A stretch of 64,000 nucleotides of DNA from Pseudalgibacter alginicilyticus (lineage in GTDB: Bacteria; Bacteroidota; Bacteroidia; Flavobacteriales; Flavobacteriaceae), in contig NZ_CP012898.1 in NCBI RefSeq assembly GCF_001310225.1, positions 2,046,001 through 2,110,000 on the forward strand, written 5' to 3'. Below are positions 1 to 64,000 of this stretch, piece after piece. Every line of letters starts with the position of its first letter. Position 1 is the stretch's first letter. Under the pieces are notes generated by a model. That model worked only from the letters and a program-made list of their open reading frames with translations. It was not told where the DNA came from and made no database searches. The translations under genes and the position numbers were made by a program.

Positions 1-608
1 CAATCAAAAGCACGAACAAAAGCAAATTCTTCTTCGTAAACCCAATCAGTTATACCATTTATTATTTTATTCTTTTCACCATCAAAAGTAACTTGCGTGG
101 TTTTACCAGAGTTTAAATCCTTTATAAATAAATTATTATTTAAAACAAATGCTACTTTATTTCCGTTTGGTGAAAAAGTTGGCTCCTGAATTTTTTCTTC
201 AGAAATTAAGGTTAATGACTTGTCAAGAATATTATAAACATAATAATCCCCTAATGATGAACGCCGATAAATAGGCTCTTGATTAGTTACTAAAATAATT
301 TTTTGCTCATCATTACTAAAATTATAATCTGAAAAATAAGCCATTTCGTCCAAATTTGAAGAACTTACCAGCGTTTTTACTTTTTGGAGCGTATTATAGT
401 CATACAGATCAATAGAAGTACTTCTTGAAGCTCTATCAAAATTCAAAACCGCATATTGTTGCCCATTTGACATGGAGTGTAAAGCATCCATTCCATCTGT
501 CCTAAATTCACCATTCCATATAGCTTCTAAGCTAATAACCTCTGTTTGAGCCGTTAAAATAGATGTAAAAAAAAGAAGAATGTAAAAGGAGTATTTTTGG
601 TATTTCAT
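1..608 (-). CDS. S9 family peptidase, DPP-IV type (partial, N-terminal part only)
   Basis: The frame read leftwards from the ATG at 608 stays open to the window edge, so only about the first 200 residues are present. It begins with a hydrophobic signal peptide (MKYQKY, then a run of F/I/L residues, then LTAQ) and continues as the beta-propeller domain found at the N-terminus of prolyl peptidases of family S9. The stretch NGITDWVYEEEF near the window edge is the characteristic DPP-IV propeller motif with the double Glu that binds the substrate amino terminus. The catalytic alpha/beta hydrolase domain lies outside the window. These enzymes remove dipeptides after proline in the periplasm. It is divergent from the mevalonate pair on its right. 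Family assignment is firm; exact substrate is not known. Confidence 0.85.
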   Translation of the reverse strand, partial: MKYQKYSFYILLFFTSILTAQTEVISLEAIWNGEFRTDGMDALHSMSNGQQYAVLNFDRASRSTSIDLYDYNTLQKVKTLVSSSNLDEMAYFSDYNFSNDEQKIILVTNQEPIYRRSSLGDYYVYNILDKSLTLISEEKIQEPTFSPNGNKVAFVLNNNLFIKDLNSGKTTQVTFDGEKNKIINGITDWVYEEEFAFVRAFD

Positions 609-745
609 TAAAAACTTTTATTTCAAAAAAATAAATCTTGTATATTAAAAACAAGATAAACATTAAGATTTTTAAAGGCTAAATATACATATTTTAAATA
701 TATTAAAAACCTCTAAATTCAAATCAAAACAAGTTTATAGTATCT
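609..745. other. Divergent intergenic region with a small inverted repeat
   Basis: This AT-rich gap separates the peptidase from HMG-CoA reductase. A 7-bp inverted repeat, ATCTTGT at 635-641 and ACAAGAT at 651-657, sits about 30 bp upstream of the peptidase start. It could be an operator or chance in AT-rich DNA. Confidence 0.3.
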
Positions 746-748
746 TTG
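741..748 (+). promoter_or_regulatory. Bacteroidota -7 box for HMG-CoA reductase
   Basis: TATCTTTG matches the TAnnTTTG -7 consensus of Bacteroidota. It lies 25 bp upstream of the ATG at 773. No clear TTG -33 element is visible. The box contains the TTG triplet at 746, which therefore is promoter and not a start codon. Confidence 0.5.
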
Positions 749-772
749 CTCATCAAAAAAACTTTTAAATTA

Positions 773-2095
773 ATGAGCGCTTCTATCTCTGGATTTTCCA
801 AACTTTCAAAAACTAAAAAAATCGACTGGATTGTTGATACTTACTTTTCAAATTCTGAAGACGCAAAAAGTATATTAAAACAATATTGGAACAATGATGT
901 TAAACTCCAGCAACTACATGACGAGTTTATTGAAAACACCATTTCAAATTACTATTTGCCGTTTGGAGTAGCTCCAAATTTTTTAATCAATAAAAAAATA
1001 TACACCATTCCTATGGCCATAGAAGAGAGTTCTGTGGTGGCTGCTGCCAGTAAAGCTGCTAAATTTTGGATGGACAGAGGAGGTTTTAAAACCAAAGTCA
1101 TTTCTACAACTAAAATCGGTCAAGTACATTTTATGTTTTATGGGAATGTTGATAAACTAAAAAAATTTTTCAAGACTGTTAAACCCAAACTTATTAAAGA
1201 CGTTGCTTCCATTACTAAAAACATGGAAAAACGCGGTGGTGGTATTATTGATATTGAACTTCGGGACAAAACAAAAGACATTAATGGATATTACCAATTA
1301 CATGTGTCATTTGAAACCTTAGATGCCATGGGCGCAAATTTTATCAACTCCTGTTTAGAGCAATTTGCTAAAACATTTAAAAATGAAGGATTACTATTTG
1401 ATGGTTTTTCTGAAGAAGAAAAAAACATTAAAATTGTTATGAGTATTTTATCAAACTATGTTCCCGATTGTTTGGTACGCGCTGAGGTAAGTTGTAAAGT
1501 AGAAGACTTAAATGAAGATAAAAACATAACCGCTGAAGAATATGCCTCTAAATTTATTCAGGCTGTTAATATTGCCGAAGTTGAACCTTATCGTGCCGTT
1601 ACTCATAATAAAGGCATTATGAATGGCATTGACGCCGTAGTATTAGCCACTGGAAATGATTTTAGAGCTATAGAAGCAGGCGTACATGCCTATGCCTCCA
1701 GACATGGAAAATACAGTAGTTTATCACATGCGAAAGTAGAAAATGGCATCTTTACATTTTGGATGGAAATTCCATTGGCTTTAGGAACTGTGGGAGGGCT
1801 TACAGGCTTACACCCGTTAGTAAAACTGGCATTGGAATTGCTACACCATCCATCTGCCAAGGAATTGATGCAAATTGTAGCAGTAGCAGGATTGGCACAA
1901 AATTTTGCAGCCTTACGCTCCCTTACTACCACAGGTATTCAAGAAGGACATATGAAAATGCATTTGATGAATATTTTAAATCAACTTGAAGCTAATAATG
2001 AAGAAAAGCAAATTATAATAGAGCGGTTTAAAACCCAGGCGATTTCTCATAGTGCTGTAGTAGATGCCATTCATAATTTAAGAACTAAGAATTAA
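773..2095 (+). CDS. mvaA: Hydroxymethylglutaryl-CoA reductase, class II
   Basis: This enzyme makes mevalonate from HMG-CoA, the committed step of the mevalonate isoprenoid route. Class II features are visible: ENTISNYYLPFGVAPNF at about residues 54-70, the substrate-binding EESSVVAAASKAA at 84-96 with the catalytic Glu, DAMGAN in the middle, the THNKGIMNGIDA region that carries the catalytic Lys and Asp, and a late EGHM with the catalytic His. The length of 440 aa fits class II enzymes. I chose the ATG at 773 rather than the in-frame TTG at 746 because the TTG lies inside a -7 promoter box and the sequence from 773 aligns with the normal N-terminus. The next gene, a GHMP kinase, follows after 7 bp and probably shares the transcript. 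Confidence 0.93.
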   Translation: MSASISGFSKLSKTKKIDWIVDTYFSNSEDAKSILKQYWNNDVKLQQLHDEFIENTISNYYLPFGVAPNFLINKKIYTIPMAIEESSVVAAASKAAKFWMDRGGFKTKVISTTKIGQVHFMFYGNVDKLKKFFKTVKPKLIKDVASITKNMEKRGGGIIDIELRDKTKDINGYYQLHVSFETLDAMGANFINSCLEQFAKTFKNEGLLFDGFSEEEKNIKIVMSILSNYVPDCLVRAEVSCKVEDLNEDKNITAEEYASKFIQAVNIAEVEPYRAVTHNKGIMNGIDAVVLATGNDFRAIEAGVHAYASRHGKYSSLSHAKVENGIFTFWMEIPLALGTVGGLTGLHPLVKLALELLHHPSAKELMQIVAVAGLAQNFAALRSLTTTGIQEGHMKMHLMNILNQLEANNEEKQIIIERFKTQAISHSAVVDAIHNLRTKN

Positions 2096-2102
2096 ATTAA
2101 AA

Positions 2103-3008
2103 GTGAAACGTTTTAATAGTCACGGAAAATTATTGCTTACTGGTGAATATGTGGTACTTGATGGTGCCTTATCATTAGCTATTCCCACCAAATTCGGTCA
2201 ATCTTTAACGGCTACACCTATTAACGAACCGAAACTCATTTGGAAAAGTTATGATGAGGAAGGACAGATTTGGTTTGAAAACACATTCTTAGTTGATGAA
2301 ATTACCGATTCTAAACACCCTGTTAATGACATTAATAGCAGACTTATACAAATATTAAATGCTGTAAAACAATTAAACCCAAATTTTTTAAATTCTGATA
2401 ACGGATACAAAGTTATCACCACATTAGATTTCCCTAAAAACTGGGGACTAGGCACTTCTTCAACATTAATAAACAACTTAGCACAATGGGCACAAGTAGA
2501 CGCCTATAAATTATTAGAATTAACTTTTGGTGGCAGTGGCTACGATATTGCTTGCGCACAAAACAACAATCCGATTAGTTATCAATTAAACCAAGGAACA
2601 CCCGTTGTAAAACAAATTAATTTCAATCCTGCTTTTAAAGAACATCTTTATTTTGTCTACCTCAACAAAAAGCAAAACAGCCGAGATGGGATTGCTCATT
2701 ACAAAGCAAATAAAGGTAATATAGTTTCTTATATTTCTGAAATTAGTCATATTACTACAGAAATGAGTTCTTCAACTAATTTACATGATTTTGAAAAACT
2801 TATAAATTTGCATGAAACAATTATATCTAAAATAACAAAACAAATACCTGTTAAATCACTTCTATTTCAAGATTTTGCAGGGCAAATAAAAAGCTTGGGG
2901 GCTTGGGGAGGCGATTTTATATTAGCAACTTCAAAAAACAATCCAACCTCTTATTTTAAGAACAAGGGACATGATACTGTTATTTCTTTTAAGGATATGA
3001 TTTTGTAA
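2103..3008 (+). CDS. GHMP-family kinase, likely mevalonate-pathway kinase
   Basis: A 301-aa GHMP kinase. It starts with FNSHGKLLLTGEYVVLDGA, the family's substrate-binding N-terminus, has the ATP-binding motif as PKNWGLGTSSTLINNLAQW (about residues 114-132) and GSGYDIACA further on, and ends with a small GAWGGDF motif typical of the C-terminal domain. The start is GTG. Because it follows HMG-CoA reductase by 7 bp, a role as mevalonate or phosphomevalonate kinase is likely, but GHMP kinases of this flavobacterial group are hard to assign to one step from sequence. The gene ends just before a strong bidirectional hairpin terminator. Confidence 0.82.
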   Translation: MKRFNSHGKLLLTGEYVVLDGALSLAIPTKFGQSLTATPINEPKLIWKSYDEEGQIWFENTFLVDEITDSKHPVNDINSRLIQILNAVKQLNPNFLNSDNGYKVITTLDFPKNWGLGTSSTLINNLAQWAQVDAYKLLELTFGGSGYDIACAQNNNPISYQLNQGTPVVKQINFNPAFKEHLYFVYLNKKQNSRDGIAHYKANKGNIVSYISEISHITTEMSSSTNLHDFEKLINLHETIISKITKQIPVKSLLFQDFAGQIKSLGAWGGDFILATSKNNPTSYFKNKGHDTVISFKDMIL

Positions 3009-3136
3009 ACGTACAACTCTAACTTTTTCCTTTCAACAACAATAAATTGATTATTCAAATAAAACCTCTGTCAACAATTGAAAGAAAAATCCAAAACCAA
3101 TGAGATTCCACACACCATGTAAAAACAAATAAAAAA

Positions 3137-3165
3137 AAAGCCTCGTTAATTCGAGGCTTTTTCTT
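3137..3165. terminator. Bidirectional intrinsic terminator
   Basis: Stem AAAGCCTCG (3137-3145) and CGAGGCTTT (3152-3160) with loop ttaatt. A-run on the left and T-rich run on the right serve both strands, ending the convergent GHMP kinase and foldase genes. Confidence 0.85.
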
Positions 3166-3180
3166 TCTTAACACGGAATT

Positions 3181-5307
3181 TTATTGAACTTGCGACTTAG
3201 CTCTATTATCTTCAATATCTGCGGCTTCTTTTAAAGCGTTATAAAGTTTTGAACTTACCACATTTGATTTTTGTGCCTCTACTTGATTCGCATAAGACTG
3301 ATAGTTATCTAAAACAACAGCTGGCTCTATTTTAGTTACTTTAATCATATATACACCATTATTCCCATCAATCAAATTAGAAGTTTCTCCTTCTTTTAAA
3401 GCAAATGCAGCACCTACAACCAATGGTTCTCTACCTGCACCAGAAAGTGTTGGGTTTTTCATGTTTATTGCAGAAGCAGATCTTACTGAAGTTTTTTCTG
3501 CCTTTGCTAAATCCTCTAGTGTTGTTGCAGAAATTCTATCTCTAATAATTTCTGCTTTTTTCTCTTTTCTAATAGCAGGAATTGCAGTTGCTTTAGCTTC
3601 TTCAACAGACATTAATCCCGCTTCATGCTTAGCTACTAATTGCACTATTGCATATCCTCCAGACACATTAAAACGCTTAACTTTACCTACCTTAACATCT
3701 TCTTCAAAAGCCCATCTTACTATCGGTCTTTGATTACCTATACCTGGAATATTTTCATCCAAAACTTTAATACCGTTAACGGGACGGGCAGAATAATTAT
3801 TTTCGTTAGCTACCTCGTCAAAATCTTTTTCAGTTACAGCTATTTCAAAATTAGATGCATCTCTAAAAACTTTTGAAATAGTTGCTTCTGAAGGCTCTAT
3901 TTTTCTTGCAATTGTAGCAACTTTTATAGCGCGTTGTATATTTTTCTGATCTTGTATGTCGATAATATGAAAGCCAAAGACGGTTTCTACTACTCCAATA
4001 TCACCTTTACTTTGTTGAAAACAAAAGTCATTAAATTCAGGAACCATTCTTCCTGAAGTAAAATAACCTAAATCACCTCCTTTTTGAGCACTACCTGTAT
4101 CTGCCGAAAGCTCTTCGGCTATAGCAGCAAACTTAGACTTGTTAGATTTAAAAATAGCCAATAAACTATCTGCTTGACGCTTAGCCTCCTCTTTTGGCAA
4201 TGCCGTTTCTGTTGCAGAACGCGATCCTATAAAAGGTATTAAAATATGTCTAGCTTGAACTGAATCTGGCTGTTTAGTAACATCAATTACTTTTGTTATT
4301 TTATAATAGCCATTGTCTTTATATGCCCCGTAAATACCACCTACATTCAAATCAAAAATACTATCCGCTGCTACAGTTGGCAACCCTGACTTGAACACAA
4401 AACGATCTTCAAACTTGATATCTGAATGACTATTAACAAATCCTTCATTATCAGTTGTGTTTTTAAAACCTATTACCGTTTCACTTGCTTTAGCCGCTTG
4501 ATTATACTCTTCTTTATCATTTAACAAGCTTTCTACTTCAGCTTTTATTGCATTTTCATCTTCAACAGTAGCCATTTCTTTAAATTCAATATATCTAATA
4601 TCTCTAGACTCCTCAACTTTATATTGTTTTTCATTTTTAGAAATATAGCTTTTAATATCAGACGTAGTAACTTGCACTGTACTATCAATCACAGACGAAA
4701 AAGGGACTTGCACATATTGAACATCTACTTTATTGCCTTCTAACTTATGCTGTAATTCTCCTTCTGCTAAAGTTCCTGTTAACCCAGCTTTAACCATATT
4801 GTAATAGTTTTGCTGAAGTGCATTAGCTGCCAAAGATTTTTCATAATTAATCCAACTTTCATAACCTGCAGGAGACGTTTCTTTTAAATTGATTATGTAC
4901 TCATTCAATTTATTCTCATCAAACAAACCCGCTTCGTTTAAAAATTCAGGACTTGATGCTAAAGCTGTTTTTAGCAAATCACGCATTTGATCTTTTTCTA
5001 CAGTAATACCCAATTTTTCAAATTGAGTTTCCATAACTGCTTGACGTACTTCTTGATCCCAAACACGATTCATAACCTGCGAACTTGTAGCAGTTGCACC
5101 TGATTGTTGCTGAGCTACTTCTACTTTTTGAAGAAACTCTTCTCGTGTTATATCTTTTCCATTAATAGTCGCCACAATGTTTTGCGACTTAGCTATTAAA
5201 GCATCACTGTTTTGAAACAAATCTGCCAATACAAATGAGAATAGCGCCAACGCTATGATTAATATCAAAAAAAGAGAACGTTGTCTAATTTTATTTAAAA
5301 CTGCCAT
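3181..5307 (-). CDS. PpiD/SurA-like peptidylprolyl isomerase
   Basis: A 708-aa membrane-anchored periplasmic folding factor. The N-terminus (MAVLNKIRQRS, then about 20 hydrophobic residues to LADLF) is a single signal anchor, followed by a SurA-N-like chaperone region. A parvulin-type rotamase domain lies at about residues 350-455, marked by QARHILIPF, GGDLGYFTSGRMVPEFNDFCF and the closing VFGFHIIDI. A second degenerate parvulin-like segment with LKEGETSNLI and VYMIKVTKIEP lies near the C-terminus. The order anchor, SurA-N, rotamase is that of E. coli PpiD, so the inferred job is assisting outer-membrane protein folding. It is the last gene of the minus-strand envelope block but is separated from its upstream neighbour by 228 bp and probably has its own promoter. 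Confidence 0.88.
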   Translation of the reverse strand: MAVLNKIRQRSLFLILIIALALFSFVLADLFQNSDALIAKSQNIVATINGKDITREEFLQKVEVAQQQSGATATSSQVMNRVWDQEVRQAVMETQFEKLGITVEKDQMRDLLKTALASSPEFLNEAGLFDENKLNEYIINLKETSPAGYESWINYEKSLAANALQQNYYNMVKAGLTGTLAEGELQHKLEGNKVDVQYVQVPFSSVIDSTVQVTTSDIKSYISKNEKQYKVEESRDIRYIEFKEMATVEDENAIKAEVESLLNDKEEYNQAAKASETVIGFKNTTDNEGFVNSHSDIKFEDRFVFKSGLPTVAADSIFDLNVGGIYGAYKDNGYYKITKVIDVTKQPDSVQARHILIPFIGSRSATETALPKEEAKRQADSLLAIFKSNKSKFAAIAEELSADTGSAQKGGDLGYFTSGRMVPEFNDFCFQQSKGDIGVVETVFGFHIIDIQDQKNIQRAIKVATIARKIEPSEATISKVFRDASNFEIAVTEKDFDEVANENNYSARPVNGIKVLDENIPGIGNQRPIVRWAFEEDVKVGKVKRFNVSGGYAIVQLVAKHEAGLMSVEEAKATAIPAIRKEKKAEIIRDRISATTLEDLAKAEKTSVRSASAINMKNPTLSGAGREPLVVGAAFALKEGETSNLIDGNNGVYMIKVTKIEPAVVLDNYQSYANQVEAQKSNVVSSKLYNALKEAADIEDNRAKSQVQ

Positions 5308-5535
5308 GGGTTATTTAAATTTATAAAAACTATAAGTTTGTGTTTGTTTTTTATTTTCTGCTAAACAAAATAATGTCCGCGAAAATACCATTTTACATTT
5401 AATAATAAAAGGGTTATTTTGTATTTGTTTATCCTTAAAATAGACTTCCGTTTCCCTTAGCTTTACATTTGTTGTTAAGTTATATTATAATTAACTTGAA
5501 AACTACAAATTTTCTTAAACACTAAAACTAATAAA

Positions 5536-6825
5536 CTAATCTTCTTGCAAAAGCCTCAATTCTACTAAATTAATTTTTGTGTTTGTAGCTTCTAATATTG
5601 TAAACTGAAACGCTTCAATAATAACTACTTCATTTTTAGTAGGAATCTCTTCTGTAGCATTTACAATCAATCCGCCAAGCGTTCCATAATTTTCACTTTC
5701 AGGAAGATTAATCTTATAGGTTTCATTAATATAATCTACATCCAAACGGGCTGAAAATTTAAAAACATTTTCCTCGAGTTGTTCTTCTATTAACACAATA
5801 GTATCGTGCTCATCTTCAATTTCACCAAAAAGTTCTTCAACAATGTCTTCCACTGTCATAATTCCTGAAGTACCTCCATATTCGTCCAAAACTACGGCAA
5901 TACTTTTCCGCTTTTTTATAAGTACATTAAGTACATCATTAATCAACACGGTTTCAGGAACAAATTCTACCGGCAATATAATAGATTGTATACTTTTTGG
6001 TTTTTTAAACAGTTCAAATGAGTGTACATAACCTAAAATATCATCAATAGTATCTTTATAAACCAATATTTTTGTACAACCAGATTCTGTAAAAAGTGCA
6101 TTTAGCGTTTTAATGCTTTCACTTTTTTCAACAGCAATAATTTCGGTACGTGGCACCATTACATCCCGTGCTTTAACTTCAGAAAACTCCAACGCATTTT
6201 GAAAAATCTGTATTTCAGTATCTACATCTTCATGCGCCTCTACAGATTCCATTTGCTCACTAATATAATGCCCAAGTTCTACCTTAGTAAAAGCCATTTG
6301 TATTTGATCGCCTTCGGTTTTAAAAAAAAGTTTTAAAACCGTATCTGATATCCAAATAACAAAGTCTGAAACCCCGGAAAACAACACATAAAATACATAG
6401 GCGGGTATTGCTAATAATTTTAGCAAGCTATTAGAATAAATTTGAAAAAACACTTTTGGCAAAAACTCTGCCGTTATTAAAATAACTAAAGTTGAAATAA
6501 TCGTTTGAGTTAACAAACTTAAATCTGTTAGTATGTAGTTTACAAAACTAGACGACGCTGGAAGCAGGGTTTGAAACTTTTCAACAAGCAGATCACCCAT
6601 AAAGAACCCATAAACAACTAAAGCTATATTATTACCAATTAGCATGGTTGCAATAAATTTTGAAGGTCTAGCAGTTAGTTTGGAAAGCACTTTTGCCAAA
6701 ACTCCCTCTTGCATTTTCTCAATTTCGATATGAATTTTGTTTGAAGAGACATAAGCAATCTCCATACCCGAAAAAAAGGCTGAAAGTAATAAGGATACGA
6801 TTATAATAACAACCACAAGACTCAT
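5536..6825 (-). CDS. CNNM/CorC (hemolysin-family) membrane protein with CBS pair
   Basis: A 429-aa protein with the three-part structure of the CNNM/CorC family: a DUF21 membrane domain with about four hydrophobic segments (residues 1-150), a tandem CBS domain (about 200-325, including VMVPRTEIIAVE and LDEYGGTSGIMTVEDIVEELFGEI), and a CorC/HlyC C-terminal domain (about 340-425, with LPESENYGTLGGLIV). Such proteins are implicated in Mg2+/Na+ transport or homeostasis; the name hemolysin is historical. The start directly abuts the stop of the small upstream gene, so the two are translationally linked. A relative in this phylum is gliding protein GldE, but nothing here indicates a gliding role specifically. 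Confidence 0.88.
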   Translation of the reverse strand: MSLVVVIIIVSLLLSAFFSGMEIAYVSSNKIHIEIEKMQEGVLAKVLSKLTARPSKFIATMLIGNNIALVVYGFFMGDLLVEKFQTLLPASSSFVNYILTDLSLLTQTIISTLVILITAEFLPKVFFQIYSNSLLKLLAIPAYVFYVLFSGVSDFVIWISDTVLKLFFKTEGDQIQMAFTKVELGHYISEQMESVEAHEDVDTEIQIFQNALEFSEVKARDVMVPRTEIIAVEKSESIKTLNALFTESGCTKILVYKDTIDDILGYVHSFELFKKPKSIQSIILPVEFVPETVLINDVLNVLIKKRKSIAVVLDEYGGTSGIMTVEDIVEELFGEIEDEHDTIVLIEEQLEENVFKFSARLDVDYINETYKINLPESENYGTLGGLIVNATEEIPTKNEVVIIEAFQFTILEATNTKINLVELRLLQED

Positions 6826-7020
6826 TTATTTTGAATCGTCTTTATTGTCAAATTTTTTATAAAATTTTCTTCTAAAAAAAAACATAAATAACGCCGTAGC
6901 CCCTAACAGTATAGAAGGATAGGCTACAGTTGCTGTATTTGCCCATTTGGATACAGCATCATAAAAAAAAAGTAAAGCAAATATTAGATAGGCGTACTGA
7001 AAATATTTTTGATATTTCAT
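6826..7020 (-). CDS. Small two-helix membrane protein, unknown function
   Basis: A 64-aa protein with two hydrophobic segments (about residues 9-25 and 34-49) separated by a short loop, and a basic, charged tail (RRKFYKKFDNKDDSK). I do not recognise a named domain. It lies between lptC and the CNNM gene on the same strand, its stop abuts the start of the CNNM gene, and such small membrane ORFs are common at this position in flavobacteria. The tight coupling and clean start with MKYQKYFQYAYLIF support a real gene. Function unknown. Confidence 0.65.
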   Translation of the reverse strand: MKYQKYFQYAYLIFALLFFYDAVSKWANTATVAYPSILLGATALFMFFFRRKFYKKFDNKDDSK

Positions 7021-7079
7021 CGGTATGTATTTATGGGGTAAAGATACTCAAAATTGAGAATACACAGATGGTTTTTCAA

Positions 7080-7634
7080 CTATTCATTAAGTGTTATGAT
7101 ACCATTTATTTCTAAAACCTCCGCTTGACTAAATTCTTTATCAGAATCAAAACCATTGCCATTAATTAAGTCTGTGCCCGTTCTAAATTTTACAGGCTTA
7201 TTGGTAAAAACCCACTGTTTAATTTTATCAAAAAATAATTGTTCGGCAAACAAAGTATCCTTGGTTTCTGTTGACAAAACAACATTCCCTTGCAAATCTG
7301 TTAAACCTGTTTTATCATAAATGATAGCATAATCAGATCGGATAGTTGTTTTTTGATTTTTAGAATCAAACAACTCTAAATGCATACCATCTGGAAATTC
7401 ATTAAAAGCAAAATCCCTGTTTGAATAATCTATCATTTTAGGACTTGTAAGAATCGATTCTACCTTACCTGAATCTATGTGTTTAAGTATTATATTTTCA
7501 GCAACACCTATAGGTTCATTATCTGAAATGCCAATTTGTTGCACTTCTTTCAGTCTATTATCGCATGAAAAAAACATAGTCACCGCAATTACGGTGACTA
7601 TGTTAAATATATGATATTTTAAAAAAAGTTTCAT
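7080..7634 (-). CDS. lptC: LPS export periplasmic protein LptC
   Basis: A 184-aa protein starting with a lipoprotein-like signal ending in FFSCDNRLKE, so it is probably lipid-anchored rather than held by a transmembrane helix. The remainder is the beta-jellyroll LptC/OstA fold, with sequence features such as SGKVESILTSPKMIDYSN, MHLELFD, TIRSDYAIIYDKTGLTDLQGNVVL and a closing NGNGFDSDKEF that are typical of Bacteroidota LptC. It accepts lipopolysaccharide from the LptB2FG transporter and passes it to LptA. It directly abuts the stop codon of the TPR gene upstream, consistent with a coaX-OMP-TPR-lptC operon. Confidence 0.85.
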   Translation of the reverse strand: MKLFLKYHIFNIVTVIAVTMFFSCDNRLKEVQQIGISDNEPIGVAENIILKHIDSGKVESILTSPKMIDYSNRDFAFNEFPDGMHLELFDSKNQKTTIRSDYAIIYDKTGLTDLQGNVVLSTETKDTLFAEQLFFDKIKQWVFTNKPVKFRTGTDLINGNGFDSDKEFSQAEVLEINGIITLNE

Positions 7635-9014
7635 TTATATACTAGGTACTGTAACACTAGCCCCTATCCAACATCCAATTTTTATAACTTGACCACCATT
7701 ACCTTGGGTAAAGATGTCTGATTTTGTTGGTGCTTTAGCTTCATAATTTTCTGCTGTTTGAGCAGCAGCTTTATTTAACGTTGGATCCACTCTTGATGCT
7801 TTTCTAGCCTCATCTGCAGCTAACCAAAATACCGCTCTTTTACTAAAAGCATCGTCACCACAACTATTAGCACTTGAAGCATACATCCCTGCAATAGCTA
7901 AATGTGGGTTCCCATTTGATGGATTGTATTTTAAGGCATCTCTAAAATAATTTCTTGCTGCAGAATAGTTTCCTCGTCCTTTTAATTTTAAACCAATTCT
8001 ATACGCTAATCTTGATTTCTTAAAGTGATCTGTTTCCAAATCAAGAGCTTGTTTATAAAACGCCATAGCTTCAGAAGACTTTTTCTCTTTATCTTTTAGG
8101 ATTCCTAAATAGAACGCTGAATTAGCTGACGGGCTTAAATCATGTAAGGCATTTACCAATTTAAAGAATAATGGATCATCTGTACATTCCTTTTCAGACA
8201 TTTTGCCAGCTGCACGTCTTAACCAAACTTCATCAGATTTATTTGCTTCAAAATCTTTTTCATATAAAGGAATTAAGTTTTCACAATTTGCCCTGTCTCC
8301 TAATTTTCTATCAATACCACTTGAAATTTGATCATAAGCCTTTAAATAACTTTCATAGTATGGCTTGTAACTAGTTTCTGTTTTTGTTAAAGGCGTTCCT
8401 GCTTCTTCCTTTTCAAAGATTTTATTTAAGTTTTCAGAATAGTTTTGTACTTCTTCTTCAACCTTTTCTGCTATATCATCATATTTATTAAATAATTCAG
8501 CATCTGTTTTCTTTTTAGCATCATATAATCCCACCATTAAAGAAAAATATGTATACAAGCTTTTAGGGTTTGTAAAAGTTGCCTTATCAGCCTTAAATGC
8601 AGCATCAAAACAATCGTATAATTCCTCATCAGTTTTTTCTAAATCGGCGTTATTATCATACATCAATTGACAAGCTTTAGCAGCATATTCTCCTTTTTTT
8701 GTTTTTTCGGGAAAATGCAACAATCTCTCTTCCCATAACTTCATCAAATCGTTGATAGCGGCCACTTTTTCTGCTCCAGTTGTATTTTCTATTTTATTAG
8801 ATAAAATAGCTTCCCCATCGGAATAAATAGCAATATTAAATTTAGGACACATTTTTCTAACCTCGCTCCATGGCTCTACTGCTGCTTCAAAGTTTTTACC
8901 TTTCACATATTCATGAAATATAGAAAGCTTTGTCATGCATTCTTCTTGCTGTGCAAAACTAACATTTGCGACCAAGAAAAATAAGGTTAATAATAAAGTA
9001 ATTTTTGTTTTCAT
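7635..9014 (-). CDS. Secreted tetratricopeptide-repeat protein
   Basis: A protein of about 459 aa with a signal peptide (MKTKITLLLTLFFLVANVSFAQ) and TPR-like helical repeats, best seen in the second half as AMAFYKQALDLE, RLAYRIGLKLKGRGNYSAARNYFRDALKYNPSNGNPHLA. The frame is open further upstream to 9059, but I chose the ATG at 9014: it puts the signal peptide at the N-terminus and leaves 22 bp to the upstream gene instead of an overlap. TPR proteins at this position are conserved between an outer-membrane protein gene and lptC in flavobacteria, which suggests an envelope assembly role; the partner is unknown. Confidence 0.82.
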   Translation of the reverse strand: MKTKITLLLTLFFLVANVSFAQQEECMTKLSIFHEYVKGKNFEAAVEPWSEVRKMCPKFNIAIYSDGEAILSNKIENTTGAEKVAAINDLMKLWEERLLHFPEKTKKGEYAAKACQLMYDNNADLEKTDEELYDCFDAAFKADKATFTNPKSLYTYFSLMVGLYDAKKKTDAELFNKYDDIAEKVEEEVQNYSENLNKIFEKEEAGTPLTKTETSYKPYYESYLKAYDQISSGIDRKLGDRANCENLIPLYEKDFEANKSDEVWLRRAAGKMSEKECTDDPLFFKLVNALHDLSPSANSAFYLGILKDKEKKSSEAMAFYKQALDLETDHFKKSRLAYRIGLKLKGRGNYSAARNYFRDALKYNPSNGNPHLAIAGMYASSANSCGDDAFSKRAVFWLAADEARKASRVDPTLNKAAAQTAENYEAKAPTKSDIFTQGNGGQVIKIGCWIGASVTVPSI

Positions 9015-9036
9015 GATATTCATTTTTTCACTATTG

Positions 9037-10347
9037 TTAGTCATATTTATGTTTCCCAAACCATTTATCGTTCAAAGATAAACTTAATTGTAAATTAATA
9101 AAATTCTCTTGTATTAAATTACTGTTAGTTGAACCTCGTTTTCCTATTTCTAAACCTATGTTTACATTAGAAAACACATCGCCAACTGGTAGACCTACTC
9201 CAAAAGACATGCCAAACTCTTTTACATCCTCGTTGTTAATTGTTAAACCCGTATCTTCAACATATACCCCACCTCTATAAACCACTCTTTTAAAATAACT
9301 TGTAAATGAATTATATTCTGGAATGTAGAACCCTCCAAATGAAATGGTTGAAGCATCTTTAAACGTAGCATTATTACCACTACTTAATATTACGTTCTTT
9401 AAATTGCTGGTGTTTTGAAATAAATATTCTGTTCCAACAAACCATTTTCTAGGTTGACCAACTCCTAAACCAACAGATACCTTAGATGGTAGTATTAAAT
9501 CTGTTTCTTTTAAACCAAGAGCTTCTAAATCTACATCTAAATTTGAGTAAACGAACTCATCACCTGTAGAGCGATCATATAATATTGTTGAATAAGAGCG
9601 TTCATTCTTGGATGATAACTTACTCTCAATAGAATATGTAACACCTGAAACTATTTCTAACTTTTCATTAAGCATTTGTTTATAAGATAGTCCTAAATTA
9701 AAATTTAAACCACTCAAATCTGCTCTATTTGTTTCTTTAGACTGATACTGTAAAGGCACATCATCGTCGTCATAAACAAATTCAATAATACTATTTTGCA
9801 CATTACCAAAATTATATTGAGCATCAACCCCTACGCTTAAACCATTTACAATTTGATACCCAAATCCTAAAAAGGCTTTATTAAGCCCTCCTTCTCCTTG
9901 AAACCTATTTAATAAATCCCCTGCTGTATTATTATTATCCAATTTATAGCCTACGGCGGTAGAAGGCATAATACCAAATCCAAATCCAAATTTTCCCATA
10001 GGAATAGACATCGCTAAATAATCAAAACTTACTGCTGAAGCATTGTCTGTATTGTTAGTACTTTTTAAATTTAAACTAGAATAACTACTACCAACAGAAA
10101 ACTTAATAGGTCTACTTTCGTTATTAAAATATGTTAAATTAGGAGTAGCATAAGAAGCAGGATTCCGCAAATTGACATGAATGCTATCAGTATAAATACT
10201 CAATCCACCCATACTTCTATTCTCTGCGGTTCCTTTAAACTTTTGGCTTCCAATACCATAAAAAGAATACAGTGAAGCGGTGCCTTCTTGGGCATATAAT
10301 TGAATTGCAAAAATTGCAATAAAAACCAATACAAGTTTTTTTATCAT
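9037..10347 (-). CDS. Outer-membrane beta-barrel protein (FadL/OmpP1-like)
   Basis: A 436-aa secreted protein with a signal peptide ending YAQEG, followed by a conserved N-terminal segment (SLYSFYGIGSQKFKGTAENRSMGGLSIY) that includes the NPASYA turn seen in FadL/OmpP1-like porins. The rest alternates polar and hydrophobic residues as expected for membrane beta strands. The start overlaps the stop of coaX by 4 bp (ATGA), a sign of translational coupling. The substrate is not deducible. It fits the envelope block formed with the TPR protein and LptC. Confidence 0.78.
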   Translation of the reverse strand: MIKKLVLVFIAIFAIQLYAQEGTASLYSFYGIGSQKFKGTAENRSMGGLSIYTDSIHVNLRNPASYATPNLTYFNNESRPIKFSVGSSYSSLNLKSTNNTDNASAVSFDYLAMSIPMGKFGFGFGIMPSTAVGYKLDNNNTAGDLLNRFQGEGGLNKAFLGFGYQIVNGLSVGVDAQYNFGNVQNSIIEFVYDDDDVPLQYQSKETNRADLSGLNFNLGLSYKQMLNEKLEIVSGVTYSIESKLSSKNERSYSTILYDRSTGDEFVYSNLDVDLEALGLKETDLILPSKVSVGLGVGQPRKWFVGTEYLFQNTSNLKNVILSSGNNATFKDASTISFGGFYIPEYNSFTSYFKRVVYRGGVYVEDTGLTINNEDVKEFGMSFGVGLPVGDVFSNVNIGLEIGKRGSTNSNLIQENFINLQLSLSLNDKWFGKHKYD

Positions 10348-11075
10348 TCGTTATTATTATATTGTAAAATAGCGTTCAATCCCTCTAAAAGGAAATTAGA
10401 GTTGGCAAATATGCTACTTTTTAATTGTTTAGACAAGAAATTAGTATCTCCTCCTGTTAAAATAACTGTTAAATCCGAAAATTTATGTTTATAACTATCA
10501 ATCACACCTTCAATTTCATTTATAACGCCATAAATCACTCCAGAGTGTATAGAACTATTTGTGGAATTTCCAATGATACTTTCAGGTTCCTCTGTTTCTA
10601 ACAACGGCAAATTGGCTGTAAAATTATGCAAGGATTTATAACGCATTTGAATTCCTGGCGAAATAGCACCACCTAAATATTCATTTTTATCAGTTACAAA
10701 ATCATAGGTAATACAAGTACCTGCATCAATAATAAGTTTGTTTTTGTTAGAAAACTGAAATATAGAAGCACTAACCAAAACCATTCTATCAATACCTAAG
10801 GTGCTTGGTGTAGCATATTTATTAACAAATGGCAATACCGTTTCTCTATTTAAAAATAAAACATGAAGCTTATTCTTTAAATAATTTACATCACTCTCTT
10901 TTATTTTTCCAACTGAAGCTACAATAGCTTTTTCTATGACGGGAAATTTATATAATAACTTATCGACTTCCTCTAAAAAAACATCTGATTCTACTACCGC
11001 TTTGACTTCAAGAGTATCACCTTCAAAAACAGCCAGTTTAAAAAAAGAATTCCCTACATCTACTACTAAATTCAT
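10344..11075 (-). CDS. coaX: Type III pantothenate kinase
   Basis: This enzyme phosphorylates pantothenate, the first step of coenzyme A synthesis. The 243-aa protein has the ASKHA-fold signatures of CoaX: DVGNSFFKLAVFEGD at the N-terminus (phosphate loop), TPSTLGIDRMVLVSA in the middle (pantothenate-binding GxDR), IIDAGTCITYDFV with the catalytic Asp, GGAISPGIQMRYKSL, and VILTGGDTNFL at the end. CoaX needs a monovalent cation and is insensitive to CoA feedback. It is the first gene of the minus-strand envelope operon. A sequence one base off the -7 consensus (CAACTTTG when read on the minus strand) lies just upstream of the start. Confidence 0.93.
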   Translation of the reverse strand: MNLVVDVGNSFFKLAVFEGDTLEVKAVVESDVFLEEVDKLLYKFPVIEKAIVASVGKIKESDVNYLKNKLHVLFLNRETVLPFVNKYATPSTLGIDRMVLVSASIFQFSNKNKLIIDAGTCITYDFVTDKNEYLGGAISPGIQMRYKSLHNFTANLPLLETEEPESIIGNSTNSSIHSGVIYGVINEIEGVIDSYKHKFSDLTVILTGGDTNFLSKQLKSSIFANSNFLLEGLNAILQYNNNE

Positions 11076-11203
11076 TTATCTACCAAAGTTGCTAAATTAC
11101 AAAACACACAACAAAATCAAATACTATTTTCACTTAATGTTAACATAATAAGCCAACTAACTATTTTTACGAAAAAAAAGTAACTATTTTTTTAAATTTT
11201 CTT

Positions 11204-11232
11204 TTGGTGAATAATAAAAATGAATATATTTG
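11204..11232 (+). promoter_or_regulatory. Promoter of tRNA-Phe
   Basis: TTG at 11204-11206 (-33) and TATATTTG at 11225-11232 (-7), spaced by 18 bp, match the Bacteroidota TTG/TAnnTTTG promoter. Transcription would begin near 11239, shortly before the mature tRNA 5' end at 11248. Confidence 0.7.
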
Positions 11233-11247
11233 CATCCGCTTTGGCGA

Positions 11248-11320
11248 GGTACCTTAGCTCAGTTGGTAGAGCAAAGGACTGAAAATCCTTGTGTCCCTGG
11301 TTCGATTCCTGGAGGTACCA
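11248..11320 (+). tRNA. tRNA-Phe (GAA)
   Basis: A 73-nt cloverleaf. The acceptor stem GGTACCT pairs with AGGTACC (11313-11319), with discriminator A at 11320. The D arm contains AGCTCAGTTGGTAGAGC, the anticodon stem AAGGA/TCCTT encloses loop CTGAAAA with anticodon GAA, and the T arm holds GGTTCGATTCC. The 3' CCA is not encoded. Its 3' end is the left attachment site of the adjacent island; the gene is intact. Confidence 0.97.
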
Positions 11321-11321
11321 C
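11309..11321 (+). repeat. attL, 13-bp core repeat in tRNA-Phe 3' end
   Basis: CTGGAGGTACCAC, covering the last 12 bases of the tRNA plus one base. The identical sequence at 27611-27623 marks the other end of the island. The flanking bases differ on both sides, so the identity is exactly 13 bp. Confidence 0.88.
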
Positions 11322-11328
11322 TTAAATT

Positions 11329-11370
11329 AACCCTTATTCGTTTGGATATCAAACTTTTAAGGGTTTTTTT
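11329..11370 (+). terminator. Intrinsic terminator after tRNA-Phe, supplied by the island
   Basis: AACCCTTA (11329-11336) pairs with TAAGGGTT (11358-11365), with an inner stem GTTTG (11340-11344)/CAAAC (11350-11354) and a following T-run. It lies just inside the island, replacing the chromosomal terminator that was pushed to the far end. Confidence 0.75.
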
Positions 11371-11381
11371 GTTTCTTAAAG

Positions 11382-11404
11382 GGGACAACATTCGGGACAA
11401 CATT
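11382..11404 (+). repeat. Left pair of GGGACAACATT repeats (candidate integrase arm site)
   Basis: Two copies, 11382-11392 and 11394-11404, with a period of 12 bp. The same pair, in the same orientation and with the same period, occurs at 27476-27498 at the other island end. I infer arm-type integrase binding sites. Confidence 0.6.
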
Positions 11405-11684
11405 TGATTTTTTGACTAAAAATTAACCTACCTAAACCTATCTATATTTAATCCATTATCATTTCCTGTAGCATACTCCCATCCTATTCTTTTATCAAGA
11501 AATTTTCTTAAAAATCTCCAAACTTTTAATATTTCTCAAAAAAAGTCTGTGATTTAAAACATTTAAATTTTTGAAGGAGGGGTATGGAAAAAAACATATA
11601 TATAGTGCCCCTCAAATAAAAGGGTAGGGTGTCTCCCTTTTAGAATTAATGGATTTCGAATTAACTAATGCCAAAAAAATTATA
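11405..11684. other. Left-end noncoding region of the island
   Basis: No gene seen. It holds a hairpin AAAAGGG (11618-11624)/CCCTTTT (11635-11641) that could terminate the XRE gene on the minus strand, and one copy of ATTAACTAAT at 11660-11669 that recurs four times near the integrase. Confidence 0.5.
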
Positions 11685-11915
11685 TTAAATTTTTTTCAAG
11701 TCTATAATTTCAGAAATACTCACATTAAGAGCTTTGGCTATTTTAATTACAGTAATGATATTTGGAATATGCTCCCCTCTTTCTATCCTTCCAATTTGGT
11801 TTTTAGCAACATTAGCATCTACTTGCAGTTGAAATTGGCTTAAATGTCTTTCAAGACGAAGTTGGCGAACATTATCGCCTATTTGCTTGATTATTTCTTT
11901 TTCAGACATTTCCAT
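11685..11915 (-). CDS. XRE-family helix-turn-helix regulator
   Basis: A small protein of about 76 aa that is almost entirely one HTH_3 (Cro/CI) domain: IGDNVRQLRLERHLSQFQLQVDANVAKNQIGRIERGEHIPN and so on, with the recognition helix around VAKNQIGRIERG. I chose the ATG at 11915, which is preceded by AAGGA, over the TTG at 11921. Such one-domain XRE proteins at island ends usually repress transfer or excision genes. Upstream lies a long imperfect palindrome (11941-11975), and further up a copy of AACAAATAGTT (12005-12015) that also occurs ahead of the excisionase-like gene, so this protein may control both ends of the island. That link is inference. Confidence 0.85.
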   Translation of the reverse strand: MEMSEKEIIKQIGDNVRQLRLERHLSQFQLQVDANVAKNQIGRIERGEHIPNIITVIKIAKALNVSISEIIDLKKI

Positions 11916-11940
11916 GCCCAAAAGTCCTTCTATCTGTAAA

Positions 11941-11975
11941 AATTATTAACCCCACGTTTGTGGTATTTAATAATT
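11941..11975. promoter_or_regulatory. Imperfect palindrome upstream of the XRE gene
   Basis: AATTATTAA (11941-11949) and TTAATAATT (11967-11975) are perfect inverted arms around a central CCAC-gttt-GTGG hairpin. It sits 26 bp upstream of the XRE start and is a candidate autoregulatory operator. Confidence 0.4.
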
Positions 11976-12004
11976 ATCCTTATCTCTGTATTAAATAATA
12001 GTTA

Positions 12005-12015
12005 AACAAATAGTT
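12005..12015 (+). promoter_or_regulatory. AACAAATAGTT motif, copy 1 (candidate XRE operator)
   Basis: Lies between the divergent XRE gene and the unknown gene at 12092. The core AAC-AAATA-GTT is an inverted repeat with a 5-bp spacer. Other copies are at 25691-25701 and, inverted, 25857-25867. Confidence 0.35.
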
Positions 12016-12091
12016 GAAACCTTAACAGAATAAATCCCTTTTAATTAGAATTTAACAAGATAGTTTAGTTTGTAAAAAAAGAAATTAAGTT

Positions 12092-12607
12092 ATGACCATA
12101 CCTATTTTACTTGGGCTAGTAATTTTATTGCTTGGGTTTATTTCCATGAACAACACCCACCAAAAAGAAATTAATAAAGAGTTTAGAGATAAAGAAGAAA
12201 GTAACAAACAACATATAGAATTATTAAATGAGCATGTAAAAAGGAAGGAAAAAATACCAAATCTTATCAAAAAAATTTTTGAAGCAAATAATAATTTCAG
12301 GTTTGAAAACAGCAAATATGAGAAGAACACTAAACTAGTTTTAAATACTGACATCTATAAATTTACAATTACTATTTGTGAAGAAGAAGGGGTTATCCTA
12401 TATGGCGGAAGCCGAGCAGATGGCAGAACCTTATTAAAAATAGATTACGCAAATGATATTGTTCCTAAAACCAATTTTAAATACAATCTATATGATGAAG
12501 TAGATTTATTTAATGAACTTTATAATTTTATTTCAGATGCTAATAAATTATGTAAAGTAAAGCATCACCCATTTGAACAAAACAATCAAAATTCAAAAAT
12601 ATCGTAA
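12092..12607 (+). CDS. Unknown membrane-anchored protein
   Basis: A 171-aa protein I do not recognise. The first 18 residues (MTIPILLGLVILLLGFIS) form one membrane helix or uncleaved anchor. Residues about 22-60 are highly charged (KEINKEFRDKEESNKQHIELLNEHVKRKEK) and probably helical. The rest is a mixed alpha/beta domain with ITICEEEGVILYGGSRADGRTLLKIDY. No catalytic motif is evident. It heads a same-strand run of three small unknown genes near the left end of the island, divergent from the XRE regulator. Because it is on an island with restriction-modification cargo it could be defence related, but nothing in the sequence proves that. Confidence 0.6.
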   Translation: MTIPILLGLVILLLGFISMNNTHQKEINKEFRDKEESNKQHIELLNEHVKRKEKIPNLIKKIFEANNNFRFENSKYEKNTKLVLNTDIYKFTITICEEEGVILYGGSRADGRTLLKIDYANDIVPKTNFKYNLYDEVDLFNELYNFISDANKLCKVKHHPFEQNNQNSKIS

Positions 12608-12750
12608 GACAAAATACTATAATAGAAGCACATCGAGAACTAAAAGAACAGCTTGTTAAAGCCACAAAAGACACTACCAAAGCTTTAAACAAGTATCGCT
12701 CAACGTATAGGTCATGTTTAAACTCAGGAAATTTAGATGATAGTAGCCTA

Positions 12751-12969
12751 TTGTCAAGCGAAGCTGAATGGAACAAAAAGCAACAGACCATGAAAACTCT
12801 AGAGCAGATACAAAAGATACTAGAAACCAACAAAAACGAATCTGGTGTATATGATACAGAAGCAATAGACAGGGAGTTAATGAGCTACACTATTATATCA
12901 ACTCAAAAGGAACTTTTTGATATTGCAAAGTTGTTCTCAGACTACAGAGAAAAGATATTTAACTATTGA
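12751..12969 (+). CDS. Unknown helical protein with unresolved start
   Basis: The frame is open from 12577 to the stop at 12969 and its whole length reads like a real charged helical protein (AHRELKEQLVKATKDTT, NKKQQTMKTLEQIQKILE, IISTQKELFDIAKLFSDYR). However, no ATG, GTG or TTG occurs before the TTG at 12751; the first ATG is at 12790. Either it begins at a rare codon such as ATC 12601 or ATA 12619, or a frameshift has removed the true start or split it from the preceding gene, whose stop is at 12605-12607. I give the first conventional start here. No known domain. The next gene begins 4 bp after the stop, as in an operon. Confidence 0.45.
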   Translation: MSSEAEWNKKQQTMKTLEQIQKILETNKNESGVYDTEAIDRELMSYTIISTQKELFDIAKLFSDYREKIFNY

Positions 12970-12973
12970 AATT

Positions 12974-13411
12974 ATGGAAACAGAGCTTATAAAACTTAAA
13001 ACAAAACAAGAGAGTTCCACTAAAGACCATTCTCAACTAATAAAGAAAACCTTCTTAAAAGCCTGTCAAAAACTGGATGCTTCCATATTTAAACCTCTTA
13101 TTGATGAAGACCAATATTTTGAAGAACTGGATAAGTACAGATTTTTACAATCCATGAAATCTCAATTTGACTATTTAAAGGGACTTGGATTAGAAGAAGT
13201 AAAATTGTCCATGGGTACTTGCAAAATGTGTTTTGTTGGGGATAAAGTATATGAATTCTACAAAGAGCCTAACAAAGGTAAACCTGCTTTTGCCTATAAC
13301 ATAAAAGAAGAAAATGGTTGTATTAAGGACATTTTTAGATGTAATTATAGTGATGGGCACGAAAGGGATGCTCGAAACAACAGCGACCCAGATATTACAT
13401 ACTTATTTTAA
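12974..13411 (+). CDS. Unknown protein with a CxxC motif
   Basis: A 145-aa protein without a recognised domain. The frame is open upstream to 12917, but the ATG at 12974 lies 4 bp after the previous stop and avoids a long overlap. The N-terminal third is helical and charged. In the middle, MGTCKMCFVGDKVYEFYKEPNKGKPAFAY contains one CxxC pair, and later RCNYSDGHERDARNN has a further Cys and His, which could together hold a metal ion; only two closely spaced cysteines are present, so a full zinc ribbon is not shown. It closes the three-gene unknown cluster. Confidence 0.6.
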   Translation: METELIKLKTKQESSTKDHSQLIKKTFLKACQKLDASIFKPLIDEDQYFEELDKYRFLQSMKSQFDYLKGLGLEEVKLSMGTCKMCFVGDKVYEFYKEPNKGKPAFAYNIKEENGCIKDIFRCNYSDGHERDARNNSDPDITYLF

Positions 13412-13727
13412 AACATAAACCCTCATTTAATCCATTAACTATTATTTAATCTGGCATAAATTAATAGTAATTTATGCCTTGCCAAGAAGTCAATTATTCC
13501 ATCCATTTTACCTTTTTCAAAAGGGTTTTGATTTTAAATATCAATTAACTCATTAAACTGATTTTGTAATACGTATATACTATAGGGGATTTTTTTATCT
13601 AAAATTGCCCAAAAAAAGTGGCTTTTACGATTAGGCTGTGTTCTGCTCAGATACAAACAAGTAATATTTCTTAAATTACGAGCATAGCTAAAGACAAAGT
13701 TAAACTTCACATAAAATCATAGTAATT
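13412..13727. other. Intergenic region with one strong hairpin
   Basis: No gene seen in 316 bp. An 11-bp perfect stem, GGCATAAATTA (13453-13463) and TAATTTATGCC (13468-13478) with a 4-nt loop, may end the upstream cluster, although no T-run follows. Otherwise AT-rich. Confidence 0.45.
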
Positions 13728-14324
13728 ATGAAAACTACAGTAGCTGCCAAAAGAGCTTTTTTAGACCTCCTATTTATTAAAAATCAGGTTCACAAATTAT
13801 TAGGGAATGATGAAAAATATCGGAAATTAATAGCTTTTATGATGTCTAACGATTTTTTAGAATCTGATGAGCCATTGCCTTCATTAAAATCAATGGAATC
13901 TTCTCTAAACATGAAAGCCCATAAACTTAGAAAACTTATTACTGACTTATATAATGAATTATTCAGTTACGAATTAAAACATGGCTTGAAATTCAATAAA
14001 CTGGAAATTTATTTCGACTTGCATTGTTTTGAAGGTCAATTTGGTTATTTCAAGTGTACTGATTTGGCATACATCCCTAGAGTTGGGGAAAATATGACCA
14101 TCCCATTTTTAAAGGCAAAAGTTGGCACAGATTATTTCTATGTATATAGTATTCGGCATACGCTTGAAAATGATGTTCAGAGAATTGATATAAGATTAAA
14201 CTCTGGCTTTTTTAATCAATATTTTCACTTTGAGAAACATAAAGCATACGAACTGGGAAGAATCAGCTTAGGTGATTTATTTCGTAAGCATGATTTGAAT
14301 TTGAAAGACAAGATGGAGCTGTAA
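13728..14324 (+). CDS. Unknown island protein, possibly DNA-binding
   Basis: A 198-aa protein with no domain I can name. The first 80 residues are helical; SLKSMESSLNMKAHKLRKLITDLYNELFSYE (about 53-83) has the layout of a winged-helix or HTH segment. The C-terminal part (FYVYSIRHTLENDVQRIDIRLNSGFFNQYFHFEKHKAYELGRISLGDLF) looks like a beta-rich domain. A DNA-binding island regulator is one possibility. It converges on the small minus-strand gene with the two stops directly abutting at 14324/14325. Confidence 0.55.
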   Translation: MKTTVAAKRAFLDLLFIKNQVHKLLGNDEKYRKLIAFMMSNDFLESDEPLPSLKSMESSLNMKAHKLRKLITDLYNELFSYELKHGLKFNKLEIYFDLHCFEGQFGYFKCTDLAYIPRVGENMTIPFLKAKVGTDYFYVYSIRHTLENDVQRIDIRLNSGFFNQYFHFEKHKAYELGRISLGDLFRKHDLNLKDKMEL

Positions 14325-14594
14325 TTATTTTTTAAGTATAAATAAAACAAGTTCTTCTAAATAGCCATGTTTTGAAAGTGAAACACCATTTTTATCATAC
14401 CCCAGCTCAATATCAAAAGACTCATAGTGAATTGGTTCGAAACCATTACTTAACAAAAACAGGTTAACTTCATCAATGGTAGTTTTTAAACTTGTTTTAC
14501 TTTCAAAAGAACGACAAAACTGATTTGCGTTAACCAAAAAGCCACCAAAATTTTTGGCTTCTTCGTTGTTTTTAGGGAATTTTTTTGCCAGCAT
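14325..14594 (-). CDS. Unknown small protein
   Basis: An 89-aa reading frame, MLAKKFPKNNEEAKNFGGFLVN and onward, with no recognised domain, no membrane segment and no signal peptide. It is convergent with the preceding gene and the stop codons abut. The reading frame has a sensible amino-acid composition, and the opposite strand has no competing frame, so it is probably real. Function unknown. Confidence 0.45.
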   Translation of the reverse strand: MLAKKFPKNNEEAKNFGGFLVNANQFCRSFESKTSLKTTIDEVNLFLLSNGFEPIHYESFDIELGYDKNGVSLSKHGYLEELVLFILKK

Positions 14595-14753
14595 AAAACT
14601 AGATTTTTTTCAAATATATGTATTATCTTTCAGAATCATAAAACACCAATAACCTCAATAGGTTAGATAATAAAATATTTTTTTGAAACTATCTACAAAA
14701 TAAAAAATATCAAAAAAATGTGATTTGAAATGCTCTACAGTAAATATTTTTTA

Positions 14754-14761
14754 TACATTTG
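14754..14761 (+). promoter_or_regulatory. -7 box upstream of the half-S gene
   Basis: TACATTTG matches TAnnTTTG and lies 33 bp before the ATG at 14794. The nearest TTG (14725-14727) is 26 bp away, too far for a standard -33, so only the -7 is supported. Confidence 0.4.
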
Positions 14762-14793
14762 TACCAGAACAATGATAAAAAATAGAGTGTTGT

Positions 14794-15372
14794 ATGGTTT
14801 ATAAGCTTGGAAATATTGCAGAAATTCAGTTTGGTTCTTATGACAAACCCCAAGAAAAAGGGAGTATAAAGTACCTACATGCTGGTCATTTTGATAAGCT
14901 TTTCAAGCCCACTAAGTTTGAAGAAAGCTTTGTAGAATTAGATGGTAAAAATGATAAATTCCTGCTACAGCCTAATGATGTTATTTTAGCTGGCAAAGGT
15001 CATCGTACTTTTGCATGGGCTTATAATCCCGATTTTGGCAAAGCTATCCCCTCCTCTCTATTTTATACCATCAGAACAAAACCTTCCAAGGTATTAGGGG
15101 CTTATTTGGCTCAATTTCTCAACTCAGAAAAAACACAATACAACCTTAAACTTATTGGGGCTGGAGCAACTATTACATCCATCCCAAAAAAGGAACTTGA
15201 AGAAATAACCGTTGAAATCCCTTCTCTGGAGGAACAGAAAAAAATTGTTGATTTTATTGAGCTATTGGATGAAGATTTAAGATTAACACAAAATTTATTA
15301 GAAAAGAGAGCTGCTCTTAAAAAAGGGCTTGTAAATAAATTAATTAGTAATCTAATTAAAATGAAGACATAA
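14794..15372 (+). CDS. Type I restriction specificity subunit, half-length (single TRD)
   Basis: A 192-aa protein with one target-recognition domain followed by one conserved helical spacer. The TRD starts with VYKLGNIAEIQFGSYDKPQEKGSIKYLHAGHFD and closes with ATITSIPKKELEEITVEIPSLEEQKKIVDFIELLDEDLRLTQNLLEKRAALKKGL, the coiled spacer found at the middle and end of HsdS. A full HsdS has two such units in about 400 aa; this has one, so two copies could pair to act as one symmetric subunit. It lies upstream of DUF2188 and hsdM and is not closely related to either half of the full hsdS at 17346. It could give the system a second specificity or be a remnant. Confidence 0.8.
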   Translation: MVYKLGNIAEIQFGSYDKPQEKGSIKYLHAGHFDKLFKPTKFEESFVELDGKNDKFLLQPNDVILAGKGHRTFAWAYNPDFGKAIPSSLFYTIRTKPSKVLGAYLAQFLNSEKTQYNLKLIGAGATITSIPKKELEEITVEIPSLEEQKKIVDFIELLDEDLRLTQNLLEKRAALKKGLVNKLISNLIKMKT

Positions 15373-15376
15373 AAAA

Positions 15377-15409
15377 AAGTCTTAAAAAGTTAGTCCCTTT
15401 TTAAGACTT
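15377..15409. terminator. 13-bp hairpin after the half-S gene
   Basis: AAGTCTTAAAAAG (15377-15389) pairs perfectly with CTTTTTAAGACTT (15397-15409) around a 7-nt loop. The adjacent homopolymer is the A-run on the left, so the T-run lies on the minus strand; on the plus strand no T-run follows. It probably still marks the end of the half-S transcript. Confidence 0.55.
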
Positions 15410-15578
15410 GGTATAAGGTATTGTTTTTATCAGAGGCTCGTCACCTAACTGAAACTAACAATGTTGTAACGAAACAAAAGTATGCCTTATATATGACATA
15501 TCAAAGCATTGGTTTGTCTGGACTCGGCAAGAAAACTCTACTCCGTAAAAAGATTGAGTGTATTTTAAAATCATAATT

Positions 15579-15803
15579 ATGTCTAAAACAAGGCACGTAG
15601 TACCGAATTCCGATGGTGGTTGGGATTCCAAAAAAGGAGGAGCAGAAAGAGCTTCCAAACATTTTGAAACCAAAAAGGATGCTGAAACCTACAGTAGAGA
15701 TTTGTCTCGAAAAGAAGGTTCTGAATTGTTTATCCATGGAAAAGATGGTAAAATTCAGCGAAAGGATTCTCATGGTAACGATAAGTTTCCTCCAAGAGGA
15801 TAA
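15579..15803 (+). CDS. DUF2188 domain protein
   Basis: A 74-aa protein that is a single DUF2188 domain: RHVVPNSDGGWDSKKGGAERASKHFETKKDAETYSRDLSRKEGSELFIHGKDGKIQRKDSHGND. The hallmarks are HVVP...GGW, the A-R/A-S-xHF middle and the closing ELxIHGKDGxI. Members are small and uncharacterised. I chose the ATG at 15579 over the GTG at 15558. It sits 56 bp before hsdM, on the same strand as the restriction-modification genes. Why a DUF2188 protein should be here is not known. Confidence 0.8.
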   Translation: MSKTRHVVPNSDGGWDSKKGGAERASKHFETKKDAETYSRDLSRKEGSELFIHGKDGKIQRKDSHGNDKFPPRG

Positions 15804-15859
15804 GTTAAATCAATCTGAAGGGAGCAGCACCCCTGCTCTCTTCTTTTAAAGAATATAAT

Positions 15860-17344
15860 ATGAGTAAGTTAACACAAAAACAAATCAACGATAAGGTCTG
15901 GGCTGCATGCGACACCTTTAGAGGCACCATAGATGCCACACAGTATAAGGACTATATTCTAACCATGCTCTTCATTAAGTACATTTCTGATGTGAATAAA
16001 GAAAAGAGAGCAGATTATATGGATAAATACAGTGGTGATATAGAGCGTGTGGAACGTGCCATGAAGCATGAGCGCTTTAAGGTGCCAGAAGACAGTTCGT
16101 TTGATTATTTATACGATAACAGGAATGCAGACAATTTGGGAGAGCTTACCAATATAGCTCTAGAGAATATTGAAGATGCCAACCGTTCCAAATTGGAAAA
16201 GGTTTTCCGTAATATAGATTATAATTCAGAGCCTAATTTGGGGCAAACCAAAGACCGTAACAGACGTTTAAAGCACTTGTTGACCGATTTTGTGGAGCTG
16301 GATTTAAGACCATCCAATTTAGAAGGTAACGATGTGATAGGAGATAGCTACGAATACCTAATAGCCAACTTTGCCTCTGATGCTGGTAAAAAAGCTGGTG
16401 AATTTTACACGCCATCTCAAGTTTCAACCTTGTTAGCAAAACTGGTGGAGCCAAAAGCTGGAGATAGAGTATGCGACCCAACCTGTGGTTCTGGCTCTTT
16501 GTTATTAAAGGTAGCTGATGAAATTGGCAGTAAAAACGTGGCTCTTAATGGTCAGGAATTAAACGGTAGCACATGGGCATTGGCTCGCATGAACATGTTC
16601 TTGCACGAGATGGACAATGCACACATAGAATGGGGCGATACGCTTAACAATCCATTACTTAAAAAGGATGATGCCCTTATGAAATTTGATGTGGTAGTAG
16701 CCAATCCTCCTTTTTCGTTAGATAAATGGGGAGCCGACAATGCCAGTGCCGACAGATACAATCGTTTTCATAGAGGGATTCCACCTAAAAGCAAAGGTGA
16801 TTATGCCTTTATAACCCATATGATAGAGACCTTAAATGAGCATGGAAAAGCTGGTGTGGTATTACCTCATGGTGTTTTGTTTAGAGGAAGCTCTGAAGCT
16901 AAAATCCGTAAACAGCTTATAGACGAAAATATATTAAAAGCAGTGATAGGCTTACCAGCCAATTTATTTTTCGGTACAGGTATACCAGCTACCATTTTGG
17001 TATTTGATAAAAACAAAGGCTGCAACACAGAGGTGTTATTTATAGATGCCAGTAATGAGTTTGAAAATGCCAAAAACCAGAACAAACTCACTAATGCTAA
17101 TATTGAAAAAATAGTAAGCACCTATAAAAACTGGGGAACGGTTGACAAGTACAGCCATGTAGCCACACTGGAGGAAATAAAGGAGAACGATTACAACCTT
17201 AATATACCTCGTTATATGGACACCTTTGAAGAAGAAGAACCAGTAGATATTAAAGCTACCCAAGAAGAGATAAAAGCCATAAAACAACAAATTAAAGCAG
17301 TAGAGCAAAAACTAGAGCAACATTTACAAACATTAGGGTTTTAA
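15860..17344 (+). CDS. hsdM: Type I restriction-modification system, DNA methyltransferase subunit
   Basis: HsdM methylates adenine at the site chosen by HsdS and forms the core of both the methylase and the nuclease complex. The 494-aa protein has the HsdM N-terminal helical domain (about 8-150), the SAM-binding motif DPTCGSG (206-212) and the catalytic NPPF (282-285), all of an N6-adenine methylase. The C-terminus is a lysine/glutamine-rich coiled coil (EIKAIKQQIKAVEQKLEQ) that contacts HsdS. The stop is followed by one base and then the hsdS start. Confidence 0.96.
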   Translation: MSKLTQKQINDKVWAACDTFRGTIDATQYKDYILTMLFIKYISDVNKEKRADYMDKYSGDIERVERAMKHERFKVPEDSSFDYLYDNRNADNLGELTNIALENIEDANRSKLEKVFRNIDYNSEPNLGQTKDRNRRLKHLLTDFVELDLRPSNLEGNDVIGDSYEYLIANFASDAGKKAGEFYTPSQVSTLLAKLVEPKAGDRVCDPTCGSGSLLLKVADEIGSKNVALNGQELNGSTWALARMNMFLHEMDNAHIEWGDTLNNPLLKKDDALMKFDVVVANPPFSLDKWGADNASADRYNRFHRGIPPKSKGDYAFITHMIETLNEHGKAGVVLPHGVLFRGSSEAKIRKQLIDENILKAVIGLPANLFFGTGIPATILVFDKNKGCNTEVLFIDASNEFENAKNQNKLTNANIEKIVSTYKNWGTVDKYSHVATLEEIKENDYNLNIPRYMDTFEEEEPVDIKATQEEIKAIKQQIKAVEQKLEQHLQTLGF

Positions 17345-17345
17345 T

Positions 17346-18530
17346 ATGGAGGTAATTGAAGAACATAAAGTAGGTTATAAAAAAACAAAACTGGGTTGGA
17401 TTCCTGAAGATTGGAAGGTAGTGAATTTATCTAATGCAGTTGATTTTTTAGATGGCAAAAGAAAACCTATTAAAGAATCTGACAGAAGTAAAATGCAAGG
17501 TCATTATCCTTACTATGGTGCATCTGGAATAATTGATTATGTCAACAACTACATTTTTGATGATGATTTAATCCTTCTTGGTGAAGATGGTGCAAACATC
17601 TTAACTAGAAGTACTAGACTTGCATTTAAAGTATCAGGCAAGGTATGGGTTAATAATCACGCCCATGTTCTAAAACCCAAAAAAACCTTCGATATTGATT
17701 TTCTTAATGACTTTTTAGAAAGCATTAATTATAGAAAATACAATACTAGTATCGCACAGCCAAAATTAAATAAGGCTGAGTGCATGAAGATTCCTATTTT
17801 ATCACCCCCAATTGAAGAACAAATTAAAATAGGTGAAATTTTATCTGATTGGGACGAGGCTATAGAAAAAACGCAAACACTTATTGAAAAGCTCCAACTT
17901 CGTAAAAAAGGGTTAATGCAACAGCTATTAACTGGTAAAACTCGCTTGAAAGGGTTTAGCGGTAACTGGAAAGAGGATAAACTTGGTAATTACTTTACTG
18001 AAAGAAAAGAAACTGGTCATGACAATTTACAGTTACTGTCAGTAGGAAGAAATGGCGTTTACCCTCAAGATACAACACAGAAAAAAGATACTTCAAATGC
18101 TAATAAGTCTAAATATAAAAGAATATGCATAGGAGATATTGGCTATAACACCATGCGAATGTGGCAAGGCAGGAGTGCTTTATCTGAAATAGAAGGAATT
18201 GTTAGTCCAGCATACACCATCTTGAAAGCGAAAGAAAATACAAATCCAGTGTTTTTTAGCTATCTATTCAAGCTTGAAGAAATGATTCATAAGTTTTACA
18301 GAAATTCTCAAGGTATGGTAAGCGATACATGGATGTGTAAGTTCAAAGATTTGAAGATTATTAAGTTTCAAGCTCCATCATGTAGGGAGGAGCAAACTGC
18401 AATAGCTGAAATTTTGGTAACAGCCGATAAAGAAATAGAACAGCAACAAAGCTATTTAGAGCAATTACAAGCCCAAAAAAAAGGCTTGATGCAGCAGTTG
18501 TTAACTGGTAAGATTAGAGTAAAAGCATAA
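17346..18530 (+). CDS. hsdS: Type I restriction-modification system, specificity subunit
   Basis: HsdS recognises a bipartite DNA sequence for the HsdM and HsdR subunits. The 394-aa protein has two target-recognition domains, about residues 12-155 and 210-345, each followed by a conserved helical spacer. The spacers are near copies: EKLQLRKKGLMQQLLTGKTR in the middle and EQLQAQKKGLMQQLLTGKIR at the end. N-terminal KLGWIPEDWKVV is the usual start of a TRD. All expected parts are present with no frame damage. The stop is 2 bp before the next gene, so hsdM, hsdS and the following three small genes look cotranscribed. Confidence 0.95.
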   Translation: MEVIEEHKVGYKKTKLGWIPEDWKVVNLSNAVDFLDGKRKPIKESDRSKMQGHYPYYGASGIIDYVNNYIFDDDLILLGEDGANILTRSTRLAFKVSGKVWVNNHAHVLKPKKTFDIDFLNDFLESINYRKYNTSIAQPKLNKAECMKIPILSPPIEEQIKIGEILSDWDEAIEKTQTLIEKLQLRKKGLMQQLLTGKTRLKGFSGNWKEDKLGNYFTERKETGHDNLQLLSVGRNGVYPQDTTQKKDTSNANKSKYKRICIGDIGYNTMRMWQGRSALSEIEGIVSPAYTILKAKENTNPVFFSYLFKLEEMIHKFYRNSQGMVSDTWMCKFKDLKIIKFQAPSCREEQTAIAEILVTADKEIEQQQSYLEQLQAQKKGLMQQLLTGKIRVKA

Positions 18531-18532
18531 AG

Positions 18533-18826
18533 ATGGATAAAGAATTTGAAATATTAAACAACTTAAGTCCAGCTCAAAGAGCAGAGTTAGAAAAAGACAT
18601 GCAGCAATTATATGTGCAATGCTTTAAGCAAACCAAAGGGCAGATAGAAAAACTTAAAGATGTTACCGTGAATATACGATTGCAGGATGAAGTGTTTTTA
18701 AAAGTCACTTTTGAGTTTGATAGAGCCATTGGTGAGCAAGGAACTGGAAGGATAACAGCCTTGTCCAAATATCCAAACAAACTGGCTTATGAAGCTGCGG
18801 TTAATGCAGAAAAAAATATGAACTAA
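18533..18826 (+). CDS. Unknown 97-aa protein inside the restriction-modification operon
   Basis: A soluble 97-aa protein without a recognised domain. It opens with a helix (LNNLSPAQRAELEKDMQQLYVQCFKQTKGQIEKL) and continues with a beta-hairpin-like part (VTVNIRLQDEVFLKVTFEFDRAI) and a last helix. It lies 2 bp after hsdS and 5 bp before the DUF3800 gene, so it is embedded in the operon. A small partner or antitoxin-like inhibitor of the following proteins is one idea from position and size alone. Confidence 0.65.
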   Translation: MDKEFEILNNLSPAQRAELEKDMQQLYVQCFKQTKGQIEKLKDVTVNIRLQDEVFLKVTFEFDRAIGEQGTGRITALSKYPNKLAYEAAVNAEKNMN

Positions 18827-18831
18827 AAACT

Positions 18832-19500
18832 ATGAGCAAAACATTCAATCTATATTGTGACGAAAGCACACATCTACAACATGATGGCAAGCCATACATG
18901 ATGATAGCCTATATTAAATGTGCCTATCCACAAATTAAACAGCACAAGGACTACATCAAGCTACTTAAAGCCAAGCATAAGTTTCATGGTGAAATGAAAT
19001 GGTCTAAAATCTCAAAATCCAATGCAGAGTTTTATGCTGATGTAATAGACTATTTTTTTGCTACAGACCTAAACTTTAGGGCAATAGTGGTTGATAAATC
19101 GCAAATAGATGAAACTCGTGAGGGCTTTACCTATGACGATTTTTATTTTAGAATGTATTACCAATTGGTAGCTCAAAAAATGGCTGCAAAATACACCTAC
19201 AACTTGTATTTGGATGTAAAGGACACCAGAAGTCAGGATAAATTGTCAAGGCTTAAAAATATACTGGACAACCACCATAACATAAGAAACATTCAGTTTA
19301 TCAAGTCTTACGAGAGCTACCTCATGCAAATAGCAGATGTGATGATGGGTGCCATAAACTACCATATTAGAGGTTTAAATAAGGTTACGGCAAAAAATAG
19401 GATTATTGAAAAGATGCAGTCGCATGCTAAAATCAACCTTAAAAAATCCACCCCAAAAGAAGCAGAGAAGTTTAACCTATTCTATATAGACTTAAGATAG
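18832..19500 (+). CDS. DUF3800 protein (RNase H-like fold)
   Basis: A 222-aa DUF3800 member. The opening FNLYCDESTHLQHDGKPYMMIAYI contains the family's D-E-S/T motif on the first strand, GEMKWSKIS follows, LYLDVKDTRS carries the mid-domain acidic residue, and YLMQIADVMMGAINYHIRG holds the conserved Q-x-x-D late motif. DUF3800 belongs to the RNase H-like group, and the acidic residues suggest a metal-dependent nuclease, although the activity is not established for the family. It sits between hsdS and hsdR with gaps of 5 and 4 bp to its neighbours. Confidence 0.85.
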   Translation: MSKTFNLYCDESTHLQHDGKPYMMIAYIKCAYPQIKQHKDYIKLLKAKHKFHGEMKWSKISKSNAEFYADVIDYFFATDLNFRAIVVDKSQIDETREGFTYDDFYFRMYYQLVAQKMAAKYTYNLYLDVKDTRSQDKLSRLKNILDNHHNIRNIQFIKSYESYLMQIADVMMGAINYHIRGLNKVTAKNRIIEKMQSHAKINLKKSTPKEAEKFNLFYIDLR

Positions 19501-19504
19501 TGGT

Positions 19505-20044
19505 ATGCCTCATAATCAAATTAAAAAATATCCGCAGCTATTGGAAATTATGCATCTTAACGAGTATGCAAGAAAAGTATCGTTAAGAGCCATTTTTGAT
19601 AGGGACATAACCGAAAACGACAAATTCCTATTCAATAAAAAAGTCATTAGACCAACCAAATTGGATGGTGAAATAGATTTAGGCAATGTGTTTACACACC
19701 TAATCACAGAAGATATTTATGAGACCGATGAAGATGGCAAACAGGTTAAGCGCAGAGAGTTTGAAAAAGACAGAGCACACCGTTTACACTGGCTAAAGCC
19801 TCATGTAGAAGCAAAAATTAAAGATGAAGTCCATTGTTTTTCTGTAGTTGAAAGAGACCAAAGAAAACGTAAGGGCGTAGTAAGAACCTATATTTTTAAT
19901 GTTACTGAAAAGTATGTAGTTGTATTGGAGCCACAGAACTCAAACAAGGATTATTACTTGCTTACAGCTTACTATTTAAACAAGAAATATGGTTTAAAAC
20001 AGATGAAGAAAAAAATGAAACAAAAGCTTGCTGAACTCTATTAA
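19505..20044 (+). CDS. Unknown protein, possible BECR-fold (PBECR-like) nuclease
   Basis: A 179-aa protein of unassigned function. The C-terminal half resembles phage-type BECR ribonuclease domains: AHRLHWLKPHVEAKIKDEVHCFSV, then RDQRKRKGVVRTYIF, then EKYVVVLEP followed by YYLLTAYYLNKKYG. The order (HWLKPHVE, K/R-R-TYIF, VVVLEP, Y-LLTAYY) matches the H/R/T-S pattern and strand order of that fold, but I cannot test it by search. The N-terminal half (VSLRAIFDRDITENDKFLFNKKVIRP) is unknown. It lies 4 bp after the DUF3800 gene and 167 bp before hsdR. A nuclease or toxin function is inference. Confidence 0.55.
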   Translation: MPHNQIKKYPQLLEIMHLNEYARKVSLRAIFDRDITENDKFLFNKKVIRPTKLDGEIDLGNVFTHLITEDIYETDEDGKQVKRREFEKDRAHRLHWLKPHVEAKIKDEVHCFSVVERDQRKRKGVVRTYIFNVTEKYVVVLEPQNSNKDYYLLTAYYLNKKYGLKQMKKKMKQKLAELY

Positions 20045-20051
20045 AACCGCA

Positions 20052-20083
20052 AGGCTCGGTACAAATCTTGTTGTATCGAGCCT
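20052..20083 (+). other. Strong 13-bp stem-loop between the BECR-like gene and hsdR
   Basis: AGGCTCGGTACAA (20052-20064) pairs with TTGTATCGAGCCT (20071-20083), with a single G-U pair and a 6-nt loop. GC-rich against its surroundings. No T-run follows, so it is not a textbook terminator; it may be a processing site, a structured RNA or a factor-dependent end. Confidence 0.5.
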
Positions 20084-20211
20084 CGAAACTCTGTCTTCCT
20101 ATATTCGGTAAGATGAGCAGTGCAAATTTATGATATTTTAGCTATAAAGCAAATAAATTGATAGTTTTTAACAAGTTATAAACAAAAATAATACCAAAAT
20201 ATTAACATGTC

Positions 20212-23200
20212 ATGAGTAAAACACCATCATTTTTAGAAGACCATATATCGCAGATACCAGCGATTCAATTGCTCATTAACATGGGGTACCAGTATGTATC
20301 ACCTGAACAGGCTTTAGAGTGGCGTAATGATAAGAAATCTCATGTCTTGTTTGAAAATATTCTAAAAGAACAGCTTAAGAAAATCAATAGTATCCAAAGG
20401 AAGGGCAAAAGCTATGAATTTTCAGAAGCTAATATCAATTCGGCTATTTTGTCATTAAAAGACTTACCTATAAACGAAGGGTTTTTAAATGCCAATGCAG
20501 CATTTTACGACCTGATTACTTTAGGCAAAGCATTAGAGCAAAGCATTGACGGTGATAAAAAAAGTCATACACTACAATATATAGATTGGGAAACACCAGA
20601 AAACAATGTGTTTCATGTTACCGAAGAATATGCGGTTTTAAGAACTGGCAGAACGGACACTTACAGACCAGATATTGTATTATTTATCAATGGTATTCCA
20701 ATTGTAGTTATTGAATGTAAAAGCCCGTCTTTAAGTGGTACCAAATCACCTACCGAATTAGCTATTGAACAACATATACGTAACTTCAGTAAAACTGGCA
20801 TTAGGTCACTTTATATATACTCTAATCTGTTATTGAGTATTGCTGCCAATGATGGCAGCTATGCCACAACAGGAACCAGTAAGGAGTTTTGGTCAAAATG
20901 GAAAGAGCAATTTGCCAATAAAGAAACTGAATCAAAGTATTGGGACGGATTACAGGCTTTAAAAAACAAACCTTTGAAAGAATCAGTCAAAGACCAATTG
21001 TTTACAGAACGCACCTTTGGATTCAATTATGCAAGATGGTATTTTGATAGTCTGGAGGAAGAAAATAGACCACTGACCAAACAAGATGAGTTATTGTACA
21101 GTTTATGTAGACCAGAACGATTGATTGATATTATTAGAAACTTTACTGTTTATGACGAAGGCATAAAAAAAGTAGCCCGATACCAGCAATATTTTGCAGT
21201 AAAGGACACTTTAAAGCGAGTAACACATTTTGACAATACAGGCAAAAGGCAAGGTGGTGTAATTTGGCACACTCAAGGAAGCGGAAAATCACTAACCATG
21301 GTCATGTTGGCTCAAATGATAGCTTCAAGTCCAAAAATATCTAATCCAAAGATTCTATTGGTAACTGATAGGATTGATTTAGATGACCAAATATCTGACA
21401 CTTTTAAAAAGTGTCAAAAAGAGGTTAAGCAAGCCAAAACAGGTTCTCATCTAACGGAACTTCTACATGATAAAAGTGATGCGATTATAACCACTATTAT
21501 TAACAAGTTTGAAGCGGCAGTAAACCAATGCAAGCAACCGTTTTTATCACCAGACATTTTTGTAATGATAGACGAAGGGCACAGAACCCAATATGGTAGT
21601 TTTAATGTGAGCATGCAACGTGTATTTTCAAACGCTTGTTTTTTAGCCTTTACAGGGACTCCTTTGATGAAAAAGGAGAAGAGTACCGCCAACAAGTTTG
21701 GAGGCTATATAGGGCTTCCCTATACTGTTAAAGATGCTGTAGAAGATGGTGCTGTGGTACCATTGCTTTATGAAGGAAGACATAATCTTATTACAGTTGA
21801 TGAAGACCCTATAAACAGGTATTTTGATAAACTTTCAGAACCGCTTTCAGATTATGGTAAAGCCAACCTCAAAAAGAAGTTCAACACCATTAATGAATTG
21901 AATAAAACGGAGAAGGTTATTTATGCCAGAGCATGGGATATTTCGGAGCATTACAGGAGCTTTTTCCAAACTGAAGGGGACAAGTATAAACCGAAAGCTC
22001 AATTAGTTGCACCAAGCATAAAAACAGCTCTCTTATATAAACAGTATTTAGATGAAATTGGTATGGTTTCATCGGAAGTCGTTGTCACTCAATCAGACCC
22101 ACGAGAAGGCACCGAAGATGGATTTTATAATGTTAATGAAGAGAAGGAACGAGAAGATGCTTATTTCAATGCCATGATTGATAAATATGGGGACTTAAAG
22201 CGATTTGAGAAAAGTATTATAACTCAATTCAAAAAAAGAGAGCATCCAGAAATCTTAATTGTCGTTGCAAAACTGTTAACTGGTTTTGATGCACCAAATA
22301 ACACAATCTTATACTTATGCAGGTCGTTAAAGGAACACACACTTCTTCAAGCTGTAGCCAGAGTTAACCGTGTATACCCTGGAAAAGACTATGGCTATAT
22401 TATTGATTATTATGGCAATTTAGAGAATTTGGACAATGCATTAAGCACCTATTCTGGACTAGCAGAATTTGATGATTCTGAATTGGAAGGCACATTGACC
22501 AACCTTAATGAAGAGGTGAAAAAATTACCTCAAGCCCATTCAGAACTTTGGGACATTTTCAAGACCCTTAAAGATAAAAATCTGGAGCCGACAGCATATG
22601 AAGAGCTATTAGCACCTGAAGATATTAGAAACAAGTTTTATGAGAAATTGAGTCATTTTGCACGTCTTTTAAAGATGGCTTTGTCTTCAATTGATTTTGT
22701 AAACAATACTGATGACAAAAAGATTAACATGTATAAAAGAGATGCCAAATTCTTTTTGAAATTACGTGTTGATGTAAAAAGGCGTTACAACGATAACCTC
22801 TCTTACAAAGAGTTTGAACCTCAAATTCAGAAGCTAATTAATAAGCACATCTCTACTGAAGGTGAAATAATGAAGGTTACTGAATTGGTAAATATTTTTG
22901 ACAAGGAAGAGCGAGAGGCAGAAATAGAAAAAATCACAGGAAAGGCATCTCAAGCAGACCATATAGCAAGCCGAACCATAAAGGCAATAAATGTTAAGAT
23001 GCAAGAAGACCCTGTGTATTACAAAAAGCTTGCAGATTTGATTAAAGAAACCATAGAGGAGTATTATTTAAAACGCATATCGGAAACTGAATTCTTGAAA
23101 AGAGCAAAAGAGCATGAGGATAGATTTTTACATGGCAGGTCTGATGATGCTCCAGAAGAATTAGCAAACAATGATGCTGCATTAGCTTTTTACAACTTTA

Positions 23201-23475
23201 GTAAGTCCATTTATGATGATTCCGAATTATTGAAAACACCTTTTCATATTGAAGTAAGTTTAGCCATTGATAACACAGTTAAGAAGCATATTTATCTTAA
23301 TGGAAATAAGATTATTGAATGGCATAAAAACAATGACATTACAGGTAAAATTAATATTGTTTTGGGAGATGTACTCTATGAGCTATTGAAGAAGTTTGAT
23401 TTAGACACGGACTGGTCTAAAATTGACCATTTGATTGAAGAATGCATGAAAGTAGCCATTTTAAAATACAAGTAG
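20212..23475 (+). CDS. hsdR: Type I restriction-modification system, endonuclease/translocase subunit
   Basis: HsdR is the ATP-driven DNA translocase that cuts unmethylated DNA. The 1087-aa protein has the PD-(D/E)xK nuclease site with Asp154, Glu168 and Lys170 (RPDIVLF...VIECKS), the Walker A QGSGKS (355-360), the DEAH-like box DEGH (454-457) and later helicase motifs, including LLTGFDAPNNTILYLCRSL and LLQAVARVNRVYPGKDYG. The C-terminal helical region is the HsdM-binding part. Length and architecture are complete. Nothing is broken, so the system is likely active. The spacing of 167 bp from the gene before it suggests its own expression signals. Confidence 0.96.
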   Translation: MSKTPSFLEDHISQIPAIQLLINMGYQYVSPEQALEWRNDKKSHVLFENILKEQLKKINSIQRKGKSYEFSEANINSAILSLKDLPINEGFLNANAAFYDLITLGKALEQSIDGDKKSHTLQYIDWETPENNVFHVTEEYAVLRTGRTDTYRPDIVLFINGIPIVVIECKSPSLSGTKSPTELAIEQHIRNFSKTGIRSLYIYSNLLLSIAANDGSYATTGTSKEFWSKWKEQFANKETESKYWDGLQALKNKPLKESVKDQLFTERTFGFNYARWYFDSLEEENRPLTKQDELLYSLCRPERLIDIIRNFTVYDEGIKKVARYQQYFAVKDTLKRVTHFDNTGKRQGGVIWHTQGSGKSLTMVMLAQMIASSPKISNPKILLVTDRIDLDDQISDTFKKCQKEVKQAKTGSHLTELLHDKSDAIITTIINKFEAAVNQCKQPFLSPDIFVMIDEGHRTQYGSFNVSMQRVFSNACFLAFTGTPLMKKEKSTANKFGGYIGLPYTVKDAVEDGAVVPLLYEGRHNLITVDEDPINRYFDKLSEPLSDYGKANLKKKFNTINELNKTEKVIYARAWDISEHYRSFFQTEGDKYKPKAQLVAPSIKTALLYKQYLDEIGMVSSEVVVTQSDPREGTEDGFYNVNEEKEREDAYFNAMIDKYGDLKRFEKSIITQFKKREHPEILIVVAKLLTGFDAPNNTILYLCRSLKEHTLLQAVARVNRVYPGKDYGYIIDYYGNLENLDNALSTYSGLAEFDDSELEGTLTNLNEEVKKLPQAHSELWDIFKTLKDKNLEPTAYEELLAPEDIRNKFYEKLSHFARLLKMALSSIDFVNNTDDKKINMYKRDAKFFLKLRVDVKRRYNDNLSYKEFEPQIQKLINKHISTEGEIMKVTELVNIFDKEEREAEIEKITGKASQADHIASRTIKAINVKMQEDPVYYKKLADLIKETIEEYYLKRISETEFLKRAKEHEDRFLHGRSDDAPEELANNDAALAFYNFSKSIYDDSELLKTPFHIEVSLAIDNTVKKHIYLNGNKIIEWHKNNDITGKINIVLGDVLYELLKKFDLDTDWSKIDHLIEECMKVAILKYK

Positions 23476-23480
23476 TATTT

Positions 23481-24185
23481 ATGAAGCAGCAGATTCAATA
23501 CGGTAATACCACCATAAATTTTGATTTGGAGTTTGCGGAAAGAAAAACATTAGGCATTAAAGTACATCCTGATAAATCTGTAAACGTTTTAGCTCCTCAA
23601 GAAAGTACCATTGAAAAAATTAAGGAAAAGGTAAAGAAAAAGGCTTCATGGATAATCAAACAGCAAGACTTATTTTTGTCCTTCCATCCACTTACTCCAG
23701 CTCGAAAATATGTTAATGGAGAAACCCATTTATATTTAGGGAAACAGTACAGACTAAAACTTCATGAAACTTCCAATCCATCAATAAAATTGGCTGGAGG
23801 TTATATTCATGTTGCTACAAAAAATCTCGATGACAAAGAAGCTATTCAGAGGCTTTTAAAGAGCTGGTATAAGGAAAAAGCGGAACAACACTTCAATAAA
23901 CTATTTGAGGAGCTTAAATCCATCTCTAAAGGCTTTTATGACCACAAACCGTCATTAACCTACAGGTGGATGCAAAAACGCTGGGGAAGCTGTGATAAGA
24001 ACGGAAAGATACATTTGAATTTGGAGTTAATAAAGGCTCCCAAAAAGTGCATAGAATATGTTATAGTACATGAGCTTTGTCACTTAAAATATCTAAATCA
24101 CAGTACAGCTTTTTATGACCTTTTAGATAAGGTTTATCCTGACTGGAGGGAAACTAAAGATAGGCTGGAGAGGTTGATGGTTTGA
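23481..24185 (+). CDS. YgjP-like metallopeptidase domain protein
   Basis: A protein of about 234 aa with a DUF45/YgjP fold related to the SprT family. The zinc site is visible as VIVHELCHLKYLNHSTAFYDLL near residues 195-218, a HExxH motif followed by a third His. KRWGSCDKNGKIHLNLELIKAP upstream is the other conserved block of the family. I chose ATG 23481, 5 bp after the hsdR stop, over the start at 23442 that would overlap hsdR. Genes of this family frequently sit next to type I hsdR. Their role there is unproven; proteolytic control of HsdR is a plausible guess. Confidence 0.88.
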   Translation: MKQQIQYGNTTINFDLEFAERKTLGIKVHPDKSVNVLAPQESTIEKIKEKVKKKASWIIKQQDLFLSFHPLTPARKYVNGETHLYLGKQYRLKLHETSNPSIKLAGGYIHVATKNLDDKEAIQRLLKSWYKEKAEQHFNKLFEELKSISKGFYDHKPSLTYRWMQKRWGSCDKNGKIHLNLELIKAPKKCIEYVIVHELCHLKYLNHSTAFYDLLDKVYPDWRETKDRLERLMV

Positions 24186-24197
24186 CAAAAAGGGTTT

Positions 24198-25385
24198 TTA
24201 ACTGTTCTTAGCATAATTGTCATTTAGTAATTTTATGTCAGATTTATATAATGGATAATATTTTTTAATGGTTTTTAAATTAAGACCAGTTATAGACCTA
24301 ATACCTTTCTGAGTAATTTTACCCATAGTTTCAAAGTCCCAATCATAAATTGCATTTTCAATTTTAATCTTTGAATTCTCCGTTCTTCCTGCGTTAATAA
24401 GTCTCATCATTTCACTCTTCCTCTGAGAAACATTTAGTTGATAATCTTTATTATAAACAAACCTTCGAGTTTTATTCATAATGGGAGCAAAGTTTTTTAT
24501 TTCCATGACACTTTCAACAATTTTCCTTATTTTAAAATTATGTAGCGGTGGATGGCATTGCTCCTGATTTACAATCTTTAATAAATTGTATAGTGTTTTA
24601 AAATTAACTTTAGGATTTAGTGCTCTTACTTGATAAGCATATCCGCATAACCCATTATTCCTATACCCCTCTTGGTAACCTCCAAATGGGATATAAGCAT
24701 CTGCATACTTAATTTTCTGTTTAAAATCATAAATAACCTCTCCATCAAATTCAATATTCTCGATAAGTTCGTCAAGGTTGTCAAATCTCAGATTATGAAA
24801 TTCAGAGCCCATTACAGTCCCTATAGTCTTTTTAGTTTTTTTAGTACTGTACTGGTCTTTTTTCGAAATAGCCAAAAATGTATTAGAAGTATTATTTAAA
24901 TATAAATCTGGGTCATAGGATAGTACATTTACTTGAGTAGCTTTTCTAGCTCCATTGTCGCTATGAATGCTTAGCTCTCTACTGATTTCATTATAGGTAT
25001 AAGAGAAATTAGCTTTATTTAATCCATTTACTTTTACGAGCACTCCTCGCCCATGTCCTGACAAGGAAACCCAAGAAGCAAATATTAAAGGGTTGCCTAG
25101 TTCAATTTCTAAGTTGTTATCAATATCCAAATAGATATAACCAGATGCCTCATTAATTGTATCATTACTCCTAATTTTATTAAATGTGAAGTTTAACGAA
25201 TAGCAAGGAAGATTCGTTTGCTTAAACAAGGTATAGTTCTCCTTGTTAGATTTATAAATCTCTCTAGCTTCTAATACCTTATTGGCATAATCTTCACCAC
25301 TTTTTATCTGGTATAGAAATTCTTCAGGTGACACGAAACCCTCTACTAAATCGGATGATTTTATGCTTGGAAAATAATTAAACAT
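24198..25385 (-). CDS. Primase-like protein (VirE-N/BT4734-type with PriCT-like tail)
   Basis: A protein of about 395 aa. The N-terminal half resembles the VirE-N/BT4734 domain of Bacteroidota mobile elements, related to archaeo-eukaryotic primases: GYIYLDIDNN supplies a D-x-D motif (metal site), WVSLSGHGRGVLVKV the S/G/H-rich second motif, and LSYDPDLYLN a third. The C-terminal half has YRNNGLCGYAYQVRALNP followed by PPLHNFKIRKIVESV, typical of a PriCT domain. The start at 25385 overlaps the preceding gene's stop by 8 bp and has a perfect AAGGAGG Shine-Dalgarno, rare in this phylum. I infer a role in replication or maintenance of the excised element. No helicase domain is attached. Confidence 0.78.
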   Translation of the reverse strand: MFNYFPSIKSSDLVEGFVSPEEFLYQIKSGEDYANKVLEAREIYKSNKENYTLFKQTNLPCYSLNFTFNKIRSNDTINEASGYIYLDIDNNLEIELGNPLIFASWVSLSGHGRGVLVKVNGLNKANFSYTYNEISRELSIHSDNGARKATQVNVLSYDPDLYLNNTSNTFLAISKKDQYSTKKTKKTIGTVMGSEFHNLRFDNLDELIENIEFDGEVIYDFKQKIKYADAYIPFGGYQEGYRNNGLCGYAYQVRALNPKVNFKTLYNLLKIVNQEQCHPPLHNFKIRKIVESVMEIKNFAPIMNKTRRFVYNKDYQLNVSQRKSEMMRLINAGRTENSKIKIENAIYDWDFETMGKITQKGIRSITGLNLKTIKKYYPLYKSDIKLLNDNYAKNS

Positions 25386-25668
25386 TACAACCTCCTTCCA
25401 TTGCATCATCAATATCTTTTCTTTTATAATATACCCTACTACCAATTTTTGTAGCTCGTAAAACACCATTCTTATTATACTTCCATAATGTTGCATAACT
25501 GACCTTTAATAAGTCCTTAGCCTCTTCTCTAGTAAAATACTCCTTATCTTCTCTTGGTTTCTTTTGAACAATAGAATCCTTCTTTTCTAAAAGGGACAAT
25601 ATCTCTTTTCTAAATACTTCAAAAAACTCCTCAGTAGTCATTTGAAAAATATGCTTCTTATTACTCAT
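25378..25668 (-). CDS. Excisionase-like helix-turn-helix protein
   Basis: A 96-aa protein with a MerR/HTH_17-type domain in the second half: EYFTREEAKDLLKVSYATLWKYNKNGVLRATKIGSRVYYKRKDIDDAM. This is the layout of excisionases of integrated elements in Bacteroidota, where residues R-A-x-K-I-G contact DNA. The first half is a charged helix. It overlaps the primase-like gene by 8 bp and lies on the same strand as the integrase, which starts about 1.8 kb to the right and is transcribed towards it. An AACAAATAGTT motif lies 23 bp upstream of its start. It probably controls excision, replication or both. Confidence 0.82.
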   Translation of the reverse strand: MSNKKHIFQMTTEEFFEVFRKEILSLLEKKDSIVQKKPREDKEYFTREEAKDLLKVSYATLWKYNKNGVLRATKIGSRVYYKRKDIDDAMEGGCNV

Positions 25669-25690
25669 AATATTTACTTTTTAAATGTTG

Positions 25691-25701
25691 AACAAATAGT
25701 T
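25691..25701 (+). promoter_or_regulatory. AACAAATAGTT motif, copy 2 (candidate operator of excisionase gene)
   Basis: Within TGAAC-AAATA-GTTCA (25689-25703), a perfect inverted repeat with a 5-bp spacer, located just upstream of the start at 25668. The same core is at 12005-12015 next to the XRE gene. Confidence 0.4.
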
Positions 25702-25824
25702 CAGAATTTTTCTAAACCTTAAAAAGTTAATTGCGCACTAATAACTTGAAGACATAATTAATATTTTTAAATGCTAAAAACAACGACTTTAAAAACTTTA
25801 ACAAATTGACAGTCAGCAACTTAA

Positions 25825-25961
25825 ATTAACTAATTCAAACCAAATGAAGATTACACAACTATTTGTTTTTCAGATATTTAAAAGAAACAATAAATTAACT
25901 AATATGGTTTTTGGATTAACTAATCTAACCTTTTTAACATTTGGGCAATGAATTAGCTAAT
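25825..25961. repeat. Four ATTArCTAAT motifs
   Basis: Copies at 25825, 25894, 25915 and 25952 (three ATTAACTAAT and one ATTAGCTAAT). A fifth is at 11660-11669 at the other island end. The spacings are 69, 21 and 37 bp. The arms ATTA/TAAT are inverted, so each is a small palindrome. Confidence 0.45.
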
Positions 25962-26041
25962 TCAATAAAAATCATGAAGGTTTTTACGTGTTAAATTTTG
26001 TTGATTCTTCTAGTTGACATATTTCCACTAGTAAAAGTCAC

Positions 26042-26067
26042 AAAAAAAAGGACTAATATTTAGTCCT
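26042..26067 (-). terminator. Intrinsic terminator of the integrase gene
   Basis: Stem AGGACTAA (26049-26056)/TTAGTCCT (26060-26067) with loop tat, followed on the minus strand by eight T. It lies 36 bp downstream of the integrase stop. Confidence 0.85.
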
Positions 26068-26103
26068 CTTTTGGTTATTATCGCATATGAATTTTGGAAA
26101 CTT

Positions 26104-27444
26104 CTAAACAGGAATACATGAATTTTGGAATGCTTCTGTAGAAGTTATTTGAGAAGCTCTTTCCACCTTGGGGTTGCGAATATATTTCATGAATTCCGTA
26201 AGCGTAGAATGACCGCTAAGTTCCATAATAGAGTGGACAGGAACTCCTGCCTTAAATTTTAAAGTACAAAATGTTCTCCTTGCTGTGTGCCCCATTATTA
26301 ACTGATGCTTAATAATATTCTTTTTCTTTCGCTTTCCTCCTCTGGTGATTTCAACTTTAATTTCTTCATCAATTTTAGCTTTTTTACCAACTATTTTAAT
26401 ATAATCATTAAGCTTTTGTTCGGTAATTTTGGGAGGTAACTTGCCTTTATATCTTTGATTCATAATGGCTTCAATAACAGGAGTAATTTTACACCAAACC
26501 GTCTTATCTGTTTTCTCTTGCCTAATCTTTATATATCTTTCATTTCCACGAATCTCAATTTCATGTTCCCGTAAATTATGATAATCACTGATACGTTGAC
26601 CAATTTCGCTGCCTATAATAAAAACATCTCTTGCTAACTCCAAATGAGGTGTTTTACTTAAATCTAGTTCATATATCCTCTTGAGTTCATCAATTTCTAA
26701 GTGAATTGCTTTAGTTTCTTCTGTATGAACCTTAAACCTCTTATATTTCAAATTAGCATGATATTCATCCGCTAAAGCTGCTCCCATAAGAACTTTCAGG
26801 TTCTTGATTTGTTTCCCAATAGTGTTGAGCGAATAATGCCTTTTCTCCTTTTTACTAAACTGATATGTTTTAGAATTCATATGTTCAATAAAATCAGAAT
26901 AGAATTCACTGTCTAAGTCAAAATCTAAAATACGTTCAAAATCATTCTCAAAATCCTTTAAATGACCTAAAGTCTGTTCATAAGATTTTACTGTAGCATT
27001 TTTATATCCTGTTTTAGGTTTAGGGAGTTCTTTTTCCTTTTGTTTAATATGCTTTTCTATAAATGGTATTAAAGTTTTTATTTCGTCTTCATCCCCTTCA
27101 ATCACTTCTTCCTTCTCATTTCTAAAATCATCTAAACAAGCTTTCATAATAGGATTGGTAAGTGGAATTTGGTTGGAATCACAGTCTTCAACAAACTCTT
27201 TTAGTATACGAGTTAAATCATCAATTCTATCATTTATAATTTTTGCATTAGTAACTGCACGAACATTTTTAACCCTTCCCTTGTCTACAACCCAATAGTT
27301 TGGATTGACTGAATAACCTATAGAATACTTAAACCGCTTCTTTCTTCCGTATGAATAATCAAGGAATATTGGTTTCTCTGGTTTGGTGGATGCTTTAAGC
27401 CTAAATACTGGTTCAGCTCCTTTTGTTCGTCTGGATTGAATCAT
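26104..27444 (-). CDS. Tyrosine-type site-specific integrase
   Basis: A 446-aa tyrosine recombinase that joins the island to tRNA-Phe. The catalytic residues are all present: Arg284 (EIGQRISDY), His386 and Arg389 (MGHTARRTF), His412 (ELSGHS) and the nucleophile Tyr421 (EFMKYIR). The N-terminus (FLDYSYGRKKRFKYSIGYSVNPNYWVVDKGRVKN) is the arm-binding domain typical of Bacteroidota integrases, followed by a SAM-like core-binding domain at about 125-230. It is the outermost gene at the right end and points inward. Its promoter lies among the GGGACAACATT repeats, so binding there could repress it. Confidence 0.95.
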   Translation of the reverse strand: MIQSRRTKGAEPVFRLKASTKPEKPIFLDYSYGRKKRFKYSIGYSVNPNYWVVDKGRVKNVRAVTNAKIINDRIDDLTRILKEFVEDCDSNQIPLTNPIMKACLDDFRNEKEEVIEGDEDEIKTLIPFIEKHIKQKEKELPKPKTGYKNATVKSYEQTLGHLKDFENDFERILDFDLDSEFYSDFIEHMNSKTYQFSKKEKRHYSLNTIGKQIKNLKVLMGAALADEYHANLKYKRFKVHTEETKAIHLEIDELKRIYELDLSKTPHLELARDVFIIGSEIGQRISDYHNLREHEIEIRGNERYIKIRQEKTDKTVWCKITPVIEAIMNQRYKGKLPPKITEQKLNDYIKIVGKKAKIDEEIKVEITRGGKRKKKNIIKHQLIMGHTARRTFCTLKFKAGVPVHSIMELSGHSTLTEFMKYIRNPKVERASQITSTEAFQNSCIPV

Positions 27445-27460
27445 AGAAGAAATCTTTCTG

Positions 27461-27468
27461 CAAAGATA
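27461..27468 (-). promoter_or_regulatory. -7 box of the integrase gene
   Basis: On the minus strand TATCTTTG matches TAnnTTTG and lies 17 bp upstream of the integrase ATG at 27444. The GGGACAACATT pair starts 8 bp further upstream, over the -33 region. Confidence 0.5.
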
Positions 27469-27475
27469 ACTAAAA

Positions 27476-27498
27476 GGGACAACATTAGGGACAACATT
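27476..27498 (+). repeat. Right pair of GGGACAACATT repeats (candidate integrase arm site)
   Basis: Copies at 27476-27486 and 27488-27498, period 12, same orientation as the pair at 11382-11404. They overlap the integrase promoter region. Confidence 0.6.
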
Positions 27499-27610
27499 TT
27501 TAAATTTAGATAAGTTAAATAAATTTATTTAAATTCAAAAACCCTATATTTACAGTACATTACAGATGTTTTAAAATTTATCAAATCTCACTAAATAATT
27601 TATTGTAGTA

Positions 27611-27623
27611 CTGGAGGTACCAC
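27611..27623 (+). repeat. attR, 13-bp core repeat
   Basis: CTGGAGGTACCAC, identical to 11309-11321 in the tRNA-Phe gene. It restores nothing else of the tRNA; the sequence on its left is island DNA. Confidence 0.88.
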
Positions 27624-27625
27624 AA

Positions 27626-27660
27626 AAAAATCCCGAAACTTTAATGTTTACGGGATTTTT
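27626..27660 (+). terminator. Displaced native terminator of tRNA-Phe
   Basis: AAAAATCCCG (27626-27635) pairs with CGGGATTTTT (27651-27660), with an inner AAAC/GTTT helix. It follows attR by 2 bp, so before integration it would have terminated the tRNA transcript. Confidence 0.75.
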
Positions 27661-27828
27661 TGTTTTATTGAAACTAACAATGCCTAATATCTTTTTCACA
27701 AAACCTGTGTAACAACACAAACTCTACTTATTATATAGCTAATTAATAAATCCTTATTTTTAGCATTTAATTTTTACAAATTAATCCTAAAAGATAAAAT
27801 TAGTAAAAAAATCCATACAGTTCAATCA
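27661..27828. other. Chromosomal intergenic region after the island
   Basis: AT-rich leader of the receptor gene at 27829. I see no clear -7/-33 pair or repeat in it. Confidence 0.4.
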
Positions 27829-30228
27829 ATGATGACAAACAAACAACTTAAAAACAGCCTTTCAATTTTAACCTTGCTATTTTCAATGTGTTTTCTGAAT
27901 GCACAAACCCTTAAAGACATTGAAATCATAGGTGTAGTTTTAGATAAAAACACCAAACAGCCTATAGAATCTGCCACTATTTTAATTGCTGACAATAAAA
28001 CACTCAACCCTATTCATGGAAGCACAACAAACTCAAACGGGAGCTTTTCATTAACAACAAATGCTACTAATTTTTATATAGAAGTTAGTTTTATAGGTTA
28101 TAAAAAAAGTATTTTCAACAAGCCTAAAAACACAACTAAACTTATTGATTTAAAAACTATTTATTTGGAGGAAGATCTTGAAAGTTTATCTGAAGTCACT
28201 ATTATAGCTGAAAAATCGACTACCGAATTCCGATTAGACAAACGTATTTTTAATGTGGGAAGCGATTTGGCTTCTTCAGGATCTAGTGCTTTGGAAGTAT
28301 TAAATAATGTTCCTTCTGTAAATGTAGATATTGAAGGACAGATAAGTCTAAGAGGAAGCCAAGGAGTTCAAATATTAATTAACGGTAAACCTTCTGTATT
28401 AGCTAGTGGCGATGGCAATAACGCTTTAGGCACTATAACAGCAGAAATGATAGAAAAAATAGAAGTAGTAACAAACCCGTCTGCAAAATATGATGCCGAA
28501 GGCACCTCAGGCATATTAAATATTATTTTAAAAAAAGATCAAAAAAAAGGCATAAATGGTTCGGTTTCTGTCAATATAGGAGATCCTAGTTCGCAAAGTT
28601 TTGGACTCAGCATCAATCGAAGAACAGAAAATCTTAATATTTTCAGTCAGTTAGGTTTAGGGAAAAGAACGTTTCCTAGATATACGGATGGCACAAATTA
28701 TAATGTAATAAACGATGAGCTTATTACCAACAACAGTTACAATGAAATGCGCGAAAAATTTTATAATTTTCTTTTAGGATCAGACTTTTTTTTAAATGAA
28801 AATAACGTAATAACGCTATCTGTAAATTATGCTTATGAGAAGGAAGATACACCAGGAACTAACAACTACAGTCGTTTTGACGAGAACAACAATTTAACTG
28901 ACCAATGGCAAAGAACAGAGTTTACACTCGCAGATAACCCTAAGTGGGGTTACGAATTACAATACAAGAAGGATTTTGACAATCATGAAGATCATGATTT
29001 ATTATTTTCTGCTATTGGATCTTCCTTTAGTAAAGATTCTGAATCAGATTTTGAAGATATTGTTTCTCTTGGAAGCTACACTGAAAACGGACAAGAAAAA
29101 AATTTAACGGATTATGGTAGGTTGGAATATACTTTTAAATTAGACTACACACGTCCCTTTTCAGAAAAATACACTTTGGAAACGGGAGCCCAATATTATA
29201 TTCAAGATGTGTTTAACGATTATGAAGTACAAAATTTTGTAACCAATTCATGGGTAAGTGACCCAAACCTTACTAACGTATTTGAATACAATCAAAATGT
29301 ACTCGGACTTTATGCTACTACAAGCTATGAAGACGAAAAATGGGGCTTAAAACTTGGGGCAAGACTTGAAAACACGGATTTAAAAACGCTATTAGAAACC
29401 ACTAATGAAAAGCGAAATCAAAATTATTCCAATCTATTTCCTAGCGTTCACACATCGTACAAAATATCCGAAACACTATCCTTGCAAGCTGGATACTCAA
29501 AACGTATCAACAGACCCGGTTTGAGAGAATTAAATCCATTTTCTGTAAGACGTGATAATTTCAATATTTCACAAGGAAACCCTGATTTAGACCCCGAGTT
29601 TACAGATTCCTATGAAATAACCAGTATTATGAAAATTGGAGATGTATCTTTAAATTTAGGAGTTTATCATCGTTACACTACCGATGTGATTGAAGAAACC
29701 ATTACTTATATGGATGACATTAGCACAAGAATGCCTTTAAATATTGGAACGAACAACGTATCTGGCATTGAATTTAACGGAAAATATTCGCCCGCAAATT
29801 GGGCTACATTTAGCGCGGATGCTAATTTTAATTTTTTTAAAAGAAAAGGAGAATTTGAAGGGACTTCCTTCAATTTTACTGGTGATTTATGGTCTTCTAA
29901 ATTAAATTCTCAATTTAAACTTCCAGCTGGTATTGAATTTGAAATTACTGGAAACTACCGCTCACCATATAAAGGCGTTATTGAAAACCGTGGCGAAGAA
30001 ATTTATGCCGATGCAGGCATTAGAAAAAAAGTATTTAAAGGAAAGGTTATAATAAATCTAAGTGCTCAAGATGTATTTGCTTCAAGAAAATTTATTAGTT
30101 CTACCACTCAATCTAATTATATTTTAAATAGAAACAGTACCCGTGGCAGATTTATTACTCTTGGTGTAAGTTATGGCTTTGGAAAAGGTGAGGCTATGGA
30201 GTTTTCTGGACAAAGAAGACGATTTTAA
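27829..30228 (+). CDS. Outer-membrane beta-barrel receptor, TonB-dependent-receptor-like
   Basis: A 799-aa outer-membrane protein. It has a signal peptide ending LNAQ, a carboxypeptidase-D-like regulatory domain (about 30-120: IIGVVLDKNTKQPIESATI, TTNSNGSFSL), a plug domain with SGSSALEVLNNVPSVNVDIEGQISLRGSQGVQILINGKPS, and a long barrel. This is the outer-membrane-beta-barrel family close to TonB-dependent receptors; the barrel ends FITLGVSYGFGKGEAMEFSGQRRRF rather than the classical aromatic-terminal residue pattern. No SusD partner is next to it, so a SusC-type glycan role is not indicated. The ATG at 27832 is an equally possible start. The gene begins about 200 bp beyond attR. Confidence 0.85.
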   Translation: MMTNKQLKNSLSILTLLFSMCFLNAQTLKDIEIIGVVLDKNTKQPIESATILIADNKTLNPIHGSTTNSNGSFSLTTNATNFYIEVSFIGYKKSIFNKPKNTTKLIDLKTIYLEEDLESLSEVTIIAEKSTTEFRLDKRIFNVGSDLASSGSSALEVLNNVPSVNVDIEGQISLRGSQGVQILINGKPSVLASGDGNNALGTITAEMIEKIEVVTNPSAKYDAEGTSGILNIILKKDQKKGINGSVSVNIGDPSSQSFGLSINRRTENLNIFSQLGLGKRTFPRYTDGTNYNVINDELITNNSYNEMREKFYNFLLGSDFFLNENNVITLSVNYAYEKEDTPGTNNYSRFDENNNLTDQWQRTEFTLADNPKWGYELQYKKDFDNHEDHDLLFSAIGSSFSKDSESDFEDIVSLGSYTENGQEKNLTDYGRLEYTFKLDYTRPFSEKYTLETGAQYYIQDVFNDYEVQNFVTNSWVSDPNLTNVFEYNQNVLGLYATTSYEDEKWGLKLGARLENTDLKTLLETTNEKRNQNYSNLFPSVHTSYKISETLSLQAGYSKRINRPGLRELNPFSVRRDNFNISQGNPDLDPEFTDSYEITSIMKIGDVSLNLGVYHRYTTDVIEETITYMDDISTRMPLNIGTNNVSGIEFNGKYSPANWATFSADANFNFFKRKGEFEGTSFNFTGDLWSSKLNSQFKLPAGIEFEITGNYRSPYKGVIENRGEEIYADAGIRKKVFKGKVIINLSAQDVFASRKFISSTTQSNYILNRNSTRGRFITLGVSYGFGKGEAMEFSGQRRRF

Positions 30229-30267
30229 CGTTAATACCTTTAGCTAAAAAAATTACTATATAATATA

Positions 30268-30298
30268 CTAAACCTCTCAAAAAAATTGAGAGGTTTAG
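30268..30298. terminator. 13-bp hairpin between convergent genes
   Basis: CTAAACCTCTCAA (30268-30280) and TTGAGAGGTTTAG (30286-30298) with a 5-nt A loop. It has no long T-run but sits between the receptor and usp stops, as a bidirectional terminator would. Confidence 0.6.
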
Positions 30299-30334
30299 TG
30301 GCATTCTAAAAAAGTTAGTCACTCTCTATAAATA

Positions 30335-31168
30335 CTATATCTTAAAAGTTAGAACAGGTAAGGTGGAATGATTGGCTACATCCTCCCCTATACTTCCAAC
30401 AAAAAAACGAGACAACCCTGTACGACCATGTGTTGGAACCACAATTAAATCAGCTCCTATTTTATTAGAAAAATTAAGAATACCGTCCTCAACAGTATAA
30501 TCACATACATAATGTACATTTTTCATTCTATCTAATTTTTTATCTGCTTTCATAAAAAAGTTGACTGCTAATTTTTCAATTTCAACAGTACTTTTAAATC
30601 TATCAGTAGCTAAATTAACATGAACCAAATACAATTTATCAGCAATGTTTTTAAACATAGCTACTGTATTTAAATAAGGCTTAATAGATTCTTCTGAAAA
30701 ATCACAAGCAAGCACTACAACTTCAAAATTAATATCAGCCACATTATTTTTAACTACCAATACTGGAATATTAGCTGTACGTACAACACGTTCTGTATTG
30801 GATCCTACAAACATATCAGTTACTCCATTGGTACCCTGAGAGCCCATTATAATAATATCAGCCTTATACTTTAAAGCAACGTCGTTTACTTCACTAAACA
30901 CCTTAAAATGTTTAACAAGTGGAGTTACTTTAACACCTTTTAGATAAGGCTTATCTAAAAAAGTTTCAAACTTCTGCTCTGCTAATTTATAGAAAAACAT
31001 GGTTTTTTGGTTTTGCTCAATTCCAGATGCTGTCAATAAAATATCAGACATTTCTAGCATATGTAATGCTAAAATTTCTGCATCATTTCTTTTAGCTAAA
31101 TCAGCTGCTGTTTTTAAAGCATATTCTGAATGCTCTGAAAAATCAATGGGTACAATAATTTTTTTCAT
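30335..31168 (-). CDS. Universal stress protein, tandem UspA
   Basis: A 277-aa protein made of two UspA domains (about 1-140 and 145-277). Domain one has IVPIDFSEHSEYALKTA and GSQGTNGVTDMFVGSNTERVVRTANIPVLVV, with the G-x2-G-x9-GS ATP-binding pattern; domain two ends with VPTHGRTGLSRFFVGSIGEDVANHSTLPVLTF. It follows hemN by 12 bp on the same strand, an arrangement seen in microaerobic or anaerobic stress clusters. The Crp/Fnr-like palindrome ahead of hemN would then control both genes. Confidence 0.9.
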   Translation of the reverse strand: MKKIIVPIDFSEHSEYALKTAADLAKRNDAEILALHMLEMSDILLTASGIEQNQKTMFFYKLAEQKFETFLDKPYLKGVKVTPLVKHFKVFSEVNDVALKYKADIIIMGSQGTNGVTDMFVGSNTERVVRTANIPVLVVKNNVADINFEVVVLACDFSEESIKPYLNTVAMFKNIADKLYLVHVNLATDRFKSTVEIEKLAVNFFMKADKKLDRMKNVHYVCDYTVEDGILNFSNKIGADLIVVPTHGRTGLSRFFVGSIGEDVANHSTLPVLTFKI

Positions 31169-31180
31169 CTTTTTATTTTT

Positions 31181-32545
31181 TTAAATTGTCATTGAAAACA
31201 ATTGTCTATTGGGTTGTTTTCTCTGCAATAATAAATCAAATGCCATACATACATTCCTAACAAAAGGACGTCCTTTTTCCGAAAGCTCGATGGTATTTGA
31301 ATTTATTTGCAATAAGGTGTCACTTTCCATTTCTTTTAACTGCAATAAAACATCAGGCAATGATTCAAAATAAAGATCATCTTCACTCCAAGCTGTTTTA
31401 AAACGACACATTAAGTTAAGAATATGTCTACGTATTACCAAATCTTCTTCATTTAAAATATGACCTCTATATACTGGTATAATATCACTCTTCAATAAAT
31501 CATAATAACTCTCAATATCTTTTACATTTTGAGAAAACCCATACCAACTATCACTAATTGAGGATACTCCTAAGCCTATCATTACTTGTGTTTTGGAGGC
31601 AGTGTATCCCATAAAATTTCTATGTAAGTTACCACTTTCCATAGACTCAAATAAGGAATCTGTTGTTATTGCAAAATGATCCATCCCAATTTCATGATAA
31701 CCAACCTCTGCAAGCAACTGTTTACCTATTTCATATTGTGCTCTTTTTAATTTTGGCGATGGTAAATCTGCGTCATTAAACCCGCGTTGACCATTTCCTT
31801 TTATCCAAGGCACATGGGCATAACTATAAAATGCTAACCTATCGGGTTGTAATTCTTTGGTTTTAATTATCGTTTCTTTTACATGCTCTAACGTTTGAAA
31901 TGGTAACCCAAAAATAATATCGTGCCCAACTGAAGTATAGCCAATTTCTCTGGCTAATTCTGTTGCTCTCTTAACATTTTCAAAAGGTTGTATTCTATGA
32001 ATGGCTTTTTGTACGGTTTCGTTATAATCTTGAACACCATAACTTACGCGCCTAAACCCAACATCATAAAGCACTTGTAAATGCTCCCGGGTTGTGTTAT
32101 TAGGATGCCCTTCAAAACTAAATTCATGACTTTTAGCACGTGTTGCGTGATTAAAAATACCATCAATCAATTGCTTTAAATTTTCTGGACTAAAAAACGT
32201 TGGTGTCCCACCTCCCAAATGCAATTCCTTAATAATAGGTTTTTCATCAAACAAATTTAAATATAAATTCCATTCTTTTAAAACCGCATTTATGTAAGGT
32301 GATTCTACATTGTGTTGCTTAGTAATACGTTTATTACAACCACAGAACGTACATAGACTTTCGCAAAAAGGCAGGTGAATGTACAAACTAATACCTTCTT
32401 TTGAATTGCTTTCTTGAAAAGATGTTATTAATGATGATTTCCATTTATTTAAAGAAAAACTTTCTAAATTCCAATAGGGCACCGTTGGATAACTCGTATA
32501 ACGAGGCCCTGCAATATTGTATTTATTAACTATAGATTGTAGCAT
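31181..32545 (-). CDS. hemN: Oxygen-independent coproporphyrinogen III oxidase
   Basis: A radical-SAM enzyme of 454 aa that oxidises coproporphyrinogen III to protoporphyrinogen IX without oxygen in haem synthesis. The iron-sulphur motif is CESLCTFCGC near residue 62, followed by HLGGGTPTFFSPENL, and the family's YGVQDYN and SVGHDIIFGLP stretches. The long N-terminus (NKYNIAGPRYTSYPTVPYWN) and the C-terminal domain fit true HemN rather than the shorter HemW. The start at 32545 is preceded by a Crp/Fnr-type palindrome at 32593-32606. Confidence 0.93.
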   Translation of the reverse strand: MLQSIVNKYNIAGPRYTSYPTVPYWNLESFSLNKWKSSLITSFQESNSKEGISLYIHLPFCESLCTFCGCNKRITKQHNVESPYINAVLKEWNLYLNLFDEKPIIKELHLGGGTPTFFSPENLKQLIDGIFNHATRAKSHEFSFEGHPNNTTREHLQVLYDVGFRRVSYGVQDYNETVQKAIHRIQPFENVKRATELAREIGYTSVGHDIIFGLPFQTLEHVKETIIKTKELQPDRLAFYSYAHVPWIKGNGQRGFNDADLPSPKLKRAQYEIGKQLLAEVGYHEIGMDHFAITTDSLFESMESGNLHRNFMGYTASKTQVMIGLGVSSISDSWYGFSQNVKDIESYYDLLKSDIIPVYRGHILNEEDLVIRRHILNLMCRFKTAWSEDDLYFESLPDVLLQLKEMESDTLLQINSNTIELSEKGRPFVRNVCMAFDLLLQRKQPNRQLFSMTI

Positions 32546-32592
32546 TCCTAACTTTTATACTTCAAAACTAATTCATATGAGTTCATAATAAT

Positions 32593-32606
32593 ATGATATA
32601 AGTCAT
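32593..32606. promoter_or_regulatory. Crp/Fnr-family-like palindrome upstream of hemN
   Basis: ATGAT-ATAA-GTCAT resembles the FNR box TTGAT-N4-ATCAA. The centre is about 54 bp upstream of the hemN start, a usual position for an activator site. The function fits low-oxygen induction of hemN-usp. Confidence 0.45.
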
Positions 32607-32707
32607 AATCAAATTCATCAATATCTTAAATTCGAAAAAAACAAAAACAAGTTTTCTCCTGCTTAGATTGCTATCTGGGTTCGAGGAAATGCCTAAAAAC
32701 TTTAATT

Positions 32708-33277
32708 ATGAAAAAAATAAATATCTTATTAATTGTTTTTGCAATTGGTATTATTTCATGTAAAAACAAAACGAAAGAAACCAAAACCATGGAATACAAA
32801 ACAACCGAAACAACTGTTATGGCACCAAAAAAAGTAGAAATTGTTTTAAATGCAAAAAGTGAAAGCAATGCTAATGGTCTTGTAGTTTTTACTGAAGAAG
32901 ATGGCAAAGTGAGTATGACTGCTAATATTAGTGGCTTAGATGCTGGAGTACATGCCATTCACCTACATGAAAAGGCTGATTGTTCGTCCGACAACGGAAC
33001 ATCTGCTGGTGGCCATTGGAACCCTACAGCGCAACCTCATGGTAAATGGGGCGATGCAGCTGGATACCACAAGGGTGATATTGGTAATTTTACTGCCGAT
33101 GAAAACGGTAATGGCACCGTCACTTTTTCAACAGACGAATGGTGCATAGGTTGTAACGACACAAGCAAAAACATTTTAAACAAAAGTGTTATTGTGCATG
33201 CTGAAGCCGACGATTTCACCTCGCAACCATCAGGTGATGCTGGCTCTAGAGTAAGCTGTGCTGGAATTATTCAGTAA
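32708..33277 (+). CDS. sodC: Superoxide dismutase [Cu-Zn], lipoprotein
   Basis: A 189-aa periplasmic Cu/Zn superoxide dismutase. The N-terminus is a lipoprotein signal (AIGIISCKNKTKETK), then the copper ligands HAIHLHEKADCSSDNG, the zinc loop GGHWNPTAQPHG...GYHKGDIGNF, and the closing SVIVHAEADDFTSQPSGDAGSRVSCAGII with the last His and the disulphide Cys. All metal ligands are present. The signal and first residues after the Cys are strikingly similar to those of the YceI gene downstream. Divergent from hemN. Confidence 0.92.
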   Translation: MKKINILLIVFAIGIISCKNKTKETKTMEYKTTETTVMAPKKVEIVLNAKSESNANGLVVFTEEDGKVSMTANISGLDAGVHAIHLHEKADCSSDNGTSAGGHWNPTAQPHGKWGDAAGYHKGDIGNFTADENGNGTVTFSTDEWCIGCNDTSKNILNKSVIVHAEADDFTSQPSGDAGSRVSCAGIIQ

Positions 33278-33382
33278 TATACCGTAGCACTTCAAATATT
33301 TGTTAAACACAAATCAATAACCTTACAAACAAAACATTAAAAGCAAACACATGACGCTTTAAAGGTATCGCAGAAATTTAAT

Positions 33383-33413
33383 TTGCTATTGTTTCATTAT
33401 TGTTTTAATTTCG
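33383..33413 (+). promoter_or_regulatory. Putative promoter of the YceI gene
   Basis: TTG at 33383-33385 and TAATTTCG at 33406-33413, one mismatch from TAnnTTTG, with a 20-bp spacer. It is 18 bp upstream of the ATG at 33432. Confidence 0.4.
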
Positions 33414-33431
33414 AACAAATAAAAACATCTA

Positions 33432-34061
33432 ATGAAAAAAATCAGCCTTGTATTAATTGCACTTGCAATAGGAATTGTTTCTTGTAAAAACGAAAAAAAA
33501 GAGACTAAATCTGAAACACAAATTGAATCAGCAATAACAGAAAAATTTGTTGTTAAACCTGAAGCCACGTCTGTAGAATGGACTGCTTATAAAACTACTG
33601 AAAAACTACCTGTTGGAGGAGAATTTAAAATTTTAAAATTTGAAAACAAGGAAGGAGCAACTCCACAAGAAGCTTTAAACAACTTAAATTTTTCTATTCC
33701 TATCAGTAGCCTATTCACTAATGACGCTACTAATACTCGCGATGCAAAAATAATGGAATCTTTTTTTGGCGCCATGTTAGATACCGAATTTTTAAAAGGC
33801 ACCATTAACTTGAAGGATAGTGCATATAGTGCTACAATAACCATGAATGGAGTAACTAAGGATTTACCATTAAAAGTATCTATAACTGAAGAAAGAAGAG
33901 TTAGTATGACTGGGACTATGCTCCTTAAAGATTGGGATGCCTTAGAGGCATTAGAATCACTTAATAAGGCTTGTTTTGATTTACACAAAGGTCCTGATGG
34001 TGTTAGCAAAACTTGGGATGAAGTTGCTATTAACGTAAACACTTATCTTCGTGAAAATTAA
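33432..34061 (+). CDS. YceI-like lipoprotein
   Basis: A 209-aa lipoprotein with signal ALAIGIVSCKNEKKETKSET followed by a YceI domain. The domain begins VKPEATSVEWTAYKTTEKLPVGGEFKI and includes SLFTNDATNTRDAKIMESFF and LKGTINLKDSAYSATITMNGVTKDLPLKVSITEE. YceI domains form lipocalin-like barrels that bind long isoprenoid molecules, although the in vivo ligand is generally unknown. It probably faces the periplasm. Its lipoprotein leader is nearly the same as that of the SOD gene 724 bp upstream although the mature domains are unrelated. Confidence 0.88.
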   Translation: MKKISLVLIALAIGIVSCKNEKKETKSETQIESAITEKFVVKPEATSVEWTAYKTTEKLPVGGEFKILKFENKEGATPQEALNNLNFSIPISSLFTNDATNTRDAKIMESFFGAMLDTEFLKGTINLKDSAYSATITMNGVTKDLPLKVSITEERRVSMTGTMLLKDWDALEALESLNKACFDLHKGPDGVSKTWDEVAINVNTYLREN

Positions 34062-34245
34062 TTAATGTGTGTTATTAATTTTTTCAATTATAATTCATTA
34101 TTTTTTTTAATAATCTAAAGAGTTAATAACGCTAAAAAATTGAACAATATACACGAAAAATTTTGAGACTTTACATAAAACATTTAGTGAAATCTGGTGG
34201 TAACTAAAGCTTACAGATAAGTTATATGAACATTGCTTTATTATC

Positions 34246-34620
34246 ATGAGTTTTCAAAACAATTTTTACACAAACCAACAAGAACCTAACAAAAGTTGTT
34301 TGTTAGCTATGCGAGACATAGTACTAAATTACGATCAAAACATTACAGAAACCAAAAAATACGGCATGCCTTGTTTTTGTTATAAAAACAAAATGTTTTG
34401 CTATTTATGGGTGGATAAAAAAAATAACGCCCCTTATTTTCTTATGGTAGAGGGCAATCGTTTAAAACATCCTAAATTAGAAACAGGCCATAGATCTCGG
34501 ATGAAAATTTTAAGAGTTGACCCAGAAAAAGACCTACCAATTACAAGCATTGATTTGATTATGAATCAAGCTTTAGATTTATATAAATTAGGTATCATTA
34601 AAACAAGAAGCACCATTTAA
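34246..34620 (+). CDS. DUF1801 protein
   Basis: A 124-aa protein of the DUF1801/YdhG-like fold. The opening DIVLNYDQNITETKKYGMPCFCYKNKMFCYLWVDKKNNAPYFLMVEG is the family signature, and the C-terminus (SRMKILRVDPEKDLPITSIDLIMNQALDLYK) matches its closing helix. Cytosolic, function unknown. The stop codon lies within the 5' arm of the terminator stem, so the end of translation and the terminator overlap. Confidence 0.85.
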   Translation: MSFQNNFYTNQQEPNKSCLLAMRDIVLNYDQNITETKKYGMPCFCYKNKMFCYLWVDKKNNAPYFLMVEGNRLKHPKLETGHRSRMKILRVDPEKDLPITSIDLIMNQALDLYKLGIIKTRSTI

Positions 34621-34643
34621 CAGTTAAATGGTGCTTCTTTATT
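34605..34643. terminator. 16-bp intrinsic terminator overlapping the DUF1801 stop codon
   Basis: AAGAAGCACCATTTAA (34605-34620) pairs with TTAAATGGTGCTTCTT (34624-34639) around loop CAG, followed by T and AT-rich sequence. It also ends the azurin gene read from the other side. Confidence 0.85.
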
Positions 34644-34683
34644 ATTATATTATTGTCGTTAAAACGTTTTGATACAAAGACTT

Positions 34684-35205
34684 TTATTCAACAATAAATT
34701 TCCCTTTCATCATAGCATAATGCCCTGGAAAACTACATAAGAAATCATACGTACCAATTGCTGGTGCGTCAAATTCTATAACAGTCGTTTCACCACCACC
34801 TATCAATTTAGTATGTACTAAAACGTCATCTGAATCTTCTGGAATATACTCTGTAGCAGAAGCAGTGGCTGCTTTAGCAGCAAATGCTACCAAATCAGCA
34901 TCTTGGTTAAGTATAACTAAGTTATGCCCCATAACTTGCTTGTTTAGTTTTCCAGTATGTCTCAACGTTATTTTTACTTTTTGCCCCGCTTTTACCTTAA
35001 TTTCGCTTTTATCAAACTTCATTAAATCATCACCAACAATAACTACATTAGCTTCATTGGAAGCCTCAGCTGTCTTTTCTACTGGAGCAGTAGATTCTTT
35101 TTTCTCATAAGAAAATCCCTCTTTCTTTTTCTCTTCTTTCCCACCACAGTTCATTAAAATTAATGCAGAAAAGATACACACTATTGAATACTTAAATACC
35201 TTCAT
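34684..35205 (-). CDS. Azurin-like cupredoxin, lipoprotein
   Basis: A 173-aa lipoprotein (signal IFSALILMNCGGKEEKKK) with a low-complexity charged linker and an azurin domain. The blue-copper ligands are visible: the His of VMGHNLVILN, the Cys and His of YDFLCSFPGHYAMMKGKFIVE and the following Met. The first strand NVVIVGDDLMKFDKSEIKVKAGQKVKITLRHTG is typical of azurin. It is a soluble or tethered electron carrier in the periplasm. The gene is minus strand, convergent with DUF1801; no dedicated electron partner is nearby. Confidence 0.9.
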   Translation of the reverse strand: MKVFKYSIVCIFSALILMNCGGKEEKKKEGFSYEKKESTAPVEKTAEASNEANVVIVGDDLMKFDKSEIKVKAGQKVKITLRHTGKLNKQVMGHNLVILNQDADLVAFAAKAATASATEYIPEDSDDVLVHTKLIGGGETTVIEFDAPAIGTYDFLCSFPGHYAMMKGKFIVE

Positions 35206-35260
35206 TTTTTTTTAAATTTTATACTCGTAAAAGTAATAAATTATCTCTAAAAAGTCCTCT

Positions 35261-36853
35261 TTACAGAATGTAATCTGTGCTAATAAAATTAGATGTTTTT
35301 TCTTCTAATAATTCTTTTAAAATAGCATTATTGTATGCATTGTCTTTTGAAGCCACAAACGTTCTAATAGAAAAAGAACGCAATGCATCATGAACACTTA
35401 GTGTACTAAATGCAGAGTCTTTTCTTCCTGTAAAAGGATATACATCAGGCCCTCTTTGACAAGAACTATTTAAATTAACACGACAAACCAAATTAACAAG
35501 CGTATCGATTAAGGGAGATAATGTATGAATGTTTTTACCAAACAAACTTACCTGCTGTCCGTAATTAGACTCTGCCATATCATTCAACGGCTCTTCAATA
35601 TCAGAAAAAGAAACCACAGGAACAACAGGTCCAAATTGCTCTTCTTCAAATACACGCATATTTTTACTAACAGGGTATAAAACAGCAGGGAAAATAAAAT
35701 TATCTGTCATTTCTCCCCCTTTTTTATTTAATATTTTTGCTCCCTTACTTAAGGCATCATCAATTAACCCTTTAATATATTCTGGCTTTTCAACTTCTGG
35801 AAGTGGTGTTAATTTTGCCCCTGACTCCCACGGATTAGCAAATTTAAGCTGATCAACTTTATAAGAAAATCGTCTATTAAATTCTTCCACAATTGACTCA
35901 TGTACATACAATACTTTAAGTGCAGTACATCGTTGCCCATTGAATGATAAGGTTCCTGCTATACATTCATCTACCGCCAAGTCTAAATCTGCATCTGGTA
36001 GTACAATAGCAGGGTTTTTCGCTTCCAAACCTAACACCAAACGCAATCTGTTTCCTTTTGGATGCTGTGCCTGTAATGCATTTGCTGATTTACTATTTCC
36101 TATTAAGGCCAATACATTAATTTTACCTGATTTCATTATAGGCGAAGCTAATACACGCCCTCTACCATAAATAATATTTACTACCCCTTTTGGAAAACTA
36201 CTTTGAAAAGCTTCCAATAAAGGGGAGATTAATAAAACACCCAATTTTGCAGGTTTAAAAATAACGGTATTACCCATTATCAATGCAGGTATGAGTAAGG
36301 TGAAAGTTTCATTAAGCGGATAATTGTATGGTCCTAAGCACAATACCGAACCAAGTGGTCCTCTGCGAATATGAGCATATACCCCAGAATTTTTTTCAAA
36401 CTTAGCTGAATCACGATCTAATTGTTTGTAATCTTCAATGGTATCATAAATATAATCAACAGTTCTATCAAACTCTTTTTCAGAGTCTGGTAGATTTTTA
36501 CCTATTTCCCACATCAATAATTTAACAACTTCTTCACGCTTGGTTTTCATTTGTTTAACAAATTTCTCCATGCAAGCAATTCTATCAATCACTTTCATAG
36601 TTGGCCATAAACCCTGACCTTTATCATATGCATCTAATGAAGAATTTAAAGCATCTAAAGCTTCATTTTCGCCTAATTGAGGAATGGTACCTAATAAAGT
36701 AGGCTTATATTTTTCCGTTGAAGAAATGGTTGAGTAAACTTCTGCGGTTTCTCCTTCCCAATGTTTAAGTTCTCCATCCACCAAGTAAGTATTTTGATGT
36801 AAGAGTGTTTTTATTTTATATGGTTCAGGAATTTCTATAAAGGGAGCTTTCAT
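35261..36853 (-). CDS. GapN-like NADP-dependent aldehyde dehydrogenase
   Basis: A 530-aa member of the aldehyde dehydrogenase superfamily. The catalytic Cys is in [10 protein letters not shown] and the C-terminal [26 protein letters not shown] is the QRGPD-x-x-PF signature of non-phosphorylating glyceraldehyde-3-phosphate dehydrogenase (GapN). The usual ELGGK, whose Glu is the general base, reads LGLEAKNP, so the Glu is shifted by two places. It is longer than GapN (about 475 aa) with a 35-aa N-terminal extension. Two palindromes lie upstream: one Crp/Fnr-like and one LacI-type. I infer control by carbon source, redox state or both. Confidence 0.82.
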
Positions 36854-36873
36854 AATTTTATTTTTAATATGTT

Positions 36874-36887
36874 TTGATATAAATCAT
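36874..36887. promoter_or_regulatory. Crp/Fnr-like palindrome close to the aldehyde dehydrogenase start
   Basis: TTGAT-ATAA-ATCAT, close to the FNR box TTGAT-N4-ATCAA, centred only about 28 bp upstream of the ATG at 36853. That close position would suit a repressor or a downstream start, not classical activation. Confidence 0.4.
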
Positions 36888-36951
36888 ATCAAAGGAATGA
36901 AAAATAACTTAGACTTAGAACTGAAAACACTTATAAATTAAATGATTCAAG

Positions 36952-36965
36952 CGAAAACGTTTTCG
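36952..36965. promoter_or_regulatory. LacI-family-type operator
   Basis: CGAAAACGTTTTCG is a perfect 14-bp palindrome with the central ACGT of LacI/GalR operators. It is about 106 bp upstream of the aldehyde dehydrogenase start and 38 bp beyond the ilvA stop. Confidence 0.5.
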
Positions 36966-37002
36966 AAACCTCTATACAAATAAAATACTAAAAAACAGAA
37001 TC

Positions 37003-38268
37003 TTAAACCAAAAACTGAAATAACTCTGGCTTATTATTTAAATAATCACCATAAAATTTGTCTCGTTTCATTCTGGCTATTAAAGGCTCCAAATCCTTTG
37101 GATGTTTTAACTCAACACCTACCACGGCCGTACCATTTTCTCGATTGGTATTTTTAGTATACCTAAAATGGGTTATATCATCATTAGGACCTAAAATATC
37201 TACCACAAACTGTTTTAAAGCCCCAGAGCGTTGTGGAAATATTACTATAAAATAATGCTTCAAATTGGCATAAAGCAGAGCGCGTTCTTTAATTTCAGCA
37301 GCTCTTGTAAAATCATTATTACTACCACTAATTACACATACTACATTTGCTCCTTTGATGTCTTCGGCATAAAAATCTAATGCTGCAATGCTTAATGCCC
37401 CTGCAGGTTCAACCACAATAGCATCTTTATTATAAAGCTCCAAAATGGTTTGACATACTTTACCTTCAGGAACTGTAACCATATCATGCAGCAATGCCTT
37501 GCAAATTGGAAAGGTTAAATCACCAACCCGTTTAACTGCTGCTCCATCAACAAACTTTTCTATATCATTTAATTCAGTATTCTTATTGTTTTTTATAGAA
37601 AGTAACATGGAGGGTGCTCCTTCAGGCTCCACACCAATAATTTTTGTATTTGGAGATAAGGCTTTAAAAACAGTAGATAAACCTGCTGCCAACCCTCCAC
37701 CTCCAACTGGAATAAATACATAATCAATAGGTGTTGTTGCTTGTTCTAAAATTTCTAAACCAATGGTTGCTTGTCCTTCAATTACTTTTTCATCATTAAA
37801 AGGATGAATAAATATTTTATGCAAAGCCTCACATTCTTGGAGTGCTTCATAATAAGCATCATCAAAAGTATCACCAATTAACTTTACTTCAATAAAATCT
37901 TCGCCAAACATTTTTACCTGCTCCACCTTTTGTTTTGGAGTAGGTGCTGGCATATAAATAGTTCCTTTTATTTTTAATAACTTGCAAGATAAGGCAACGC
38001 CTTGTGCGTGGTTTCCGGCACTGGCACAAACCACTCCCTTTTTTGCTTGTACATCTTTAAGAGAGCTGATTTTATTATAGGCACCTCTTATTTTATAAGA
38101 ACGTACTTGTTGCAGGTCTTCGCGCTTAAAAAAAATATTCGCTTTAAAAAAATTAGAATATCTCAAGCTTGGGCTTAAAGGAGTAACTGCCGATACTTTT
38201 TTAATGGTATCAGCAGCTACTTTTATATTATCAATACTAGGAAAATAAGTATTTTTCTCCTTGTTCAT
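37003..38268 (-). CDS. ilvA: Threonine deaminase (threonine ammonia-lyase)
   Basis: A 421-aa PLP enzyme that converts threonine to 2-oxobutanoate, the entry to isoleucine. The PLP lysine is in FKREDLQQVRSYKIRGAYNKI and the phosphate loop is VPVGGGGLAAGLS (written here IPVGGGGLAAG); SGSNNDFTR is the third conserved block. A single ACT-like regulatory domain follows from about residue 330 (YFIVIFPQRSGALKQFVVDILGPNDDITHF). It is the last gene of the ilv operon, 76 bp after ilvC. The biosynthetic class is supported by its operon and C-terminal domain. Confidence 0.93.
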   Translation of the reverse strand: MNKEKNTYFPSIDNIKVAADTIKKVSAVTPLSPSLRYSNFFKANIFFKREDLQQVRSYKIRGAYNKISSLKDVQAKKGVVCASAGNHAQGVALSCKLLKIKGTIYMPAPTPKQKVEQVKMFGEDFIEVKLIGDTFDDAYYEALQECEALHKIFIHPFNDEKVIEGQATIGLEILEQATTPIDYVFIPVGGGGLAAGLSTVFKALSPNTKIIGVEPEGAPSMLLSIKNNKNTELNDIEKFVDGAAVKRVGDLTFPICKALLHDMVTVPEGKVCQTILELYNKDAIVVEPAGALSIAALDFYAEDIKGANVVCVISGSNNDFTRAAEIKERALLYANLKHYFIVIFPQRSGALKQFVVDILGPNDDITHFRYTKNTNRENGTAVVGVELKHPKDLEPLIARMKRDKFYGDYLNNKPELFQFLV

Positions 38269-38344
38269 TATTGATTATTTATTAGATTCTTGGCATCGAC
38301 TATACTCAGCCAAAAAAGTGACTAAACACAACCTATTTAAAAAC

Positions 38345-39820
38345 TTATACTATTGGTTTCATAGCCGTCATTGAAGCTCTTAAAAACCTTCCTACTTTTT
38401 CTACAGGGTGATTTCTTAAAGCAGCATTTACTTCAATTAATTTAGCATTATCTACCCCTTTACCGTTATCTTTAGCATAGGTTTTTCCGATAACATCCGC
38501 ATCTATTTTCTTCATAAAATCTGCTAATAAAGGTTTACAAGCATGATCAAATAAATAACATCCGTATTCGGCTGTATCAGAAATCACAGAGTTCATTTCG
38601 TATAACTTACGTCTTGCAATTGTATTTGCAATAAGTGGCGTTTCGTGTAATGATTCGTAATAAGCAGAAGCATCAATAATTCCAGAATCTGTCATAGCTT
38701 CAAAAGCCAATTCCACACCTGCTCTTACCATAGCTACCATTAATACGCCATTATCATAATACTCTTGCTCTGTAATTTCAACATTTCCAGCAGGTGTTTT
38801 TTCAAATGCAGTTTCTGCTGTTGCAGCTCTCCATCCTAATAAATCTTTATCATCATTAGCCCAATCTGCCATCATGCCTGCAGAAAAACGACCTTCAATA
38901 ATATCATCCATATGTTTTTGGAATAATGGGCGCATAATATCTTTTAATTCTTCTGAAAGTTCAAAAGCCTTAATTTTTGCTGGGTTTGACAAACGATCCA
39001 TCATGTTGGTAATTCCTCCATATTTAAGACCTTCTGTTATCGTTTCCCATCCATATTGAATTAATTTTGAAGCATAGCCTGCATCAATACCTTTTTCAAT
39101 CATTTTATCAAAACAAAGGATAGACCCTGTTTGTAACAAACCACAAAGAATGGTTTGCTCACCCATTAAATCAGATTTTACCTCAGCAATAAAAGATGAT
39201 GCCAAAACACCTGCTCTATCTCCTCCAGTAGCTGCAGCATACGCTTTAGCTTGCGCCCAACCTTTTCCTTCTGGATCATTTTCTTCGTGAACCGCAATTA
39301 ATGTTGGAACACCAAATCCTCTTTTGTATTCTTCTCTAACTTCTGTTCCTGGACATTTAGGCGCTACCATGATTACGGTTAAATCTTCACGCACTTGAGT
39401 ACCTTCTTCAACTATATTAAAACCATGAGAATATGATAAAGTCGCTCCTTTTTTCATTAATGGCATAACTGCTTTCACTACACTGGTGTGTTGTTTATCT
39501 GGTGTTAAATTTAACACCAAATCTGCTGTTGGAATTAACTCTTCATAAGTCCCTACTGTAAACCCATTTTCTGTAGCATTAACAAACGATGCACGTTTTT
39601 CTTTAATAGCTGCATCACGCAAAGCATAAGAAATATCCAGACCTGAATCTCTCATATTCAACCCTTGATTTAAGCCTTGAGCACCACACCCTACGATGAC
39701 AATTTTTTTACCTTTTAAAGCATTTACGCCATCTGTAAATTCTGAAGCGTCCATAAATCTACACTTCGATAGTTGATTTAATTTATCTCTTAACGAAAGT
39801 GTGTTAAAATAATTTCCCAT
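38345..39820 (-). CDS. ilvC: Ketol-acid reductoisomerase, class II
   Basis: A 491-aa enzyme that isomerises and reduces acetolactate or acetohydroxybutyrate. The NADPH site is [21 protein letters not shown] with the characteristic RDSG variant of GxGxxG, and the catalytic domain is duplicated, as shown by the length near 490 and the two repeats with DLMGEQTIL and EVxxEYYDNG-type segments. This is the long, class II form of E. coli and plants rather than the 330-aa class I. It follows ilvN by 20 bp and precedes ilvA. Confidence 0.94.
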
Positions 39821-39840
39821 TTTATATTTGATTGTTATTA

Positions 39841-40374
39841 TTATTGATTATTGAATGCTGTAAGCAATTCAGTTATTTTCATTTGATCTTTGGTTACTGC
39901 TATTCTTCCTGAGCGTACAAATTGCATAATACCAAAGGCATTTAAATCTCTACGTAAAGATTCAATTTCGTTTCTTCTACCTGATTTTTCAAGCACAAAA
40001 AACTCCCTATTTACTGTTACAATTCTTGCATAACTTTCTTTAATGATATTCTGAATTTGAGGTTCATTAAATAACAAATCAGATTTAATTTTAAACATAC
40101 AAGATTCTGTAAAAATAGTTTGGTCTTCTGTATGATAATATGCTCTAATTGTTTCAACTTGTTTTTCAATTTGTTTAACAATTTTAGAAGCTTTCTCTTC
40201 TGTGATGTTGACAACAATTACAAAACGATTTACACCATCAATTTCTGATTGAGACGTTGTTAAGCTTTCTATATTTATGTGTCTACGTTGAAAAATAGCT
40301 GAAATACGGTTCAATAAACCGATATTGTTTTCGGTATAAATTGATATTGTGAATGATTTTATTTCTTCGTTCAT
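39841..40374 (-). CDS. ilvN: Acetolactate synthase small (regulatory) subunit
   Basis: A 177-aa regulatory subunit with an ACT domain at the start: [49 protein letters not shown]. The ACT domain binds valine and confers feedback inhibition on the large subunit. The second half ([50 protein letters not shown]) is the IlvN C-terminal domain. It is 12 bp downstream of ilvB, and the stoichiometric genes are likely translated together. Confidence 0.93.
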
Positions 40375-40386
40375 GTTTTAATAATC

Positions 40387-42120
40387 TTAACTTAATCTTA
40401 CGTCTGAAACCGATGCTCCTGAAGGAATCATTGGAAATACATTATCTTCTTTTTCTACACAAACTTCTAAGAAATACGACTCTTTTGAAGCTATCATTTC
40501 TTTTATTGCTTCTGCCAATTCTTCGCGCTTAGTTACTTTCCTCGCTTTAATATAGTAACCTTCTGCAATGGCTATAAAATTAGGATTTGTCATTTCGGTA
40601 GATGCATAACGCCTATCAAAAAATAATTGCTGCCACTGACGCACCATTCCTAAAAACTCATTGTTTAGTACCACAACTTTGACAGCTGTTTTTTGCTGAA
40701 AAATGGTTCCTAGTTCTTGAATATTCATTTGAAAACCACCATCTCCAATAATAGCTACAACCTCACGATTTGGTGCAGCCATTTTTGCTCCAATAGCAGC
40801 TGGAAGTGCAAATCCCATGGTTCCTAAACCTCCAGAAGTTATATTACTTTTAGTAGTAGTAAATTCAGCATATCTACAAGCAATCATTTGGTGTTGCCCA
40901 ACGTCCGAAACAATAGCCGCATGACCTTTACTTTCAATATTTATTTGCTTTAAAACCTCTCCCATAGTCAATCCTTCTTTTGTAGGATTGATATCATTAT
41001 TGATTACCTTTTCAAATTCAATAGCATATAAATCTTTGAATTCTTGTAACCACAATTCGTGTGAGTTTGTATTTATAGCATCAAGAAGCATAGCTAAACT
41101 TTCTTTTGAATTTCCCAATACAGCTACATCCGTTTGAACATTTTTATTAATTTCTGCTGGGTCAATATCAAAATGAATAATTTTTGCCTGCTTTGCATAG
41201 CGGCTTAAATCTCCCGTAACGCGGTCATCAAAACGCATTCCAATTGCAATAAGCACATCGCACTCATTGGTTAATTTATTTGGCGCATAATTACCATGCA
41301 TTCCAACCATACCTATATTTAACGGATGCGATGTTGGCAAAGCTGAGGCTCCTAAAATAGTCCATGCAGCTGGAATACCAGCTTTTTCAATCACCGCTTT
41401 AAGCTCCTCTTCAGCTTGCCCTAAAATAACACCTTGACCCCAAACAATCATAGGTTTTTTAGCATTATTAATCAACGCTGCAGCGGCTTTGATATGTTCT
41501 GGATTTGTTTTAGGTACAGGCATATAACTTCTTACACCTTTACATTTTTCATACTTAAAGTCTAATTCAGAAACTTGAGCATCTTTTGTTATATCTACTA
41601 ACACAGGCCCTGGTCTTCCACTTTTAGCAATATAAAATGCTTTTGCGATAGCAGCTGGAATATCTTCAGACTTAGTCACTTGACAATTCCATTTAGTAAC
41701 TGGTGTAGAAATACCAACAATATCGGTTTCTTGAAATGCATCACTTCCCAATAAATGAGAAAACACTTGACCGGTTATGCAAACCAAAGGTGTAGAATCA
41801 ATTTGTGCATCTGCTATACCTGTTATTAAATTGGTTGCTCCAGGTCCTGAAGTAGCCATAGCAACACCAACCTTACCAGATATACGTGCGTAACCTTGTG
41901 CTGCATGTGCGGCACCTTGTTCGTGACGTGTTAATACATGATGAATTTTATCTTGAAATTTGAACAATTCATCGTAAACAGGCATAATAGCGCCTCCTGG
42001 ATATCCGTAAAGAATATCAACACCTTCAGCTATCAAACTTCTTACAACAGCTTCGCTACCCGATATACGTTCTGTTTTTACTGCCACTTCTTGTTTTTTA
42101 TTAATTGTTTGTGTTTTCAT
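40387..42120 (-). CDS. ilvB: Acetolactate synthase large (catalytic) subunit
   Basis: A ThDP-dependent enzyme of 577 aa that condenses pyruvate or 2-oxobutanoate. It carries the catalytic Glu segment YGYPGGAIMPVYDELFKF, the QVFSHLLGSDAFQETDI loop, the FAD-region GMRFDDRVTG, and the ThDP motif GDGGFQMNIQELGTIFQQKTAVKVVVLNN. A GTG at 42129 is also in frame, but I chose the ATG at 42120 because the extra three residues add nothing and the ATG is standard. It lies 53 bp after ilvD. The product feeds both isoleucine and valine. Confidence 0.94.
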   Translation of the reverse strand: MKTQTINKKQEVAVKTERISGSEAVVRSLIAEGVDILYGYPGGAIMPVYDELFKFQDKIHHVLTRHEQGAAHAAQGYARISGKVGVAMATSGPGATNLITGIADAQIDSTPLVCITGQVFSHLLGSDAFQETDIVGISTPVTKWNCQVTKSEDIPAAIAKAFYIAKSGRPGPVLVDITKDAQVSELDFKYEKCKGVRSYMPVPKTNPEHIKAAAALINNAKKPMIVWGQGVILGQAEEELKAVIEKAGIPAAWTILGASALPTSHPLNIGMVGMHGNYAPNKLTNECDVLIAIGMRFDDRVTGDLSRYAKQAKIIHFDIDPAEINKNVQTDVAVLGNSKESLAMLLDAINTNSHELWLQEFKDLYAIEFEKVINNDINPTKEGLTMGEVLKQINIESKGHAAIVSDVGQHQMIACRYAEFTTTKSNITSGGLGTMGFALPAAIGAKMAAPNREVVAIIGDGGFQMNIQELGTIFQQKTAVKVVVLNNEFLGMVRQWQQLFFDRRYASTEMTNPNFIAIAEGYYIKARKVTKREELAEAIKEMIASKESYFLEVCVEKEDNVFPMIPSGASVSDVRLS

Positions 42121-42173
42121 AGGTCTCACTTTATTGAGATTCCCTTTTTTTGAGGGAATGAAAATTTTATCTT

Positions 42174-43856
42174 TTATGCATCCGTTACACAGCCTTTTGA
42201 AGCCGATGCTACAGACTTTGCATATTTATACAATATTCCTTTTTTGTGTTTTAAGGCTGGTTGTATCCATTTTGATTTTCTTTCTGCCAATTCCTCATCA
42301 GAAAGTAGTACATTAATGGTATTATCTTCAGCACTAATTCTAATTCTATCACCAGTTTTAATCAATCCTATAGCTCCACCTTCTTGTGCTTCTGGCGTAA
42401 TGTGTCCTACCACAAAACCATGTGTTCCCCCAGAAAAACGTCCATCTGTAATTAAAGCTACTGATTTCCCTAAACCAGCCCCCATTATTAGTGAAGTTGG
42501 TTTTAACATTTCTGGCATACCTGGACCTCCTTTAGGCCCAACGTAACGAATAACAACTACATCACCTTTTGCAACTTCTCCATTAGAAATCCCTGTATTT
42601 GCAGCTTGTTCACCATCATAAACAACGGCTTTACCCTCAAACAATAACCCTTCATTTCCAGATATTTTTGCAACAGCGCCTTCTTCGGCTAAATTTCCAT
42701 AAAGAATTTGAAGATTACCTGAAGATTTTAAAGCTTTATCTTTAGGATAAATAACATCTTGGTCATCTTCAAAGGTAAGAGGTTCAACATTTGCTAAGTT
42801 TTCAGCTAAAGTTTTACCTGTTACTGTCAAACAATCACCATGCAAATAGCCATGATCTAATAAGTACTTCATGACAGCAGGGGTCCCTCCTATACCATGA
42901 ACATCTTCCATTAAATATTTTCCAGATGGTTTTAAATCGGCTATCAATGGTGTTCTATCACTAACACGTTGAAAATCTTCTAAAGTAAACTCTATATCTG
43001 CCGCGTGTGCAATAGCTAAAAAGTGCAATACTGCATTTGTTGACCCTCCTAAAGCATTTACAAGCGCAATAGCATTTTCAATCGATTTTTTAGAAATAAT
43101 ATCTAAAGGTTTTAAATCTAATTCTAATAAATTTTTAATTGCTAGTGCTGTCCGTTCACTTTCTGATAATTTATTCGGGTTTTCAGCTGGAATAGATGAG
43201 TTATATGGCAATGCAAAGCCCATACACTCAATGGCCGATGCCATAGTGTTTGCTGTATACATCCCACCACAAGCTCCTGCTCCAGGAATAGCACTTTTTA
43301 TAATTTCTCTATACTCTTCATCATCAATTTCTCCAGCTACTTTTTGCCCTAAAGCTTCAAAAGCCGAGACAATATTAAGTTTTCTTCCTTTATATTTTCC
43401 TGAAGCAATGGTCCCTCCATACATCATAATTGACGGACGATTTAATCGTAACATAGCAATTACTGCTCCTGGCATATTTTTATCACAACCAACAACAGAT
43501 ATAAGTGCATCATAACTTTGAGCATTCATCACTGTTTCAATAGAATCAGCAATAATATCACGAGATGCTAAAGAATAATTCATGCCTGTGGTCCCCATAG
43601 AAATACCATCACTCACACCAATAGTATTGAATCCTAAACCTACTAAACCTGCTATTTTACATTCAATTTTTACTTCAGAGGCCAACCCATTTAAATGCAT
43701 ATTACACGGATTACCATCATAGCCCGTACTTGCAATGCCCACTTGAGCTTTTTGCATATCTTCGTCTGTTAGACCTACTGCATACAACATGGCTTGAGAA
43801 GCTGGCTGAGACACATCTTGAGTTAATCTACTACTGTGTTTATTAAGTTTACTCAT
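42174..43856 (-). CDS. ilvD: Dihydroxy-acid dehydratase
   Basis: A 560-aa Fe-S enzyme that dehydrates dihydroxy acids to 2-oxo acids, the step before valine and isoleucine transamination. The Fe-S cysteines are in [24 protein letters not shown] and [42 protein letters not shown] is the C-terminal signature. It is the first gene of the ilvDBNCA operon. The upstream region holds a leader peptide gene and an attenuator terminator. Confidence 0.95.
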
Positions 43857-44102
43857 TTTTTATATAGATAATTTTATACTTTACCTTAATTCCAATTAAT
43901 CTTCAACAATTTTATGATTATTATTGAAAAATATTCAACATTATCAAATTAGTGTTCGAAATTAATTTATTATGATTTTATAAAGGTTTTTTTTTCTTAT
44001 TTAAGGTTAAATCCATTGCCTACAAAAACATATTAAACACCTGAAAAACAAATTGTTAAATAGATATTTTTATGATGTTCAAAACATTCAAAATAATCAA
44101 CA
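43857..44102. other. Untranslated region between the ilv attenuator and ilvD
   Basis: About 245 bp of AT-rich sequence on the minus-strand transcript between the attenuator T-run and the ilvD start. I see no gene, riboswitch or further hairpin in it. Confidence 0.5.
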
Positions 44103-44129
44103 AAAAAACCTTCCGTTTTTGGAAGGCTT
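44102..44129 (-). terminator. ilv attenuator terminator
   Basis: Read on the minus strand: AAGCCTTCC (44129-44121), loop AAAAAC, GGAAGG (44114-44109), followed by seven T. The T-run is only on this strand. It lies 34 bp after the leader-peptide stop, well ahead of ilvD. A competing pairing exists: the GGGAGGCTT overlapping the leader stop (44163-44155) can pair with AAGCCTTCC (44129-44121) as an antiterminator. Confidence 0.8.
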
Positions 44130-44162
44130 GTAATATTTATTAACGTCTATAAATAAGCCTCC

Positions 44163-44225
44163 CTATCGATGTGAAATATCTACAACGACATGAATAGAAA
44201 TGCTATTTACTATTTGTTTATTCAT
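44163..44225 (-). CDS. ilv operon leader peptide (Ile/Val-rich, attenuator)
   Basis: A 20-codon ORF from ATG 44225 to TAG ending at 44163: MNKQIVNSISIHVVVDISHR. Eight of 20 residues are isoleucine or valine, with the run IHVVVDI before the end, and the peptide precedes an attenuator and the ilvDBNCA operon. This matches transcription attenuation as known for branched-chain operons: starvation for Ile or Val stalls the ribosome at the cluster and favours the antiterminator; abundance lets it reach the stop and the terminator forms. The start is only about 10 nt after a -7-like element, so the transcript may be leaderless or nearly so. Confidence 0.8.
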   Translation of the reverse strand: MNKQIVNSISIHVVVDISHR

Positions 44226-44234
44226 TTGATAAAA

Positions 44235-44265
44235 CAAATGTTGAAAATAAAAACATAATAACCAA
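44235..44265 (-). promoter_or_regulatory. Putative promoter of the ilv leader
   Basis: On the minus strand, TTG (44265-44263), 20-bp spacer and AACATTTG (44242-44235), one base from TAnnTTTG. Transcription would start within about 10 nt of the leader ATG at 44225. Confidence 0.45.
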
Positions 44266-44293
44266 TTTAATTTTAAAAAAAATAAGAATCAAT

Positions 44294-44322
44294 TTGCTAT
44301 TCACTTATTTTTTTTACTTTTG
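44294..44322 (+). promoter_or_regulatory. Promoter of metK
   Basis: TTG at 44294-44296 and TACTTTTG at 44315-44322, an 18-bp spacer. Transcription would start near 44329, directly before the riboswitch P1 stem. Confidence 0.65.
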
Positions 44323-44330
44323 CTAAACAA

Positions 44331-44453
44331 ATAACAGAGGAAGGATTTGACTGATTGCAACCTCTTTGTACACATTAAATTGTTCCTATTTTAAAAAAAC
44401 AATTCGGTACAAGCAAAAATGCTAAAGGCAGTGTAAGCTCCCTGAGACGTTAT
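44331..44453 (+). promoter_or_regulatory. SAM-I (S-box) riboswitch upstream of metK
   Basis: P1 is ATAAC (44331-44335) with GTTAT (44449-44453). AGAGG (44336-44340) pairs with CCTCT (44361-44365), enclosing GGATTTGACTGATTGCAA with the GGA/TGA kink-turn bases and GCAACC. A long third hairpin is TTGTAC (44366-44371)/GTACAA (44407-44412) with inner ATTGTT/AACAAT, and ATGCTAAAGGCAG follows (44420-44432), the UGCUAA-type joining region. Located 30 bp before metK, it would sense the product of the enzyme. No terminator follows, so control is likely at translation start. Confidence 0.75.
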
Positions 44454-44483
44454 CGTCAAATCTTCTACTATAAACATATTTTA

Positions 44484-45737
44484 ATGGCGTATTTATTTAC
44501 ATCAGAAAGTGTTTCTGAAGGACACCCTGATAAAGTAGCAGACCAAATTAGTGATGCTTTAATTGATAACTTTTTAGCATTTGACAAAGACTCAAAAGTT
44601 GCTTGTGAAACCCTTGTTACTACAGGGCAAGTTGTTTTAGCGGGCGAAGTAAAATCTAAAACCTATTTGGATGTTCAAAAAATAGCGAGAGATACTATAA
44701 ACAAAATTGGTTATACCAAAGGTGAATATATGTTTGATGGTAATTCATGCGGTGTACTTTCTGCAATCCACGAGCAATCTGAAGATATCAACCAAGGTGT
44801 AGATCGTGGCAGTAAAGAACAACAAGGGGCAGGAGACCAAGGAATGATGTTTGGTTACGCAACTCGCGAAACAGAAAACTTCATGCCATTAGCATTAGAC
44901 TTATCACATCGCTTACTGATTGAATTAGCTATTTTAAGACGAGAAAATAAAGACATCACCTATTTACGTCCAGACTCAAAGAGTCAAGTAACGATTGAAT
45001 ATAGCGACGATAATATTCCACAACGCATTGATGCTATTGTGGTGTCTACACAGCATGACGATTTTGATGAAGACGAAGCCATGCTTGCTAAAATCAGAAA
45101 AGATATTGTTGATATATTAATACCAAGAGTAGTTGCAAAACTACCAGAAAACTTAAAAGCACTGTTTAATAATGATATTAAATATCATATAAATCCAACA
45201 GGGAAGTTTGTTATTGGTGGTCCTCATGGTGATACAGGATTAACAGGACGGAAAATCATTGTTGATACTTACGGTGGGAAAGGCGCCCATGGTGGAGGTG
45301 CATTTTCTGGAAAAGATCCAAGTAAAGTAGATAGAAGCGCTGCCTATGCTACCCGTCATATTGCTAAAAACTTAGTGGCCGCCGGAGTGGCAGATGAAAT
45401 TTTAGTTCAAGTAAGTTATGCCATTGGCGTTGTAGAACCCATGGGTATTTTTATTGACACCTATGGCACATGCCCATTTAACATGACCGATGGTGAAATA
45501 GCCACAAAAGTTTCTGAAATTTTTGACATGCGACCATTTGCAATTGAAGAACGACTAAAATTGCGTTCGCCGATGTACAGCGAAACTGCTGCTTACGGAC
45601 ACATGGGACGTACTAATGAAACGGTTACAAAAACCTACTCACAACCAGATGGCAACACCATCACCCTTGATGTAGAATTATTTACTTGGGAAAAATTAGA
45701 TTATGTTGATAAAATAAAAACTGTTTTTGGATTGTAA
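44484..45737 (+). CDS. metK: S-adenosylmethionine synthetase
   Basis: A 417-aa methionine adenosyltransferase, which makes SAM from methionine and ATP. Signatures are [27 protein letters not shown] at the start, the hexapeptide [12 protein letters not shown], and [55 protein letters not shown]. Length and motifs are complete. It is preceded by a SAM-I riboswitch and a good promoter, so product feedback is expected. It is transcribed away from ilvD, and the two leaders share a single 400-bp gap. Confidence 0.97.
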
Positions 45738-45762
45738 CATCCTTTAAATATTATGAATAATA

Positions 45763-45794
45763 AAAAAGACTACACTTATGGGTAGTCTTTTTGT
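45763..45794 (+). terminator. metK terminator
   Basis: AAAAAGACTAC (45763-45773) pairs with GTAGTCTTTTT (45782-45792), loop acttatgg, followed by a short T-rich tract. Confidence 0.85.
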
Positions 45795-45821
45795 TTTATG
45801 ATTAATTTCAATAAAAAAAAT

Positions 45822-45829
45822 TAAATTTG
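45822..45829 (+). promoter_or_regulatory. -7 box of the alpha/beta hydrolase gene
   Basis: TAAATTTG matches TAnnTTTG and is 55 bp upstream of the start at 45885. No -33 in register is visible. Confidence 0.35.
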
Positions 45830-45884
45830 CATTAAGGTAAGATGCTTTTTATCAACAAAACCACCTTAATTACTATATAAAAGA

Positions 45885-46871
45885 ATGAATAAAACTTTAA
45901 AACGAATTCTTAAATTTTTATTAGTCAATTGCATTCTTTTTATTACAGCCTCTTTCATACTTATTTATTGGCCCATTCCCCAAAAAAAGAATATAAAAAA
46001 CTACGATTATAGCTCTATTGACACTACTTCTAACAAGTTTTTAGAAAATGCTGAAGAAATGTGGATTAAAACTAGAAACGGACAAGCGTTATTTAGTAGA
46101 ATCTATCATAGTGAAACCAAAACAGTTTGCATTTTAATCCATGGTTCTGGGACAGAAAGTAGATATTTGGCTGATTTATCAAAATCTTTAGCAGATAAAA
46201 ATCACGCATTAGTTATAACGCCCGATTTAAGAGCACACGGAAGAAATTTTTCAAATCAAACAGATATTCAATATATTGGTCAATTAGAAGATGATATTGA
46301 AGACATAATAATATATGCGAAAAAAAAATTATCAGCAGAAAAAATTATTTTAGCAGGGCACTCTTCTGGCGGTGGTTTAGTGCTTAGATACCTTGGCAAT
46401 AACAAACTTATACAAAAAATAGACAAAGCCATAATGATAGCCCCTTATTTGGGCCACAACTCACCTACTGTTAAACCAAACAGCGGTGGCTGGGTTACCG
46501 TAGCTGTAAAAAGGTGGATAGGCATAAGTATGCTTCATTTTTTTGGCATAAAAATGTTTAACAAAATGCCCGTTTTGTTTTTTAATAGACCGAAAGCATA
46601 TAATGATCATCTACAAGTTGCATCTTATTCCTATCAAATGGCCATAAATTTTGCTCCTAAAAATTTTGATAATGACATCAGTAATCTAAAAATAAAATCC
46701 TTGGTTATAATAGGGGAAAATGATGAAAGTTTCTATCCCCACCGTTTTACGGAGGTATTTAAACCTGTAGAAAACCTTGTTAAAACAACAATCATACCTA
46801 ATGCAAACCACTTAGATATTACAAAAAATGATCAAACAATTTTAGAAATAACTAATTGGATTCAAGAATAA
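45885..46871 (+). CDS. Alpha/beta hydrolase with an N-terminal membrane anchor
   Basis: A 328-aa protein with a hydrophobic N-terminal segment (LLVNCILFITASFILIYW, about 12-29) and an alpha/beta hydrolase domain. The nucleophile elbow is GHSSGGG around residue 160-165, VCILIHGSGTESRYLADL gives the oxyanion region, and the acid and His are probably in SLVIIGENDESFYP and NANHLDITKN. It is of the serine aminopeptidase/monoglyceride lipase-like type. Substrate unknown. The following gene is an ABC exporter after 203 bp. Confidence 0.82.
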   Translation: MNKTLKRILKFLLVNCILFITASFILIYWPIPQKKNIKNYDYSSIDTTSNKFLENAEEMWIKTRNGQALFSRIYHSETKTVCILIHGSGTESRYLADLSKSLADKNHALVITPDLRAHGRNFSNQTDIQYIGQLEDDIEDIIIYAKKKLSAEKIILAGHSSGGGLVLRYLGNNKLIQKIDKAIMIAPYLGHNSPTVKPNSGGWVTVAVKRWIGISMLHFFGIKMFNKMPVLFFNRPKAYNDHLQVASYSYQMAINFAPKNFDNDISNLKIKSLVIIGENDESFYPHRFTEVFKPVENLVKTTIIPNANHLDITKNDQTILEITNWIQE

Positions 46872-47024
46872 TTAATTAAGTAGATGCATTATTAAGCATT
46901 TAAATATTAATATTACACCAGTTTCACTCCTAATAATTCTTTCATTACAACCTTTTTATAAACACCAAAAAATTACTTTTTAAAGCTGATTAATTAACAG
47001 AGAAATTACAAAGCTTAAAATCAC

Positions 47025-47032
47025 TACTTTTG
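47025..47032 (+). promoter_or_regulatory. -7 box of the ABC exporter gene
   Basis: TACTTTTG, matches TAnnTTTG, 42 bp before the start at 47075; no clear -33. Confidence 0.4.
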
Positions 47033-47074
47033 TCAATTAAAAAACACTGGACACTTAGCACCTTAAATCATTGA

Positions 47075-48907
47075 ATGAAAAACTTTAAAAGATTTCTTAA
47101 ATACCTTATTGCCTATAGGAAGTTTCAAATTATGAGCATTCTCTTTAACATTCTATATGCTCTTTTTTCTTCTATATCCATGCTTTCTTTATTACCTATG
47201 ATAAAGGTATTATTTGAAGAAGGTGAAAAACTAAGAGTAAAACCTGTTTTTAATGGTATGAAGGATTTTGATTTGAATTACCTTGAAAACTACCTTAATT
47301 ATTTTATTACTACCACTAGAGAAACTAAAGGCCCACTAATTACACTTATAACGGTTGTTGGTTTTGTTTTAACAACCTTTTTACTAAAAAATCTATTCAG
47401 TTATTTATCTATTGTTTACATGACTTACTTAAATAACGGGATTTTAAAAGATTTAAGACAAGATGTTTACAATAAAGTAATAAGCTTAAATGTTGCTTTT
47501 TTTTCCAATGAACGCAAAGGAGATCTCATTGCTAGGATGACCTCTGATATTAACACTATAAAAACATCTTTTATGAGTGTTTTAATGATGGTAAGAGAAC
47601 CACTAACCATCATATTCACGCTTGCTGCCATGATTGCAATTAGCTGGAAACTTACCATTTTCGTGTTTTTTTTCATTCCTATATCTGGATACTTTATTTC
47701 AAGAATAGGAAAAACTATTAGAAGTCAATCAGGCGATATTTTTGCATTAGAAGGCCAATTATTATCTAGTATAGAAGAAACCTTAGGAGGCATAAAAATT
47801 ATTAAAAACTTTACATCAGAAGGCTATTTTTCAAAAAAATTCAATGATTTTGCTGAAAACATAAACACACTTAATAATGCCATTGGGAAAAAAATGAGCC
47901 TATCAGCTCCTGCCAGTGAGTTTTTAGGTATTTTAGTTATTTCTGTATTATTAGTTTATGGCGGTACTTTAGTTCTTGTAGACCAATCTTTAAGTGGCGG
48001 CGCTTTTATTGCTTACATGGGGCTTGCTTACCAAATTTTAACACCTGCAAAAGCCATAACGAGAGCTAACCACGCACTACAAGGAGGTAATGCAGCATAC
48101 GAAAGGGTAGCCTTTATTTTAGATGCAGAAAACCCTTTGCAAGATGACCCTAATGCTAAAGTTATAACCGAATTTAATAAAGAAATAAAATTTAATAATA
48201 TCTCCTTCAAATATAAAGATGAATATGTTTTAAAAGATTTCAATCTTACTGTACCCAAAGGAAAAATGGTTGCGTTGGTTGGAGAGTCTGGAAGTGGAAA
48301 ATCTACGCTTGCCAACTTGGTCACCCGCTTTTACGATGTTAACGAAGGGAACATTACTTTTGATGGGGTTGATATTAAAAATGTGACCACAAAATCTTTA
48401 AGAAAACAAATGGGTATAGTAGCGCAAGATTCTATATTATTTAATGACACCATAGCCAATAATATTTCCTTAGGAATTGAACAGAAAGACAAAAATCAAA
48501 TTATAGCCTCTGCTAAAGTTGCCAATGCTCACAATTTCATTATGGAGTTCCCCAATCAATATGAAAACAATGTGGGAGACGGTGGTAGCTTACTATCAGG
48601 TGGGCAACGCCAGCGTATTGCCATTGCCCGTGCCGTTATGAAAAACCCACCTATTATGATTCTTGATGAAGCAACCTCTGCGTTGGACACCGAATCTGAA
48701 AAATTGGTGCAAGATGCCTTGGAAAACATGATGGAAAACCGCACCTCTATTGTTATAGCTCACAGACTTTCAACAGTCCAAAAAGCAGACCTCATCGTTG
48801 TTATGAAAAAAGGCCGCATTGTTGAGCAAGGTACCCACGAAGCACTTTTAAAAAAGAAAGGCACTTATAGCAATTTAGTAGCATTGCAATCTTTAGAGGT
48901 TAATTAA
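47075..48907 (+). CDS. MsbA-like ABC exporter (fused permease and ATPase)
   Basis: A 610-aa half-transporter: six membrane helices in the first 330 residues, then a nucleotide-binding domain. The NBD has Walker A GESGSGKST, signature LSGGQRQR and Walker B IMILDEATSALD, in that order, then the H-loop VIAHRLSTVQ. This architecture is that of MsbA, the lipid A-core flippase. The pattern also fits other lipid or drug exporters; in Bacteroidota the glycosyltransferases immediately downstream fit a role in envelope glycolipid biogenesis. Confidence 0.88.
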   Translation: MKNFKRFLKYLIAYRKFQIMSILFNILYALFSSISMLSLLPMIKVLFEEGEKLRVKPVFNGMKDFDLNYLENYLNYFITTTRETKGPLITLITVVGFVLTTFLLKNLFSYLSIVYMTYLNNGILKDLRQDVYNKVISLNVAFFSNERKGDLIARMTSDINTIKTSFMSVLMMVREPLTIIFTLAAMIAISWKLTIFVFFFIPISGYFISRIGKTIRSQSGDIFALEGQLLSSIEETLGGIKIIKNFTSEGYFSKKFNDFAENINTLNNAIGKKMSLSAPASEFLGILVISVLLVYGGTLVLVDQSLSGGAFIAYMGLAYQILTPAKAITRANHALQGGNAAYERVAFILDAENPLQDDPNAKVITEFNKEIKFNNISFKYKDEYVLKDFNLTVPKGKMVALVGESGSGKSTLANLVTRFYDVNEGNITFDGVDIKNVTTKSLRKQMGIVAQDSILFNDTIANNISLGIEQKDKNQIIASAKVANAHNFIMEFPNQYENNVGDGGSLLSGGQRQRIAIARAVMKNPPIMILDEATSALDTESEKLVQDALENMMENRTSIVIAHRLSTVQKADLIVVMKKGRIVEQGTHEALLKKKGTYSNLVALQSLEVN

Positions 48908-49137
48908 AATAGTTCTTATAATTAAGAATAGTTTTTTGCAAAGAAGTAGAAGCAACGCAACCATTTTAATAAACTTGTATCTTAATTAAAAACCAAAACT
49001 TATTTCTAACATGCTCTATTAAACCATAACAGAAGAAACTATAAACTACTGACAGTTTTAATAAAACATTAAAGCATGACCATTGAAATCTGACATCATT
49101 CTAATCGTTATAAACACATCAACTTTAATCTTTTTTA

Positions 49138-50400
49138 ATGAAAACTAATAATTTAGGAATAAATATTGTTGGATACACCAAAGGCATCTTTGGTTTAGGA
49201 GAAGCTGTAAGATTAAATATAGAGGCTGCTGAAATTGCAAATATCTCTTTAAATTTAATAGATTTTGAAAAGTTAAAGAAAAACACTCATTACAAATATA
49301 ACTTTGATTACAAGATCAATTTAATTCAAATTTCACTAAATGATTTGGACAGATTTTTTAGTGTGATTGACCCTCTTTTTTTTCAAGATAAATACACCAT
49401 TCTTTTCTTGGTTTGGGAGTCTGAATACATCCCTACAAAATTAAAAAATACGATTAACCTTTTTAATGAAATATGGACACCTTCACTATACTGTAAAAAC
49501 ATATTTAAAAAAGTTTATGATGGTCCAATTATCACTGTACCTCACCCCGTTGAAGCTTCACTTAAACCGTTGAACACTCGTAAATCTATGGTTTTTAACA
49601 AAGACAAATTTAGTTATTTATTTGTTTTTAGCTACCACAGTTCCATTGAAAGAAAAAATCCTTTCCATTTAATAGAAGCCTTTAAAAAAGCCTTTAAAAA
49701 CAATGACAATGTAGAACTAATCATTAAAACCTCAGGCTCAAATCGCCATAAAAAACTTGAAAAAAAATTATTAAAAAGTATTTCAAACCAAAAAAACATA
49801 CAGATTATAGATATCGATCTCGATAAAAACGAAATACTTCATTTAATTAATAACTGCGACAGCTATATTTCCATGCACCATTCCGAGGGCTTTGGATTAA
49901 CATTAGCTGAAGCTATGTACTTTGGCAAACCCACAATTGCCACAAATTATTCTGGGAACACAGAATTCATGAACCACAACAACAGCTTTTTAGTTGACTA
50001 TGAACTTGGACTAATTGAAAATCCAGATTCCAATTTTCCTTCTGAAACTCTATGGGCAAACCCTAAGTTAGACCATACTATAGAACAGCTAAAAGCGGTT
50101 TACCAAAATGCAGATTTAAGAAAAAAGAAAGCTGAAAATGCAACGTTTTTTATTAAAGAAAAATTATCTTTTAATGCCATCGGTTCCATTATGAGAAACC
50201 GATTAAACCATTTACACATCAATTTTAAGGACTTAAATAGCAATAAAAATCAAAATGCTTATTTATTGAATCAACTGCAACTTGCGAAGGCTGAAATTAC
50301 GATTCTTGAAAAAGAACTTCGCAGTATGAAAAAAAATATAATAATTCGTTTTATTATGAAGATAAAAAAAGGGGTTAGAAAACTTAAAGGGAAGGTATAA
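49138..50400 (+). CDS. Glycosyltransferase, GT4-like
   Basis: A 420-aa GT-B glycosyltransferase. The C-terminal domain has the donor-binding segment SMHHSEGFGLTLAEAMYFGKPTIATNYSGNTEF, with the E-x7-E motif of GT4. FSYHSSIERKNPFHLIEAFKKAFKNN is the preceding linker. The N-terminus begins NNLGINIVGYTKGIFGLGEAVRLNIEAA, as in glycosyltransferases acting on polysaccharides. A last coiled, basic stretch (LEKELRSMKKNIIIRFIMKIKKGVRKL) may bind membranes. It probably takes part in surface polysaccharide synthesis. It converges with the second glycosyltransferase. Confidence 0.82.
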   Translation: MKTNNLGINIVGYTKGIFGLGEAVRLNIEAAEIANISLNLIDFEKLKKNTHYKYNFDYKINLIQISLNDLDRFFSVIDPLFFQDKYTILFLVWESEYIPTKLKNTINLFNEIWTPSLYCKNIFKKVYDGPIITVPHPVEASLKPLNTRKSMVFNKDKFSYLFVFSYHSSIERKNPFHLIEAFKKAFKNNDNVELIIKTSGSNRHKKLEKKLLKSISNQKNIQIIDIDLDKNEILHLINNCDSYISMHHSEGFGLTLAEAMYFGKPTIATNYSGNTEFMNHNNSFLVDYELGLIENPDSNFPSETLWANPKLDHTIEQLKAVYQNADLRKKKAENATFFIKEKLSFNAIGSIMRNRLNHLHINFKDLNSNKNQNAYLLNQLQLAKAEITILEKELRSMKKNIIIRFIMKIKKGVRKLKGKV

Positions 50401-50409
50401 TCTAAAATA

Positions 50410-51525
50410 TTACATTTTTAATATTCTTTCATAAACCTCAATATATTGTTTTGCTGCATTTTCCCAAGTAAATTTTTTCGAATGATTTATATAAGCCTTT
50501 ACAAAAGTTTCTTTATCTGAATCAAACTCGGCCATGCCCTTATTAAAAATTTCAGCCATGTACTGAGGGTCAAAATTTTCCCAATAAAACGACTTTTCGC
50601 CACCTATTTCTGGCAAAGAAGTTTTAGTAGATAAAAAAACAGGTTTCCCAAAAGTCATGGCTTCTAAAACAGGCAAACCAAACCCTTCTCTCAATGAAGG
50701 AAATGTAAAAGCAAGACAGTTTTTATAAAAAAATATTTTATCTGACTCTGTAATTCTACCAAGTAAAAACACACGATCCTCAAACTTATACTCCAAAACT
50801 TTTTGTGTTAAAAAATCGGCATATTCTGTTTTCATATCTCCTGCAATCACCAAATCAATATCTGGCAAAAATTTCAACATATCAATCAATGTATGAAAAT
50901 TCTTTTTCTCAACCACCTGACCTATTGAAAATATAAAAGGCTTGTTAGGAATACGATTTGAACACACATTTCCTGAGGTTGAAATCATATTATTTGTTAA
51001 AGTATTTCCGTTATATATAACATATTCAGGAATATCAGGCACATTAAAATGTTCGTGTGTACTTTTTTTAGCATATTCAGATATATATACCAAAGCATTA
51101 CTCCTTTCTATTTTATTTTTGAATTGATTGATTCTAAAATCTAAACGTTCCCCTGATTCTTCCTCCATAAAATTCACATCATGAACAGTTAACAAATAAG
51201 GCATATCATCCAAATAGGGCTCTATTTTTGTGTTTTGATTTACAGAGTGCCATAAATCAAATTTTTTCTTAATTCTAAAAAAAGGATATCGTGTTATTTG
51301 CCAATATTTATTATAACAAAGGTTTTCTCCTAATTCCTTTTCAGTAACACTATTACTACAATTTAGAATTATTTTATGATCTTCAAGAAACTCTTTTTGC
51401 TCACTTAAGGCCTTGGCCAAGTTAAAATTAAATTGCCCAAAACCTGAATATAAATTATTTATATTATGAGTTTCAAGAAAGATACTTTTTAAGGAACAAC
51501 TATTGGAGCTTCTTAATTTAATCAT
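50410..51525 (-). CDS. Glycosyltransferase, GT4-like
   Basis: A 371-aa GT-B glycosyltransferase. Conserved features are FIFSIGQVVEKKNFHTLIDMLKFLPDIDLVIAG in the C-terminal domain and FPSLREGFGLPVLEAMTFGKPVFLSTKTSLPEIGG, with the E-x7-E donor site. The N-terminus (SIFLETHNINNLYSGFGQFNFNLAKAL) is the acceptor half. The donor sugar cannot be read from sequence. It lies opposite to the other glycosyltransferase with a 10-bp gap between the stops. Confidence 0.85.
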   Translation of the reverse strand: MIKLRSSNSCSLKSIFLETHNINNLYSGFGQFNFNLAKALSEQKEFLEDHKIILNCSNSVTEKELGENLCYNKYWQITRYPFFRIKKKFDLWHSVNQNTKIEPYLDDMPYLLTVHDVNFMEEESGERLDFRINQFKNKIERSNALVYISEYAKKSTHEHFNVPDIPEYVIYNGNTLTNNMISTSGNVCSNRIPNKPFIFSIGQVVEKKNFHTLIDMLKFLPDIDLVIAGDMKTEYADFLTQKVLEYKFEDRVFLLGRITESDKIFFYKNCLAFTFPSLREGFGLPVLEAMTFGKPVFLSTKTSLPEIGGEKSFYWENFDPQYMAEIFNKGMAEFDSDKETFVKAYINHSKKFTWENAAKQYIEVYERILKM

Positions 51526-51620
51526 GAATATTTCTTTAAAAAATGGGTATAGTAATTAATTACAAATATAAAAGATACGTAAAACATAAAATGGTTGCGT
51601 TAAATTACAAGCTAATTATA

Positions 51621-54125
51621 CTAAAAGTTAAACCCAAAACTACCAGTAATTCCAAATTTTCGAGCATTCGGATAATTTAAATCATCCTTATAATTACCTC
51701 TAAAATTAAAGTCTATTCTAAAAACTTTAAAAATATTACCAACACCAAAACTATATTCCCAATAAGGTTTATGGTTGGGAGCTGTTAGCAAGATATTATT
51801 AGGGTTATTAGTTGTACTTAGTGCAATGTTTTCATCCGATATACTCCCCATAACTCCGCGTACACTTACTATTTCACGTAAATTTAGCTTACGAAGCAGC
51901 GGAATTCTTGAAAAGAAACGCCCATTAAAATTATGTTCTAAATGAAAAGATGCATAAGTATCCGAAACAAATTCATAGTAATCCAATTGCGAAAAGGTAT
52001 TGTAAATTGAAAAATAGGATTGATTTCCAGGTATAACACTTAACAGGCCTAATGGTATATCTCCAAAAGTTTTTCCTGCTTCAATAGTAGTGTAGAGTCT
52101 TCCAAAACCTCCAATTTGCCATGGTTGTAAATACGAAAATTGCAATTTAGTATAATCAAAATCGCTATCAAAAATACTTTTATCGCCTTTACTTATTTGT
52201 GCAAACAAACGTGCAAAATCATCATTAGCTTCTCTACGTTCTACTCCAAACCCTGTCATTTTTCGTTTTGGAAAATAAAATAATGACAAAGTGGTTTCAT
52301 ATTGTTTTATTTCTGAAGCCAGACCCGTTTCAGTATTGTAATCTAAACTAAATGTTGGTGATGCAGATGATAAAGTTCTATAATTGCCCCCCAAGCTAAA
52401 AATAAAATTCCTCCAAGGTTCTATTTCTAAAGCAAGCGTGGTTAAATTAACATTCGTTAACTTATCATTTGCTCCAGTACCAATTACAGAGGATGAAGCT
52501 AAACTACGCCCTAATACATCTGTACTTGTTGTTAAGCTTGCTCCTGTTTGCTCCACATCACGTCTATTACCTCCAGAAATAATGAAGCGGCTTTTCTTAT
52601 CTAATAACCACTTTCCTGACATACCATATTTGAATTTATCGTCTTTAAATCCATAAGCAAGAAAACCCTCCAAACGCCACATATCATTTTTCCCAAAATA
52701 AGTACGACCACCTGTACGAAGCCTTACACCCTCTACTTCATTATAACCAAAAGTTGAAAATATGGGGCCATAATCTAAAGGTAAGCTATTAAATTCAATA
52801 TATCCAGAAGCTAAAATACTCCCTAAGTTATACAAATTTTTAAATTTTTTGACAGTCTTTAAAGTATCTAACATTTTATAGACTCCTTTTTCATCTTTAT
52901 TTAAGGCTTCTAAACGGTTTTCAGACCAAAACTCATCATTCCTATCATATACATCTTTATCATAGTTGTACACCTCTTCTTCATAAAATTTTTTATCCTT
53001 TGGAGTATTAAATTTATAATTATTATAAAGTGTGGTTCGCTTACCATAAACCCCTCTTGATTTTTCCTTTTTATTAAAGGCAAAATCAGACATCATATAA
53101 TCGCGTTTAATAAGAAATAATGAATCGTTTAAAACTTCAAATTCCTGCTCTATATAAATTTCCTTTACCCAATTAATATTAGCACTCTTGGATGCCTGTA
53201 GGTTAATTTCCTTGATGGCAAACGTAGTATCAGCCACCCAAAAATCGCCTTTAAAAGTTAATTCATTTGTACGACGTGGGTAATAAATAATATTATAGCA
53301 CCACTTATTATCAAGATACGTACTGTCTGATAATACATAATTGTAGGTATTGATCCCTGTTCGTGAAATTGGGCTAACAAAATTCTTATCAAAAAAGGTT
53401 AAGTAATTATCATATACATCAAAATCTGAATACAAATCATCAACAAAATCAATAATGATTTGATTATCACTAAACCCTGAATTTTTATTACCCTTTAAAT
53501 CCTCTTTTTCTTTTTTAAATCCATTATCTCCATATACTGTAGAAACGGCTTCATTAATAAATATAGGTAAATAAGTTTTTCCAGTAACATTTGAGGTATC
53601 AACTTCATTAAACACAAATTCCATACCTTTAAACAACTTACTTTTTATAAGGGCACTATCAATTGTGTTTATATCAAACTCTACTTTTTCATATTTATCA
53701 TATTGATACTGATTGAATTGCTTCAGTCCGTTTTGACGCTTATGTTCCCAAATTTTTCGAAGGATATCTATAGCAGGATTGTTTTTTTTTGGTTGTTTTC
53801 CAGACACAATCAATACTTGGTTTAATTGCGCTGCTTCTTCTTTTAATACAAACTTCAAATCATAATTCACTCTTTTTTCTAAAGGAATCTGCAAGGTTTC
53901 ATAGCCAATAAATGAAACCGTTAAGGCCTCCCAAGTGGAATCAGACTCCAAATAAAATTTTCCATTTTCATTGGTAGTAGCTCCTTCAGAAGAACCTTTA
54001 AATATAATATTTGCATATGCTACAGGCTCATTGTATTCATCAAATACGTAACCACTAACTTTGGTTTGAGCTACAACAGAAATTATTCCGAAGAAAAAAA
54101 ATGTATAAAGTAGGTTTAAATTCAT
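51621..54125 (-). CDS. DUF5686 family outer-membrane protein with carboxypeptidase-like domain
   Basis: A protein of about 834 aa with signal peptide (MNLNLLYTFFFFGIISVVAQ), a carboxypeptidase-like regulatory domain (SGYVFDEYNEPVAYANIIFKGSSEGATTNENGKFYLES, about 21-105) and a long DUF5686 region ending in a beta barrel (PYWEYSFGVGNIFKVFRIDFNFRGNYKDDLNYPNARKFGITGSFGFNF). The family is common in Bacteroidota and lacks an assigned role. I chose the ATG at 54125 because the frame from 54149 would put 8 extra residues before the signal. No obvious operon partners. Confidence 0.82.
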   Translation of the reverse strand: MNLNLLYTFFFFGIISVVAQTKVSGYVFDEYNEPVAYANIIFKGSSEGATTNENGKFYLESDSTWEALTVSFIGYETLQIPLEKRVNYDLKFVLKEEAAQLNQVLIVSGKQPKKNNPAIDILRKIWEHKRQNGLKQFNQYQYDKYEKVEFDINTIDSALIKSKLFKGMEFVFNEVDTSNVTGKTYLPIFINEAVSTVYGDNGFKKEKEDLKGNKNSGFSDNQIIIDFVDDLYSDFDVYDNYLTFFDKNFVSPISRTGINTYNYVLSDSTYLDNKWCYNIIYYPRRTNELTFKGDFWVADTTFAIKEINLQASKSANINWVKEIYIEQEFEVLNDSLFLIKRDYMMSDFAFNKKEKSRGVYGKRTTLYNNYKFNTPKDKKFYEEEVYNYDKDVYDRNDEFWSENRLEALNKDEKGVYKMLDTLKTVKKFKNLYNLGSILASGYIEFNSLPLDYGPIFSTFGYNEVEGVRLRTGGRTYFGKNDMWRLEGFLAYGFKDDKFKYGMSGKWLLDKKSRFIISGGNRRDVEQTGASLTTSTDVLGRSLASSSVIGTGANDKLTNVNLTTLALEIEPWRNFIFSLGGNYRTLSSASPTFSLDYNTETGLASEIKQYETTLSLFYFPKRKMTGFGVERREANDDFARLFAQISKGDKSIFDSDFDYTKLQFSYLQPWQIGGFGRLYTTIEAGKTFGDIPLGLLSVIPGNQSYFSIYNTFSQLDYYEFVSDTYASFHLEHNFNGRFFSRIPLLRKLNLREIVSVRGVMGSISDENIALSTTNNPNNILLTAPNHKPYWEYSFGVGNIFKVFRIDFNFRGNYKDDLNYPNARKFGITGSFGFNF

Positions 54126-54191
54126 AGGACAAAAAAACTTCATCAACAACCAACGTGCTAATGAAGTTTAGATAACGTAAAAATACGTAAT

Positions 54192-55169
54192 TTATTTATA
54201 TAGTACTTTTTTAACAGCTTTAACCACCTCATCCTTATTAGGTAGCCATTCTTCCATTAATACTGGAGAATAAGCAGCAGGGGTATCAGCTGTATTAATT
54301 CTAACAATTGGAGCATCTAAATAATCAAACGCTTCAGCTTGTACAATGTAGGTGATTTCAGTTGACACATTACCAAAAGGCCAAGCTTCTTCCAAAACAA
54401 CCAATCGGTTGGTTTTCTTAACTGATTTTAAAACAGCTTCTTTATCCAAAGGTCTAACAGTACGCAAATCAATAATTTCACAGGAAATACCTTCTTTTTC
54501 TAATTCATCAGCTGCTTTATATGCTTCTTTAATTATTTTTCCAAAAGATACAATGGTTACGTCGGTACCTTCACGCTTAACATCTGCCACTCCTATAGGA
54601 AGAATATATTCACCTTCTGGTACTTCACCTTTATCACCATACATTTGTTCACTTTCCATGAAAATAACTGGATCATCATCACGAATAGCTGCTTTTAAAA
54701 GACCTTTCGCATCATACGGATTAGAAGGCACAATCACTTTCAAACCTGGGGTATTTGCAAACCAGCTTTCAAAAGCCTGAGAATGTGTTGCTCCTAACTG
54801 TCCTGCAGAAGCTGTTGGTCCACGAAAAACAATTGGACATTTGAACTGTCCACCAGACATCTGACGAATTTTTGCAGCATTATTTATAATTTGATCAATA
54901 CCAACGAGAGAAAAGTTAAAGGTCATATATTCTACAATTGGTCTGTTTCCTGTCATAGTAGAACCCACAGCAATACCAGCAAAACCAAGCTCAGCAATAG
55001 GTGTGTCAATTACTCGTTTCGCACCAAATTCGTCTAGCATTCCTTTTGATGCTTTATAGGCACCGTTATACTCTGCTACCTCTTCCCCCATTAAATAAAC
55101 GCTTTCATCACGGCGCATTTCTTCACTCATGGCTTCGCAAATAGCTTCTCTAAATTGAATTGTCTTCAT
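54192..55169 (-). CDS. pdhB: Pyruvate dehydrogenase E1 component, beta subunit
   Basis: A 325-aa beta subunit of the alpha2beta2 E1 of pyruvate dehydrogenase. It has MKTIQFREAICEAMSEEMRRDESVYLMGEEVAEYNGAYKASKG, DTPIAELGFAGIAVG, PSNPYDAKGLLKAAIRDDDPVIFMESE, and the C-terminal VVLEEAWPFGNVSTEI, all typical of transketolase C-like E1 beta. I chose the ATG at 55169; the upstream extension to 55238 is AT-rich and contains the promoter -7 box. The alpha subunit is not beside it in this window. Confidence 0.92.
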   Translation of the reverse strand: MKTIQFREAICEAMSEEMRRDESVYLMGEEVAEYNGAYKASKGMLDEFGAKRVIDTPIAELGFAGIAVGSTMTGNRPIVEYMTFNFSLVGIDQIINNAAKIRQMSGGQFKCPIVFRGPTASAGQLGATHSQAFESWFANTPGLKVIVPSNPYDAKGLLKAAIRDDDPVIFMESEQMYGDKGEVPEGEYILPIGVADVKREGTDVTIVSFGKIIKEAYKAADELEKEGISCEIIDLRTVRPLDKEAVLKSVKKTNRLVVLEEAWPFGNVSTEITYIVQAEAFDYLDAPIVRINTADTPAAYSPVLMEEWLPNKDEVVKAVKKVLYK

Positions 55170-55192
55170 TGAATATATTTTAAGTCGAGTTG

Positions 55193-55200
55193 CAAAAATA
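55193..55200 (-). promoter_or_regulatory. -7 box of pdhB
   Basis: On the minus strand TATTTTTG (55200-55193) matches TAnnTTTG, 24 bp before the ATG at 55169. It supports that start. Confidence 0.45.
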
Positions 55201-55236
55201 ACAATAAATGCATTAATATTCTTAAAAGTTTTGAGC

Positions 55237-55264
55237 ATATTTACTATGCATGCATAGTAAATAT
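55237..55264. promoter_or_regulatory. 28-bp perfect palindrome between pdhB and etfB
   Basis: The arm ATATTTACTATGCA (55237-55250) is followed directly by its exact reverse complement (55251-55264), with no spacer. It is 68-95 bp upstream of the pdhB start and 131-158 bp upstream of etfB, the position for a shared operator. Confidence 0.6.
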
Positions 55265-55394
55265 TCGAAATAAAATAATTAACTTCGTAGCCTTTAAAAC
55301 AATTTTATAGTATTCAATAGTAATTATTCGTATATTTTAGGATTACTTATTGAATTATTTCAAAAATGATTATATTAATTAAAAATACTTTAAT

Positions 55395-56141
55395 ATGAAA
55401 ATATTAGTGTGCATAAGCCATGTTCCTGATACCACTTCTAAAATCAATTTTACTGAAAACAATAGTAAATTTGACAATACTGGTGTACAATTTGTTATAA
55501 ATCCTAATGATGAATTTGGTCTTACACGAGCCATGTGGTTTAAAGAAAAACAAGGAGCCAACGTTACCGTTGCAAATGTAGGAGGCCCTGAAACAGAACC
55601 AACATTACGCAAGGCATTAGCAATTGGTGCTGATGCAGCTATTAGAGTAAATGGCGTAGCTATAGACGGTTTTTACGTAGCCAAACAATTAGCTAAAGTT
55701 GTACAAGATGGCAATTATGATTTAATTATTGCCGGTCGTGAATCCATTGACTATAATGGTGGCATGGTACCAGGTATGATTGCAGGATTGATAGATGCCA
55801 ATTTTATAAATAACTGTATTAGTCTTGAAATTGATGGTGAAAATGCTACTGCTATAAGAGAAATTGACGGAGGTAAGGAAACGGTTTCAACATCATTGCC
55901 ATTGGTAATTGGTGGTCAAAAAGGTTTGGTAGAAGAGAGTGATTTAAGAATTCCAAATATGCGAGGAATCATGACTGCACGTCAAAAACCTTTAACTGTT
56001 ATAGAACCTTTAACAACAGATGCTCAAAGCACTTCCATTTCATTTGAAAAGCCAGCTCCTAAAGGTGCTGTTAAATTAGTATCTCCAGACAATTTAGATG
56101 AATTAATAAATTTACTTCACAACGAAGCAAAAGTAATTTAA
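55395..56141 (+). CDS. etfB: Electron transfer flavoprotein, beta subunit
   Basis: A 248-aa ETF beta subunit, with MKILVCISHVPDTTSKI at the start, VNPNDE-like INPNDEFGLTRAMWF, and the AMP-binding loop GRESIDYNGGMVPGMIAGLI. ETF passes electrons from acyl-CoA dehydrogenases to ETF-quinone oxidoreductase. The alpha subunit gene follows 104 bp later. It diverges from pdhB across a 226-bp region containing a 28-bp perfect palindrome. Confidence 0.94.
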   Translation: MKILVCISHVPDTTSKINFTENNSKFDNTGVQFVINPNDEFGLTRAMWFKEKQGANVTVANVGGPETEPTLRKALAIGADAAIRVNGVAIDGFYVAKQLAKVVQDGNYDLIIAGRESIDYNGGMVPGMIAGLIDANFINNCISLEIDGENATAIREIDGGKETVSTSLPLVIGGQKGLVEESDLRIPNMRGIMTARQKPLTVIEPLTTDAQSTSISFEKPAPKGAVKLVSPDNLDELINLLHNEAKVI

Positions 56142-56245
56142 CAACAAATTTAATTATCCTGGATTGTTTTCAGAATTTTTTTGAAGTTAGAGGAAAGAAT
56201 AACAAAATTATCCGCATTTGTGGAAATGAAAAAAAGAAATAATTT

Positions 56246-57205
56246 ATGTCAGTTTTAGTATATACAGAATCAGAAAACGGTACGTTAAAAAAAGTAGCTT
56301 TTGAGGTAGCTTCTTACGCCAAAGCTGTTGCTAACCAATTAGGTACTACAGTAACCGCAATAGCTATCAATACAAACAGCACGTCTGAATTAGAAAAATA
56401 TGGTGTTGATAAAGTTTTAAGCATCACTAATTCGTCTTTAGATACATTTAATGCCAAGAGCTATGCTGCCGCTGTTAAAGAAGCCGCAGATAAAGAAAAC
56501 TCAAAAGTAGTGGTGATTAGCTCAAGTATTAACAGTAAATACTTAGCTCCATTATTGTCGGTAGGATTAAATGCGGGGTATGCATCCAATGTTGTTGAAG
56601 CTCCTATAAGTACAGCTCCGTTTAAAGTAAAACGCACTGCATTTACCAATAAAGCTTTTGAAATAACACAAATTGAAACCGAAATTAAATTAATCGGTGT
56701 TTCCAAAAATGCTTTTGGTTTGATTGAGGAAAACGGTAGTGGAGCAGTTGAAGATTTTTCACCATCTATTCCAGAGTTAGGAATTACAAGTAAATCTATA
56801 AATAAAGCAAGTAATAAAGTATCTATTGCTGACGCGGAAATTGTAGTTTCTGGCGGACGTGGATTAAAAGGTCCAGAAAATTGGGGGATTATTGAAGAAC
56901 TTGCTGACGTTTTAGGTGCAGCTACTGCGTGTTCCAAACCTGTATCCGATTTAGGGTGGAGACCGCATAGTGAGCACGTAGGCCAAACAGGAAAACCTGT
57001 TGCTTCAAATTTATATATTGCTATTGGAATTTCTGGAGCTATCCAACATTTGGCAGGTATTAATGCTTCCAAAGTAAAAGTTGTTATTAATACTGACCCA
57101 GAAGCTCCTTTCTTTAAAGCAGCAGATTATGGGGTTGTTGGCGATGCCTTTGAGGTAGTACCTCAACTTATAGAAAAATTAAAAGCTTTTAAAGCACAAG
57201 AATAA
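56246..57205 (+). CDS. etfA: Electron transfer flavoprotein, alpha subunit
   Basis: A 319-aa ETF alpha subunit. The FAD site is in VSGGRGLKGPENWGIIEELADVLGAATACSKPVSDLGWRPHSEHVGQTGKPVASNLYIAIGISGAIQHLAGINASKVKVVINTD, which is strongly conserved. The N-terminal part is the nucleotide-fold domain. It is cotranscribed with etfB. A large imperfect stem-loop (57240-57305) is in the following gap. Confidence 0.94.
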   Translation: MSVLVYTESENGTLKKVAFEVASYAKAVANQLGTTVTAIAINTNSTSELEKYGVDKVLSITNSSLDTFNAKSYAAAVKEAADKENSKVVVISSSINSKYLAPLLSVGLNAGYASNVVEAPISTAPFKVKRTAFTNKAFEITQIETEIKLIGVSKNAFGLIEENGSGAVEDFSPSIPELGITSKSINKASNKVSIADAEIVVSGGRGLKGPENWGIIEELADVLGAATACSKPVSDLGWRPHSEHVGQTGKPVASNLYIAIGISGAIQHLAGINASKVKVVINTDPEAPFFKAADYGVVGDAFEVVPQLIEKLKAFKAQE

Positions 57206-57239
57206 ATTTATTTTTTATAAATTGTATTATCAAAAAGGG

Positions 57240-57305
57240 CTGTTTAAATTGATTTTTATGCTGAATTCTGTTTCTTTCAGTTTGGTAAAGTCTAAATTTA
57301 AACAG
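57240..57305. other. Long inverted repeat between etfA and the nuclease gene
   Basis: CTGTTTAAATT (57240-57250) and AATTTAAACAG (57295-57305) form an 11-bp stem, with an inner CTGAA (57261-57265)/TTCAG (57276-57280). It may be a processing or stability element; I see no T-run. Confidence 0.35.
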
Positions 57306-57325
57306 TTCTTTGCGTTTTCAAATTT

Positions 57326-57940
57326 ATGAGCTTAGTAAGACTAAATATAAAAGGCATATCATACAGCCAAACACAAAATGGAGCCTATGCGCTTATTTTG
57401 AATGAAGTGGATGGCGAGCGTAAACTTCCTATTGTTATTGGCGCTTTTGAAGCACAATCTATAGCCATAGCTTTAGAAAAAGAAATTAGCCCTCCAAGGC
57501 CTTTAACTCACGATTTATTTAAAAATTTTGCAGACCGATTTGATATTGTAGTAAAGCAAGTGATTATCCACAAATTAGTTGATGGTGTTTTTTATTCTAG
57601 TTTAATTTGCGAACGCGATAAAATTGAAGAAATTATTGATGCTAGAACGAGTGATGCCATAGCTTTAGCTCTACGTTTTCAAGCACCTATTTTTACTTAT
57701 AAAAACATTTTAGATAAGGCTGGTATTTACTTAAAAGTAGATAGAAAAAAAGAAGAAGAATCTGAACAAGATAGTGTTTTAGTAGACGATCTTTTAGCTG
57801 ACGAAATGGAACCTGCTACTCCAAAAGAAAACTATAAATCTAAAAGTATTGAAGAACTCCACAATCTATTAAATGAAGCAGTTGCTAATGAAGATTATGA
57901 AAAAGCTGCCAACATTCGTGATGAAATCTCTAAACGCTAA
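57326..57940 (+). CDS. Bifunctional nuclease family protein (DUF151) with UVR motif
   Basis: A 204-aa protein with a DUF151 domain in residues 1-140 (KGISYSQTQNGAYALILNEVDGERKLPIVIGAFEAQSIAIALEKE, then DARTSDAIALALRFQAPIFT) and a C-terminal UvrB/UvrC motif (SIEELHNLLNEAVANEDYEKAANIRDEISKR). DUF151 proteins from plants and bacteria have been described as nucleases on DNA and RNA; the residue basis is not visible here. The UVR helix hairpin mediates protein contacts. The stop is 12 bp from the nucleoside transporter gene. Confidence 0.88.
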   Translation: MSLVRLNIKGISYSQTQNGAYALILNEVDGERKLPIVIGAFEAQSIAIALEKEISPPRPLTHDLFKNFADRFDIVVKQVIIHKLVDGVFYSSLICERDKIEEIIDARTSDAIALALRFQAPIFTYKNILDKAGIYLKVDRKKEEESEQDSVLVDDLLADEMEPATPKENYKSKSIEELHNLLNEAVANEDYEKAANIRDEISKR

Positions 57941-57952
57941 AAAAAAGATCAA

Positions 57953-59485
57953 ATGAAACAGTGCCTACTAATATTTTCTACTGTTTTATTATTGTTTTAT
58001 ACCCCCTTACCAGCTCAAGATTCCTTAAAAATAGGACTTTCAAATAACGCAGAAACAGAACTATCATCAGAAGATTCTAATACATCTTTAGCACTAAATG
58101 AGTCTCAACTACAATCACAAGACATTCCTGACGCCAACAATGAAACCACATTAGTTGTACACAGCACAATTGTTCCAAGTCAAGGTTTTTCCTTAAACAG
58201 CTTATGGCGAGGTACGTTAGGCATGCTATCATTAATATTCATTGCTTTTCTTTTTAGTAGCAATAGAAAAGCAATTGATTGGAAAATTGTAGGTATTGGT
58301 TTAGCTTTTCAATTATTAATTGCTATTGGCGTTTTAAAGGTTGATTTTATAAAAAATATCTTTGAATTTGTGGGAGGTCTTTTTGTAAGTGTTTTAGATT
58401 TTACAAGAGCCGGAAGTAAATTTTTATTTGAAGGATTAGTTGTTGATATGGATACTTTCGGATACATATTTGCTTTCCAAGTGTTACCAACTATAATATT
58501 CTTTTCTGCTTTAACTTCTGTATTATTTTATTTAGGTATTATTCAAAAAGTTGTTCAAGGGATGGCTTGGTTGCTATCTAAATCACTAAAAATTTCGGGA
58601 GCAGAAAGTTTAAGTGTTGCTGGAAATATATTTTTAGGGCAAACCGAAGCACCTCTTTTAATAAAAGCTTATTTGGAAAAAATGAATAAATCCGAAATGC
58701 TTTTAGTGATGATTGGAGGCATGGCTACAGTCGCTGGAGCTGTTTTAGCAGCTTATATAGGCTTTTTAGGAGGCGACGATGCAAACTTAAGACTATTATA
58801 TGCTAAACATTTATTAGCTGCATCAGTTATGGCAGCCCCTGGCGCCATTGTCATTTCAAAAATATTATTCCCACAGACCGAGAAAGTAAACACCGATGTT
58901 TCTGTTTCTGAAGATAAAATTGGTTCAAATTTTTTAGACGCCATTGCTAATGGTACTACTGAAGGCTTAAAACTTGCTGTAAATGTTGGTGCTATGCTGT
59001 TAGTATTTGTTGCTTTTATAGCTATGTTTAATGGTATTTTGGGTTGGATTGGCGATGTGTCAGCAATGAATGAATGGATAGCCGATAATACAGCTTATAA
59101 AAACTTATCACTTGAACTTATTTTAGGCTATGCCTTTGCTCCTTTAATGTGGCTCATTGGTGTTGCAAAAGAGGATATGGCGTTAATGGGACAGCTTTTA
59201 GGAATTAAATTAGCTGCAAGTGAGTTTATAGGTTACATTCAACTTCGAGATTTAAAAGATGCTTCAAACCTCATTCATCTTAATTATGAAAAATCAGTCA
59301 TCATGGCAACCTATATGCTTTGTGGTTTTGCAAATTTTGCATCCATTGGTATCCAAATTGGAGGCATTGGATCTTTAGCACCAAAACAACGTAAAACTTT
59401 ATCTAAATTTGGGATGAAAGCTTTAATTGGCGGTACAATAGCCTCTTTAATTTCAGCAACCATTGCAGGAATGGTTATCGGGTAA
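57953..59485 (+). CDS. Concentrative nucleoside transporter (NupC family)
   Basis: A 510-aa CNT-family permease. The core contains about ten membrane helices with the family motifs GNIFLGQTEAPLLIKAYLEKMNKSEMLLVMIGGMATVAGAVLAAY and the C-terminal ANFASIGIQIGGIGSLAPKQRKTLSKFGMKALIGGTIASL. Unusually, the first 75 residues are a signal-like hydrophobic peptide ending PLPAQD followed by a low-complexity, Ser/Asn/Glu-rich linker before the usual N-terminal helix. It probably moves nucleosides with Na+ or H+. Adjacent to a nuclease and thymidylate synthase it fits nucleotide salvage. Confidence 0.9.
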   Translation: MKQCLLIFSTVLLLFYTPLPAQDSLKIGLSNNAETELSSEDSNTSLALNESQLQSQDIPDANNETTLVVHSTIVPSQGFSLNSLWRGTLGMLSLIFIAFLFSSNRKAIDWKIVGIGLAFQLLIAIGVLKVDFIKNIFEFVGGLFVSVLDFTRAGSKFLFEGLVVDMDTFGYIFAFQVLPTIIFFSALTSVLFYLGIIQKVVQGMAWLLSKSLKISGAESLSVAGNIFLGQTEAPLLIKAYLEKMNKSEMLLVMIGGMATVAGAVLAAYIGFLGGDDANLRLLYAKHLLAASVMAAPGAIVISKILFPQTEKVNTDVSVSEDKIGSNFLDAIANGTTEGLKLAVNVGAMLLVFVAFIAMFNGILGWIGDVSAMNEWIADNTAYKNLSLELILGYAFAPLMWLIGVAKEDMALMGQLLGIKLAASEFIGYIQLRDLKDASNLIHLNYEKSVIMATYMLCGFANFASIGIQIGGIGSLAPKQRKTLSKFGMKALIGGTIASLISATIAGMVIG

Positions 59486-59768
59486 TAAAACTAAAATTCT
59501 ATTAGATAATAAATCATCTTTCACCTTTATGCTTCTTCAATTGATAATATTTTTAAGCTTATTGCAAATCATTTATACTATTTAAAATCCCCTATTAAAA
59601 AGTTTGAAATCGTTAATAACTTTTAATATTATCCTTTAACACATCAAATAATTGCTTTAGTTTTTATTTAATTTCGTTTCCACAAATTATATTATAATTA
59701 CAGCTTATTTTTATTAATTATAAGATTCTTTTCAAGCTTATCATGTTTAGAGTCAGAAGCCAGGAAAT

Positions 59769-60593
59769 ATGAAACAATATCACGACTTAGTAAAACACGT
59801 ACTAAAAAACGGTAATGAAAAAGGAGATAGAACAGGTACCGGAACAAAAAGTGTGTTTGGTTATCAAATGCGTTTTGATTTAAGTGAAGGTTTCCCCATG
59901 GTAACCACAAAAAAACTTCACCTTAAGTCCATAGTTTATGAACTACTTTGGTTTTTAAAAGGTGATACTAATATCAAATACCTTAATGACAACGGTGTTC
60001 GTATTTGGAACGAATGGGCGGACAAAAATGGGGATTTAGGACCTGTTTATGGCCATCAATGGCGTAATTGGAATAATGATGAAATTGACCAAATAAAAGA
60101 AATTGTTAATACCCTAAAAAAGAACCCAAACAGTAGAAGAATGCTGGTTTCTGCATGGAATCCATCTGTTTTACCAGACACTTCAAAGTCTTTTAACGAA
60201 AATGTTGCCAATGGCAAGGCTGCTTTGCCACCATGCCACGCCTTTTTTCAATTTTATGTGGCAAATGGAAAATTATCATGCCAGCTTTATCAACGCAGTG
60301 CTGATATATTTTTAGGAGTACCTTTTAACATTGCTTCTTATGCTTTATTCACTATGATGATGGCTCAAGTTTGTGGCTATGAAGCAGGTGAATTTATACA
60401 TACATTTGGAGATGCTCATATTTACAGCAACCACTTTGATCAGTTGAAATTACAACTTTCAAGAGAATTAAGACCATTGCCTAAAATGATACTCAATCCT
60501 AAAATTAAAGATATTTTTGACTTTACTTTTGATGATTTTACTTTAGAAGATTATAATCCGCACCCACACATTAAGGGGGTTGTAGCTATATAA
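59769..60593 (+). CDS. thyA: Thymidylate synthase
   Basis: A 274-aa classical thymidylate synthase, converting dUMP to dTMP with methylene-tetrahydrofolate. The catalytic Cys is in [13 protein letters not shown], the dUMP phosphate Arg in [19 protein letters not shown], and [23 protein letters not shown] and [12 protein letters not shown] are conserved folate and dUMP contacts. Length and order are normal. The paired dihydrofolate reductase gene follows 630 bp downstream after one opposite-strand gene. Confidence 0.96.
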
Positions 60594-60624
60594 AAAAGTG
60601 CTTACAAAACTGTAAGCACTTTTC
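60594..60624. terminator. Bidirectional intrinsic terminator
   Basis: AAAAGTGCTTACA (60594-60606) pairs with TGTAAGCACTTTT (60611-60623), loop aaac. It serves thyA on one strand and the CBM48 gene on the other. Confidence 0.85.
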
Positions 60625-60648
60625 TAAGTTTTTATGATTATATACTAA

Positions 60649-60945
60649 TTACAAGTTCAATAAACCGTTTTCTGCACCAGCAAAATCATTCCATGCATAG
60701 TCATCTGCAGCTTCATCATTTTTGTAGATACCATCAACAATATATTTAAATTCATAAGAGTTCCCTGTTTCTAAATCAACAGTCCCTTTAAAATTACCAT
60801 TCTTCAATTTTTTAAGAGGTAGTTTTTTTTCATTCCATTCGTTAAAAGAGCCAACAACAGAAACTTTTTTTGCATCTTCTGCAGGTATTGAAAAAGTAAC
60901 TTTACATACTGGCTTGGTTTTTAAAAATTGTTTAGTAATTGCCAT
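60649..60945 (-). CDS. Isoamylase early-set / CBM48 protein
   Basis: A 98-aa protein consisting of one glycogen-binding (CBM48/AMPK-beta-like) domain: KVTFSIPAEDAKKVSVVGSFNEWNEKKLPLKKLKNGNFKGTVDLETGNSYEFKYIVDG. The GSFNEWN strand and the YEFKYIVDG strand are the signature. No catalytic domain is attached, so it is a free carbohydrate-binding or regulatory module. Cytosolic; no signal peptide. Confidence 0.88.
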   Translation of the reverse strand: MAITKQFLKTKPVCKVTFSIPAEDAKKVSVVGSFNEWNEKKLPLKKLKNGNFKGTVDLETGNSYEFKYIVDGIYKNDEAADDYAWNDFAGAENGLLNL

Positions 60946-60974
60946 AATATTAATTTTTTGTGTGTTATTTAACG

Positions 60975-60982
60975 CAAAAATA
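60975..60982 (-). promoter_or_regulatory. -7 box of the CBM48 gene
   Basis: TATTTTTG on the minus strand matches TAnnTTTG, 30 bp before the start at 60945. Confidence 0.4.
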
Positions 60983-61222
60983 TGAAAGAATAATTGACGT
61001 ATAGTTATTTTAATACTGCTAAAGACTAAGAATTATCAATTTAATAATATTGCTTCTTATTACTCTTAAAGTATTCAAAATTACCATTCAATATTTACAA
61101 TATTAACATCAAAAAAATCTTTTTTTACTGACAATCAGGCTTTTCGATTAATTAGATAATATTATAAAAAAAACAATAACTCGCTAAAAAATATTTAACT
61201 TTACATTCCTATTTTTAAAAAT

Positions 61223-62143
61223 ATGTTCGGAAAAAAGAAACTACCCCCCCAAATAGATAAAGACCAATTAGAGTTAATTCAAAATGCTCAAAAACGTATT
61301 AAACAAAAAAAGCGTTTATATGCCCATTTTGTAATTTTTTTACTTGGTGCTGTTTTTTTAATTCTTGCCAATACGGTTTTGGGTATTGGTCAAGACATCA
61401 CTTTTTTTGGAAAAGAATGGTTTTTATTCGCTATACTAATTTGGTCATTCTTTTTTATATATCATCTATTTAATGTATTTATTACTCATAAATTTATGGG
61501 TAAAGACTGGGAACAGAAACAGCTTGATAAATTAGTCGCTAAACAAAAAGAACGCATTGATATCTTGAAAAAAAACCTTTCTAAAGAAGAAATCGGCCAA
61601 GCAAAAAATGAGGTTTTAAAAGAACAGAAATCAAAAGCTCTTAAACTTAATAAATCAAACCTTACTATAATAGTTGCGGCCGCAAAAAACGATGCTATTG
61701 GTAAAGACAATAAACTAATCTGGCACTTGAGTGACGATTTAAAACGTTTTAAAAACCTCACCAATGGGCATCATATTATTATGGGGCGAAAAACTTTTGA
61801 AAGTTTTCCACAACCGCTTCCTAACAGAACTCATGTTGTTATTACTCGTCAACAAAATTATCAGGTGCCGAACGGTGTGATTGTGGTTAATAATTTGGAA
61901 GATGCTATTGATGCTTCAAAAAACGATTCACAACCCTTTATTATTGGTGGGGGCGAAATTTACAAACAAGCTATGACTGTTGCTAACAAAATTGAATTAA
62001 CTAGAGTCCATAATGATTTTGAAGCCGATACCTTTTTTCCAGAAATAGACCCTTCTGCATGGGAAGAAGTTAGCAACACATACCATGAAAAAGATGAAAA
62101 CCATAAGTACGATTTCTCTTTTATTACATATCTAAAAAAGTAA
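61223..62143 (+). CDS. folA: Dihydrofolate reductase fused to an N-terminal 2TM domain
   Basis: A 306-aa single reading frame. Residues about 1-145 hold a basic, charged start (FGKKKLPPQID), two membrane segments (about 34-50 and 65-85) and a lysine-rich helical linker; this resembles the 2TM domain of Bacteroidota. The rest is a DHFR domain: LTIIVAAAKNDAIGKDNKLIWHLSDDLKRFKNLT, GHHIIMGRKTFESF and FIIGGGEIYKQAM, all normal for the enzyme that reduces dihydrofolate. No ATG lies between the two parts, so a soluble DHFR cannot easily start separately. The fusion would place DHFR at the inner membrane. Confidence 0.9.
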   Translation: MFGKKKLPPQIDKDQLELIQNAQKRIKQKKRLYAHFVIFLLGAVFLILANTVLGIGQDITFFGKEWFLFAILIWSFFFIYHLFNVFITHKFMGKDWEQKQLDKLVAKQKERIDILKKNLSKEEIGQAKNEVLKEQKSKALKLNKSNLTIIVAAAKNDAIGKDNKLIWHLSDDLKRFKNLTNGHHIIMGRKTFESFPQPLPNRTHVVITRQQNYQVPNGVIVVNNLEDAIDASKNDSQPFIIGGGEIYKQAMTVANKIELTRVHNDFEADTFFPEIDPSAWEEVSNTYHEKDENHKYDFSFITYLKK

Positions 62144-62155
62144 ATTAGGTCTGCT

Positions 62156-63481
62156 ATGAAACCTAAATTCTTCTTATATCTATTTTTATCTTTTACGCTT
62201 GTGGCTTCATGTCAAAAAAAGAAAAACCATACAAAAGACGCTATAGAAACAGAAGCTATTTGGATTAATATGGACGAGGATGAAAACTATACTGCGCGTC
62301 ATGAATGTTCTTTTGTACAAGCTGGAGACCAGTTTATTATGTTTGGCGGCAGAGAATCTGCAAAGCAATTAGATTTATATCATTTCAAAAAAAACACGTG
62401 GAGCCAAACTAAAAATACAGCTCCTAAAGAGTTTAATCATTTTCAAGCCACATTTTATAAAGGTTTTGTTTGGGTAATTGGAGCATTTAAAACTAATAAT
62501 TTCCCAAAAGAAATTCCAGAGGACAATATCTGGTTATACCACCCTCCTACGGACACATGGATTCAAGGACCTGAAATTCCAGAAAACAGACGCCGAGGCG
62601 GTGCTGGTTTGGTTGTTTATAATGATAAATTCTATCTTATAGGAGGAAATACTATTGGCCACAATGGTGGGTATGTTAATTGGTTTGACGAATACGACCC
62701 TAAAAAAAATACATGGACTGTATTGGAAAATGCCCCACAAGCTAGAGATCACTTTAGTGCTGCTATAATAAAGAATGTTTTATATGCGGCTGGTGGCAGA
62801 CATTCTGGTGGTGAAGGTGGCGTTTTTGCCCCACTAATTGACAAAGTTGATGTATATAATTTTGCAACTAAAGAATGGACAACCCTTCCAGATCCGTTAC
62901 CAACACCAAGAGCAGCTGCTAGTGTAGCGGTTTTTAATAATGAATTATTAGTTATAGGTGGAGAAGGCAAAGTGAAAGGCCCTGCTTACAAACTGGTAGA
63001 AGCTTATAGTCCAAATACAAAACAATGGACTCAAAAAAAAGATATGAATCATCCAAGACATGGCACCCAAGCTATTGTTTCAGGAAACGGTATTTATATT
63101 GCAGCTGGTTCGCCAAACCGAGGGGGAGGTAGACAATTAAATATGGAGGTTTATAATGAAGATTCTGCAGATGGAACTCCCATTATCACCTCAAACCTTG
63201 AAACCCCTAAGTTAGTTTCAATAAAACAAGGGGATACTAAAAATTTCATTATTAAAAATACAAATGGAAATAGTGCTAGTTTTATAAATAGTGTAAAGCT
63301 TACAGGTTCTGAGGCTAACAGTTTTAAAATAAAAACAAACTTCAATCTTACACTATTAAACGCCAATAGTGAACTAAATATGGAAATATCTCATTTGGGT
63401 AAAAATTCAAACGAAACTGCTTTTTTACAAATAATTTATAACAATAATATTGAAAAAAACATCAAACTTATCAGCAATTAA
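62156..63481 (+). CDS. Kelch-repeat lipoprotein
   Basis: A 441-aa lipoprotein (signal FLSFTLVASCQKKKN) with kelch repeats forming a beta propeller. Repeats are marked by GG near strand ends: FIMFGGRESAKQL, YLIGGNTIGHNGG, YAAGGRHSGGEGG, LVIGGEGKVKGP, YIAAGSPNRGGG. The last 90 residues (KLVSIKQGDTKNFIIKNTNGNSASF) form a separate domain. Substrate or partner unknown; its position before a GH88/105 hydrolase suggests carbohydrate-related function. The start is 12 bp after the DHFR stop. Confidence 0.85.
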   Translation: MKPKFFLYLFLSFTLVASCQKKKNHTKDAIETEAIWINMDEDENYTARHECSFVQAGDQFIMFGGRESAKQLDLYHFKKNTWSQTKNTAPKEFNHFQATFYKGFVWVIGAFKTNNFPKEIPEDNIWLYHPPTDTWIQGPEIPENRRRGGAGLVVYNDKFYLIGGNTIGHNGGYVNWFDEYDPKKNTWTVLENAPQARDHFSAAIIKNVLYAAGGRHSGGEGGVFAPLIDKVDVYNFATKEWTTLPDPLPTPRAAASVAVFNNELLVIGGEGKVKGPAYKLVEAYSPNTKQWTQKKDMNHPRHGTQAIVSGNGIYIAAGSPNRGGGRQLNMEVYNEDSADGTPIITSNLETPKLVSIKQGDTKNFIIKNTNGNSASFINSVKLTGSEANSFKIKTNFNLTLLNANSELNMEISHLGKNSNETAFLQIIYNNNIEKNIKLISN

Positions 63482-63529
63482 TTAAACTCAAATTTACCTT
63501 AAAAAACATCAATTAAATTATATAAAAGC

Positions 63530-64000
63530 ATGAAAAATTTAAAAACATTTATTACTGGATTAATAGCCTTATTAGTTTTAAATATTTCTCAAGCCCAAGA
63601 AATTAAGCCTTCCGAAGTTAAAAAAGTAATGAAACGAGTTGCTGATTGGCAAATTGAACATTTTCGGGATACTTACAGCAATAAAAAAGAACCACACCAC
63701 CCCTTAGATTGGACCAATGGCGCCTTATACACAGGCATGATAAAGTGGGCAGCTATGGCTGATGACGATACGTATTATAATTGGTTAAAACATATAGGAG
63801 AAACAAACAACTGGAATTTATATAAACGAAAGTATCATGCAGATGATCACACTGTAGGCCAAATGTATATTGAATTATACAGAAAATATGGGGATGAAAA
63901 AATGATTAAACCAACAAAAGAACAGTTTGAGTTTATTTTATATCACCCTTCAATATCTGTTCTTAATTGGAAAACCCCTTACGCGCAAGACAGATGGAAC
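63530..64000 (+). CDS. Glycoside hydrolase family 88/105-like (partial)
   Basis: The frame from ATG 63530 runs open to the window edge, giving 157 residues. It has a signal peptide (KTFITGLIALLVLNISQAQ) and then VKKVMKRVADWQIEHFRD, DWTNGALYTGMIKWAAM and KYHADDHTVGQMYIELYRKYG. This matches the alpha/alpha-barrel start of unsaturated rhamnogalacturonyl/glucuronyl hydrolases of families 88 and 105; DD in ADDHTVGQ is the catalytic-region acid pair. The downstream half is outside the window. Confidence 0.85.
   Translation, partial: MKNLKTFITGLIALLVLNISQAQEIKPSEVKKVMKRVADWQIEHFRDTYSNKKEPHHPLDWTNGALYTGMIKWAAMADDDTYYNWLKHIGETNNWNLYKRKYHADDHTVGQMYIELYRKYGDEKMIKPTKEQFEFILYHPSISVLNWKTPYAQDRWN

Follow-up and report, generated by a model that had tools for sequence, protein, structure and literature searches.

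The ilvDBNCA operon of Pseudalgibacter alginicilyticus lies on the minus strand of the window, the whole 64,000-nucleotide stretch of DNA that was analysed. A first-pass annotation, made from the letters alone, had placed a complete ribosome-stalling Ile/Val attenuator in front of it. The question raised by the locus is whether such an attenuator stands there, and how much of ilv transcription it could govern.

The leader and its alternative hairpins

NCBIfam models gave the operon order ilvD-B-N-C-A, the same as at first pass. On the plus strand metK diverges from it, preceded by a SAM-II riboswitch at 44331-44435 (Rfam), and the metK promoter is expected close to the ilv promoter P1.

The comparison set of ilvD upstream regions had 190 members: the window's own, 80 others (L003-L082) and 109 from the same family (L083-L191), with the 229 of 299 family genomes having an IlvD match at E <= 1e-200 as the pool. 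These regions are related, and some apparently represent one locus twice (L017/L089, L014/L147, L011/L116), so that they do not count as independent cases. Near relatives by IlvD were an uncultured Flaviramulus (94%) and a Flavobacteriaceae MAG (92%). A set of 46 close relatives was defined (L003-L007, L011, L017 and L083-L121), which takes in L004, L005 and L007, of similar IlvD identity. Alignment A1 holds 29 close sequences, window included, out of 32 found; L112 and L117, where a wrong or spurious leader had been picked, and L089, the duplicate of L017, were left out.

The genes and attenuator parts are listed by window position, strand and description, with the basis of each.
42174..43856, minus: ilvD, first structural gene (NCBIfam TIGR00110)
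37003..42129, minus: ilvB, ilvN, ilvC and ilvA (NCBIfam)
44163..44225, minus: leader ORF MNKQIVNSISIHVVVDISHR* (sequence; aligned with 28 relatives)
44196..44210, minus: segment 1, formed by leader codons 6-10, partner of segment 2 (fold and swap test, 29 sequences)
44164..44190, minus: leader-internal hairpin that sits in the 1:2 loop and may be a pause hairpin (29-sequence column counts)
44149..44163, minus: segment 2, antiterminator arm, whose core 44155-44163 overlaps the stop codon (fold and sequence)
44121..44129, minus: segment 3, the 5' arm of the terminator, partner of 44155-44163 (fold, 2:3 swap test)
44102..44129, minus: terminator 3:4 with U7 (fold, -12.2 kcal/mol; terminator scan)

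The leader ORF encodes 20 amino acids on the minus strand, including the four Ile (codons 5, 9, 11 and 17) and four Val (codons 6, 13, 14 and 15) of the first-pass annotation. That annotation had proposed to look for Ile/Val enrichment in aligned relatives, and had named a leader ORF without conservation as grounds for refutation. In the 29 close-clade sequences the leader was conserved, with a consensus of approximately MKKQILNIISIIVIVIISQR*, and codons 8-17 specified Ile 145 times and Val 84 times (229 of 290 codons), with Leu at five. The leader is therefore enriched in codons for the products of the operon, as ribosome-mediated attenuators are. Compared with its clade, the window has a weaker leader, with 8 Ile/Val versus about 10 in the consensus, and a His and an Asp interrupt its run.

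The terminator at 44102-44129, with the seven T reported earlier, was the sole terminator-like site on either strand of 43850-44480, where shuffles lead to an expectation of 0.1, and it lies ahead of the first structural gene, as in attenuators. The antiterminator was recovered as well: the arm 44155-44163 (GGGAGGCTT) pairs with 44121-44129 (AAGCCTTCC) at nine positions, one of them G-U, and the overlap with the leader stop is confirmed in that the first G of GGGAGGCTT is the last base of TAG. The claim that all parts of classical attenuation were present held for this terminator and antiterminator; segment 1 and the leader hairpin had been missed, and with them the anatomy of 1:2, 2:3 and 3:4 pairings plus a leader hairpin completes the classical set. 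In the window, the predicted folding energies were -14.9 kcal/mol for the leader with 1:2, -15.1 for 2:3 and -12.2 for 3:4.

Arms were exchanged among the 29 sequences, in controls that, like the column shuffles, leave the relatedness of the sequences in place. For 1:2 the native mean was -10.99 versus -9.18 kcal/mol when exchanged (0 of 5000 permutations as low), and for 2:3 it was -11.06 versus -10.11 kcal/mol (2 of 5000 as low). The 2:3 antiterminator, exclusive of the other pairings, is thus conserved in its pairing, and 1:2 has its segment 1 inside the leader, both as in known attenuators. When columns were counted across the 1:2, leader-hairpin and 3:4 pairings, 83.6% of cells were paired and 12 of 23 pairs were altered on both sides, a number reached in 1 of 500 shuffles. 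The covariation proposed as a check at first pass was found in these columns, with a score reached by 3 of 500 shuffles; the number of pair types was not significant (47 of 500). Taken singly, 1:2 had 73.9% of cells paired in column register, and the leader hairpin, imperfect in the window itself, had 91.4%, with four of its six pairs changed on both sides. For 2:3, where arm 2 shifts its register by one base from sequence to sequence, no column count was kept and the swap test took its place.

Two predicted promoters, before and behind the attenuator

Upstream of the leader and between the terminator and ilvD, the following promoter-like elements were located.
44263..44265, minus: P1 -33 TTG, 20 nt before the -7-like box
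44235..44242, minus: P1 -7-like box AACATTTG, with five of the six fixed positions of TAnnTTTG
44070..44082, minus: P2 array block 1 TTGAACATCATAA (pattern scan, 190 regions)
44038..44052, minus: P2 block 2, CTG-taat-CAG in the clade consensus and imperfect in the window (ungapped profile, 48 loci)
44005..44016, minus: P2 block 3, clade consensus TGAaTTTAACC (ungapped profile)
43957..43964, minus: P2 -7 box TAATTTCG, predicted start 43952 (spacing from block 1)

The -7-like box had been put at about 10 nt from the leader ATG, and AACATTTG does end 9 nt before it; the box deviates from TAnnTTTG at its first base. Such a box (NAnn[TA]TTG) lay at most 20 nt from the ATG in 71 of 98 leaders, and had a TTG 18-22 nt upstream of it in 41 of 98; among all 4739 ATGs in these regions the figures were 603 and 121. 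The remaining 27 leaders had no -7-like box within 20 nt. Of 74 boxes, 47 had their G at a gap of 8-11 nt from the ATG and 10 at a gap of 4-5 nt. With the box placed at -12 to -5 (PMC9723704), the P1 start in the window is predicted at 44230, which would give a 5' UTR of 5 nt. The earlier suggestion of a leaderless mRNA would hold in the form of this predicted, very short UTR. Leaderless mRNAs were reported to make up 5.5% in Flavobacterium psychrophilum (PMC9723704).

A conserved array of three blocks begins 19 nt behind the window terminator (43952-44082, minus strand). The blocks stand in nearly fixed register, and two of them are TGA-N3-TCA-like in the clade consensus. With no more than 2 mismatches allowed, block 1 occurred in 75 of 190 regions versus 3 of 190 shuffled ones; at 3 mismatches the pattern was uninformative, as shuffles matched about as often (42 vs 52). 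In one clade block 1 reads TTGAATATGATAA. Of 81 loci picked by block 1 alone, 66 carried TAnnTT[TC]G at 117-119 nt past it, where mononucleotide shuffles would give 0.21, and 15 lacked this P2 -7 pattern. The box is of the TAnnTTTG type of Flavobacteriaceae sigma-A at a conserved place, and in TAATTTCG of the window a C stands in place of the third T. By eye, no TTG was seen at the -33 place of the P2 consensus. Together the three blocks and the -7 box probably form a second ilv promoter, P2, that would bypass attenuation.

The array was also considered as an RNA element and rejected as such: in alignment A2 (40 of 64 distinct P2 stretches) RNAalifold gave 0 consensus pairs among the 40 sequences, which favours a DNA element. 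In its own genome the P2 sequence model, R1, had one strong match (61.9 bits), the next reaching 16.0 bits (E 0.05), and no other convincing target was seen among 22 R1 matches up to E 10. At E <= 0.001, R1 matched in 12 of 148 genomes drawn from the order; eight of these, the own genome included, belong to the window's family, with the match upstream of ilvD by coordinates, and four to other families. Three Lrp/AsnC proteins are present in the genome and offer a lead for a P2 regulator.

The order is P1, attenuator, P2, with the attenuator upstream of block 1 in all 49 loci having both, at 20-23 nt from the end of the stem in 32. No second attenuator was found by the scans between the window terminator and ilvD, where the conserved signal is the P2 array. 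The first-pass annotation would have been contradicted by a transcript starting downstream of 44102. P2 predicts one, at about 43952, in addition to the attenuated transcript rather than in its place, and attenuation may therefore govern only part of ilv transcription.

Proposed control and competing readings

The ribosome-stalling mechanism first suggested for this leader is supported by the conservation of the leader and by the fit of the arms to their own partners. Judged on sequence, a ribosome-mediated attenuator sensing charged Ile/Val tRNA very probably controls the ilvDBNCA transcripts from P1, and a probable P2 behind it would bypass the attenuator. RNA polymerase would start some 5 nt upstream of the leader ATG. 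Under a shortage of Ile- or Val-tRNA, the leading ribosome would stall in codons 8-17 and cover segment 1, and the freed segment 2 would pair with segment 3, letting transcription enter ilvD. When both tRNAs are plentiful, the ribosome would reach the stop codon and cover segment 2, and 3:4 would terminate transcription at 44102. These positions are inferred from the footprint of a ribosome, which would cover segment 1 and leave segment 2 free when stalled at the Val codons, and would cover segment 2 when at the stop. P2, with its own conserved upstream DNA array, would start near 43952, past the attenuator, and its transcripts would provide an attenuation-independent supply under a putative regulator binding the array.

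For the clade as a whole, a wider scheme seems to us evenly balanced between right and wrong. The ilv operon would have two serial inputs: P1, near-leaderless and attenuated, and further downstream P2, an operon-specific promoter of the activator type to which an undescribed branched-chain amino acid regulator would bind. P2 would be the older core, and attenuators would have been gained upstream of it, doubled with mostly non-interchangeable arms, or lost.

How often each element is retained bears on a tentative alternative, in which the attenuator works and is minor, most ilv transcripts coming from P2 and the attenuated P1 being a reserve or decaying. Next to ilvD in the 46 close relatives, many of which also built the two models, R1 matched in 46 of 46 and the attenuator covariance model, R2, in 35 of 46. 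The eleven regions with no attenuator match (L003, L004, L011, L096, L101, L102, L111, L116, L117, L119 and L121) all have the P2 array, which is weak in L004 (26.1 bits). L011 and L116 look identical. In L093, L110 and L114 an attenuator match was obtained and the leader is broken by eye; L093 and L111 retain a terminator-like hairpin. From the eleven regions lacking a match and the three broken leaders, the attenuator is dispensable. Seven Flavobacterium loci (L040, L041, L047, L049, L051, L054 and L073) have an attenuator near ilvD and no block 1 pattern, and the two controls are therefore separable. The window's weaker leader and imperfect P1 -7 box also suit a minor attenuator. Against it, all four segments and U7 are intact in the window, which scored 106.4 bits with R2, a model that contains it as one of 29 sequences.

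The remaining readings set the translated attenuator itself aside or add to it, and all are improbable. Conservation of the peptide extends past the Ile/Val run (MKKQILN...SQR in A1), as might be expected if the terminated short RNA or the leader peptide also acted elsewhere in the cell, a role reported for peTrpL of Sinorhizobium (PMC7298713). Segment 1 and the arm overlapping the stop account for part of this conservation, and we consider such an additional role unlikely. A T-box, a riboswitch or a protein-bound terminator would present an identical terminator/antiterminator pair; with no Rfam family reaching its cut-off on the ilv strand of the region, where SAM-II on the opposite strand is the one family that does so, and with an Ile/Val leader conserved together with an arm 2 on its stop codon, these are slightly less credible still.

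A chance ORF ahead of an ordinary terminator can hardly be entertained: AT-rich DNA does yield many Ile codons, and by our own estimate the leader alone would be only moderately unusual, but the conservation, the arm fit, the parts kept across genera and the following scans speak against it. The strict composite, a leader in which 10 codons include 6 or more Ile/Leu/Val, a near-stop arm 2 pairing with the 5' terminator arm, and a terminator, was found in 55 of 190 ilvD upstream regions versus 0 of 567 dinucleotide shuffles. A relaxed scan for leader, antiterminator and terminator was satisfied in 98 of 190 regions, compared with 3 of 950 shuffles and, when reverse strands were scanned, 2 of 190. 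Arm sequences vary by clade, among them CTTCC, CTGTATC, CCCTT, GCCATTC and CCGCCCCG, and every one is matched by an arm 2 of its own; this match is part of the strict scan's definition, and the control for it gave 0 of 567.

Returning to the ribosome-mediated attenuator, two such elements stood in series in 13 of 190 regions in the relaxed scan, for example in Lutibacter L009, Tenacibaculum L013, Gaetbulibacter L045 and Aquimarina L030. One of the 13, L037, is doubtful by eye; L112 is a further tandem locus. The serial Ile/Val attenuators, with differing arms, are those of
L009, L013, L019, L022, L030, L045, L112, L125, L151, L157, L168, L179 and L184.
Arm 2 paired better with its own terminator than with its neighbour's in 25 of 26 comparisons, the exception being in L030, a comparison biased by the energy threshold that own pairs had to pass. 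The window carries one attenuator. The tandem loci offer a natural test of how two attenuators answering the same signal combine.

Known systems and other leaders in the genome

Ribosome-mediated attenuators of amino-acid operons are classical in E. coli (ilvGMEDA, trp and his), and leader-peptide attenuation is textbook matter in Proteobacteria. The ilv leader of the window resembles these in its end-product-rich peptide, its 1:2, 2:3 and 3:4 alternatives and its terminator before the first gene. It differs in its predicted near-leaderless mRNA, in having hardly any Leu codons and in the conserved promoter-like element between the attenuator and the first gene.

No description of a flavobacterial ilv attenuator, of tandem ilv attenuators or of P2 was found in the open-licence literature searched. 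No priority is claimed, because a survey of attenuation by Vitreschak et al. in 2004 is said to include Bacteroidetes/Chlorobi.

Ribosome-mediated attenuation is a known kind of control and has already been inferred upstream of amino-acid biosynthesis operons in F. psychrophilum, a member of the same family as the window (PMC9723704); conserved elements named there include pheA and hisG, and 'ilv' is absent from its main text. In the same phylum, Bacteroides thetaiotaomicron has sORFs 'reminiscent of leader peptides' in long 5' UTRs, and the main text of that paper has no ilv case ('ilv' 0 times; PMC7366714). As far as these papers go, leader-peptide attenuation is only hinted at in Bacteroidota (PMC7366714, PMC9723704). 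Flavobacterial translation is reported to proceed without Shine-Dalgarno sites (PMC9723704), and a near-leaderless, transcription-tied leader would therefore make polymerase-ribosome coupling directly testable in the phylum. The P2 array is a concrete target for finding the clade's branched-chain amino acid regulator.

Leader-ORF attenuation of branched-chain operons is described in Corynebacterium (PMC10272879) and Staphylococcus aureus (PMC5794164), both of other phyla, the S. aureus peptide being Leu-rich. Among Rfam families, Phe_leader (RF01859) gave a full-length weak match at 44100-44216 (39.7 bits, E 4.2e-5), below its gathering score of 55, and the codons here are Ile/Val rather than Phe. 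Bacteroid-trp (RF01692; PMC2864571), a candidate cis-regulatory RNA of Bacteroidetes that is trp by name, had no match in the window. The tandem attenuators of Salmonella mgtCBR (PMC3641672) have two short leader ORFs in one leader, as are found before ilvD in some relatives, and belong to a different kind of operon; the window differs in its single attenuator.

Within its own genome R2 gave 13 matches up to E 5. L217, L218, L220 and L221 were rejected as attenuators, since by eye they look like ordinary terminators, and no Leu-rich leader was seen by eye before leuC among the short ORFs of 2 kb of upstream sequence. Candidate leaders were seen before two other operons.
G000:C1:3579356-3579484, minus: trp attenuator L219 (R2 match plus leader MNTILNNTWWWCF*)
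G000:C1:491700-493300, minus: hisG upstream region L239, leader MTFIQKHHHHFQICAQAK* (HHHH) followed by a terminator-like hairpin
The match before trpE is weak (40.3 bits, E 0.13), and its leader contains WWW; the best NCBIfam model for TrpE was TIGR00564, at 436 bits, below the cut-off of 517.7. With WWW before trpE and HHHH before hisG, leader-peptide attenuation appears to serve several operons of this organism.
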